This document shows, in pieces, positions 1 to 33,126 of a DNA stretch of 33,126 bases. The translations under genes were made by a program, and so were the position numbers. The notes beneath the pieces are model-generated. The model was not told the origin of the DNA. It saw only the letters and a program-made list of their open reading frames with translations, and did not search any database. Each line of letters starts with the position of its first letter. Position 1 is the stretch's first letter. The DNA comes from Paludibacteraceae bacterium (GTDB taxonomy: Bacteria; Bacteroidota; Bacteroidia; Bacteroidales; Paludibacteraceae), in contig JAKSKV010000034.1 in NCBI GenBank assembly GCA_024401555.1, positions 1 to 33,126 on the forward strand. The letters run 5' to 3'.

Positions 1-2
1 TG

Positions 3-281
3 ACCATCTCCTTCACCGGAAGTTATGGCAATGTGGATTGGATCCAATTGGGCGATTCGCAAAGCACAGGCATGGGTGATGTGATGGGCGAGACATCGGA
101 GAGCGGTCTCTATGAATTATATACCATCATAGGTGGTTACATAGGTGAGGTGCGAATCCCTTGCGCTTTGGACCAACCGGTGGTGGATAGCGTATTGAGA
201 AAAAAAGGTATTAGAACCGGTGTTTATGTGTTGGTGGATCGTCAACGCAAAAAGGCGCATAAAGTGGAATTTGTGGAATAA
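3..281 (+). CDS. C-terminal end of a secreted carbohydrate-active protein (CBM6-like module plus sorting-type tail), 5' truncated
   Basis: The frame is open from the left window edge, so the gene begins outside; the GTG at 33 is internal. The first visible residues (ISFTGSYGNVDWIQLGD) closely resemble the last strand of the CBM6 module in the next gene (IAGSYVNVDWLAFT), so this is probably the end of a carbohydrate-binding module. The tail ends with GVYVLVDRQRKKAHKVEFVE, which has the hydrophobic-then-basic form of C-terminal sorting or tail segments on Bacteroidales secreted proteins. The catalytic part cannot be seen. A strong terminator follows about 70 bp after the stop. The module assignment rests on similarity to its neighbour and is inferred. 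Confidence 0.6.
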   Translation, partial: TISFTGSYGNVDWIQLGDSQSTGMGDVMGETSESGLYELYTIIGGYIGEVRIPCALDQPVVDSVLRKKGIRTGVYVLVDRQRKKAHKVEFVE

Positions 282-349
282 TTATTGACGAATGGTAGGT
301 AGAAAAATACGATTCTCCCAAGGGAAATGATTGTATTTTTATATTTATA

Positions 350-383
350 AAGGGCGGAATATCAGTATATTCCGCCCTTTTTT
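350..383 (+). terminator. Rho-independent terminator
   Basis: A perfect 13-bp stem (350-362 with 367-379, core GGGCGGAATA) with a 4-nt loop runs into six T residues. It ends transcription of the upstream carbohydrate-active gene. Confidence 0.9.
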
Positions 384-474
384 GTGAATTTTGTGGCAGA
401 AAATAATCGTGAAGATTGGTGCGATATTAATGATGGATGAAAGGATATTAATGTACCTGTTTCCCTTACAGCCT

Positions 475-482
475 TACTTTTG
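475..482 (+). promoter_or_regulatory. Bacteroidota-type -7 promoter box
   Basis: TACTTTTG matches the TAnnTTTG -7 consensus of Bacteroidota. It lies about 30 bp upstream of the start codon at 512, just after an intergenic terminator. No clean -33 TTTG was found at the expected spacing. Confidence 0.55.
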
Positions 483-511
483 CATCAAATCAAAATCAAA
501 ACATTTAAACC

Positions 512-2455
512 ATGAAAGTCATTTTTAGAACAATCGCATCGTTCATGTTGTTGGCAAATGTTTCCATTGCCTCTGCGGTTACATTAAAAGTGGAATTGGG
601 CGATAGCATTCGTCCTGTGACGCATTGCGCTTCGGGTTCCCTTTATGGTATCACGGAGAATGAACCAAGAGATATTCAAGGTCTGGTGGCTCCGTTGAAG
701 CCACACATGTTCTGCCAACCGCCAGAGGGACAAAGTTACAACCAACACCCTTATGGAGATGGTTACATCGTGGCGAAGAGAATCAAGGATATTCCGGGTG
801 CGGCGGTACAGATCACTTTGCCTGACCTTTTGCCGAACTGGCCCTACAAGTGGCCTGGCATCAATAGCTGGCTCAGCTCCGTGGAGAAGCAGGTCAAGAG
901 AAGATTCAGCGAAGGGGTGGATAACATCCATAGTTACGTAATCTGGAATGAGCCAGACGGTACTTGGAACAATAACAATGGTGATATCAAATCGACGGTA
1001 TGGAAACCAACTTATGAGTTGCTCCGCAAATTGGACCCTAAGACTCCTATCGTCGGTCCGTGTATCGCCTACTACCACGAACAGAGAATGAGAGAGTTCT
1101 TGAAGTATTGCAAAGAGAACAACTGTTTGCCCGATATGATCTGTTGGCACCAATGGGGTAGTGGCGGATTGGCCGGCGCTGTGAATAGTGTCCGCAAGTT
1201 GCAGCAAGAGTTGGGAATTCCTGAGCGTCCATACTGTATCAACGAATACTGTGCGGGTTCTGATGCGGAAAACCAGAAGTATGAGGGTTGTCCGGGATAC
1301 TCCGTACCGTTCATCGCGAAGTTCGAGCGTTACGGCATCGAGAGCGCGACCATCTCATGGTGGCACGTGCCGCACCCAGGCCGTTTGGGCAGTTTGTTGA
1401 CCGACGATGGCCAGAAGGGCGGCGGTTGGTGGCTATACAAGTGGTATGGCGATATGGAGGGATATATGTCTAAGGTGACTCCTCCAAACGATAACAGCGA
1501 TGGTGTGGATGGCTTCGCGTGCGTGGATAGAGCCCACAACTGCGCAAGCATCGTTGTCGGTGGCAAGACATTGGGTACAACTGATGTGGTCATCTCAAAG
1601 ATACCAGACTTCCTTAGCGGCACTGTTAGGGTTAGGGTGGAGCGTGTGACTTGGAAGAGCATCAATACCCCTGTAAATGGCACGGAATTGGTTTCCGAGT
1701 CAGATATGACTGTCAACGGAGGTACGCTTACCGTCCCTGTTAGGATCGAGAGCGAGTTGTATGGTTACCGTGTGTACATCACGCCGCTCAATGTGCCTCA
1801 AAACCCTTACAATGACAAGATGGCCACGATCCCAGGTCGTGTGGAGGCGGAACTTTTCGATGTTGCTGGCCAAGGTTTTTCTTTCTATGATAACGATGAT
1901 GAAAACAAAGGTGACGCGAAGTTCCGTACCAACGAAGGGGTGGATATCGTGAAGGCTGGCGAAGGCATGGCAATCGGATATACCGAGAAGGGAGAGTGGA
2001 CCGAATATACCATTGATGTGACGGAAACCAACGAGTATGACATCACAGCTAATGTCTCCAATGGAGGCGAGGTGGAGGGGTTTAAGTTGTTCCTCGATGA
2101 CAAGGAGTTGACCACATCCTATACCATTCCCAAGACTTGCGACGATTGGAGCGTATATGAGGAGGTCTCTGTAGCGAAGAGTCGCATCGAAAAGGGGCAG
2201 CACATTCTGAAACTTCAGATTGCGGGAAGCTATGTCAATGTGGATTGGTTGGCTTTCACGGTTCATGATCCTACCGGTTTGGAGGATATCGATACCCTTG
2301 GCTGGGAAGATGTTGAGAACATGGCGGATGCCGAATTCTATGATATGGAGGGTATGCGCGTCAGCAGAGGTGCGTTGCAGTTGGGCAGGGCCTATATTGC
2401 GGTCACTCCACAAAACCGAAAGGGTGTGAAGTTTGTAAAATATGAAAACAGATAA
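512..2455 (+). CDS. Secreted clan GH-A type glycoside hydrolase with C-terminal CBM6 module
   Basis: A 647-residue exported protein. Residues 1-22 form a signal peptide (hydrophobic core, SIASA cleavage). The catalytic region, about 35-430, looks like a clan GH-A TIM barrel: WNEPD places a candidate acid/base Glu at residue 147, and CINEYC a candidate nucleophile at Glu245. The start of the mature protein (ASGSLYGITE) resembles GH39-like xylosidase/arabinosidase-type enzymes, but I cannot fix the family. Residues about 440-583 are a classic CBM6 beta-sandwich (VEAE start, GEWTEYTIDV, YVNVDWLAF end). A tail (EFYDMEGMRVSR, then GRAYIAVTP) resembles degenerate type IX sorting or Bacteroidales tail domains. 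It has its own -7 box and terminator, so it is probably monocistronic; substrate is likely a plant or host polysaccharide. Confidence 0.8.
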   Translation: MKVIFRTIASFMLLANVSIASAVTLKVELGDSIRPVTHCASGSLYGITENEPRDIQGLVAPLKPHMFCQPPEGQSYNQHPYGDGYIVAKRIKDIPGAAVQITLPDLLPNWPYKWPGINSWLSSVEKQVKRRFSEGVDNIHSYVIWNEPDGTWNNNNGDIKSTVWKPTYELLRKLDPKTPIVGPCIAYYHEQRMREFLKYCKENNCLPDMICWHQWGSGGLAGAVNSVRKLQQELGIPERPYCINEYCAGSDAENQKYEGCPGYSVPFIAKFERYGIESATISWWHVPHPGRLGSLLTDDGQKGGGWWLYKWYGDMEGYMSKVTPPNDNSDGVDGFACVDRAHNCASIVVGGKTLGTTDVVISKIPDFLSGTVRVRVERVTWKSINTPVNGTELVSESDMTVNGGTLTVPVRIESELYGYRVYITPLNVPQNPYNDKMATIPGRVEAELFDVAGQGFSFYDNDDENKGDAKFRTNEGVDIVKAGEGMAIGYTEKGEWTEYTIDVTETNEYDITANVSNGGEVEGFKLFLDDKELTTSYTIPKTCDDWSVYEEVSVAKSRIEKGQHILKLQIAGSYVNVDWLAFTVHDPTGLEDIDTLGWEDVENMADAEFYDMEGMRVSRGALQLGRAYIAVTPQNRKGVKFVKYENR

Positions 2456-2482
2456 TATCCTAAGTTAATACGTGTTAGTTTG

Positions 2483-2518
2483 AATGCCCAGTTGCTGTGA
2501 AGTGACTGGGCATTTTTT
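2483..2518 (+). terminator. Rho-independent terminator
   Basis: Stem AATGCCCAGT (2483-2492) pairs with ACTGGGCATT (2505-2514) and the T run extends to 2518. It terminates the glycoside hydrolase gene just before the first repeat copy. Confidence 0.9.
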
Positions 2519-2535
2519 CTTAGAGTCATAGGGTT

Positions 2536-2741
2536 GTTAGGCGGAAATCTTTGCGTACGCCTCGTTGATTTTGGCCATCATCGCCTCGCATTCCTCTTTA
2601 CGGTTGGCGTTTTTCGGAAGGTCAGGATGGTGCTGTAGCGCCAATTGGTGTTCCGTACGGCAGTGTATGGTTGCCTAATAATTACGTTAGAAATATTTGA
2701 AAATAAGATTTCTCTGTTTGAAATAGTGAATGTGAAACAAG
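2536..2741. repeat. Repeat copy 1: displaced 3' end of the djlA-like gene plus shared cassette leader
   Basis: Bases 2536-2648 nearly duplicate the 3' end of the intact J-domain gene at 4852-5631. In minus-strand translation they give the end of the J domain, through HHPDLPKN and INEAYAKIS, and then a different stop context (AYAKISA, stop). They differ from copy 2 at two positions in 113 bp. Homology to the gene stops exactly at the 8-bp palindrome CCAATTGG (2641-2648). From 2649 to 2741 a second shared segment, absent from the intact gene, leads into the cassette and resembles the leader of copy 2. The copy has no start and is not expressed protein; it fills most of the 342-bp gap between 2456 and 2797. 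Confidence 0.93.
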
Positions 2742-2797
2742 GATTTAGCAATAAGTTTAGTTATTTTTGTGTTAAATATAATTTCAAAATCAAATGT

Positions 2798-3136
2798 ATG
2801 CGAGGAAAAGAGAAGTGTAAGATCTTAAGGGAAATCAGACAGCGTATCGCTTCGGAGAATGATATTCCATTTGTGACCAGTGAGTGTCAACACAAAGGGG
2901 AGTGTAAAGGTACTTGCCCGAAGTGTGAGGCGGAACTAAGATTCCTGGAGAGGGAGTTGGAGAAGCGTGGTAAATGGAAGATGTTGATTCCAGCGACAGG
3001 AATCGCGGCGTTATCGTTGGCATCATGCGGAGATCCTATGGAAGGGGACATTGCTTTCGATCCAATTCCGGTAGATACCACTGTCACCGACACTACGAAC
3101 CCCGTGACTACGGATTATCAATTTCCGCAAGAATAG
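2798..3136 (+). CDS. Small Cys-rich protein with internal lipobox-like segment, candidate radical SAM substrate
   Basis: A 112-residue protein. The ATG at 2798 is preferred because upstream in-frame sequence belongs to the repeat leader. Residues 1-57 are charged and helical with a CX5CX3CX2C cluster (C30, C36, C40, C43; ECQHKGECKGTCPKCE), plausibly metal-binding. A basic stretch (EKRGKWK) and a hydrophobic segment follow (62-76), ending in LASC-G at Cys77, which resembles a lipoprotein signal but sits unusually far from the N terminus. The last 35 residues are acidic and Thr-rich (VDTTVTDTTNPVTTDY). Its TAG stop overlaps the GTG start of the radical SAM gene by one base (TAGTG), indicating coupled translation. 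I recognise this kind of small protein beside radical SAM genes in Bacteroidales but no established function; a RiPP-type precursor is an inference. Confidence 0.75.
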   Translation: MRGKEKCKILREIRQRIASENDIPFVTSECQHKGECKGTCPKCEAELRFLERELEKRGKWKMLIPATGIAALSLASCGDPMEGDIAFDPIPVDTTVTDTTNPVTTDYQFPQE

Positions 3137-3768
3137 TGGTAAACATAGAGGCTCCCATTATAGGGATTGAAAGGCATCGACTGGCATCCGACGGGCAAGG
3201 AGTAACCACTTTGGTGGGCTTCTGGGGTTGTCCGTTGCAGTGCAAGTATTGCCTGAATCCTCAATCTTGGAAGGTGAAACCAACCCGTTTTTATACACCG
3301 GAGGAGCTGATGGCCATTGTCAGCATTGATCAGCTCTACTTTATGGCGACAGGGGGTGGTGTTACTTTCGGGGGCGGGGAGCCGTTGCTCTATTCCGACT
3401 TTGTCGTAGCTTTTCGAGCGCTCTGCGGTGAAACGTGGAATCTTTCCGTGGAGACATCTCTGAATGTCCCGACATCCCAATTGGAGAAAATCTTTCCTGC
3501 GGTGAACCACTTCATTGTGGATTTAAAGGAGTCAAACGAGTCGATTTACCGTTCATATACAGGCAAGGGGAACCAGCAGGTCATCGACAACCTAAATTGG
3601 CTTTTGGCGCATTTGGCAGTGGAAAATATAACCGTTAAGTTGCCTCATATCCCAGGGTACAATACAGCGGACGATGTGGCGGCCAGCGAGGCTTGGCTGA
3701 AGGAGTTGGGAATCTTTCGGATAGACCATCTCACCTATCGTACCGATGAACATATCAAGAAGGTCTAG
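3136..3768 (+). CDS. Minimal radical SAM protein (activase/maturase-like)
   Basis: About 210 residues from the GTG that overlaps the upstream stop; a longer open frame upstream runs through the small protein in another frame and is not used. GFWGCPLQCKYC carries the CX3CX2C motif (C32, C36, C39) that binds the 4Fe-4S cluster in radical SAM enzymes. VTFGGGEPLL is the Gly-Glu motif contacting S-adenosylmethionine, and VDLKE resembles glycyl-radical activases of the PflA/YjjW group. The chain is short for that group and lacks extra ferredoxin-like clusters. No glycyl-radical enzyme lies in the window; the only partner is the translationally coupled Cys-rich small protein, which suggests it acts on that peptide. 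The exact reaction cannot be read from sequence. Confidence 0.82.
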   Translation: MVNIEAPIIGIERHRLASDGQGVTTLVGFWGCPLQCKYCLNPQSWKVKPTRFYTPEELMAIVSIDQLYFMATGGGVTFGGGEPLLYSDFVVAFRALCGETWNLSVETSLNVPTSQLEKIFPAVNHFIVDLKESNESIYRSYTGKGNQQVIDNLNWLLAHLAVENITVKLPHIPGYNTADDVAASEAWLKELGIFRIDHLTYRTDEHIKKV

Positions 3769-3777
3769 TGAAGAGAC

Positions 3778-3993
3778 GTTAGGCGGAAATCTTTGCGTAC
3801 GCCTCGTTGATTTTGGCCATCATCGCCTCGCATTCCTCCTTACGGTTCGCGTTTTTCGGAAGGTCAGGATGGTGCTGTAGCGCCAATTGGATGTTTCCTA
3901 CGGCAATGTACGGTTGCCAAATAATTACGTTAGAAATATTTGAAAGTAAAAAAGAAATCGTACCTTTGTTTAAAATAGTGAATGTGAAACAAG
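3778..3993. repeat. Repeat copy 2: displaced 3' end of the djlA-like gene plus shared cassette leader
   Basis: Bases 3778-3890 match copy 1 at 111 of 113 positions and match the intact gene's 3' end (4867-4969) except at two positions near the stop. The gene-derived part again ends at the palindrome CCAATTGG (3883-3890). Bases 3891-3993 share with copy 1 the segments TACGGCA, AATAATTACGTTAGAAATA and ATAGTGAATGTGAAACAAG. The repeat sits between the end of the radical SAM gene and the start of the two-TM gene, so each cassette is bounded on both sides by djlA 3'-end sequence. All copies are in the same orientation. Confidence 0.93.
3961..3968 (+). promoter_or_regulatory. -7 promoter box inside the repeat leader
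   Basis: TACCTTTG fits TAnnTTTG and lies about 70 bp upstream of the gene at 4040, within the leader shared by both cassettes. The equivalent place in copy 1 (near 2711-2720) has lost a clean match, so the first cassette may be expressed more weakly or from another site. Confidence 0.55.
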
Positions 3994-4039
3994 TTATATA
4001 GTAATAAGATTAATATTATGGGTGGTGATTGAGTGAAAT

Positions 4040-4795
4040 ATGGAGTGGTTAAAGAAGTATTGGTTAAACTTGCTTAATATTTCAGCAAGTTTGTGTTCTA
4101 TTGCAAGTATTCTTCTTCTTTTGTTTGCTGATAAAGACAAAGCCTTATTAGCGTTGGTTTTTGTTGTTATTTTTCTAAGTGCTGTTTTAGTTGTCATCAT
4201 AGTTGGAATCTTCAGATTTACAAAGAAGGAGAATGTTGAGGATTTTAAAATAGTAACTATATCTGCATCCTATGAAACATTCGACAAAAGTAAGGCAGAA
4301 TATAATGTCTATAAGGTTATTCAATCGAAGGTGGCTTGCTTGACAACAGTCAAACAGCAATTTAAGTGGACAGGAACAAATCAGCCTGAATTGTCTTCAG
4401 ATTTTCAGGATATAAAAAAAATAAATGTTCTGAATGATGAGGAAGCCTACGATAATGTAATTTTAGGCATTAGGAATCCTATTTTATATAATGGAACAAC
4501 GACAATTCATTTAAAGGCTAAATTGGATGATTATGATGGCAAATCTAAACCTCTATTAAGTCAAAGGATTGAGTTCCCCGTTGATTTGGCAAGGTTAAGG
4601 GTTGTCTTAAGGGACAAATCGGATTCGTTTGACAAAGTTGCGTATTTAGAAAAACGGAAAATCAAGTGTTCCCCATTAACTTCTGATTATAAGATTGTTG
4701 AGTCTATATCTTTTGACAAGGCAAGTAAGAGTTACAGTTATAATTTGATTAATCCTGAAGTGGGTTATATATATCGAATTAGATGGGAAAAATAG
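4040..4795 (+). CDS. Two-TM membrane-anchored protein of unknown function
   Basis: 251 residues. Two hydrophobic segments (about 11-29 and 35-58), separated by a short charged turn (ADKDKA), form a membrane hairpin. Residues 60-251 are soluble and look beta-strand rich, with no motif I recognise. The gene is visibly AT-richer than the flanking housekeeping genes and lies between two djlA 3'-end repeats, both signs of acquisition. The overall shape, a 2TM hairpin followed by a beta-rich domain, is reminiscent of membrane effectors in bacterial anti-phage systems such as the S-2TM-beta class, but no nucleotidyltransferase or other defence gene is adjacent, so this is only a suggestion. The start at 4040 is the first ATG after the leader. 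Confidence 0.7.
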   Translation: MEWLKKYWLNLLNISASLCSIASILLLLFADKDKALLALVFVVIFLSAVLVVIIVGIFRFTKKENVEDFKIVTISASYETFDKSKAEYNVYKVIQSKVACLTTVKQQFKWTGTNQPELSSDFQDIKKINVLNDEEAYDNVILGIRNPILYNGTTTIHLKAKLDDYDGKSKPLLSQRIEFPVDLARLRVVLRDKSDSFDKVAYLEKRKIKCSPLTSDYKIVESISFDKASKSYSYNLINPEVGYIYRIRWEK

Positions 4796-4851
4796 TACGA
4801 AAGTAGTTTGCTTTTTTAGTTGCTTTAGGATATTTATATTGTTGTCCATTT

Positions 4852-5631
4852 TTAAACATTACCACTAATCTTCGCATACGCCTCGTTGATTTTGGCCATC
4901 ATCGCCTCGCATTCCTCCTTACGGTTCGCGTTTTTCGGAAGGTCAGGATGGTGCTGTAGCGCCAATTGGTGATAAGCCCTCTTCACCTCTTCAGGAGAGG
5001 CGTTCTCGGATAAGCCCAACAAATTGTAGTAGGGCTTTAGGTAGTTAATGGAGTTACTGTAGCTCCTTCTCTCTTGGTGGTCGGTATGGTAGGAGTAGGA
5101 GTCGAACTCCGTGCGCAACGGCTGAAAACGTTGGTTGAAATAGTTGATCCAATGTTCGTTGAAATTGGCTCCTTTCATGATCGTTTGCAACAACTTCCAT
5201 TCATCATTTTTGATGCCGTCTTCTGTGGCTGCCAACTTAAAGAATAGGGTAACTATACTCTTCCATGTTCCGGTTTCTTGTTTTCTGATATATGCGAAAG
5301 CTTCTGCCAAAGTCTTATCCAACGATGGATTGTCCAAGAAGGGAATGGCGTCGTCGCTATAGGTCTCTTTTAAAATATCTACTTGATTCGCTCGGGCGGA
5401 GGGGTTGAGTTGCGTGATTTGCCGTATGATCACGGAGAGATAGACGCCCTCCTTTTTGTAGTGTTTATATTTACGCACATATCTACGCAAACGGGTATCC
5501 CAGAAGTATGAGAAATAGTTTCTCTTTACCCTTTTTGCCGAAGTGTCAAAATATATTAACAATGGCGCAAGGATAATAACGATGATCGAGGCGATGAAGT
5601 TGAATATTCTATAGTATGTGATCTTTCTCAT
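4852..5631 (-). CDS. DjlA-like membrane-anchored J-domain protein
   Basis: 259 residues. An N-terminal transmembrane segment (about 10-28) is followed by a charged linker, a helical TerB-like middle region (about 75-190), and a C-terminal J domain (about 200-256) with the invariant HPD at 228-230. J domains stimulate DnaK ATPase; DjlA-type proteins do this at the inner membrane. It is the last gene of a minus-strand operon, five bases after yjbQ. Its last ~34 codons (from the CCAATTGG at 4962-4969 to near the stop) are present twice more at 2536-2648 and 3778-3890. The intact copy ends KISGNV, the displaced copies KISA, so its very 3' end appears to have been replaced. Confidence 0.85.
   Translation of the reverse strand: MRKITYYRIFNFIASIIVIILAPLLIYFDTSAKRVKRNYFSYFWDTRLRRYVRKYKHYKKEGVYLSVIIRQITQLNPSARANQVDILKETYSDDAIPFLDNPSLDKTLAEAFAYIRKQETGTWKSIVTLFFKLAATEDGIKNDEWKLLQTIMKGANFNEHWINYFNQRFQPLRTEFDSYSYHTDHQERRSYSNSINYLKPYYNLLGLSENASPEEVKRAYHQLALQHHPDLPKNANRKEECEAMMAKINEAYAKISGNV
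4867..4969. repeat. Repeat copy 3: 3' end of the intact djlA-like gene
   Basis: This is the in-gene version of the 103-bp sequence displaced at 2536-2648 and 3778-3890. It differs from copy 2 at only two positions, both close to the stop codon. The inner boundary is the palindrome CCAATTGG (4962-4969), beyond which the gene continues while the other copies change to the cassette leader. Confidence 0.93.
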
Positions 5632-5636
5632 AGCTA

Positions 5637-6047
5637 TTATTCATAAATAGTGGCTACAATTTTTCTTGCACCCCCTGCTGCGCGGAATTCGCAGAGATAA
5701 ATGCCCTGCCAAGTACCCAAGTTGAGTCTGCCATTCGTGATGGGGATGTTGAGGCTCACACCAAAGAGGGAACTCTTCGCATGGGCGGGCATATCGTCAT
5801 CTCCTTCCAAAGTATGGTCGTAGAAGGGTTGGTTCTCAGGAACCATCTTATTGAGGATCTTCTCCATGTCACTGCGCACATCCGGATCCGCGTTCTCGTT
5901 GATGGAGAGGGCGCAAGAGGTGTGCTTCACAAATAGATTCAATAGGCCTGTTTTAGGCAATGGGGGCAGTTGCTCCAAGATTTCTCTGGTGACAAGGTGG
6001 CAGCCCCTGCGTTTGGCCGACAGTGCGAATTCTACTTGTTGTATCAT
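5637..6047 (-). CDS. yjbQ: YjbQ family protein (UPF0047)
   Basis: 136 residues, the usual length. It shows the family's HTSCALSINENAD signature near residue 63, the acidic DDDMPAHAKSSLFG segment and the GTWQGIYLCEFR strand near the C terminus. Members form small trimers and have been reported to show weak thiamine phosphate synthase activity, but the physiological role is unsettled. It lies between rluD (11-bp gap) and the djlA-like gene (5-bp gap), consistent with one transcript. Confidence 0.9.
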   Translation of the reverse strand: MIQQVEFALSAKRRGCHLVTREILEQLPPLPKTGLLNLFVKHTSCALSINENADPDVRSDMEKILNKMVPENQPFYDHTLEGDDDMPAHAKSSLFGVSLNIPITNGRLNLGTWQGIYLCEFRAAGGARKIVATIYE

Positions 6048-6058
6048 GGTGGATGGCT

Positions 6059-7144
6059 CTAATCGTCAAGATTTCCTCCTTGGGCGAATCTGCGCCACTT
6101 TTCGATGAGTTGGCGGAAATCATCGGGCCATTCAGAGTCGAAATAGAGCTCTTCGCCAGTGGTAGGGTGGACAAAGCCCAAGGTCTTGGCGTGGAGAGCT
6201 TGCCTTGGGCAAATCTCCAAGCAGTTCTTCACGAATTGTTTGTATTTAGCGGTGGTGTTGCCGCGTAGAATTTCCTTGCCGCCATAGCGTTCATCCGCAA
6301 AGAGGGTGTGTCCGATGTGTTTCATGTGGACACGTATTTGGTGGGTACGGCCTGTCTCCAATCTACACTCCACGAGGGTAACGTAGCCGAAACGCTCCAA
6401 TACACGGTAGTGTGTCACCGCATGTTTGGCATTGGGATTTTCACCTTCGGGGAAGACGGTGAAGAGCATACGATCCTTCGGGTCGCGGCCCAGGTCACCT
6501 GTGATGGTTCCTTCATCCTCCACGATATTTCCCCAAACCAAGGCATTGTAGAGTCGCTTGGTCGTTTTATTGAAAAATTGTTTGCCCAAATGGGTCTTCG
6601 CATCCTCGTTCTTGGCGATGACCAATAGGCCGGAGGTGTCTTTGTCGATGCGGTGGACCAGTCCCAATCGGGGGTCATCCACATTGAAATCAGGGTTGTC
6701 CTTGAGATACCAAGCCAATGCGTTGAGCAGGGTGCCTTGGAAGTTGCCGAAACCTGGATGCACCACCATACCTGGTTGTTTGTTGACCAATACGACATCC
6801 TTGTCCTCATAGACGACGTTGATAGGAATATCCTGTGGGATGATCTCAAAGTCTGATGGTGGGTAGGAGAGCATAACGGATATCACATCCAATGGCTTCA
6901 CGCGGTAGTTGGATTTTACGGGATTACCGTTGACGAGAATGCACTTCGCGTCGGCCGCATCCTGGATACGGTTGCGGGAGATGTTGGACATGATATTCAC
7001 CAGATACTTGTCGATACGGACCAACGAGTGCCCCTTTTCGACCGTAAACCGGAAGTGTTCGTGGAACTGTCCGTCGCCTCCCAATTCGGCGCCGCCTTCT
7101 CCCTCCTCGTTCTCTAAATCTTCAAGTGTCTCCTCTGCGATCAT
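6059..7144 (-). CDS. rluD: RluA/RluD family 23S rRNA pseudouridine synthase
   Basis: 361 residues. An acidic N-terminal extension (1-30) precedes an S4 RNA-binding domain (about 40-95) and the pseudouridine synthase domain. HRIDKDTSGLL places the catalytic Asp at 167, and RTHQIRVHMKHIGH is the conserved second motif. S4 plus this core is the RluC/RluD layout; the RluD assignment (U1911/1915/1917 region of 23S rRNA) is the usual one but is not proven here. Its start overlaps the PASTA gene stop by four bases (ATGA), indicating translational coupling. Confidence 0.9.
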   Translation of the reverse strand: MIAEETLEDLENEEGEGGAELGGDGQFHEHFRFTVEKGHSLVRIDKYLVNIMSNISRNRIQDAADAKCILVNGNPVKSNYRVKPLDVISVMLSYPPSDFEIIPQDIPINVVYEDKDVVLVNKQPGMVVHPGFGNFQGTLLNALAWYLKDNPDFNVDDPRLGLVHRIDKDTSGLLVIAKNEDAKTHLGKQFFNKTTKRLYNALVWGNIVEDEGTITGDLGRDPKDRMLFTVFPEGENPNAKHAVTHYRVLERFGYVTLVECRLETGRTHQIRVHMKHIGHTLFADERYGGKEILRGNTTAKYKQFVKNCLEICPRQALHAKTLGFVHPTTGEELYFDSEWPDDFRQLIEKWRRFAQGGNLDD

Positions 7145-7995
7145 TTGAACAACTCCTCTTCTTCCGTCTTAGCCTCTGATGGATTCTCCTCGTTGTAGTA
7201 GATCTCCTCTGGAGTCTCTAACAATGAGAGATCTTTGGTCATATAGAGTTTGATGGCGCTACCCATGCTTACCTTAGCTTCCGTAACGGGTTCTTGCTTG
7301 TAAACGACATATTGAGCCTTCTCGTCTTCGTCGATAGGTTGTTCGTTGTAGATGACCGTACCGATGTTTAGGAAAGAGGTGTGGGCCATGTTGGTGGCGC
7401 GTTCCAAGGTGAGCTTTCTGAAACTTGGCACCTCGCACAACTCGTTGTTCAATCCTCTTCCGACGAATAGCGTGACAGCGGATCCCTCTGGGATGCGCGC
7501 GCCCACTTCCAACGGCATATTCTTCTGTTTCACATATTGCACCAAGTCTTTGAACTCCGAAGTGACATAGACGATGCTATCCACCTTGATTCCGACCGAA
7601 CGGAGCATGGATTCAGCTTGTCTGAGGGAGTATTCGCGGACATCAGGCACAGTCACTTTTCTGACGGTGGAGGAGTTGACGATAAGGTAGATCGTTCTTC
7701 CCGCCTTGATTTTATCGCCCGCTTTCGGAGTCTGTTCGACGATGGAGCCCAATGTTTTACCCTTCACATAGATGGAGTCCACCACAGATGCTTTCAGGGA
7801 TTGTTTGCTCAACAGCAACGCAGCCTCATCCGTCGTCATGCCGGAGAGATCGGGCACGGGGAATTCCTGTCCGTGGTTGGTATAGGAGTCCAACCAAGAA
7901 AAGACCGCCTTGTAGATGATGACAACAAGCAAAAGAGCCGCTACAATACTGATAGTGTAAGGGTTGATGAATATTTTCTTCGCATCTATTTTCAT
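7141..7995 (-). CDS. PASTA-domain membrane protein
   Basis: 284 residues. One N-terminal transmembrane helix (about 13-35) is followed by three PASTA repeats (about 46-110, 113-180 and 188-255), each with the pattern VPD(L/V), then a hydrophobic helix, then GSxI/V-YLxV. An acidic Glu-rich tail follows. PASTA domains bind peptidoglycan fragments or muropeptides in kinases and PBPs; here no kinase or transpeptidase domain is attached, as is common for Bacteroidota PASTA proteins. It is first in the PASTA-rluD-yjbQ-djlA operon and has a -7 box about 35 bp upstream. Confidence 0.9.
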   Translation of the reverse strand: MKIDAKKIFINPYTISIVAALLLVVIIYKAVFSWLDSYTNHGQEFPVPDLSGMTTDEAALLLSKQSLKASVVDSIYVKGKTLGSIVEQTPKAGDKIKAGRTIYLIVNSSTVRKVTVPDVREYSLRQAESMLRSVGIKVDSIVYVTSEFKDLVQYVKQKNMPLEVGARIPEGSAVTLFVGRGLNNELCEVPSFRKLTLERATNMAHTSFLNIGTVIYNEQPIDEDEKAQYVVYKQEPVTEAKVSMGSAIKLYMTKDLSLLETPEEIYYNEENPSEAKTEEEELFK

Positions 7996-8027
7996 AAGAC
8001 AGAATATCGTTTTAAATATAATTTCTA

Positions 8028-8035
8028 CAAATGTA
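8028..8035 (-). promoter_or_regulatory. -7 promoter box for the PASTA-rluD-yjbQ-djlA operon
   Basis: On the minus strand TACATTTG matches TAnnTTTG, about 33 bp before the PASTA start codon. Confidence 0.6.
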
Positions 8036-8061
8036 CGATAATTTTTGGGACTTACTGCCCG

Positions 8062-8241
8062 TTACCAAAACTTATTCTGTCCCTCGTTGTACTCGAAGCC
8101 GCCTTCCGCCAATTTGGCCACCAACTCCTCTCGGTTGATATCCATGGAGTCGCAAAGTTCATCCAACGAACTGTACTCATCCCGTAATTTCATGTTGACG
8201 AAGCTGAGCAGCATGCTGATGTTTTCTGGCAATTGTTCCAT
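8062..8241 (-). CDS. DUF4250 domain-containing small protein
   Basis: 59 residues beginning MEQLPENISMLLSFVNMKLR, with SSLDELCDSMDINREELV and ending FEYNEGQNKFW. This is the DUF4250 pattern: an LP..-MLLS-VN-KLRD start, a helix-turn-helix-like middle, and a tyrosine/asparagine-rich end. The function of the family is unknown; the short helical fold looks like a small DNA-binding or adaptor unit. It lies between rpmH and the PASTA operon and is too short for usual length cut-offs. Confidence 0.85.
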   Translation of the reverse strand: MEQLPENISMLLSFVNMKLRDEYSSLDELCDSMDINREELVAKLAEGGFEYNEGQNKFW

Positions 8242-8270
8242 TGTATGGTGTTGTTTTATTGTTAATGGAT

Positions 8271-8302
8271 AAAAAACAAAGGCGCACCTGAAAGATGCGC
8301 CC
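8271..8302 (-). terminator. Terminator downstream of rpmH
   Basis: On the minus strand, GGGCGCA (8302-8296) pairs with TGCGCCT (8286-8280) around a short loop, followed by a T-rich run read through 8271-8279. It separates rpmH from the DUF4250 gene. Confidence 0.75.
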
Positions 8303-8327
8303 TATTCCTTCTTTGTTTCGAGAAAGA

Positions 8328-8486
8328 TTATCGTCTTGTAGTGTACTCGTCAGAAACAGTCAATTTCTTTCTTCCGTGTGCTCTACGAGATGCCAATACT
8401 CTGCGTCCGTTAGCAGTCTCCATTCTTGAACGGAAACCATGCTTGTTCTTTCTCTTTCTGATTGATGGTTGAAATGTTCTTTTCAT
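8328..8486 (-). CDS. rpmH: 50S ribosomal protein L34
   Basis: 52 residues, very basic, beginning [20 protein letters not shown] with the conserved [21 protein letters not shown] core. The extension after the core ([11 protein letters not shown]) is typical of Bacteroidota. It has a well-formed promoter upstream and a terminator downstream, so it appears to be a single-gene unit; the dnaA/rnpA neighbours seen in many phyla are absent. Confidence 0.97.
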
Positions 8487-8546
8487 TGCCGTGTATTTTT
8501 ATTATTATTTTTATTTCTTTTATTTTCTACATCCAATTTCGGATTG

Positions 8547-8577
8547 CAAAGATAGTGGTTTTCTCCGATATATCAAA
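8547..8577 (-). promoter_or_regulatory. Full Bacteroidota promoter for rpmH (-33 and -7 boxes)
   Basis: Minus strand: TTTG at 8577-8574 and TATCTTTG at 8554-8547, separated by 19 bp, the spacing expected for the TTTG / TAnnTTTG consensus. This is the clearest promoter in the window. Confidence 0.8.
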
Positions 8578-8605
8578 TTGTTAATAACTTTTTTTGCGAA
8601 AAAAC

Positions 8606-9649
8606 TCACTTTCCACGAAGGATGTCGCTGATCTTGTTGATAATCAAACTGTTGTCTATATTGTTGAGGCATGCGTAATCGCCTCTTCTGCAAGGCTCCT
8701 TACCGTAAATGGAACAAGGACGGCAAGGAAGATCGAGTTGCACCGCATGGTCGGGATGCTGTCCGTAGCCATAAAATCCGGCGAATGGGTGGGTGGCGCC
8801 CCAGATAGAGACAACCGGTGTCCGCACCAAAGAGGCGAGGTGCATATTGGCGGAGTCCATGGAGAGAAGCACATCGCAGTGATTTAGAATCTGTAACTCC
8901 TCCATCAGTGTGAATTTGCCTGCGAGGGATAGGGTATGAGGGTATCGGGCTACCCAACCGTCGAATACTTCGCTCTCCTTCTTCCCTCCACCGAAGAGGA
9001 GTATTTGTGTATCCTCCTGGGCGGCGAAGTGGGCGATGACCGCCTCCGTCTTCTCCAGGGGAAGAATTTTTCCCTTGTGCTGTGCGAATGGTGCCATTGC
9101 CACTCTTTTCGCATAACTATTCGCACCTATCTCCTTCTCGAGCTGAGTAGGGAGAGGGGCCGATTTGTCGATTAGCCCGTCGAAATCGATTTGGAAAGGG
9201 TAGCCAGCCTTCTCGAAGACCTCCAAGTAGCGTTGGATGGAGCTCTTGAGCTGTTTTTTCTCTTTGTTGTCCGCCGATACGAGTCTCTTCTTCTCGCTGC
9301 GACCCTTGTCGATGACAAACACTGGTTTGCCTGATGCGCGGAGGATAGTTCTGAGGATTTTGCTACGCAGGACGTCGTGCAGGTCAACCATTTTCTCGAA
9401 GCGATAATTGCGTCTTAAATGGTTGAAGAGCTTCACCATACCGAAGGTGCCCTTGTAGGTTTGTTTCGTGTCAACTGGCACAAAGGTGACGCGCTCCATT
9501 CCCTCAAAGAGGGTGGAGAGGCGGGGTGTTGATAGCATAATCACCCCTATGTTGGGGTAGGCTTGAAGAAAAGAGGCAATAACGGGGACCGTCATTGCCA
9601 CATCTCCCATAGCGGAAAGCCTCATTACCAAAAGGTTCTTCTCCACCAT
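8606..9649 (-). CDS. Glycosyltransferase family 9 (heptosyltransferase-like)
   Basis: 347 residues. The N terminus LLVMRLSAMGDVAMTVPVI is the GT9 start motif, and the C-terminal half holds the nucleotide-sugar region (SMDSANMHLASLVRTPVVSIWGATHP) typical of ADP-heptose:LPS heptosyltransferases. These transfer heptose or related sugars to lipid A core. The next upstream gene is DUF4254, seven bases away, a pairing I recall as usual in Bacteroidota. The acceptor cannot be told from sequence. Confidence 0.88.
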   Translation of the reverse strand: MVEKNLLVMRLSAMGDVAMTVPVIASFLQAYPNIGVIMLSTPRLSTLFEGMERVTFVPVDTKQTYKGTFGMVKLFNHLRRNYRFEKMVDLHDVLRSKILRTILRASGKPVFVIDKGRSEKKRLVSADNKEKKQLKSSIQRYLEVFEKAGYPFQIDFDGLIDKSAPLPTQLEKEIGANSYAKRVAMAPFAQHKGKILPLEKTEAVIAHFAAQEDTQILLFGGGKKESEVFDGWVARYPHTLSLAGKFTLMEELQILNHCDVLLSMDSANMHLASLVRTPVVSIWGATHPFAGFYGYGQHPDHAVQLDLPCRPCSIYGKEPCRRGDYACLNNIDNSLIINKISDILRGK

Positions 9650-9656
9650 TGCGCTA

Positions 9657-10262
9657 TTATTTCTTTCCGTAAAGGATCGGATTGAGGTTCGGATCGTTGT
9701 ACATCTTCATTTGCTTGTACACCTTCATGTAGCGGTCGCCGTTCTCTATATCCTTGATGAGCTGGTCGATCGCGGAGGAGAGATCCTCGCGTTGCTCCAA
9801 AAGAACATCCAATTTCTTTTGGCAAGCGGCTTTGTGTTCAGCTGAGACATCGGTTCTCTCCACCTCGTTGCGCATGTGATAAATTTTGAGTGCGAGGATG
9901 GAAAGGCGGTCGATTGCCCATGCGGGGCTCTCGGTATTGATGACAGCGGATGGTTTTACCTTCACGCTGGCATATTTCTCCAGAAAATAACTGTCGATTC
10001 TCTCCACCAAGTCAGTTCTGTCTTGGTTGGACTTGTCGATTCTACGCTTGATGGCCAAAGCCTCAACGGGGTCGATTTCCGGGTTTCTGATGATATCCTC
10101 GAGGTGCCATTGTACGGTGTCGATCCAGTTTTTGAGATAAAGAACGCTCTCGATGGTTTGTGCCTTGAATGGGTTGACCATAACTGCGTCCACATCATCT
10201 GTTTTGTGGTAATCGACAATGACTCCGTCGAATAACTTGTTTGCGTCTTGACTGAAACTCAT
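9657..10262 (-). CDS. DUF4254 domain-containing protein
   Basis: 201 residues, highly charged and helical. It matches the DUF4254 layout (VIVDYH near the start, then ESVLYLKNWIDTVQWHLED and SPAWAIDRLSILALKIYHM). The function is unknown. It is first in a two-gene operon with the heptosyltransferase-like GT9 gene, so a role in LPS or glycan assembly is a reasonable guess. Confidence 0.88.
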   Translation of the reverse strand: MSFSQDANKLFDGVIVDYHKTDDVDAVMVNPFKAQTIESVLYLKNWIDTVQWHLEDIIRNPEIDPVEALAIKRRIDKSNQDRTDLVERIDSYFLEKYASVKVKPSAVINTESPAWAIDRLSILALKIYHMRNEVERTDVSAEHKAACQKKLDVLLEQREDLSSAIDQLIKDIENGDRYMKVYKQMKMYNDPNLNPILYGKK

Positions 10263-10302
10263 ATTGTTTGGGTATTACAATATTTTTGCTACATATTTTA
10301 GG

Positions 10303-10310
10303 CAAAGATA
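10303..10310 (-). promoter_or_regulatory. -7 promoter box for the DUF4254-GT9 operon
   Basis: Minus-strand TATCTTTG, about 40 bp before the DUF4254 start codon. No clean -33 box is visible. Confidence 0.55.
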
Positions 10311-10354
10311 GGAAAAAAATGGAAAAGTGTAAAGTGATGACGCCTAATCGTGAT

Positions 10355-10390
10355 GAAAGAAAAGAGGGATACCCGTATGGATACCCCTCT
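10355..10390 (-). terminator. Terminator downstream of the rhodanese-like gene
   Basis: Minus-strand AGAGGG...CCCTCT stem (10390-10385 with 10368-10363) with an imperfect inner stem around GTATCC repeats, followed by TTTTCTTTC. The inner mismatches make it weaker than the other terminators here. Confidence 0.6.
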
Positions 10391-10411
10391 CATGAATCTT
10401 ATGGAACAATA

Positions 10412-10876
10412 TTATTGCTCGGTTGGATAACCAGCTTTTACCCAAGCGTCGTAACCGCCATCCAAAAGGGTGACCTTGTCGCTTCCGTATTTGCAAGCCA
10501 ATTGGCCAGGAACCGCGTTACCGTTGATACCCCAACCCTTGTCTGCGCCATAAACGAAAATCTCTGAATTGAGGTCAGCCTCCTCCATCACCATCTTCAC
10601 GTAAGGGCAGTTGCCTTGCACGCCGTCGAGATCCTTATTGGTAACAGGGATGTTGATAGCGTCAGGAATGTGACCTTTGGCGAACTCGTCAGCAGAACGG
10701 TAATCGATTACCACAAAATGGTTTTGCGTATTTTGCATACCTGCCTTGAAATTAGCAGCCGAAGCCTTCACGTGGTCGCAAAGATCGCTCTTGCCGTCGC
10801 CACCGCATGAATCACAGCTTGTCATACTAACCGCCATAGCGGCAGCGAAAATAAATTTGAATCCTAAATTTCTCAT
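10412..10876 (-). CDS. Rhodanese-like lipoprotein lacking the catalytic Cys
   Basis: 154 residues. A lipoprotein signal ends MTSC with Cys21, so it is membrane-anchored outside the cytoplasm. A single rhodanese domain follows: FVVIDYRSADEFAKGHIPDAINIPV is the CH2A-type entry and TLLDGGYDAWVKAGYP the end. Sulfurtransferases have a Cys at the start of the active loop after the IxVY strand. Here that loop reads VYGADKGWGINGNA with no Cys; the nearby Cys in GQLACKYG lies on the next helix. It is therefore probably non-catalytic and may bind a ligand or partner. It has its own promoter and terminator. Confidence 0.85.
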   Translation of the reverse strand: MRNLGFKFIFAAAMAVSMTSCDSCGGDGKSDLCDHVKASAANFKAGMQNTQNHFVVIDYRSADEFAKGHIPDAINIPVTNKDLDGVQGNCPYVKMVMEEADLNSEIFVYGADKGWGINGNAVPGQLACKYGSDKVTLLDGGYDAWVKAGYPTEQ

Positions 10877-10922
10877 GGGTTTATCTCCTATTATATGAAT
10901 ACATTAAATTTTAGCGTATGTG

Positions 10923-10930
10923 CAAATATA
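10923..10930 (-). promoter_or_regulatory. -7 promoter box for the rhodanese-like gene
   Basis: Minus-strand TATATTTG about 46 bp before the start codon, fitting TAnnTTTG. Confidence 0.55.
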
Positions 10931-10967
10931 GGGAAAATTATTGATTATCATTTGTTTTGCGCAAATT

Positions 10968-12077
10968 TTATTTGTGCGTCACATTGACCTTTTGTGTTTC
11001 GGGGAGTGTGGCGTTGCGGATTTCCACCTGTTCCACTACATTTTGCGCCAGATCAGCGAAACATTTTCCTGTAATGGAATCGGGGTCGCATGCCACCGGT
11101 TTTCCACTGTCTCCACCGTCGCAGATGCTCTGCACGATCGGAATCTGGCCCAACAATTTCACGCCCATCTCTTCTGCCAATCTTTTGCATCCCTCTTTGC
11201 CGAAGATGTAATATTTGTTGTTAGGAAGTTCGGCGGGAGTGAACCATGCCATGTTCTCCACCAGGCCCAAAATAGGCACGTTGACCTTCTCTCCGGTAAA
11301 CATGCTGATGCCTTTGCGGGCATCGGCCAAAGCCACCTCTTGCGGGGTGCTGACCACGATGGCGCCTGTGATGGCAAGCGTTTGCACCAAGGTCAAGTGA
11401 ATATCGCTGGTGCCGGGTGGAAGATCGAGGATGAAGTAGTCCAACTCGCCCCAATTGGCGTCGGAGATAAGCTGTTTCAAGGCATTGCTAGCCATGCCAC
11501 CTCTCCAAAGCACTGCGTTTTGCGGATCGACAAAGAAGCCGATGGAGAGCATTTTCACGCCGTACTTCTCTTCCGGGCGGATAAGTTCACGGCCGTCAAC
11601 TGGCTCCAAATAGGGCCTTGCATCCTCCAATCCGAACATTTTAGGAACAGAGGGGCCGAAGATATCCGCATCCAACAATCCCACCTTATAGCCGGCATTT
11701 GCCAACGCTACGGCAAGGTTGGAGGAGACGGTTGACTTTCCGACACCACCCTTACCGGATGATACGGCGATGATATTCTTCACTTGTGGCAACAACTTAT
11801 CTGGTTGTGCGGGAATCTGCGTCTTGTAGTTGACGCTGATATTGCCCACAATCTCCGCCTCGGCGCCCACATAGGTGAGGATGGCCTGCTCGGCGGCCTT
11901 CACCAAGGATTTGGCGAAGGGGTCGCCCTGCTTTTCCAAAAGGAGGGAGAAGGAGATTTTATTGCCTTCGATTCGTATGTTGTCGTCCACCATCTCTGAT
12001 GAGACGATATCCTTTCCGGTTCCTGGATAGCGCACATGTTTCAGCGCATCCAATATCAGTTGGGGATAAAAAGCCAT
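10968..12077 (-). CDS. mrp: Mrp/ApbC family iron-sulfur cluster carrier ATPase
   Basis: 369 residues. An N-terminal MIP18/DUF59-type domain (about 1-85) is followed by the P-loop ATPase with the deviant Walker A GKGGVGKST at about 108-116, VGLLDADIFGPSVPKMFG, and DLPPGTSDIHLTL. Mrp/Nbp35 proteins carry 4Fe-4S clusters to apo-proteins. The C-terminal CxxC that bridges the cluster in ApbC/Nbp35 is absent: the region after VENM reads AWFTPAELPNNKYYIFG. I recall this form from other Bacteroidota, so it is probably lineage-typical. It lies two bases downstream of ddl and is probably cotranscribed. Confidence 0.92.
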   Translation of the reverse strand: MAFYPQLILDALKHVRYPGTGKDIVSSEMVDDNIRIEGNKISFSLLLEKQGDPFAKSLVKAAEQAILTYVGAEAEIVGNISVNYKTQIPAQPDKLLPQVKNIIAVSSGKGGVGKSTVSSNLAVALANAGYKVGLLDADIFGPSVPKMFGLEDARPYLEPVDGRELIRPEEKYGVKMLSIGFFVDPQNAVLWRGGMASNALKQLISDANWGELDYFILDLPPGTSDIHLTLVQTLAITGAIVVSTPQEVALADARKGISMFTGEKVNVPILGLVENMAWFTPAELPNNKYYIFGKEGCKRLAEEMGVKLLGQIPIVQSICDGGDSGKPVACDPDSITGKCFADLAQNVVEQVEIRNATLPETQKVNVTHK

Positions 12078-12079
12078 AA

Positions 12080-13060
12080 TTATTTGTTTAATTCATTCTC
12101 GATAATATCCGTCATCACATCCTTGATGTCCAAACCTGCGGCGCGTACCTGTTGCGGAATGAAACTGGTGGCGGTCATACCTGGCGTGGTGTTCACCTCA
12201 AGGAGATTGATCACATCGCCCTCTGTGATGATGTAATCCACGCGGATGATACCTTTCGCTCCGATGAGGTCATAGATCATGCCAGTGAGACGTTGCACAC
12301 GATCTGTCACCAATTTGGACAATCTAGCTGGGGTGATCTCCTCCACAGCGCCATTGTATTTGGCGTCGGTGTCGAAGAACTCGTTCTTGCTGACCACCTC
12401 TGTGATGGGGAACACAATCGCCTTGTTCTTTGTCTTATAGGCACCACAGGTGATCTCTGTACCCTTCATAAATGATTCGATGATCACTTGGTCGCTCTCC
12501 ACCAAGGCTGCTTCCACCGCTTTCACGATTCCGTCGGCGCTCTTCACCTTAGAGGTGCCATAGCTACTGCCACCGCCATTAGGTTTCACGAAGATAGGCA
12601 TACCCAACTCCTCCTCGATGGCTTGCGGATTGATCTTATCGCCCTTGTTGATGAGTACAGACTTGGCGATAGGTATTTGGAATTGGTGAAGATACTTATT
12701 GCAGAAATACTTGTTGAAGGTAAGGGCTGCCGCCAAAACGCCGCAACAAGAATAGGGGATGCGAAGAAGATCGAAATAACCTTGGAGTTTACCATCCTCG
12801 CCCGGTACGCCGTGAATGGTGATATAGGCGAAATCGAAGTTCACATGATCTCCCTTTTTATTGATGAAAGAGAAGTCGTTCTTGTCGATAGGGAACTTCT
12901 CCCCCTCGCATTCCACTTCCCACTTGGTTCCAACGATGGTCACGATGTAAAGGTCGTATCTCTCCTTGTCGATGAAGGAGTAAAGACCTGCCGCGCTTCT
13001 GAGGGAGACCTCCAATTCGGATTGGTCGCCACCTGCTACGATTGCAATTTTCTTTTTCAT
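12080..13060 (-). CDS. ddl: D-alanine--D-alanine ligase
   Basis: 326 residues with the Ddl layout: N-terminal KIAIVAGGDQSELEVSLRSA, the VHGVPGEDG-type motif (ITIHGVPGEDGKLQGYFDLL), the ATP-grasp glycine loop GGGSSYGTSKV, and RVDYIITEGDVINLLEVNTTPGMT at the metal and D-Ala site. It makes the D-Ala-D-Ala dipeptide for peptidoglycan in the cytoplasm. It is first in a ddl-mrp pair with a -7 box upstream. Confidence 0.95.
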   Translation of the reverse strand: MKKKIAIVAGGDQSELEVSLRSAAGLYSFIDKERYDLYIVTIVGTKWEVECEGEKFPIDKNDFSFINKKGDHVNFDFAYITIHGVPGEDGKLQGYFDLLRIPYSCCGVLAAALTFNKYFCNKYLHQFQIPIAKSVLINKGDKINPQAIEEELGMPIFVKPNGGGSSYGTSKVKSADGIVKAVEAALVESDQVIIESFMKGTEITCGAYKTKNKAIVFPITEVVSKNEFFDTDAKYNGAVEEITPARLSKLVTDRVQRLTGMIYDLIGAKGIIRVDYIITEGDVINLLEVNTTPGMTATSFIPQQVRAAGLDIKDVMTDIIENELNK

Positions 13061-13083
13061 GAATCTATTTCACTAATTTTTTA

Positions 13084-13091
13084 CAAAAGTA
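13084..13091 (-). promoter_or_regulatory. -7 promoter box for ddl-mrp
   Basis: Minus-strand TACTTTTG about 24 bp before the ddl start, immediately after the terminator of the preceding unit. Confidence 0.6.
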
Positions 13092-13099
13092 ATCTTTAT

Positions 13100-13144
13100 G
13101 GAGAAAAAAGGAAACGGAATAGGTCAGTTTTCTGCCTATTCCGT
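13100..13144 (-). terminator. Terminator after the lipoprotein gene
   Basis: Minus-strand ACGGAATAGG (13144-13135) pairs perfectly with CCTATTCCGT (13123-13114), then TTTCCTTTTTT. It ends the unit holding the lipoprotein gene and, probably, prfB upstream. Confidence 0.88.
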
Positions 13145-13165
13145 CTCTCTATATTACGATTGAAT

Positions 13166-13774
13166 TTATTTCGCGTAGTTATCCACATGGGTGAAATCAC
13201 CCTTGTCGATGTCGTGGTAGATGCTGATGTCGTCGTGCTCAAGGAAGAATTCGAATTGGGCATCGTCGATAACGTTGCTAACCAGTCCTATCACATTCTT
13301 GAAATCCGCATTGCGTTTGAGCAGTTCCAAAGTTTCTGACTTTGTGAGGTATAGACAGAGCCTACCATCCTCCTTCTTCACCAGATAGTAGGGAGCGTAT
13401 TGGTCACACATCAAGTATTCATTGGAGATGATGATGCGGGTAGGGTTGGACTCGATGGTGTAGCCACCAGCCTTCTTCACGTAGTTGTAACCCCTTTCGT
13501 GTGTTTCGATGTAGTAGATAGAATCCTCTGTGATGTAGATGTGGGAAGGAAGGAACCATTTCTCCAAATTGGCTTGCATCTTTTTTTGCATGCTCTCCAC
13601 GCCGGGAACCGCTCCATGATTGATATAGCAATTCACCTCCTTAGCGCCCCAACCGCCGATGATATCTTCCTTCTTGACATCCTCCTCCGAGATGCCTGGT
13701 AACTCCTCTTCGTTCTTCTTGCAACAAGTGAGAAGCGGGAAGATGAGGGCAAATAGTAGTAATCTAGTTTTCAT
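13166..13774 (-). CDS. Hypothetical lipoprotein, lipocalin-like in appearance
   Basis: 202 residues. The N terminus has a lipoprotein signal with the lipobox LLTC-C (Cys 17/18). The mature part carries alternating short beta segments (GGWGAKEVNCYI, HIYITEDSIYYIETH, GGYTIESNPTRIIISN, YYLVKKEDGRLCLYL) like the lipocalin-type lipoproteins frequent in Bacteroidales; I do not recognise the family. It follows prfB by 33 bases on the same strand and precedes a strong terminator. Confidence 0.75.
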   Translation of the reverse strand: MKTRLLLFALIFPLLTCCKKNEEELPGISEEDVKKEDIIGGWGAKEVNCYINHGAVPGVESMQKKMQANLEKWFLPSHIYITEDSIYYIETHERGYNYVKKAGGYTIESNPTRIIISNEYLMCDQYAPYYLVKKEDGRLCLYLTKSETLELLKRNADFKNVIGLVSNVIDDAQFEFFLEHDDISIYHDIDKGDFTHVDNYAK

Positions 13775-13807
13775 GACTTCAAGTAGTTTTAAAGAAAAGG
13801 GAGAAGA

Positions 13808-14921
13808 TTACTCCTCCCCTCCAAATTCCATTAGATATGCCTTGATGAAAGCGTCGAGGTCTCCGTCCATGACCGCCTGCACATTGGATGTCTGGTAGTC
13901 GGTACGGTGGTCCTTCACCCTTCGGTCGTCAAACACGTAACTTCTGATCTGGGAACCCCATTCGATCTTTTTCTTGCCGGCTTCGATTTTAGCGGTCTCC
14001 GCGCGGCGCTTCTCCAACTCGATTTCGTAGAGTTGTGAGCGCAAAAGTCGTAAAGCATTCTCCTTATTTTTCGGTTGGTCACGAGTCTCCGTATTCTCGA
14101 TCACGATCTCATCGTCCTGGTCGGTCAATACATTGTGGAACTTATAGTGCAAACGCACACCTGATTCCACCTTGTTGACGTTCTGTCCACCCGCACCGCT
14201 GGAACGGAAGGTATCCCATGAGATGCCCGCAGGGTTAACGTAGATTTCGATGGAGTCGTCCACCAGTGGTACGACAAAGACGGATGTGAAGGAGGTCATA
14301 CGCTTACCTTGTGCGTTGAATGGCGACACGCGCACCAAACGGTGTACACCGTTTTCGCTCTTCAAATAACCGTAGGCGAAGTCACCCTCCACCTTGATGG
14401 TGACCGATTTGATGCCCGCCTCATCACCATCGAGCAAGTTGGCGATCTCTGTTTTATACCCCTTGGATTCGCACCAGCGTAGGTACATACGCATCAACAT
14501 GTCTCCCCAGTCTTGAGCCTCCGTTCCGCCGGCGCCCGCCACGATTTTCAGGACGGCGCCCATCTTATCCTCCTCTTTGCGGAGCATATTTTGGAGTTCC
14601 AGTTTTTCGGTAAGGTCGATGGCGTGCGCATAGGCGTCGTCCACCTCCGCTTCGGTCACAGCCTCCTCTTTGTAAAAGTCGAAGGATAGTTGAAGCTCTT
14701 CGGCTGCCGCCTTCACCTCATTGTAACCATCCACCCACTTTTTGATATCCTTGATCTTTTTCATCTGCGCCTCTGCCGCCTTTTGGTCGTCCCAAAAGCC
14801 AGGCGCCTGTGTTCTCAGTTCCTCTTCCTCGATTTGAACTAACTTCGCATCGATGTCAAAGATACCTCCTCAACGCGTCCTCGCGTTCCAACACATTCTT
14901 GAGTTGGTCTATTGTTATCAT
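13808..14921 (-). CDS. prfB: Peptide chain release factor 2, made by programmed +1 frameshift
   Basis: The zero frame starts at 14921 (MITIDQLKNVLEREDALRRYL) and stops after 21 codons at an in-frame TGA (14858-14856). Translation resumes in the +1 frame with Asp (GAC at 14857-14855) and continues to 13808, giving about 370 residues, close to E. coli RF2. The product has the RF2 stop-recognition SPF motif (about residues 199-201) and the catalytic GGQ (about 244-246, GAGGQNVNK). RF2 releases peptides at UGA and UAA, so the internal UGA makes its synthesis self-limiting. The downstream ATG at 14764 is not the true start. Confidence 0.97.
14856..14870 (-). promoter_or_regulatory. prfB programmed frameshift signal
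   Basis: Minus strand reads AGGAGG TAT CTT TGA C: a perfect internal anti-SD-pairing AGGAGG three bases before the CTT slippery codon, then the UGA with C as fourth base, the classic RF2 recoding arrangement. Confidence 0.97.
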
Positions 14922-14954
14922 AGGTAATTATGAATTTAGAATGGATTAACTTTA

Positions 14955-15869
14955 TTACTTCACACCGATGAGCGGAGTGCTTTTGTCGCCCGCCATGTAG
15001 GTTGGCAACTTTCCGTCCCACTTTTCGATCGCGTATTGGCGAACGAGTAGTTCGTTGAGTGATTGGGCCACCACGCGGTTGTAGTATGCCTCACCGTCAC
15101 CCTTGATCTTCAAAGCGTTGGCCTCACCTTGAGCCTTGGCGATCTCGATTTTAGCGTTGGCCTCCGCCTCTTTCACCTTGTTCTCCGCCTTCAAGGCATT
15201 TTGTACCGCCTCGTTCTTGGCGTTGATGGCTTGAGCCAAAGAGTTAGGAGGGGTGATTTGGGAGGTGAACTCCTCTACGACAAATCCCTCGTTGGAGAGT
15301 GATTGCTCCAATCTCTTGCGTACCTCGTTCTCGAAACCTCCACGGTTGGCCATTAATGAGTCGGAGGTGTATTGGTTGGCGCATGTACGGTATGCCTCGT
15401 AGATGCAGGTGCGGATGTAACCATCCTCGATGTCACGGAGCGACTTTCTGTACTTGACGAATACCTTCTCGGCCATATCTGGGTTGAGGCGATAGGCGAT
15501 GGTTGGATCCATGGTGAAGGTACTTGCGTCCTTTGCGTTCACTGAGAATGGCTCGTAGGTCTTACGTTGAACGTAGATAGGGTACTCGAATACATTTTGG
15601 GTGATAGGGTTATACCATACCCAACCTTTACAAGTACCGATGACGCCACCTCTCTTGTCATCATCGCTTGACCATTTGTAGAATTTCAAACCTACGGATC
15701 CAGAGTCGATGGTGGTACAGCTGTTGCCTAAAACGATTAGGAGAAGGATTCCGATTACGACTGGAACTGTCAATGATTTCAAGAACCCTGGGATTCCGCT
15801 GTTGTTTAAATCTTCAGTCGAGATGCTGAATGAGTTTCTGTTATTTGCCATGTGTTTATTACTTGCCAT
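14955..15869 (-). CDS. SPFH/prohibitin-type membrane protein
   Basis: 304 residues. One transmembrane segment (about 34-51, VPVVIGILLLIVLGNSC) precedes an SPFH/band 7 domain. A long charged coiled-coil region (about 215-262, many Ala/Glu/Lys) and a GEAYYNRVVAQSL-type flotillin/prohibitin end follow. SPFH proteins oligomerise into large membrane rings that often partner proteases or organise membrane domains. Two possible starts exist (15869 or the ATG six codons on, 15851). It is nine bases after the acyl-CoA synthetase and probably cotranscribed with it; prfB follows 33 bases downstream. Confidence 0.9.
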   Translation of the reverse strand: MASNKHMANNRNSFSISTEDLNNSGIPGFLKSLTVPVVIGILLLIVLGNSCTTIDSGSVGLKFYKWSSDDDKRGGVIGTCKGWVWYNPITQNVFEYPIYVQRKTYEPFSVNAKDASTFTMDPTIAYRLNPDMAEKVFVKYRKSLRDIEDGYIRTCIYEAYRTCANQYTSDSLMANRGGFENEVRKRLEQSLSNEGFVVEEFTSQITPPNSLAQAINAKNEAVQNALKAENKVKEAEANAKIEIAKAQGEANALKIKGDGEAYYNRVVAQSLNELLVRQYAIEKWDGKLPTYMAGDKSTPLIGVK

Positions 15870-15878
15870 AGTTTGAAA

Positions 15879-17693
15879 TTAAATATACATATTCTCTATT
15901 GCTTGCTCATAGTGTTGGTTGATCACCTTTCTCTTGAGTTTCAAGGTGAGGGTCAACTCGCCGTTGTCAGGCGTGAAGGGTTGTGCCAAAAGGGTGAATT
16001 TCTTCACCTGCTCGTAGGCGGCCAGCTCCTTTTGGGCTTGTTGTATTCTCGCCTCGATGAACTCGACGATCTTAGGATTTTGGATCAACTCCTCGCGAGA
16101 GTTGAACTTGATCTTCGCAGCTTCGGCGTAAGCCTCCAATGCGGGGAAGGCAGGTACGATGAGTGCGGATACATATTTGCGTTGGTCGCCGATGATGGCG
16201 GCTTGTTCGATGTACTTGTCCACGCAGAGGCAGTTCTCCACCTGTTGAGGCGCCACATATTTACCGTTGGATGTCTTGTATAGCTCTTTGATACGCTCGC
16301 GGATCACCAATCGGCCCTTCTCGGTCAGGTAACCGGCGTCACCGGTTCTGAACCATCCGTCAACGAAACTCTCCGCATTCGCTTGTGGCTTGTTGTAGTA
16401 TCCTTCGGTAATGGTCTTTCCTCTCAATAGGATCTCGTCGTTCTCGCCGATTTTCACCTCTACCTCAGGCATTACGTCGCCGGCCGACTCCACCTCGTAG
16501 TCGCGGTTGTATGGGTTGTAGCAGGATACGGTGGCACAAGACTCGGTCAGACCGTAGCCGACGCAGATATTGAGGCCGACGCTGTGCAGGAAGATGTTCA
16601 CGTCGTTGGAGAGCGCCGCTCCGGCGGTAGGGAAGAATCTTCCGTTGTCCAATCCGATCACCTTTTTCAACACCTTGAAAAGGGTGTTGCTATAGATCCA
16701 GTATTGGAAGGCCAATAGGGTAGGCACCTTCTTGTCGTAGCGTCTGTATTCAAGGTTGCGCTCCCTTCCGATACGGATGGCGCGGCGCATTAACTTCTGC
16801 ATGAATGGAGAGAAGGAGTCGATTTTATCGTTCACGCCGATATAAACCTTCTCCCAGAATCGGGGAACGGCGCACATCATGGTAGGTCTTACCTCCTTGA
16901 TGATGGTTTGGATCTCCTTCGGATTCTTGTTGATATATACGACTACGTTGTTGTGTATGCAAAAATAGGTCCAAGCGCGCTCGAAGATGTGGCTGAGTGG
17001 CAAGAAGCAGACGGATGTGTCCTTATCCGTGATGTTCGTTAACCTCAGATTGTGGATCTTGATGACTTGTTGGTAATTGCACTGCTTGATGATCACACCC
17101 TTAGGTTCTCCGGTGGTGCCGGAGGTGTAGATGAGGGTAGCGATGTCGTCCATGGAGAGATTTTGTTGACGCTCCGCCAAAATTTCGGACGCCTTAGCAG
17201 ACTCATGTCCATGTTTCATGAAATCCTCGAGAGAGAGAGCCGCATCCACGCCCTTTAATTGGATGGATGGATCGATAGCGACGATTTTTTTGAGGAATTG
17301 GGATTGTTGGAGCACCTCTACGGCGCAGTCGTACTGGTACTGTTCACCTGCGAAGATGAGAGAGATCTCGGCGTCGTTGATGATGTAGTCAATCTGAGCG
17401 GCGGATGAGGTAGCGTACATCGGTACAGAAGTACATTTCACTGCCAAGACCGCCAAGTCGATGGCTACGATATCCGTCATGTTTTGTGAGAAGATGGCGA
17501 TGCGGTCATTCTCCTTGACACCCATCTCGATCAACGATTTAGCGATGACTTCCACTTGTTGCGACAATTCGCCCCAAGTGATTGATTCCCAATGCCCGTT
17601 TTGGTCGTTTCTTTTCTTCAAAACGGTTCTGTTCGCGTATTTTTTCGCCTTTTCGAAAGCGAGCTTTCCTAAATGGATTGGTTCTTCCATCAT
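15879..17693 (-). CDS. Long-chain fatty-acid--CoA ligase (AMP-forming)
   Basis: 604 residues, the FadD15-type length. It has the AMP-binding P-loop TLIYTSGTTGEPKGVIIK, the GYGLTESCATVSCYN motif, and the C-terminal WFRTGDAGYL and RIKELYKTSNGKYVAPQQVE hinge region. The enzyme activates fatty acids to acyl-CoA through an acyl-AMP. The position beside rnc-fabF-acpP links it to lipid metabolism. The start MMEEPIHLGK allows one of two adjacent ATGs. Confidence 0.93.
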   Translation of the reverse strand: MMEEPIHLGKLAFEKAKKYANRTVLKKRNDQNGHWESITWGELSQQVEVIAKSLIEMGVKENDRIAIFSQNMTDIVAIDLAVLAVKCTSVPMYATSSAAQIDYIINDAEISLIFAGEQYQYDCAVEVLQQSQFLKKIVAIDPSIQLKGVDAALSLEDFMKHGHESAKASEILAERQQNLSMDDIATLIYTSGTTGEPKGVIIKQCNYQQVIKIHNLRLTNITDKDTSVCFLPLSHIFERAWTYFCIHNNVVVYINKNPKEIQTIIKEVRPTMMCAVPRFWEKVYIGVNDKIDSFSPFMQKLMRRAIRIGRERNLEYRRYDKKVPTLLAFQYWIYSNTLFKVLKKVIGLDNGRFFPTAGAALSNDVNIFLHSVGLNICVGYGLTESCATVSCYNPYNRDYEVESAGDVMPEVEVKIGENDEILLRGKTITEGYYNKPQANAESFVDGWFRTGDAGYLTEKGRLVIRERIKELYKTSNGKYVAPQQVENCLCVDKYIEQAAIIGDQRKYVSALIVPAFPALEAYAEAAKIKFNSREELIQNPKIVEFIEARIQQAQKELAAYEQVKKFTLLAQPFTPDNGELTLTLKLKRKVINQHYEQAIENMYI

Positions 17694-17716
17694 TTGTTTG
17701 TATTTGTGGTAAGGGG

Positions 17717-18547
17717 TTAACCCTCTTCCGTATTTTGTCCTTTCTTGGTCTTCAACTCCTTCTGGAATTCTGGATCTTCGGTCAACTTGTAATAAGCGAT
17801 CCGGGAGGCCATCTGTTGCGACTCCTTTTTGGAGTAGCCAGTGCCGAAGCCTCCATGTTTGTGGTTGATGATGACTTCTGTCTTAAAGATGATGTTGTGG
17901 TTGTCGTCCTTCGATTCCTCCACGACCTTATAATCAATGCGAAGATGTCTCTTTTGGCACCATTCGATGAGTTTGGATTTGTAGTCGTGGTCGCTGTTCA
18001 ATTCCACCGACATATCCAAATAATCCTTCATGATGTGGTGCTCCCAGTAGTAATAACTGAATTCAAATCCTTTGTCCAAATAGATGGCACCCATCAACGC
18101 CTCCAGCGCGTTTCCGTTCACATTGAAGTTATGGGTTTTGTTCAAGGCGGAAGATTTCACCAATTTCTGTAGGTTCATCTTTTCCGCCACCCTGTTTAGG
18201 GTGCCGCGTTGCACGAGTTTGACGCGCATATTGGTCAGTTCCCCCTCGTTGGCCTCTCTGTACCGTTTGTAGAGAATATCGGAAACGATGGTCTCGATAA
18301 CGGCGTCACCGAGGTATTCCAGTCTTTCGTTGGATTTTGACTCCCGTTCTTTCTTGGATAAGATGGATTTGTGGGAGAGTGCGACAGTGTAATACTCTAA
18401 TGTGTGGGGTGTGAAGCCTAACTGCTTCTGGATGACCAAATAGCCCTCCTTCGGTTTAACCCAAAGAAGTCTAAACCGGTTCAGCGCTTCTTTTATGAGG
18501 AATTTAACCTTCAAACTTCTTGAATATGATGGTTGCGTTATGACCAC
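17717..18547 (-). CDS. rnc: Ribonuclease III
   Basis: The catalytic signature NERLEYLGDAVIE is in the RIIID domain (about 40-185), followed by a double-stranded RNA-binding domain with KKESQQMASRIAYYKL near the end. It processes rRNA precursors and structured RNAs. The only ATG in frame gives a 44-base overlap with fabF. A TTG at 18514 (codon 12) would shorten this to 11 bases and gives an N terminus (LKVKFLIKEALNRF) more like the family, so the true start is uncertain. Confidence 0.93.
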   Translation of the reverse strand: MVITQPSYSRSLKVKFLIKEALNRFRLLWVKPKEGYLVIQKQLGFTPHTLEYYTVALSHKSILSKKERESKSNERLEYLGDAVIETIVSDILYKRYREANEGELTNMRVKLVQRGTLNRVAEKMNLQKLVKSSALNKTHNFNVNGNALEALMGAIYLDKGFEFSYYYWEHHIMKDYLDMSVELNSDHDYKSKLIEWCQKRHLRIDYKVVEESKDDNHNIIFKTEVIINHKHGGFGTGYSKKESQQMASRIAYYKLTEDPEFQKELKTKKGQNTEEG

Positions 18548-19754
18548 CGAATCCGAATGTGTTGGACATTGCGGCCCTTACCTCCCTCTTCTTCGCTTGG
18601 TTGAAAGTGAAGTCCAGGTTGTAATCGATGTCTGGGTCCTTGTCCTCCTCGTCATGGTTGATGGTCGGAGGTACGATGCCCTCCTTGATAGCTAAGATGC
18701 TGGCGATCGCCTCGATGGCGCCGGTACCGCCCAAGAGGTGTCCGGTCATGGATTTGGTGGAGCTTAAACTCATCTTGTAGGCGTGGTCGCCGAATACTTT
18801 CAAGATGGCCTTCACCTCGGAGACGTCACCCACTGGTGTGGATGTTCCGTGCATGTTGATGTAATCGATCTCCTCTGGTTTCATTCCAGCGTCTTCCAAC
18901 GCTCTTTCCATTACTAAGACGGCACCCTCTCCGTCGGGGTGGGTGGCTGTCATGTGGTAAGCGTCGGCGGATGCGCCGATACCAACAACCTCCGCATATA
19001 TTTTCGCGCCGCGTTTGATGGCGTGCTCGTACTCCTCGAAGATGAGGCTTCCAGCGCCTTCACCCATTACGAATCCATCTCTGGATTTGCTGAACGGACG
19101 GGACGCGTGTTGCGGATCATCGTTTCTCGTAGAGAGCGCGTGCATGGCGTTGAATCCTCCGATACCGCTTCGGGTAACGGCTGTCTCCACACCTCCTGTG
19201 ATCATCACATCCGCTCTGCCCAGTCGAATTTGGTCGAATGCGACGCTCAATGCATGTGTCGATGACGCACAAGCGGATACGGTACCGAAATTCGGACCAC
19301 GGAACTTGTACATCATCGAAATATGTCCGGCCGCCATATCGGCGATCATTCTCGTGATGTAAAACGGATTAAATTTTCCACAGGATTGGAATTCTTCAAA
19401 GCCTAACTCCAAAGAGGTGATGCCTCCAATGCCGGAGGAGAAAATCACGCCACCTCTGTTGGTGTCTAATTTCTCTAAATCAAAATTGGCGTCGTCCATA
19501 CTCTGTTTCGCCGCTACCATGGCGAGTTGGACGTGTCTGTCGTACTTTCTTGCCTCCTTCTTCTCGAAGTGATCCAATGGATCGAAATTCTTCACCTCGC
19601 AGGCGAACTGGGTACGGAAATTAGTAGCGTCAAAGAGCGTAATGGGAGCGGCACCGCTCACGCCATTAAGTAAAGCGTTCCAATATGATGGAACATCATT
19701 TCCAACTGGTGTAATCGCACCAACTCCCGTTATTACAACTCTTCTAAAATTCAT
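18504..19754 (-). CDS. fabF: 3-oxoacyl-ACP synthase II
   Basis: 416 residues. It starts RRVVITGVGAITPVGN, with the nucleophile in VSACASSTHAL (Cys162) and the two catalytic His motifs HGTSTPVGD and MTGHLLGGTGAIEA. KAS II elongates acyl-ACP by condensation with malonyl-ACP. It lies 20 bases after acpP, the usual acpP-fabF order, and overlaps the start of rnc. Confidence 0.97.
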   Translation of the reverse strand: MNFRRVVITGVGAITPVGNDVPSYWNALLNGVSGAAPITLFDATNFRTQFACEVKNFDPLDHFEKKEARKYDRHVQLAMVAAKQSMDDANFDLEKLDTNRGGVIFSSGIGGITSLELGFEEFQSCGKFNPFYITRMIADMAAGHISMMYKFRGPNFGTVSACASSTHALSVAFDQIRLGRADVMITGGVETAVTRSGIGGFNAMHALSTRNDDPQHASRPFSKSRDGFVMGEGAGSLIFEEYEHAIKRGAKIYAEVVGIGASADAYHMTATHPDGEGAVLVMERALEDAGMKPEEIDYINMHGTSTPVGDVSEVKAILKVFGDHAYKMSLSSTKSMTGHLLGGTGAIEAIASILAIKEGIVPPTINHDEEDKDPDIDYNLDFTFNQAKKREVRAAMSNTFGFGGHNATIIFKKFEG

Positions 19755-19774
19755 AGCAGAACTTTAACTATGAT

Positions 19775-20011
19775 TTATTTCAATTGACCTTCGATCAACT
19801 CGATTGCCTCGCCTACTGTAGTAATCTTCTCAGTTTGATCGTCTGAAATGGTGATTCCGAACTCCTTCTCGAACTCCATGATCAACTCAACAGTATCCAA
19901 TGAATCAGCACCCAAATCGTTGGTGAAGCTTGCCTCGTTGGTTACCTCGTTCTCATCTACACCCAATTTCTCTACGATAATAGATTTTACTTTTTGTGCT
20001 ACTTCTGACAT
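19775..20011 (-). CDS. acpP: Acyl carrier protein
   Basis: 78 residues, acidic, with the phosphopantetheine attachment site [11 protein letters not shown] (Ser37). It carries the growing acyl chain in fatty acid synthesis. It is first in the acpP-fabF-rnc run and is divergent from purN. Confidence 0.97.
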
Positions 20012-20176
20012 AATCTTAATTTTTTAGTTAATAATTTATGTGTTAAATTTGCGGTGCAAAGAAACACAATATTTGCGACATAGCGTGTGGTTATTTCGAT
20101 AAAAAATGCGAAAAATTGCACAAATTGCCCCGAATGTGTATCTTTTTTTACCTTTTCAAACTAATTGCAAAGTTAT
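20012..20176. promoter_or_regulatory. Divergent acpP/purN intergenic region
   Basis: 165 bp between the acpP and purN starts must hold both promoters. On the minus strand a near-consensus -7 box (TTTCTTTG, 20064-20057) lies about 45 bp before acpP; it lacks the usual A at position 2. No convincing box was found for purN. Confidence 0.45.
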
Positions 20177-20746
20177 ATGAAGAAAAATTTGGCCATTTTC
20201 GCCTCTGGATCAGGATCGAATGCCGAAAATATCATTACTTATTTTTCGGGGAATAAAAATGTAAACTTTCCTTTTATATTATGTAATAAGGAGGATGCCT
20301 ATGTGAAAGTCCGTGCTGAAAGATTGGGAATTCCTTTCAGGTATTTCACCAAAGAGGAGTGGAAAGATGGCACGGTGATGGGCTGGTTGCGTGAGGCCAA
20401 TATTGATTATATCATTTTGGCGGGTTTCTTGCTGAAAGTGCCTAATGAGATGATCGAGGCCTATCCGAATAAGATCGTGAACATCCATCCTGCTTTGTTG
20501 CCAAAGTATGGAGGCAAGGGAATGTATGGTATGCATGTCCACGAGGCGGTCGTGGCGGCTGGCGAGAAGGAGAGTGGCATCACCATCCACTATGTGAATG
20601 AGAACTTGGATGCGGGTCAGATTATCTTCCAGGCGAAGGTGAAGGTGACTCCTACTGATACCCCGGATGATGTGGCGCACAACGTCCACGCCTTGGAGTA
20701 TGAGTATTTCCCTCAGGTGATCGCGCAGGTGATTGGGGAGAAATAG
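20177..20746 (+). CDS. purN: Phosphoribosylglycinamide formyltransferase
   Basis: 189 residues from the ATG at 20177; a TTG four codons upstream is less likely. Features include NLAIFASGSGSNAENI (phosphate loop), the formyl-folate region ILAGFLLKVP, and the catalytic segment KIVNIHPALLPKYGGKGMYG (Asn/His pair), with the later Asp in ENLDAGQIIF. It transfers a formyl group to GAR in purine synthesis. A bidirectional terminator follows. Confidence 0.95.
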   Translation: MKKNLAIFASGSGSNAENIITYFSGNKNVNFPFILCNKEDAYVKVRAERLGIPFRYFTKEEWKDGTVMGWLREANIDYIILAGFLLKVPNEMIEAYPNKIVNIHPALLPKYGGKGMYGMHVHEAVVAAGEKESGITIHYVNENLDAGQIIFQAKVKVTPTDTPDDVAHNVHALEYEYFPQVIAQVIGEK

Positions 20747-20767
20747 TTGATATAGACCTAAAAACAA

Positions 20768-20815
20768 AACAGCAGAAGTCTTCGCTTTCGTGCGAGTCTT
20801 CTGCTGTTATTATTT
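20768..20815 (+). terminator. Bidirectional terminator between purN and the small convergent ORF
   Basis: AACAGCAGAAG (20768-20778) pairs with CTTCTGCTGTT (20798-20808) and a T-rich run follows. An A-rich run on the other side lets it also act on the minus strand. Confidence 0.85.
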
Positions 20816-20831
20816 TTACCAAATCACAAAA

Positions 20832-21011
20832 TCACTCCTCTGTCTCCTTGTAAGGATGCTTCTTGGCATATTCGTAGTCCTCTTCGGTGATGACGTAGCG
20901 GTACTCGTAGTGTTCGGATTGGCCGATTCTGGAGTAGTTCTGGATATTGCCTAACATGCTTCTCTCCTTGTTTTGGAAGCAATCATATTTGATGGTGTCG
21001 TCAAATACCAT
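20832..21011 (-). CDS. Small hypothetical protein, possibly the remnant of a longer gene
   Basis: 59 residues from the ATG at 21011, ending with the acidic, Tyr-rich YEYRYVITEEDYEYAKKH region. No family is recognised. The frame stays open upstream of the ATG for 24 codons to a stop next to an inverted repeat, and that upstream stretch is compositionally protein-like. The gene may therefore have lost its 5' end when the repeat or the neighbouring AlbA_2 gene arrived. Real translation is uncertain. Confidence 0.45.
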   Translation of the reverse strand: MVFDDTIKYDCFQNKERSMLGNIQNYSRIGQSEHYEYRYVITEEDYEYAKKHPYKETEE

Positions 21012-21092
21012 GAAAATTTTTTCATAACAAGAAATTTTAAGTGAATAACTACATTTACTTAACGGATAGGCGGCCGCTTTATTTTATCGTCC

Positions 21093-21146
21093 CTTCGACT
21101 CCGCTCAGGGATTGAAGCACTGGACGTTGGCTGAGCGGAGTCGAAG
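21093..21146. repeat. Inverted repeat of the dispersed intergenic type
   Basis: CTTCGACTCCGCTCAG (21093-21108) and its exact 16-bp reverse complement (21131-21146) surround a 22-bp spacer. This kind of CTTCGACT..CTCAG palindrome recurs between genes in many Bacteroidota genomes (recalled, not searched). No T run follows, so it is not a plain terminator. Confidence 0.8.
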
Positions 21147-21203
21147 CCAGTGGACGAGGTACAGTTAGGGAATCATTGAATGTGTTGTATTTCGTCGTAT
21201 GTT

Positions 21204-22625
21204 TCATGTGTTCCTATTCACGATCCATATTCCATTCTTTTTTGCACCCTTTCGAGAAATAACACCAAGTTTTTGAAGAATGGCTATATCTCTTTTGATT
21301 GTTGCATCACTAACATCCAAACTCGTTGCTATACTAGATCTGCTCAATCCACCATTTTTTTGTAACAAATCCAATATTATCATCTGACGGTCAGTTAATT
21401 TTATTGGGTCATTTATTGGGTCGTTTATTGGGTCATTTATTGGGTCATTTGAAAAATCCTTGAAACGAGAAACAGCGGAGGCTAGGAGAATAAAGTCATG
21501 TTTCGTGTATCTGATCGGACTGCTACCCATCTCTTCCATTTCACGGCACATTCTATCTACACCTTCGCCAAATTCCTTGACATACTTGTAGGCTTTCAAA
21601 TAGGCTGCGATTCTTTGGTTTCTGGAGAAATGAGTGTGGCGGATATTGTCTGTTCTTACTCTTCCTGGCAAACCTCCAGGACTTTCTACTACCAAACGAT
21701 CATCAAAGAGTTTAACCTGTATCTCTGTGCCGACTATGGAATAATCTCTATGACAGCAAGCATTGACGATCATCTCCTGAAGCACAAAGTCTGGATATTC
21801 CTTGTCGGTCGTAAACTTGGCATCAGGAGCGAGGTAGGTATGCTCCTTTATCTGGGTTCCAAGGTACTCCACGGCTTTTTCTATCTGTTGATGGATTGTC
21901 CCTGTGAAGGTTTTGTCTTTGATGACATTCATCTGGGCTCCAACTTTTTCGTCCGTTCCATCAAAACGAATGAAACGGACTTGGGCTCTCGGAAGGAAGT
22001 TTTGTGGATTCTTTCCGAAGAGTAGCAATGTGACCGCAGTAGGGAAGAGCTCTCCATTTTGTTCTGCCAAATAACCATGGTTCTCTTTGAGGAAATCCAT
22101 GGCTTTTTTCCCATAACCTAAGATGTCGCAATACTCTTGTACGAGATTCATGTCAACATCATCCATTTTTGCTCCACGGATATATGTGGATTCGTAAGAC
22201 ATCAATCCCTTGTCGCTCATCAATGCGAATCGATCCTCGAAAGAGAGTTTCTTGCTGCTATCTCCTATGCGTAGATATACTTCGTCATTCTGTGTGACAT
22301 GAACTTTGTCGCTTGCGTCAATATGGAATACAAGCACATGATTGTCTTTACCCTCAAAATCTTTGCATGGTATCAATTCTGCTCGAACGGGAACTGACGG
22401 CATACAAAAATCGAATGGCACTTTTTGTATCTCGTTAAGTTTCTGTACCTCAGCATCGATACCTTCTACACGTCTGGTTTTGTCAGAAACACCAATGACC
22501 ACATCACCACCATCGGCGTTGGCCATTGCTGTGATGATGATTGCTAAAGCTTTAGGTTCAATCTTGATACTCTTTCGGTCGAATGTTTGGCACTCTTCCT
22601 TTTCTAATATCTCTTGTATGGTCAT
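21204..22625 (-). CDS. AlbA_2 (Schlafen-type) ATP-binding regulator with C-terminal HTH
   Basis: 473 residues. An N-terminal AlbA_2/Schlafen-AAA-type domain (about 8-130, DRKSIKIEPKALAIIITAMANADGG) is followed by a C-terminal ATP-binding region with QEMIVNACCHRDYS (about 280) and FGEGVDRM. Next comes a run of four DPIN units (NDPINDPINDPINDPIK, near residue 400), then a winged-HTH (about 415-470, LSRSSIATSLDVSDATIKRDIAIL). Such proteins are usually annotated as RecG-like or as putative transcriptional regulators; the biological role is unknown and some sit in defence or mobile contexts. It is 26 bases downstream of the DEAD-box gene. Confidence 0.85.
   Translation of the reverse strand: MTIQEILEKEECQTFDRKSIKIEPKALAIIITAMANADGGDVVIGVSDKTRRVEGIDAEVQKLNEIQKVPFDFCMPSVPVRAELIPCKDFEGKDNHVLVFHIDASDKVHVTQNDEVYLRIGDSSKKLSFEDRFALMSDKGLMSYESTYIRGAKMDDVDMNLVQEYCDILGYGKKAMDFLKENHGYLAEQNGELFPTAVTLLLFGKNPQNFLPRAQVRFIRFDGTDEKVGAQMNVIKDKTFTGTIHQQIEKAVEYLGTQIKEHTYLAPDAKFTTDKEYPDFVLQEMIVNACCHRDYSIVGTEIQVKLFDDRLVVESPGGLPGRVRTDNIRHTHFSRNQRIAAYLKAYKYVKEFGEGVDRMCREMEEMGSSPIRYTKHDFILLASAVSRFKDFSNDPINDPINDPINDPIKLTDRQMIILDLLQKNGGLSRSSIATSLDVSDATIKRDIAILQKLGVISRKGAKKNGIWIVNRNT
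21401..21448. repeat. Four tandem 12-bp repeats inside the AlbA_2 gene
   Basis: Plus-strand unit TTATTGGGTCAT, four copies with one variant base (copy 2 ends GT). Being 12 bp, unit gain or loss changes the protein by four residues (DPIN) without a frameshift, so it can vary linker length between the ATPase part and the HTH. Confidence 0.92.
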
Positions 22626-22651
22626 ACTCCTATAGTATTTCTGATATGCAT

Positions 22652-23971
22652 TTACTTCGCCTCCTCAAAAATTGTCTTCATACCCTTGATCTTCTCCCCT
22701 CGGATTTTAGCGAGCAAACTATTTAATTTGGAACGCTTGACGGTAGCGAAGGAGGATTGCTCCTTGACCTCTATTCTGCCTAAATCCTCTTTATCCAACT
22801 CTCCCTTTTTGATGAGGAAGCCCGCAATGTCGCCCTTGCTCAGTTTGTCGCGTTTGCCCTTGCCGATGTAGAGCGAAGCCCACTCTGATGGTTGAGGCTT
22901 GGCGCACACCTCCGGCAGTTCGAAATCTGCCAATGTTTCATCCGCGAGGAAATCCGGCAGACGCTCTTCTCCGTGGAGGATGATATAGGCGTTTCCATCC
23001 GCGTACATACGGGCGGTACGGCCGTTGCGGTGGGTGTATGACTCCTTATTGATCGGGAGGTGATAGTGGACAACATTCTGGATTTCAGGAATGTCCAGAC
23101 CTCTGGAGGCCAAATCGGTGGAGACCAACAGGTAGGAGGTGCCGTTCCGGAATTGGAAGAGCGACTTCTCGCGGTCCACCTGCTCCATGCCGCCGTGGAA
23201 CATCTTGCAGTCCAATTTATTCTTCTTCAAATAGGTGGCGATGCGCTCCACCGACTCTCTGTAATTGCAGAAAATCAGGGTGGGTCGGTTGCCGATGGTG
23301 CAGACCAATTTTTGTAAGGTCTCCAATTTATCCTTGATAGGGGATTGTACCTTGTAAACCGTCAGTTCGCGCAAAGTTTCGGTATTTCCCAGGAAATCGA
23401 GCGACATCGGGTGGTGTATCTTGGTGAAAGCGGGGATCTCCTCCATCCTGGTGGCGGAGAGCAGCATTCGCTTTTTGATGCCTGTCAGTTGGGTGATGAC
23501 CGCCTCCATCTCCGCTTGGAAGCCCAATTCGAGCGATTTGTCGAATTCGTCCAAAATGAGGAACTTCACGGTAGAGGGGTCAAAACTCTCTTGCTTGATA
23601 TGGTCCAATATTCTTCCTGGCGTACCGACCACGAGTGCGGGGCGGGTGGCCAAGGCATTCTTCTCCATGTCAAAGGCGTGGCCGCCATAGCAGCAGGTCG
23701 CCTTCAACTCGCTTTTCAGTGAGCGGAACACCTCCTCGATCTGGATTGCCAGTTCTCGCGAAGGGGCGATGACCATCGCTTGGATACCATTGAAATCCTG
23801 TTTCATCTGCTTCAGCAAAGGGAGCAGAAAGGCGAGTGTCTTACCCGAACCTGTGGGGGAGAGGAGGATCACGTCGCGGCCCGATTCGTTGGCGCGGAGA
23901 GAGGCTTGCTGCATCTCGTTGAGTTCGTTGATGCCGATGGATTGAAGGGCGGATGTAATGATATCTGACAT
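22652..23971 (-). CDS. DbpA-like DEAD-box RNA helicase (DEFD variant)
   Basis: 439 residues. Motif I SPTGSGKT is at about 38-45, motif II reads DEFD instead of DEAD, motif III SAT is in MLLSATR, and motif VI is HRNGRTARM. The C-terminal part (about 360-430, GKGKRDKLSKGDIAGFLI and DLGRIEV) resembles the DbpA RNA-binding domain that targets 23S rRNA helix 92. A role in ribosome assembly is the natural inference. It is one base from the GT4 gene. Confidence 0.9.
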   Translation of the reverse strand: MSDIITSALQSIGINELNEMQQASLRANESGRDVILLSPTGSGKTLAFLLPLLKQMKQDFNGIQAMVIAPSRELAIQIEEVFRSLKSELKATCCYGGHAFDMEKNALATRPALVVGTPGRILDHIKQESFDPSTVKFLILDEFDKSLELGFQAEMEAVITQLTGIKKRMLLSATRMEEIPAFTKIHHPMSLDFLGNTETLRELTVYKVQSPIKDKLETLQKLVCTIGNRPTLIFCNYRESVERIATYLKKNKLDCKMFHGGMEQVDREKSLFQFRNGTSYLLVSTDLASRGLDIPEIQNVVHYHLPINKESYTHRNGRTARMYADGNAYIILHGEERLPDFLADETLADFELPEVCAKPQPSEWASLYIGKGKRDKLSKGDIAGFLIKKGELDKEDLGRIEVKEQSSFATVKRSKLNSLLAKIRGEKIKGMKTIFEEAK

Positions 23972-23972
23972 A

Positions 23973-25097
23973 TTATAGAAGTTTATTATATACTGACATA
24001 AGGTTGCGGGCGATGGCTTCGTCCGTGAATTTTTGTGCGTGGGAGAGTCCTTGGGCGATCATCTCCTGCCGCACATCTTCGTGTTGCAGCACGTTGATGA
24101 GCGTCTCCGCCAACTCTTCCGCATTGTGGCAATCCACATATTTCGCCGCGTCTCCACCCGTTTCTCGGAAGCAACTTCCTTCGCTGGTGACCACTGGGGT
24201 ACCCATGGTGAGCGACTCTAAAATAGGGATGCCGAACCCCTCAAAAAGGGAGGGATAGACAAAGACTGTGGCCAGTTTGTAGAGGGTAGGCAACGCACTG
24301 GTTGGCAAGGCATTCAAGAAAATCACGCGCTCCTCCAGTCCATATTGATGGATAAGTTCATCCAAATGTTTTTTGTATTCGGATGGTCGGCCTACGATTA
24401 CCAAAGGAAGATCCAATTGCGGATGACGCATGGCCTCTAAGATCAATTCGTGGTTCTTTCTGCGTTCGATGGCGCAGATGATCAGCATGAAATCCTTGGG
24501 TAAACCATATTGCTCGCGGACCTTCTCCAAACTCTCTTGGCTGACAGGTTGGTGGAAGACAGGGTTGCAACCTTGGTACACCACCTCAATGCGTGACTCG
24601 TCCTCGTGCATGAATTCGATGAGGTCACGCTTGGTCTCTTCGCTGATGGCGATCACCTTGTCGGCCGTTTTGCAACCATGGGTATATTTCTTTTTAAAGG
24701 AATATCGGTCAAAGAGCGGGAAAAGTTCTGGATTTTTCAGGAAAATCAAATCGTGCATCGTGACCACTCTTCTGGCCCTTGTTTTTTCTATGCCGTAGGG
24801 CAATTCATGGCTTAGTCCGTGGTAAATGTCTAAGTCTAAGCGTTTTATATCGTCGCAAATGTTCCAAGTCCGCCATACGGAGGAGAGGATTTTGTAGGAA
24901 AGTAGGCCGTGGGGCCTCTCTACCGATGCGCACGCCTCGTTGTATGACCACACAATGGATTCGTTGATTTTAGGCGTGAATAGGGCATAGTGGTGTTGTG
25001 GACACTGCTCTGACAAGAGTCGGATGGTGTCTCGGCTATAATTACCCAAACCACGGCTGTTGCAGAAAGCCCTCTTCGCGTCGAATCCTATCTTCAT
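23973..25097 (-). CDS. Glycosyltransferase family 4
   Basis: 374 residues with GT-B features: an N-terminal RGLGNYSRDTIRLL acceptor-side glycine motif, a VYQGCNPVF-type linker, and the C-terminal EX7E donor region (SLFEGFGIPILESLTMGTPVVTS). It transfers an activated sugar with retention, probably to a cell-surface glycan; donor and acceptor are unknown. It lies between tsaE (7-bp gap) and the helicase (1-bp gap). Confidence 0.9.
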   Translation of the reverse strand: MKIGFDAKRAFCNSRGLGNYSRDTIRLLSEQCPQHHYALFTPKINESIVWSYNEACASVERPHGLLSYKILSSVWRTWNICDDIKRLDLDIYHGLSHELPYGIEKTRARRVVTMHDLIFLKNPELFPLFDRYSFKKKYTHGCKTADKVIAISEETKRDLIEFMHEDESRIEVVYQGCNPVFHQPVSQESLEKVREQYGLPKDFMLIICAIERRKNHELILEAMRHPQLDLPLVIVGRPSEYKKHLDELIHQYGLEERVIFLNALPTSALPTLYKLATVFVYPSLFEGFGIPILESLTMGTPVVTSEGSCFRETGGDAAKYVDCHNAEELAETLINVLQHEDVRQEMIAQGLSHAQKFTDEAIARNLMSVYNKLL

Positions 25098-25104
25098 GTC
25101 AACT

Positions 25105-25521
25105 TCATGCCAAAGGTTTGATGGTGACTTCGCGCTCTCCGTTTGCCTTCTCTTGGATAGAGACGCACATGGCGTCAGCGGGTAGGAGCTCTTCGATCAT
25201 TTCCGGCCACTCCACGAAGCAGACATTGCCGCTGTAAAAGTAATCCTCGTAGCCGAAATCGTAGGCCTCCTCCACCTTGTTGATGCGGTAGAAGTCGAAA
25301 TGATAGACGGGTTTACCCTTGCCATCGGTATATTCATTCACGATGGCGAAAGTGGGGCTGTTGATCACGTCCTTCACCCCTAACTCTTCGCATATAGCGC
25401 GTATAAAGGTGGTTTTTCCCGCTCCCATGGATCCATAGAAGAGGTAAATCTTATGATCGTCCATTTGGGCGACAAACTCTTTCGCCGCCTCACCAATAGA
25501 GGCTAAATCTTTAATAATCAT
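25105..25521 (-). CDS. tsaE: tRNA threonylcarbamoyladenosine biosynthesis ATPase
   Basis: 138 residues. Walker A GSMGAGKTTF is at about 30-38, and SPTFAIVNEY, VYHFDFYRI and FVEWPE are the family motifs. TsaE works with TsaB and TsaD in the t6A modification of tRNAs decoding ANN codons. It follows porZ by 30 bases on the same strand. Confidence 0.95.
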   Translation of the reverse strand: MIIKDLASIGEAAKEFVAQMDDHKIYLFYGSMGAGKTTFIRAICEELGVKDVINSPTFAIVNEYTDGKGKPVYHFDFYRINKVEEAYDFGYEDYFYSGNVCFVEWPEMIEELLPADAMCVSIQEKANGEREVTIKPLA

Positions 25522-25551
25522 TGCCTAACCCTATATAGTTTTGTTTTTCTG

Positions 25552-27849
25552 TTATCTAATGAATGCCACCTTTGTCACCATCTTCGCGCTTCCGTCGTCT
25601 TGGGTGGCATAGATGTAATAGACACCTGTATCGACGCGTCTGCCGTTCAGGTTCTTGCCATCCCAGATGTAGGTTCCTCCATTGGAGCGACCTTGGTGGA
25701 TGATTCTTCCTTCTGCGTCGGAGATGCGGACAAGGCTATTCTCCAAGAGTCCGTTGATGGTGATGTCGCCCTCAAATGTCTCGCGGACAGGATTTGGATA
25801 GACATAGACATCTTTGTAGGTCTCCTTTCCCTGGGTGGCGTCGGATTGGTAAAGGAAGAGCGCGTTGGCGGTTGCCACATAGAGTTCTCCCGTCTCGTTG
25901 TTGATGGCCAAATCCAGGATGGCGTTGGAGTTGAAAGGAGAGTTCTCCGTAGTGAAGTGTTGGATGGTCTCCTTGCCGTCTGGCGAGAGAAGATAGAGGC
26001 CAGAGGAGTTGGTGCCAATCCATTTTCTATTGTTTCCGTCGATGACAATGGCGTTGATCTGTTCATTTTCGAGCAGATAGTCGGCATAGTTGGCATTATC
26101 CTCGCGGGTGATTTTGATACGGTCGATGATGAAGTCGCTGTTGAACACCTTGGATGGATCGCTGATTAGGAAGGGGCCCTTGTCGGTTCCTATCCAAATC
26201 GTGCCGTCGTTCGCCTCCGCGATGCATCTGAATGTCATTGGGGTGATCACGTGACCATCCTTATCCTTGAGGTTCGTGATGAATTTGGTCTTGTCGTCTC
26301 GCTCATTGAACGGTGTATTGTTGAGGTTGGCGCAGAAAATACCTGGGTTCTTACGTGGAAGTAGTACCCACATGTAGCCCTTACTGTCCAAGAAGACCTC
26401 CTTGATGGTCTCTTGGTCTTGTAGTTCCGGATATTGGAGTGTCTCCCACTTCTTGTCGGCGGTATAGATGACAATTGGGTTTTGGGAGAACATATTGGCC
26501 ATCCAGAGGTTACCATTCTTGTCGTAGGTCAGTCCATCCAAGATTACCATGATCCAGTAGGGGGTCAGTGGGCTGTTCAAGTCGGTGTAATGGTTGACGA
26601 GTTGATACCCTTGAAACTCGAATAGGCCTTGCCAAGAGGCGGCGAAAAGGTGTTGTGGATCGTTGGGATCCACGATGACATCCAACACATCCACAAAGTG
26701 CCTGTCATGGATGATGGCGGTGTCCATTCCCATCTCGGTGAGGATGGACCAGTTGTTATCTTCGAAAAATTGGACTACACCCGGCGTGTTCATCGCCAAA
26801 TCGAACGGTCCACCACTACCCGTGATCAGCTTACCTCCCTGAAACTTCACAAAAGCCGCGATGGTGGAGTATGGTCCTGTCGGAATGTATCGGTTTTGGT
26901 GTTGTCCCTCTTTGTCGTACAGATGGAGCAGTGTCTGTCCATCAGTTTGGTGGTTGTTTGCCCAAAATCCCTTTCCTTGCGGGTCGTTGATGACGCATGT
27001 GGCGTTCACGATTGGCAGGGTGGCGCTATGCTTGAACGCTTTGTCGAAGAGGGCGAGCGAGTCTTGGTAGCAGACGATGATCCTCTCCTCGTCAGTGAGG
27101 ATTTGATTGGCCCCCTCCACCGCTACGACTGGAACGATGGCGGTGTCCATTCGGTAGATGGCCTGCTCGCCAATGAGCAAAAGTTGGTTGTCGAAAGAGC
27201 GGATATCGCTTGCGGCGACCGTGCGGGGTATTTCGATAGGGTCCCATTTGGTGAAATCCGCCAAATTCTTCTCTTTTTGTGAGGCGCGGCGGATGCCGTT
27301 GGTGGTCTTCGCATAGATGGAATCGTGGCAGAAGACCAAATTGGTGACCGTCAGGTATTCTCCTTTGTTGCCGATGATATAGGTGTCGGTGACCTCTCCT
27401 TTGCTCACGTCAACCACCATAATACCAAATCCGCAAGCGAAGTAGGCATACTTTCCTTGAATGGTGATGTTGTAAATCTTCTTACTTCCCACTTCGGAAT
27501 TCTTCAAATCCGGCACGTTCACCACATTGTATCCGCTGAGTAGGTCGATGTTGCAGTTGTCGTAGGCGATGACTAAACTCTCCTGGTTATCGCAATAGGC
27601 GATATGGGAGATGTTACCGTCAGAGAGTCCGCTCAGTTTGGTGTAGGTCTCGATGCTCTCGTATGTCTTGTCCACAGAGAAGAGGTTGCCGTCGCTTAGC
27701 GCGTAAACCTTCTCTTTGGATTGCGCGATTTGGCTTACATTATTGTAATTGAAGAATGACTGCCAACTTCCCATTTCGACACGGGCGTACGTCTCGGTGG
27801 CGCATAGGAGCACGCAAAGAATGAATAATGCCTTGAAGATTTTTACCAT
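25552..27849 (-). CDS. porZ: PorZ-like type IX secretion beta-propeller protein
   Basis: 765 residues with a signal peptide (1-22, ATETYA end). A two-component-regulator-type beta-propeller fills most of the chain: the first lines (GSWQSFFNYNNVSQIAQS, LSGLSDGNISHIAY) match the PorZ N-terminal blade and later segments repeat the GTIWIGTDKGPF and RKWIGTNSSGLY blade motifs. Residues about 678-765 are a type IX C-terminal domain (YVYPNPVRETFEGDITI, ending in DTGVYYIYATQDDG and KVAFIR). PorZ is part of the cell-surface attachment complex that sorts T9SS cargo and links it to A-LPS. This supports an active T9SS in this organism. Confidence 0.85.
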   Translation of the reverse strand: MVKIFKALFILCVLLCATETYARVEMGSWQSFFNYNNVSQIAQSKEKVYALSDGNLFSVDKTYESIETYTKLSGLSDGNISHIAYCDNQESLVIAYDNCNIDLLSGYNVVNVPDLKNSEVGSKKIYNITIQGKYAYFACGFGIMVVDVSKGEVTDTYIIGNKGEYLTVTNLVFCHDSIYAKTTNGIRRASQKEKNLADFTKWDPIEIPRTVAASDIRSFDNQLLLIGEQAIYRMDTAIVPVVAVEGANQILTDEERIIVCYQDSLALFDKAFKHSATLPIVNATCVINDPQGKGFWANNHQTDGQTLLHLYDKEGQHQNRYIPTGPYSTIAAFVKFQGGKLITGSGGPFDLAMNTPGVVQFFEDNNWSILTEMGMDTAIIHDRHFVDVLDVIVDPNDPQHLFAASWQGLFEFQGYQLVNHYTDLNSPLTPYWIMVILDGLTYDKNGNLWMANMFSQNPIVIYTADKKWETLQYPELQDQETIKEVFLDSKGYMWVLLPRKNPGIFCANLNNTPFNERDDKTKFITNLKDKDGHVITPMTFRCIAEANDGTIWIGTDKGPFLISDPSKVFNSDFIIDRIKITREDNANYADYLLENEQINAIVIDGNNRKWIGTNSSGLYLLSPDGKETIQHFTTENSPFNSNAILDLAINNETGELYVATANALFLYQSDATQGKETYKDVYVYPNPVRETFEGDITINGLLENSLVRISDAEGRIIHQGRSNGGTYIWDGKNLNGRRVDTGVYYIYATQDDGSAKMVTKVAFIR

Positions 27850-27871
27850 AAGATAAAAATGAATTAAATTT

Positions 27872-28453
27872 TTATTTTGCCCCGTTCAAGAATTTGATCA
27901 ACTCCTCCACCGCTCTGCCTCGGTGGCTGATGCTATTCTTCTCCTCCATGGTGAGCTCAGAGAAGGAACAGTCATATCCATCGGGTTGGAAGACAGGATC
28001 GTAGCCGAATCCGCCGTTTCCGTGACGTTCCGTCAGGATGGTTCCGGTGACGATGCCTTCGAAGAAGTATTCCTTATCTTCTAAGAATAACGAAATAACT
28101 GTCCTAAATCTTGCGCGACGGTTCGATTTATTTTTCAATTCAGCCAATAATTTATCGATATTGGCCTCGGAATCCTTGGCAGGGCCCGCATATCTGGCAG
28201 AAAAGACGCCTGGTGCGCCATCCAAAGCCTCCACTTCCAAGCCTGTATCGTCCGCGAAGCAGTTGCAGTGATATTTATCGTGGAGATAGTGAGATTTTTG
28301 GCTCGCATTACCTTGTAGGGTATCCGAAGTCTCTGGAATTTCCTCCGTGCAACCAATTTCAGAAAGGGTACGGATGGAAAACAATCCATTTAACTTATTT
28401 CGCACCTCTTCTACCTTGTGCGCGTTGTTTGTAGCAAATACTAAGTCTTTCAT
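27872..28453 (-). CDS. rdgB: Non-canonical purine NTP pyrophosphatase (RdgB/HAM1)
   Basis: 193 residues from the ATG at 28453; a frame-extended start eight codons upstream is less likely. LVFATNNAHKVEEV is the nucleotide-binding start, with FADDTGLEVEALDGAPGVFSARYAG and GNGGFGYDPVF as the family core and SHRGRAVEEL at the end. It hydrolyses dITP, XTP and ITP to keep them out of nucleic acids. It is first in the rdgB-porZ-tsaE-GT4 run. Confidence 0.95.
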   Translation of the reverse strand: MKDLVFATNNAHKVEEVRNKLNGLFSIRTLSEIGCTEEIPETSDTLQGNASQKSHYLHDKYHCNCFADDTGLEVEALDGAPGVFSARYAGPAKDSEANIDKLLAELKNKSNRRARFRTVISLFLEDKEYFFEGIVTGTILTERHGNGGFGYDPVFQPDGYDCSFSELTMEEKNSISHRGRAVEELIKFLNGAK

Positions 28454-28474
28454 TTTATGCTCTCTTTTATGGTA

Positions 28475-28482
28475 CAAATCTA
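28475..28482 (-). promoter_or_regulatory. -7 promoter box for the rdgB operon
   Basis: Minus-strand TAGATTTG, 21 bp before the ATG at 28453, fitting TAnnTTTG. Confidence 0.6.
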
Positions 28483-28589
28483 ATTAAAAATGCGCAAAAA
28501 ATGGCGATTTCACCGAAAGTTTTCGCATTTGTAACAAAATTACCCCTAAGATGAAACATAGTTCATACCTGGCTCCTATGGAATCGTAT

Positions 28590-28597
28590 TACATTTG
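28590..28597 (+). promoter_or_regulatory. -7 promoter box for a candidate small RNA
   Basis: TACATTTG on the plus strand in the intergenic gap between rdgB and the methyltransferase. No start codon with a usable ORF follows before the terminator at 28663-28702. Confidence 0.55.
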
Positions 28598-28603
28598 CAA
28601 TGC

Positions 28604-28702
28604 AAAAACGAAATGAATTATAGATTTCGTTGTCAGGAAACATTTATACTTTAAAATAGGCGACCACAATCACTCTGTGAAGAGTTAGTTGTGGTTTTTT
28701 TG
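28604..28702 (+). ncRNA. Candidate small RNA of about 95-100 nt
   Basis: From the predicted start about 7 bp after the -7 box, the RNA would fold a first hairpin (AACGAAAT 28607-28614 with ATTTCGTT 28624-28631, 9-nt loop), then an A/T-rich single-stranded linker, then a two-tier terminator hairpin ending in a run of T. No ORF of note lies inside. This fills the main part of the 384-bp gap between rdgB and the methyltransferase. No known family was recognised and expression is unproven. Confidence 0.5.
28663..28702 (+). terminator. Two-tier intrinsic terminator
   Basis: ACCACAA (28663-28669) pairs with TTGTGGT (28689-28695); inside, ACTCT (28672-28676) pairs with AGAGT (28681-28685) around a GTGA loop. 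Seven T residues follow. No protein gene upstream on this strand uses it. Confidence 0.85.
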
Positions 28703-28801
28703 TTTATGCTTTTCGCACCGCATTTCTCAGTGCGTCCACCAATAACCCTTTTATTTTTAATCCTTTTTCTATTAGGTATATAAACCTATTATAATTCTTC
28801 G

Positions 28802-28809
28802 TATTTTTG
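28802..28809 (+). promoter_or_regulatory. -7 promoter box for the THUMP methyltransferase gene
   Basis: TATTTTTG, 28 bp before the ATG at 28838, fitting TAnnTTTG. A short imperfect inverted repeat (TAGGT 28773-28777 with ACCTA 28784-28788) lies just upstream. Confidence 0.6.
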
Positions 28810-28837
28810 CATCGGCAAAAATATACAAATTTTCGCG

Positions 28838-30565
28838 ATGGCAAATAATTTTGAAATGATTGCCAAGACCTTCCAAGGATTGGAAGAGGTATTGGCAAAG
28901 GAGTTGATTGATCTGGGAGCAGATCAAGTAGAGATCATCACAAGAGGCGTTCGCTTCTTTGGTGACAAAGAGTTAATGTATAAGGCGAACTTCCGATGCC
29001 GTACCGCTTTGCGCATCTTGAAGCCAATTCATCAATTCACCGCAACGGATGCTGATGAGGTCTATAACATCATTAAGTCTATGGATTGGTCTCAATATCT
29101 GAACACGAAGAAGACCTTCGCGATCGATGCTGTTGTTCACTCCGATAACTTCCGTCACTCCAAATTCCTTGCCTATAAAGCAAAAGACGCTATCGCGGAT
29201 TACTTCATGGAGAAGTTTGGCGAGAGACCTTCCGTCCGTATCAAGAATCCAGATGTACAATTGAATATCCACGTCAACCAGGATCTCTGCACCCTTTCGT
29301 TGGATAGTTCCGGTGAGCCTTTGTTTATGAGAGGTTACAAGGTGGAGCAGACCGAAGCCCCTATCAACGAGGTCTTGGCGGCAGGTATGTTGATGTTGGC
29401 CGGTTGGGATGGTCAGACCGACTTTATGGATCCGATGTGTGGATCGGGTACCATCGCCATTGAGGCTGCTATGATGGCTTTGAACATTGCTCCTGGTATT
29501 TATAGAAAAGGTTTTGCCTTCGAGAAATGGCCTGATTTCGACTCCGCTATCTTGGAGGATCTCTACAACGACGAGTCCCAAGAACGTGAGTTCAACCATA
29601 AGATTTACGCATCCGATATCTCGTCGGCAGCTTTGCGTATCGCGACAGAGAATGTGAAGAGTGCCGGACTTGCGAAGTATATCGAGTTAAAGCATTTGCC
29701 GTTCCAAGGATGCGAGCGTCCGGAGAATGAGACGATGATTATGTTCAACCCACCATACGGTGAGCGTTTGAAGCCAGTGGAGATGGATAAACTCTACGAG
29801 GAGATCGGTACCAAGTTGAAGCACGACTTCACCGATATGTCCGCATGGATCATCACGGTGCCTTCTGAGACGACTGACCGCATTGGACTTAGGCCATCTG
29901 TGAAAATTCCTTTGCTCAATGGTTCCATCGAGTGTGAGTTCCGCAAGTATGAGATGTTCAAGGGTAGAAGAAACGATTTCTTGCGTGAGCGCAACGAAGG
30001 TCAAGAGGCTACTCCTGTTGAAGATAAGAGAGAGAGACGCAAACCTGCTACCCCAGAGAGCGATAGCCGCAAGACGACTAGTCCGATCCGGGAGGATGGC
30101 TCTTTCGTGAGATTGGAGGAGGATACTTGGAGACGTAGTTCCAAGAGTGAGGATGAGCAGAGTGAATACCAACGCCGCAGACACGAGGCTTTCGAGAAGG
30201 AGCGTGAGTATCAAGAGCGGAAATCGGCCAGAGAGGCTGCTGAGAAGGAGCGTGGCGAGCGTCGTCCGTTCAACCGTGAGAGAGGTGAGGGTAGAAGAGA
30301 TTTCCCAAAGAGAGATGACCGACGTGATGATCGTAGAGGCGGTGGATTCAGACGCGACAATGAGGAGCGTGGCGAACGTCGTTTCGATAGAGACAACCGT
30401 GAGAGACGCGGCGGTTTTGGTGGCAGAAGAGATGATGACCGCAACAATGATAGAAAGCCATTCAGACGTCGTGACGATGATTCACGCGGTAGAGGTGGCC
30501 GCGAAGGTCGTGGCGGCAGAGGTGGTTTCACCGGTGGTCGCCGATTCGACAAGACGGAGGATTAA
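28838..30565 (+). CDS. THUMP-domain RNA methyltransferase (RlmL/YpsC-type) with long Arg/Asp-rich tail
   Basis: 575 residues. A THUMP RNA-binding domain (about 45-155) is followed by a class I SAM-dependent methyltransferase: FMDPMCGSGTIAIEAAMMAL binds SAM and FNPPYGERL is the N6/N2-type active motif. Family members make m2G2445-type marks on 23S rRNA. From about residue 385 to the end the chain is a low-complexity tail of Arg, Asp, Glu and Gly (EKERGERRPFNRER, RGGREGRGGRGGF), disordered in appearance and rich in RGG-like and RDD/ERR repeats. This is unusual for the short bacterial orthologues and would bind RNA non-specifically. It has its own promoter and terminator. Confidence 0.88.
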   Translation: MANNFEMIAKTFQGLEEVLAKELIDLGADQVEIITRGVRFFGDKELMYKANFRCRTALRILKPIHQFTATDADEVYNIIKSMDWSQYLNTKKTFAIDAVVHSDNFRHSKFLAYKAKDAIADYFMEKFGERPSVRIKNPDVQLNIHVNQDLCTLSLDSSGEPLFMRGYKVEQTEAPINEVLAAGMLMLAGWDGQTDFMDPMCGSGTIAIEAAMMALNIAPGIYRKGFAFEKWPDFDSAILEDLYNDESQEREFNHKIYASDISSAALRIATENVKSAGLAKYIELKHLPFQGCERPENETMIMFNPPYGERLKPVEMDKLYEEIGTKLKHDFTDMSAWIITVPSETTDRIGLRPSVKIPLLNGSIECEFRKYEMFKGRRNDFLRERNEGQEATPVEDKRERRKPATPESDSRKTTSPIREDGSFVRLEEDTWRRSSKSEDEQSEYQRRRHEAFEKEREYQERKSAREAAEKERGERRPFNRERGEGRRDFPKRDDRRDDRRGGGFRRDNEERGERRFDRDNRERRGGFGGRRDDDRNNDRKPFRRRDDDSRGRGGREGRGGRGGFTGGRRFDKTED

Positions 30566-30590
30566 TAGTTTATAGGAAATATTTTCAAGG

Positions 30591-30622
30591 AAGGGAAACG
30601 CAGGAGTGTGTTTCCCTTTTTT
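30591..30622 (+). terminator. Intrinsic terminator after the methyltransferase
   Basis: AAGGGAAAC (30591-30599) pairs perfectly with GTTTCCCTT (30610-30618), then TTTT. Confidence 0.9.
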
Positions 30623-30640
30623 ATGGTTGAAATTTTATTG

Positions 30641-30717
30641 AGGTATAATATATTAGCTATTTTCTTGTTTTTTTACGAAGGATTTATTTTTTTTGCACAA
30701 AAAGGTTAATATATTAG
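30641..30717 (+). promoter_or_regulatory. Two palindromic candidate HipB operators around the hipBST promoter
   Basis: The perfect 10-bp palindrome TAATATATTA occurs at 30646-30655 and 30707-30716, each inside a longer matched block (AGGTATAATATATTAG and AGGTTAATATATTAG). Centres are 61 bp apart, close to six helical turns, and the second lies six bases before the hipB start. A T-rich region reading TATTTTTTTTG (30685-30695) between them may be the promoter. HipB-type antitoxins bind inverted repeats in their own promoter, so these are plausible operators. Confidence 0.55.
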
Positions 30718-30722
30718 TCGTT

Positions 30723-30938
30723 ATGCAGTGGAGTAAGTTAATTAGGGAGCGAAGAAAAAGCATTGGTGTAACACAAGAGCAGTTGGCTGATGTGGCGGAT
30801 ATCAGTTTGAGTTATTTGAAACTGATTGAACAGGGAAAGACCAATCCGACGCTTCAAGTAATTGAGAAGATCTTGGATTGTTTGGGAATGGAACTCGCTG
30901 TGAATTTAAAGACTAGTTTATTGCCTTACACCGAATAA
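30723..30938 (+). CDS. hipB: HipB-like XRE-family antitoxin/repressor
   Basis: 71 residues from the ATG at 30723 (MQWSKLIRERRKSIG); an upstream in-frame start lies inside the operator. The chain is almost entirely one Cro/C1 HTH (VTQEQLADVADISLSYLKLIEQGKTNPTLQVIEKIL) followed by a short C-terminal strand, as in HipB. It is followed by HipS (13-bp gap) and HipT, and the palindromes upstream suggest autoregulation. Confidence 0.88.
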   Translation: MQWSKLIRERRKSIGVTQEQLADVADISLSYLKLIEQGKTNPTLQVIEKILDCLGMELAVNLKTSLLPYTE

Positions 30939-30951
30939 AATCGATTAGCGA

Positions 30952-31275
30952 ATGCGACAAGCCATTGTAAATGTAAATAAGGTTCCTGCGGGTATTTTGC
31001 AAGAAACTGAAGAGGGTAAATATTGCTTTCAGTACATGGCGGCGTATCTCCAGGATAGGGATTCATTCCCTGTATCCGTCACACTTCCCAAGCGTCGTGA
31101 AGCTTATTATAGTGACCATCTATTCCCTTGTTTCTTTAATCTATTAAGTGAAGGGGCAAACAAGAAGGTTCAGTGTACTGCACTTCATATCGATGCGGAC
31201 GACTACTTTGGTTTGCTATTAGCTACTGCACAGACTGATACTATTGGGTTTCTTACATTTACACCTTGCGAATAA
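30952..31275 (+). CDS. hipS: HipS-like protein (HipA N-terminal subdomain as a separate chain)
   Basis: 107 residues. The sequence matches the N-terminal subdomain of HipA kinases (NKVPAGILQETEEGKYCFQYMAAYL, SVTLPKRREAYYSDHLFPCFFNLLSEG). In classical HipA this is fused to the kinase; here it ends with a TAA that overlaps the next ATG (TAATG). In described tripartite HipBST systems HipS rather than HipB is the main antitoxin. The call is from domain layout and order. Confidence 0.85.
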   Translation: MRQAIVNVNKVPAGILQETEEGKYCFQYMAAYLQDRDSFPVSVTLPKRREAYYSDHLFPCFFNLLSEGANKKVQCTALHIDADDYFGLLLATAQTDTIGFLTFTPCE

Positions 31276-32204
31276 TGATGAAAGATATATTGATCGATCG
31301 AATGCCAGTCCCGTTTGATACGGATATCGTGTATAAACCGGTATCCTATGTGGATAATGTAAAGCACGTTTCCATTTCGGGTGTCCAGGAGAAGTTGTTT
31401 GCCGTTGTGGAAAATGGGAAGCTTCGTTTGGCAGAAGATGGAGAGCAGAGCGTGTATATTATAAAACCTGCTCCTCAAAATCTTGCTTTGCTAAATTTGC
31501 AGGATATGCCAGCCAATGAATATCTTACGATGCAGATTGCATCAAAGGTGTTTGGCATAGACACTGCGATTTGTGGGATGATACGTTTAGCGGATGGCCA
31601 TTTGGCGTATATAGTAAGACGCTTTGATGTCTCTGGACAAGGGAAATTGGCACAAGAAGATGTCTGTACGCTTCTTGGTAGATCTGCTAAAACGCATGGT
31701 AGTGACTATAAGTACCGAGGTAGTTATTTGGAGGTCGCTAATGTATTGCGACAGACACTTCCGCTTTGGCGTTTCGACATGCAAAGATTTGTGAAACTGG
31801 TAGTTTTTAACTATCTGTTTTCGAATGGAGACGCCCATCTTAAGAATTTCTCTATTCTGCGGGACAAGGATCAATTCAGACTATCACCATCGTATGATTT
31901 GTTGAACACCTCGTTGCATATTTCCGATAGTGATTTTGCATTGGACAAGGGGTTGGGATTGCCCCTAGAGCACACATCTGATGTCTTTGACAAAAGTGGA
32001 CATCCAACCATTGTTGATTTCCGTAATTTTGCAAAATTGTGTGGTTTGACAGAAAAGCAAATCGCGGATACCTTAGCTCCCTTTGCAAATGAACAGTCAA
32101 ATGTACAAGAGTTGTGTGAGTCATCTTTATTGTCTAATAAGTGCAAACGGATGTTCATGAGAACATATCGGGAGAGGTTGGCGCGTTTCTGTCGAGGAAT
32201 ATAA
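31275..32204 (+). CDS. hipT: HipT-like Ser/Thr kinase toxin
   Basis: 309 residues from the ATG overlapping the hipS stop. This is the HipA kinase without its N-terminal subdomain. The Gly-rich loop region reads HVSISGVQEKL with an S-I-S pair at 33-35, the place of the autophosphorylated serines in HipT. A possible ATP-binding Lys lies in YIIKP (64), the catalytic loop is SNGDAHLKNF (Asp186), and the metal-binding segment is SPSYDLLNT (Asp208). HipA-family kinases phosphorylate aminoacyl-tRNA synthetases and halt growth; the known HipT targets the tryptophanyl enzyme. All catalytic residues appear intact. Confidence 0.88.
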   Translation: MMKDILIDRMPVPFDTDIVYKPVSYVDNVKHVSISGVQEKLFAVVENGKLRLAEDGEQSVYIIKPAPQNLALLNLQDMPANEYLTMQIASKVFGIDTAICGMIRLADGHLAYIVRRFDVSGQGKLAQEDVCTLLGRSAKTHGSDYKYRGSYLEVANVLRQTLPLWRFDMQRFVKLVVFNYLFSNGDAHLKNFSILRDKDQFRLSPSYDLLNTSLHISDSDFALDKGLGLPLEHTSDVFDKSGHPTIVDFRNFAKLCGLTEKQIADTLAPFANEQSNVQELCESSLLSNKCKRMFMRTYRERLARFCRGI

Positions 32205-32302
32205 ACGAACGATTTTTATTTATGAACGTCTGATTTTGAAATTTAGATGACTACAATTAGGGGACCGCTGTTCACTCCTTTCTTTGCGGGAATGGTAATA
32301 GA

Positions 32303-33049
32303 CTATGTTATGATTAGTCCGTCTAATAGTTCTTCATTGAAATATTTTACCCAAGTCTGATAGGTGTCTTGGGCGGACTGCATGGTTCCGACAAGGAAGC
32401 CTGGTGTGGTCTTGAATTCCTTGAGTCCACGATAGTAGTATAGTTTGTGGTTGTCATCAATTACAAAGGGTAGAATGTTGTTGCGGAGGCATTCTCTGAA
32501 AAGAATGAGTCGTCCGACACGTCCGTTTCCGTCTTGGAATGGATGGATGTTCTCGAAACGCCAATGGTATTCAGCCAAGGTTTGTATATTTTGTATTGTC
32601 TGTTTGTTGTACCAATCCTCCAATTCATTCATCCGTTGTTGAACCTCTTCTGGGCGAGCGGTCTCTTGTCCTCCGACCTCATTCGCCAACTTTTTGTATG
32701 CTCCTACGTTAGAATAGGTTTTTTGCGCATCGGCGGTACCGCTCTTAAGGATGCGGTGGAATTCACGGATGATTTCTTGTGAGAGCGGTGATGAAATGGT
32801 GCGAAGTAGGTAATCGAAAGCCACGAAGTGGTTGGTTGTCTCAATGATGTCGTCCACGGGCACTGCCTCTTGATCTTTGAATCCGATGGTACGGGTTTCA
32901 AAGATTAAGCGTGTTTGTTCCTCTGTCAATTTAGATCCTTCGATACGGTTGGAATTGTATGCCAGTTGTACCTGTGTTTTGTGATAGATGCCCCCCTTAC
33001 GGTGAGATTCCATCTCTTCGACGAGGAATGAGGTGAGTTTGTTTGGCAT
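32303..33049 (-). CDS. Fic-domain protein with N-terminal inhibitory helix
   Basis: 248 residues, essentially only the Fic domain. The active motif HPFQDGNGRVGR starts at His169 and is complete, so AMP or nucleotide transfer is possible. The inhibitory motif (S/T)xxxE(G/N) is seen as SNRIEG (Ser33, Glu37, Gly38), upstream of the Fic core, which fits an intramolecularly controlled (class II) Fic. It is convergent to hipT with 98 bp between them. Target unknown; many such short Fic proteins are toxins or stress regulators. Confidence 0.9.
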   Translation of the reverse strand: MPNKLTSFLVEEMESHRKGGIYHKTQVQLAYNSNRIEGSKLTEEQTRLIFETRTIGFKDQEAVPVDDIIETTNHFVAFDYLLRTISSPLSQEIIREFHRILKSGTADAQKTYSNVGAYKKLANEVGGQETARPEEVQQRMNELEDWYNKQTIQNIQTLAEYHWRFENIHPFQDGNGRVGRLILFRECLRNNILPFVIDDNHKLYYYRGLKEFKTTPGFLVGTMQSAQDTYQTWVKYFNEELLDGLIIT

Positions 33050-33081
33050 AAGCGAATTACTAATTATGCGGTATCACTAGT

Positions 33082-33102
33082 GTCCACTAAAAAATAGTGG
33101 AC
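33082..33102. repeat. Perfect inverted repeat upstream of fic
   Basis: GTCCACTA (33082-33089) and TAGTGGAC (33095-33102) with a five-A spacer, about 33 bp upstream of the fic start. It could be an operator for fic or the end of a mobile element continuing beyond the window; no T run makes it a terminator. Confidence 0.6.
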
Positions 33103-33126
33103 GGTTAAAAATTAAAATTATCAAAT

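Follow-up and report, generated by a model that had tools for sequence, protein, structure and literature searches.

Compared with its counterpart in the related genome G008, a locus running from a GH39-like gene through the djlA end and djlA to yjbQ has, as judged from sequence alignment, gained two short units at the 3' end of djlA. Each unit consists of a leader, one or two genes and a replacement djlA 3' end. The gene itself stayed whole, and its displaced ends are found at the far side of the array and between the two units. The explanation that we favour, though tentatively and at somewhat less than even confidence, is tandem accretion at the djlA 3' end by site-specific recombination, with a recombinase that would be encoded elsewhere or has been lost. 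This proposal covers one locus in one genome.

Repeated djlA ends, their leaders and an empty site

The djlA-like J-domain gene (4852..5631, minus strand; PF00226, 55.3 bits; PRK09430 DjlA, 45.3 bits and thus below the cut-off of 162) is intact. Sequence comparison within the window (the whole analysed stretch of 33,126 nucleotides) revealed its terminal 103-113 bp three times in one orientation, all on the minus strand. Copy 1 (2536..2648) would be the displaced old 3' end with its stop codon, joined to the original flank; copy 2 (3778..3890), likewise a presumably displaced end, separates the units, and copy 3 (4867..4969) is the working end within the gene. Copies 1 and 2 differ at 2 of 113 positions, copies 2 (3788-3890) and 3 at 2 of 103, and copies 1 (2546-2648) and 3 at 4 of 103. 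Copies 1 and 2 start with the old stop codon (GTTAGGC..., or GCC TAA C on the J strand), and their homology to the present gene starts only at AATCTT (4867): that gene now ends in ...KISGNV* where both copies and G008 have ...KISA*; SGNV* thus replaces SA*. The three ends differ at four positions in all, each time synonymously (random fraction 0.19-0.33). They thus resemble alleles of functional djlA genes, from which each end would be derived, and the unit gains, or at least their J-end copies, look recent. The earlier note on this DNA had described the three copies with the same positions and, for two of the pairs, the same mismatch counts, and had taken either the events to be recent or the copies to be homogenised; we agree on the positions and counts.

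In G008 (locus L067) we found an empty site, with a single djlA end, neither unit, and collinear flanks on both sides; because of this, both units were most likely gained after the lineage split from G008. The CBM6/GH39-like glycoside hydrolase gene of the left flank (512..2455, plus strand; Pfam CBM_6, 60 bits; GH39 below cut-off) also adjoins djlA there and is collinear with L067 at 78% identity. The earlier proposal that two units were added at the djlA 3' end, restoring it and displacing the old ends, is supported by this site. The suggested comparison of unit numbers among relatives yielded a count of zero in G008, the one comparable relative and the only one found with this locus; the rluD loci of other genus members (12 fetched, of which L180 and L181 were short) have neither djlA nor yjbQ nearby.

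The gene-internal border of all three copies is CCAATTGG (2641..2648, 3883-3890 and 4962-4969, strandless). An 8-bp palindrome had been proposed as the point where all gene homology ends. It does bound the copies, but copy 1 has two more bases in common with the djlA gene beyond it, and CCAATTGG is not special to the repeats, occurring seven times in the window versus 0.8 expected and, in 398 kb taken from other parts of the genome, eight times. Folding of the junctions into a hairpin or attC-like structure was no better than for shuffled sequences (z-scores -1.3 to 0.4). Both the commonness of the border and these folds speak against accretion. Region 2400-5100 had no Rfam match at E values up to 1.

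Beyond the border lie leader 1 (2649..2797, plus strand; 26.5% GC over 2651-2797) and leader 2 (3891..4039, plus strand), which have about 95-125 bp in common before copies 1 and 2 carry different genes, much as the earlier note had it (~95 bp). Their identity is 90% over 58 bp and 93% over 30 bp, then fades gradually without a sharp stop. Leader 2 contains TTG-N18-TACCTTTG at 3940-3968, which we take to be a Bacteroidetes-type promoter motif, and leader 1 has no match to this same presumed pattern; of the idea of promoter-carrying cassettes, only the part concerning unit 2 thus holds.

An identical junction with a common leader could also stem from a single illegitimate insertion, followed by tandem duplication of the whole unit through unequal crossing-over at the J ends, which 103-bp direct repeats would permit, and later replacement of one cargo. 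We consider this quite unlikely: the leaders differ at 8 of 88 aligned bases plus indels, the J ends at 2 of 113 (Fisher p 0.02, with the bases chosen post hoc), so that their ages look unequal unless the J ends were converted. In addition, the two cargos share nothing, and their GC contents diverge (49.6% for the radical SAM gene versus 32.5% for ORF251).

Cargo of the two units

The units measure 1,242 and 1,079 bp, with coding shares of 78% and 70%. One carries two genes on the plus strand. The first (2798..3136) encodes a Cys-rich protein of 112 aa that has a hydrophobic/LASC stretch in its interior; its relatives recur near the radical SAM gene in other genomes. The second (3136..3768) encodes a 210-aa radical SAM protein (PF04055, 65.8 bits) that is nearest to glycyl-radical-enzyme activases (TIGR02494, 138.4 bits, below the cut-off of 174.35). 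Its identity to proteins of 11 genus genomes is 49-58% where RluD reaches 86-95%, which may point to import; but in a 13-row tree, from which the motif filter had removed 14 of 26 intended relatives, it sits on a long branch near G004/G014.

The other unit encodes a 251-aa protein (ORF251; 4040..4795, plus strand) with two predicted N-terminal helices, likely a membrane protein. Its single-sequence fold (mean pLDDT 45) was too poor for a structure search, and comparison with solved structures gave one match at E 0.3. ORF251 is of foreign base composition (32.5% GC; window 46.7%). Of 149 other family genomes searched, seven had relatives, all of them in genera g20 and g21, and there was no match in phages, plasmids or viral contigs. 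PADLOC returned weak matches for the radical SAM protein (pVip, 21 bits) and ORF251 (CARF_TM, 14 bits; ThsA, 9 bits), and family scans identified no toxin or immunity families in the units. As the earlier note had reported for integrases, neither integrase nor transfer genes are present among the ORFs and family-scan matches of either unit; the missing integrase counts against accretion.

The genome is fragmented into 159 contigs, and the J-gene ends of relatives often lie at contig ends, as would suit an assembly artefact. Three non-identical copies, intact cargo ORFs, a radical SAM gene and an ORF251 found once each in the genome at the thresholds used, and flanks collinear with G008 on both sides make this highly improbable.

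Possible routes of gain and known systems

According to our proposal, each unit would have entered as a circle or an equivalent form by site-specific recombination near CCAATTGG, with the J-end/leader in the role of an attP-like module and attB provided by the djlA end; the catalysing recombinase would be encoded elsewhere or have been lost since then. One entry would have brought a slightly different end, so that a C-terminal SA became SGNV. As cargo, one unit has the radical SAM/Cys-rich pair and the other the probable membrane protein. What argues for accretion is that both units appear to use one gene-internal border and one leader despite unrelated cargo, since a mobile unit would be expected to combine a constant end with variable cargo. 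The empty site with collinear flanks in G008, the rebuilt 3' end with its changed C-terminus, the purely synonymous differences among the ends and the low GC content of ORF251 point the same way.

A close rival, and a real possibility, is sequential displacement by RecA-driven homologous recombination without any integrase. Here, an incoming chromosomal cargo operon beside a djlA 3' end would pair with the resident djlA, and the other end would join the old 3' end illegitimately or via a common leader or J end. A comparable arrangement exists in another genus (G019 and G133), where a full J gene has the Cys-rich/radical SAM pair next to its 3' end in convergent orientation, with a gap of 42 bp in G019. 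Moreover, no recombinase is necessary, the model has been put forward for the immunity arrays of the Vibrio T6SS and for Rhs tips (PMC5361080), and homologous exchange seems to have acted at the locus: a stretch including djlA and the 3' part of yjbQ (4895..5768, strandless), which we read as a possible recombination tract, is unusually G008-like, with 97% identity over 4895-5164, 89% over 5165-5344 and 99% over 5345-5768, dropping at a sharp edge (5768/5769) to 67-79% in the next 300 bp. Copy 1, however, already has the left edge of this stretch (J-end codon 25), which prevents us from linking the tract to the events that brought the units, and rluD, the next gene along, is likewise 81-94% identical to G008, so that high identity alone is no proof of exchange. 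Displacement would also require an extra cargo swap inside the leader, as two unrelated cargos share leader and start base.

Site-specific accretion has precedents with shared anatomy. In the PAISt island of Streptomyces turgidiscabies, as described, bacA has three 3'-end copies (138-141 bp), an 8-bp palindromic crossover and tandem modules (PMC4057263). The likeness to djlA in three copies of a protein gene's end, palindrome and tandem order is close, but the PAISt modules span 105 and 569 kb and have a tested tyrosine recombinase, whereas the djlA units are 1.1-1.2 kb and none was found; this size, far below that of published elements, weighs against accretion. Cis-mobilizable elements (CIMEs) are att-flanked, lack integration genes and stack with ICEs/IMEs at the end of a target gene, and in tandem accretion the incoming element takes the att site containing the gene end (PMC5704250). 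The djlA units would work much like CIMEs or PAISt modules and resemble CIMEs in having no integrase or transfer genes of their own and an empty site in a relative. CIMEs, as portrayed in that source, are decayed ICEs/IMEs, whereas the djlA units are mostly intact cargo in which we saw no element remnant and for which we found no relative. Bifidobacterium prophages integrate at the 3' end of dnaJ2 and rebuild it (PMC6109161), again using a J-domain gene's end, but these are 39-43 kb in size with a tyrosine integrase and 35-bp cores, in another gene and phylum. In Vibrio T6SS immunity arrays and Rhs orphan tips, additions displace old gene parts in one direction, with no integrase evidence in the published account (PMC5361080). 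Displaced 3' ends are stacked on one side at djlA, too; in those arrays the 3' ends vary and the parts are toxins or immunity proteins, whereas the djlA ends are 96-98% identical with unrelated cargo between them.

Landing at the 3' end of a protein gene, or at a J-domain gene, is thus already known, and the novelty claimed in the earlier note was too strong given the dnaJ2 prophages (PMC6109161) and PAISt (PMC4057263), as far as these are described there. What is new here is the very small unit size, the constant leader and the lack of a recombinase.

The djlA array can also be set beside the integron. Integron gene cassettes are single-gene units with a constant recombination module that are added singly. 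The djlA units have a constant module as well, but theirs is a protein-coding end, and there is no integrase. The attC consensus is RYYYAAC...GTTRRRY; an attC-like pair was absent, as the only RYYYAAC in 2401-5100 (plus strand) lies at 5014, and GTTRRRY matches the old stop codon at 2536 and 3778 as well as four further sites. Bacteroidales might harbour a new class of mini gene cassettes that lack an integrase, with a J-gene 3' end plus leader as module, an integron-like array nucleated on a protein-coding gene and a recombinase acting in trans; we regard this as unlikely. In such a reading, the constant module would be promoter-bearing at least in unit 2, and unrelated single genes or operons would accrete one at a time at a J-domain gene.

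A site-specific mechanism would make this a non-autonomous unit of unusually small size that stacks at the end of a protein gene, and a natural means for gut Bacteroidales to bank single genes and leave the target undisrupted. If RecA-driven, it would be a clean miniature of the displacement process proposed for T6SS and Rhs arrays, in a setting other than toxin systems. In both cases, differences that are synonymous throughout would make it simple to test displaced ends, from sequence, for a recent origin in working alleles.

Search for a mover, further units and similar duplications

A search of 358 family genomes (the best two leader candidates were scored per genome) gave no other copy of the leader and no other bare djlA end, which argues against accretion; the search for a second instance in related genomes, as proposed earlier, thus gave none. 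The gain of two units stands, while a site-specific mover, the other half of the earlier insertion model, gets no backing from this search, and the "repeated landing site" is two units at djlA in one locus of one genome. A draw of 393 genomes of the order contained no leader beyond one 38-bp partial match, and viral contigs, plasmids and phages yielded nothing with the queries tried. An integrase elsewhere in the genome had been suggested as well: of seven integrase matches in G000, each taken with 1.5 kb on either side, no locus has an exact leader match of at least 12 bp, and the djlA end is matched once, over 12 bp, in one of them; this, too, counts against accretion. Since neither a related full element nor an integrase that uses this att site was detected in the 358 family genomes, the G000 integrase loci or the viral, plasmid and phage sets, we do not file the units as CIMEs.

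With copy 1 plus leader as probe, the other significant matches in G000 are other J-gene ends (73-84% over 43-94 bp) inside full-length frames; two more matches (E 0.34 and 0.64) cover 33-37 bp of the leader. J-tail matches numbered 149 in 18 of the 358 genomes. Ten in shorter frames were fetched as candidate displaced ends, the remainder being judged by frame length only: six are cut by contig ends and four have J homology over ~190 or more residues, so none is bare. Two short-frame matches inside contigs (L077:1088-1351 and L081:810-1157) look like frame-shifted or broken J genes.

Homogenised 3' ends are not a habit of the J family, as judged by fourfold-site identity among 40 J genes of six genomes: G003, G004 and G014 have no excess at the end. 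Identity is slightly highest at the gene end in G000 (0.52 versus 0.11-0.44) and G008 (0.49 versus 0.21-0.46), whereas in G034 it is the J domain that stands out with clearly high values (0.87-0.90; three genes). Nor did such duplications turn out to be a genome-wide habit: scans of 431,219 and then 587,953 bases, the latter with 1-kb overlaps, gave one partial look-alike (L190) besides the window. The same scans also turned up a REP-like pair (L267), similar gene starts (L272), a repeat between two ORFs (L203) and a tandem array (L192).

The djlA locus and its counterpart in a related genome

The genome under study comprises 3.52 Mb in 159 contigs, of which the window is C88. On the minus strand it carries an intact J-domain gene (4852-5631), for which the label "djlA-like" is fair given its scores of 55.3 bits with PF00226 and 45.3 bits with the DjlA model, the latter under that model's cut-off of 162. 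An earlier note, made from the sequence alone, had described three closely similar copies of the 3' end of this gene, and this was confirmed: copies 1, 2 and 3 (2536-2648, 3778-3890 and, inside the present gene, 4867-4969) consist of 113 bp, an older form of the end, or of the last 103 bp of the gene, with 2, 2 and 4 pairwise mismatches. Towards the interior of the gene, the three copies cease to match at the palindrome CCAATTGG (+/- 2 bp). Beyond it, copies 1 and 2 also have in common a leader, whose identity is 90% across one 58-bp part and 93% across another of 30 bp, before the similarity fades. Behind the leader, unit 1 (1,242 bp, 78% coding) encodes a 112-aa Cys-rich protein and a 210-aa radical SAM protein (138.4 bits with TIGR02494, under the cut-off of 174.35), and unit 2 (1,079 bp, 70% coding) a 251-aa protein, ORF251, whose gene has 32.5% GC compared with 46.7% for the window.

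The empty-site comparison rests on one related genome, G008, in which the order glycoside hydrolase gene, one djlA end, djlA, yjbQ and rluD is as in the window and both units are absent. G008 aligns with 377-2650 and 4867-10269, the two alignments overlapping only in the djlA end. According to this alignment, copy 1 is the displaced old end, because it is joined to the original flank, and the end of the present gene is the altered one, with the C-terminus SGNV replacing SA. In 12 loci fetched from other genus members, two of them short stretches (L180, L181), neither djlA nor yjbQ was found near rluD. We hold the displacement history itself, whichever engine drove it, to be very likely.

Origin of the copies and engine of displacement

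The differences among the three copies fall in four codons and are all synonymous (4/4). The probability that a random change here is synonymous is 0.19 if all changes are counted, 0.22 at kappa 2 and 0.33 for transitions alone, which puts the chance of this outcome at about 0.001-0.012. Since, moreover, the residues encoded by the displaced copies are unchanged, the differences, at only four sites, most likely arose when each copy was still the terminus of a functional djlA, in keeping with capture of the copies from distinct alleles. Gene conversion from the djlA gene could also have contributed.

As the engine we tentatively favour a site-specific mover, with a chance not far short of even, because both units have the same border and because a constant leader starts at that border ahead of unrelated cargo. 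Several results count against it: no recombinase and no relative bearing the same leader were found, junction folding gave no notable fold, the units are tiny, and CCAATTGG is frequent in the window (7 versus 0.8 expected). Apart from those at the repeats, these palindromes lie at 44, 3477, 10498 and 11451; a sample of 398 kb from other parts of the genome held 8 occurrences.

A homologous-recombination event of the anchor-and-displace form, as in a published T6SS model (PMC5361080), is a somewhat less likely alternative. Homologous exchange seems to have occurred at the djlA locus: differences from G008 number 8/270 in 4895-5164, 20/180 in 5165-5344 and 4/424 in 5345-5768, and identity then drops abruptly within yjbQ, to 67-79% over the following 300 bp; it is 61-88% per 100 bp in the left flank and 81-94% in rluD. 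The mosaic 4895-5768 (djlA sequence plus the 3' portion of yjbQ), at 97%, 89% and 99% in successive parts, probably reflects a recent exchange between lineages. The two genomes of genus g5 (G019, G133) have the Cys-rich/radical SAM pair, as in unit 1, convergent to a full J gene (fetched stretches L128:5175-7384 and L129:5380-7652; gap of 42 bp in G019), which is the neighbourhood that anchoring and displacement would require. However, copy 1 already shows the left boundary of the exchanged stretch, at J-end codon 25, so that this exchange is not attributable to the events that brought the units, and the shared leader would require an extra swap.

Distribution and known parallels

When copy 1 together with leader 1 served as a 210-bp probe, the other J genes of the genome matched at 73-84% over only 43-94 bp, within full-length frames. 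Among 358 family genomes, scored for the best two candidates each, the leader as such was found in none beyond this one; partial matches of 23-48 bp in its AT-rich part (E 4.5e-5 to 9e-4) occurred in 20 others. J-tail relatives gave 149 matches in 18 of the 358, and the ten shorter-frame matches fetched were cut by contig ends (6) or were longer J genes (4). The 393 genomes drawn from the order added one 38-bp partial leader match. Viral contigs had no match to the exact leader and J-end patterns, nor plasmids and phages to J-end plus leader. By these searches, the case is limited to one locus in one genome.

A close parallel, at large scale, is the PAISt island (PMC4057263), in which the 3' end of bacA recurs in copies of 138-141 bp, crossover takes place at an 8-bp palindrome and the modules lie in tandem. 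CIMEs (PMC5704250) are integrase-less elements that likewise stack beside their target gene. The supposed novelty of a J-domain 3' end as landing site did not hold, because such sites are already known: PMC5704250 tabulates many IMEs with protein-gene 3' ends as integration sites, and PMC6109161 gives the Bifidobacterium J-domain gene dnaJ2 as a prophage integration site rebuilt by the prophage. In a limited search of the open-access literature, we found no description of kilobase-size, recombinase-free units with a constant leader stacked in this way.

A weaker case and side observations

At L190:8592-9629 (C149:88592-89629 of the same genome), the beginning of a DUF456 gene (78 bp) recurs 960 bp away at 92% identity, and the two copies enclose a truncated YhcG/DUF1016 ORF. 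The arrangement borders a region of ~10 kb that is absent from G008 and contains a gene of the AbiH family and ORFs that, by eye, look restriction-modification-like. Although the anatomy is similar, we treat this case as island turnover rather than as a second member, because the displaced copy has amino-acid changes (by eye) and the cargo is cut. The 10-mer ATCTTTGCGT, spotted after the fact, stands at or near one edge of both duplicated blocks (window 2547 and 3789; L190 8669 and 9629, minus strand), which account for 4 of only 5 occurrences in 431 kb; it may represent a -7 promoter box or have arisen by chance.

REP-like repeats that resemble one another in sequence (CCCCGTACATC.../ACCCCGCACATC...) were seen at L009:3378-3464, L011:6745-6944 and L267:5788-7133, flanking a 387-aa ORF in the last. 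J-domain genes occur in tandem arrays, with up to 5 or 6 members, at L071, L072, L073, L068, L075, L077 and L082 (genomes G003, G004, G008, G014 and G034), several of them at contig ends; the proteins are conserved in their C-terminal region but differ at the N-terminus. Amid the array of L077 (G003:C103), after a frame-shifted J gene, lies on the opposite strand a 295-aa ORF (1455-2342) that presumably resembles Abi-type proteins.

Follow-up and report, generated by a model that had tools for sequence, protein, structure and literature searches.

Two Gene Cassettes in Tandem at the 3′ End of a J-Domain Gene of a Paludibacteraceae Bacterium: Probable Successive Insertion without a Recombinase Gene

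RESULTS

Genes and repeats at the J-domain gene

The window (the whole stretch of 33,126 bp that was analyzed), which comes from a gut member of the Bacteroidales, is a short-read assembly, which is a caveat on its structure. Its left part contains a J-domain gene (J gene), copies of the 3′ end of that gene (J tails) and two short gene cassettes, A and B, each following a leader. Genome G008 is a genome of the same genus without the cassettes.

512 to 2455, + strand: GH39/CBM6-like gene with Pfam matches, left neighbor of the empty site; its orthologue adjoins the J gene in G008
2536 to 2648, − strand: J tail copy 1, probably the displaced, oldest resident 3′ end; open to its stop codon, ends ISA; continuous with the left flank in G008
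2649 to 2743, + strand: leader 1; its promoter part is 9 bp shorter than that of leader 2
2798 to 3136, + strand: cassette A gene 1, encoding a 112-aa cysteine-containing protein with relatives in the genus
3136 to 3768, + strand: cassette A gene 2, encoding a radical SAM protein like glycyl-radical-enzyme activases (Pfam, TIGR02494)
3778 to 3890, − strand: J tail copy 2, open to its stop codon, ends ISA
3891 to 3993, + strand: leader 2, with an exact TTTG-N18-TACCTTTG at 3939 to 3968
4040 to 4795, + strand: cassette B gene, encoding a 251-aa protein predicted (poor model) to have two helices followed by strands
4852 to 5631, − strand: J gene (Pfam DnaJ, weak DjlA model match) with a replaced terminus, ISGNV
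4867 to 4969, − strand: J tail copy 3, the 3′ end in use by the J gene; its stretch near the stop codon is unlike G008 and copies 1 and 2

The original prediction had described the 3′ end of the J gene in three direct copies, and this was borne out by repeat analysis, with the predicted 2 differences in 113 bases between copies 1 and 2 and 2 in 103 between copies 2 and 3. The leader was likewise found as described, common to copies 1 and 2 and lacking in the gene. The J tails and the leader pair are the only direct-repeat families of at least 40 bp reported for the whole window. All homology had been said to end at CCAATTGG, which holds for copy 2 against the gene but not for copy 1, where it extends two bases beyond, to 2650. 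The mutual homology of copies 1 and 2 begins at the J stop codon (2536 and 3778). Leaders 1 and 2 have 11 differences in 93 aligned bases, plus one 9-bp and one 1-bp indel, and the TTTG-N18-TACCTTTG of leader 2 is what we take to be a Bacteroidales promoter pattern.

The label "djlA-like" given to the J gene was fair: its product of 259 aa has a C-terminal J domain (Pfam DnaJ, 7.1e-15) and matches the DjlA model weakly (45 bits; cut-off, 162). Up to the Ser codon, five codons vary among the three tails, all of them synonymously, and tails 1 and 2 are open frames up to their stop codon. Under free decay, the chance that both private changes of copy 1 are silent is about 0.036, a value resting on two silent sites, which are few. 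At the sequence level, these data support the view that the apparently displaced J tails stayed coding-like. The protein terminus is ISA in G008 and protein cluster P0004 and ISGNV in the window gene and clusters P0003 and P0005; therefore, the terminus of the J gene has been replaced. Among clusters P0002 to P0006, only close relatives of the window gene end in ISGNV.

Cargo of the cassettes

In cassette A, the GTG start codon of gene 2 overlaps the stop of gene 1. The radical SAM protein matched Pfam Radical_SAM with 1.2e-17 and TIGR02494 with 138 bits (cut-off, 174), and a Pfam search with the 112-aa protein gave no match. Relatives of the 112-aa protein are present in 15 of 16 genus genomes and relatives of the radical SAM protein, at 48% identity or more, in 14 of 16; the cargo is thus an operon of a type ordinary in the genus. 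G008, which is only 88% complete, has relatives of neither gene. Two radical SAM relatives, P0122 and P0123, are identical to the window protein through residue 135, after which 23 of 75 positions are different, a mosaic. In three genomes (G003, G004 and G014), the radical SAM gene comes after a hexapeptide-type gene, which is present without it in G000 and G008. That locus was considered as the ancestral home of cassette A, but the position of the hexapeptide-type gene varies across the genus and relocation is not proven. A weak defense-library match of the radical SAM protein to viperin-like proteins (4.4e-5) was taken as unspecific.

The cassette B protein is a near-orphan of membrane type: apart from one close cluster, a single relative (34%) was found among 101 genomes besides its own. 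The GC content of cassette B is 32.5% versus 46.7% for the window, a difference that speaks for its insertion. Structure prediction was poor (mean pLDDT, 49), the search for a solved-structure relative gave none (best E, 0.3), and matches to CARF_TM in the defense library (0.011) and to tetraspanin-like proteins (0.0031, below cut-off) were taken as unspecific. Next to the cassettes, the GH39/CBM6-like gene matched Pfam CBM_6 with 3.3e-16 and Glyco_hydro_39 with 1.7e-4, the latter below its cut-off.

As had been claimed, neither cassette carries an integrase: the genes are those for the 112-aa, radical SAM and 251-aa proteins only. By profile matches, these genes include no recombinase or transfer gene. 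No ICE or IME remnant and no transposase were found within the cassettes, and no inverted repeat of at least 20 bp at their ends.

Occurrence of J tails and leader elsewhere

Searches of genome contigs and viral contigs, in which near relatives of the window genome are possibly absent, gave no exact match to the leader. Among 358 family genomes, 21 matched, namely its own genome and 20 others with short pieces of 23 to 48 bp, all on leader positions 37 to 87 (window 3927 to 3977) and mostly in the promoter part. The leader as a dispersed mobile element is not supported by these short promoter-like pieces. A leader and tail search of 101 relatives gave 10 with a match, J tails counted; it also gave a 38-bp piece (84%) in a genome of another family, G076, where it lies inside a 747-aa frame.

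J-tail matches were found in 7 of 61 genomes searched. Outside the window, the tails in these 61 genomes belong to J genes, whose frames have at least 252 aa, are cut by a contig end or are frame-shifted. Tails on frames shorter than 130 aa occur at 10 places: the 2 window copies, 6 running off a contig end and 2 frame-shifted genes; of the 8 outside the window, 6 were checked on fetched sequence and 2 (G004, contigs C49 and C10) were judged by coordinates. The J tails as a dispersed repeat were rejected, since the listed tails end J genes apart from the window copies. Unrelated flanks or a repeat family unlinked to the J gene had been named as findings against accretion at this gene; neither was seen. 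The leader is absent beside the 6 other J tails of the window's genome, G000. In all, this genome has 9 J tails and 7 tyrosine-recombinase matches; in this search, which covered tyrosine recombinases only, none of the matches shares a contig with any J tail.

Viral searches revealed no relative, which leaves a viral origin without support, and plasmid and phage searches gave no match; like the restriction of the leader to this locus in the family genomes, apart from short pieces, these results weigh against wide mobility. A structured RNA or folded recombination site was not supported either: Rfam gave no match in 2400 to 5000, and folding of the leader strands was no more stable than that of shuffled sequences (z, −0.84 to 0.13).

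Empty site and order of insertion

In G008, the GH39-like gene adjoins the J gene and there is a single J end, which makes this an empty site. The alignments of the two window flanks overlap in G008 only across the J tail (9018 to 9122). Relative to this site, the window has about 2.2 kb more, with copy 1 as the old end and copy 3 as the newly supplied one. Both the predicted displacement of the old end with provision of a new one (ISGNV) and the stacking of two cassettes in tandem are supported, the former by the empty site and the termini. The full two-cassette structure was seen in one genome only, and so was the empty site. Divergence is lower in the tails (2/113, copies 1 and 2) than in the leaders (11/93; Fisher P = 0.0036), as expected if the leaders came with separate units and the tails from the host gene.

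DISCUSSION

We consider it reasonably probable, and the best explanation, that two successive single-crossover insertions of short recombinase-less cassettes bearing a spare J end produced this locus. The unit would consist of the spare 3′ coding end of the J gene, the leader with its promoter and the cargo, would measure about 1.1 to 1.2 kb and would most simply be a circle. Once per cassette, in turn, a single crossover between the J 3′ end on the cassette and that in the chromosome would leave the J frame intact with the end of the cassette and push the resident end outward beside the leader. The circular form, the order of events and the enzyme are parts of the model that we infer. We slightly favor, over RecA, a site-specific recombinase that works in trans or is no longer present, because the two units open with the same leader, their starts agreeing to within one base, and because each spare end terminates at or close to the J stop codon. 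Weighing against successive insertion are the lack of a recombinase in the cassettes, the leader found nowhere else, the leaderless other J tails and the ordinary operon type of cassette A.

Homologous recombination could have sufficed if incoming DNA, from strains in which a different gene follows J, was recombined by RecA within the J gene, the tail or the leader; of the two joints, the first would be illegitimate (homology facilitated), the second would use the resulting tail-leader repeat, and neither a mobile cassette nor a special recombinase would be needed. The J gene has undergone recent interspecies exchange (dS, 0.18 versus 0.59 to 1.9 in five neighbors; stretches of 144, 169 and 89 bp shared without a mismatch within 5345 to 5768), the radical SAM relatives P0122 and P0123 are mosaic, the tails are about 100 bp long, and homology-facilitated illegitimate recombination is documented in competent species (PMC2884548). 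We still regard this course as unlikely, though to be taken seriously; by itself, it leaves the common leader start of both units and the spare ends stopping at or near the stop codon unexplained. Rather improbable is the insertion of B alone, after which tail and leader were duplicated locally in tandem and operon A took the place of the gene in one copy. It would fit leaders found only at this locus and a tail adjoining the leader in both copies, but it conflicts with the unequal divergence of tails and leaders, unless the tails were homogenized, and with the silent changes of copy 1.

To two further accounts we give hardly any credence. If the cassettes were ancestral and lost in G008 by recombination between tails, the tails would be long enough for the deletion, and the lack of both A genes in that incomplete genome would follow; however, the ISA terminus of G008 and P0004 matches the displaced copies, ISGNV is found, within P0002 to P0006, only in close relatives of the window gene, and the tails would still have to be created earlier. 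Chimeric joins made at the J tails during assembly, from a metagenome that contains related species, are suggested by window bases 1 to 55, where the identity with G008 lasts exactly 55 bp before the sequences part, resembling the end of a 55-mer graph, and by exact runs of 61, 75, 93 and 95 bp within the tails. Against such an artifact, two other protein clusters, P0003 and P0005, likewise combine a J body with the ISGNV end, and reads normally bridge repeats this short. The joint between A and copy 2 is seen in this assembly only.

If successive insertion is correct, units of about 1.1 kb, with a cargo of one or two genes and none for mobility, restored a gene end on insertion twice in series, and the empty site in G008 renders the steps readable. 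If mobility can be demonstrated, the units would be roughly as small as integron cassettes while attaching at a protein-coding site, and a search for their recombinase would become feasible. If RecA alone acted, the locus would clearly exemplify, in nature, how repeats help genes to stack up behind a leader that bears a promoter. There is a slim chance that the cassettes represent a minimal recombinase-less class of gut Bacteroidales, in which the coding 3′ end of the J gene and the promoter leader form a docking and expression site, integron-like in effect, with the recombinase elsewhere; in that case, the expanded, tandem J-gene family of the genus would offer an array of potential docking sites.

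Comparison with known systems

A search of the open literature in PMC found no such arrangement at a J-domain gene, which is not proof of its being unpublished. The original prediction knew of nothing like it as described; this was too strong, since PMC11148124, PMC6563490 and PMC5704250 describe precedents, in e14 at icd, thaumarchaeal elements and accreted CIMEs, respectively. In Escherichia coli K-12, e14 enters icd, a protein-coding gene, near its 3′ end, brings a coding end of its own and leaves the former one displaced, with 165 bp duplicated and 12 nucleotide changes (PMC11148124). A supplied coding 3′ end and a displaced old one are found here as well, but e14 is a prophage with an integrase gene, whereas our units are about 1.1 kb, stand two in series and have no integrase among their genes. 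Of the thaumarchaeal integrated elements with defined sites, 14 of 68 lie in 3′ parts of protein genes; the 3′-distal sites, tandem use of one target and comparison with empty sites are shared features, whereas their att or target-site repeats are generally short and the elements are proviruses, casposons and other larger classes (PMC6563490). SCCmec and the Enterococcus cassette chromosome (ECC) at rlmH likewise insert into the 3′ region of a conserved protein gene, where direct repeats flank them, and their cargo varies; they differ in their ccr serine recombinases and att repeats of about 50 bp, and the ECC described has 32 kb (PMC6222049). Here, the target is a J-domain gene and the cassettes contain no ccr.

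Homology-facilitated illegitimate recombination (PMC2884548) could place further genes next to a homologous anchor with no need of mobility genes, but it would not predict two units sharing a leader and gene-end boundaries. CIMEs, which accrete with ICEs or IMEs, have no integration genes, keep flanking att-like repeats and stack at one site, as both cassettes do (PMC5704250); neither cassette has integration or transfer genes of its own, and direct repeats flank each, which may correspond to the attL and attR of an ICE or IME recombinase, with the search for enzymes covering tyrosine recombinases only. CIMEs are defined as decayed ICEs or IMEs (PMC5704250), whereas no parent element or transfer remnant was seen in our cassettes and the cargo of A is of the genus operon type. 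In effect, the units behave as CIME-like elements devoid of an integrase, placed where a protein-coding gene ends; the arrangement resembles known mobile islands, though it is unusually small and has no recombinase gene to itself.

Copies of the J-domain gene end and what lies behind them

The original prediction held that the 3' end of the J-domain gene is present three times in the same orientation, and a direct-repeat comparison bore this out: there are 2 mismatches in 113 bases between copies 1 and 2, and 2 in 103 between copy 2 and copy 3 (4867-4969, the end of the gene itself). When the whole window was scanned, no direct-repeat family of at least 40 bp was reported besides these J tails and the pair of leaders.

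4852-5631, minus strand: J-domain gene, 3' end at left
2536-2648, orientation as the J gene: J tail copy 1, from the direct-repeat comparison
3778-3890, orientation as the J gene: J tail copy 2, from the direct-repeat comparison

Past CCAATTGG, the J gene runs into its own body, and copies 1 and 2 run into a leader of ~95 to 100 bp. As predicted, this leader is common to both copies and has differing genes behind it; its two versions differ at 11 of 93 aligned bases and by one 9-bp and one 1-bp indel. Leader 1 precedes cassette A (GC, 48.9%), a gene for a 112-aa protein whose stop is overlapped by the start of a radical SAM gene, and leader 2 precedes cassette B (GC, 32.5% versus 46.7% in the window), whose one gene encodes a membrane-type protein of 251 aa. 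Leader 2 has an exact match to TTTG-N18-TACCTTTG (3 matches in the window versus 0.55 expected), which we take to be the Bacteroidales promoter pattern. Since 9 bp are missing from leader 1 at this pattern, cassette A may have another transcription start. A terminator scan was negative for both stretches that separate a cassette from the J tail behind it, the one from the radical SAM stop (3768) to copy 2 and the one from the end of B (4795) to copy 3, so transcripts of A and B could read into the next J tail (3768-3890 and 4795-4969), antisense to the end of the J mRNA.

Comparison with an empty site

Among 16 genus genomes, a close J orthologue beyond the window's own was found only in G008 (94%), where a GH39-like gene adjoins the J gene directly. 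Window 412-2650 aligns to positions 6894-9122 of L039, a region of G008 (79%), and window 4867-7997 to positions 9018-12163 (86%). The only part of L039 covered by both alignments is 9018-9122, the J tail, so the window is the empty site plus an insert of ~2.2 kb, with the J tail multiplied. Precise loss in G008 would be the mirror image of this gain, but the terminus of the J gene favours gain: G008 and cluster P0004 (84% identical) end in ISA, as do copies 1 and 2, whereas the window and clusters P0003 (98%) and P0005 (96%) end in ISGNV. The remoter P0006 (59%) ends in ISNRA. With the window's own counted, ISGNV is the end of three protein clusters, so several strains probably have the event that introduced it in common.

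Translation of copies 1 and 2 in frame with J meets no stop before the gene's own. As far as the Ser codon, five codons differ among the three tails, all synonymously; two changes are private to copy 1, and three set copy 3 apart. The synonymous share of random changes in this stretch is ~19%, and the chance that both private changes are silent under free decay is ~0.036, a value for two sites only. The tails are also less divergent than the leaders (p 0.0036). Homology between copies 1 and 2 begins at the J stop codon itself, and the similarity of copy 3 reaches within a few codons of it. Silent changes and lower divergence fit tails that until recently ended functional genes and were joined to older leaders with a divergence of their own; alternatively, the tails may have been homogenised with the J gene.

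Proposed route and the candidate mover

Most likely, the locus arose by a crossover route, done twice. A unit made up of a spare J end, a leader and its cargo would recombine with a resident J end in one crossover, leaving the J gene whole and moving the old end outward. Two rounds would yield the order seen here: copy 1 would be the resident end, and copies 2 and 3 the ends brought by A and by B, whichever cassette entered first. Strand exchange could be the work of a site-specific recombinase, acting in trans or since lost; a search limited to tyrosine recombinases gave seven matches in the window's own genome, none on the same contig as any of its nine J tails. RecA may instead have acted over the ~100-bp tail. 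The dS of the J gene against G008 is 0.18, versus 0.59 to 1.9 (values above 1 being saturated) in the GH39-like, UPF0047, rluD, PASTA and next upstream genes, which argues for recent interspecies exchange, with homologous recombination probably active at the locus, or for an assembly that mixed relatives there.

Window 4852-5768, which takes in the J gene and 3' sequence of the UPF0047 gene, is much more similar to G008 than the neighbouring genes are, with exact runs of 144, 169 and 89 bp. Window 1-55 matches G008 exactly (L039 6348-6402) and then diverges; an assembly graph end, 55 bases long, is the probable cause. Exact runs within the J tails are longer than 55 bases, and independent protein clusters back the joint of J with ISGNV, not that of A with copy 2.

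Beyond this locus, only short pieces of the leader were found in 101 relatives and 358 family genomes; genome contigs and viral contigs gave no exact match to it, and plasmids and phages no match to the 2451-bp region. The leader pieces in 20 family genomes (23 to 48 bp) lie on the promoter part; one of 38 bp in G076 lies within a coding frame. J tails number up to 21 per genome (G004), and at the search threshold 10 of the 16 genus genomes have none. Some J-domain genes stand in tandem groups whose members diverge in the N-terminal part but are closely alike at the 3' end.

Contigs with such tandem groups, by genome
G000: C77, C149
G003: C31, C103
G004: C35, C43, C49
G008: C94, C109
G014: C32, C64, C90, C105
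G019: C32
G034: C22

On C103 of G003, an AbiD-type gene (L116 1458-2483; PADLOC, 9.6e-72) separates two J genes and is encoded on the other strand, and in G014 two pieces matching it (L120 3947-4471 and L121 1-315) lie beside J genes at contig ends.

Cargo genes

The 112-aa family is present in 15 of the 16 genus genomes, and the radical SAM protein has matches of at least 48% identity in 14, the window's own counted; it had no match in G008 (88% complete) and only a weak one (31%) in G013. A relative of the 112-aa gene adjoins a radical SAM gene in G006, G002 and G012, the radical SAM gene being broken in G012. By this distribution, cassette A is an ordinary operon type of the genus at an unusual address. 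Two relatives of the radical SAM protein (gene, 3136-3768), P0122 and P0123, show no difference from it at residues 2 to 135 and then diverge, P0122 at 23 of 75 residues. To judge from the sequence, this gene is a mosaic allele ending near copy 2. The B protein has one close cluster and one further relative (34%) in G034, with ordinary chromosomal surroundings; G034 and the window's own genome were the two with a match among 101 genomes. An unreliable structure model (mean pLDDT, 49) suggests two helices and strands.

Comparison with known systems

The suggestion that the arrangement is new held in part. Insertion that restores a gene end is already known from e14/icd (PMC11148124). Three other sources describe 3' ends of protein genes as targets of thaumarchaeal elements (PMC6563490), stacked elements without an integrase, the CIMEs (PMC5704250), and use of the 3' region of rlmH by cassette chromosomes (PMC6222049). 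We would not file the cassettes as CIMEs, because descent from an ICE or IME is not seen. Against all four, the locus differs in the absence of a visible parent element and in its own size, its promoter leader and its ordinary operon cargo.
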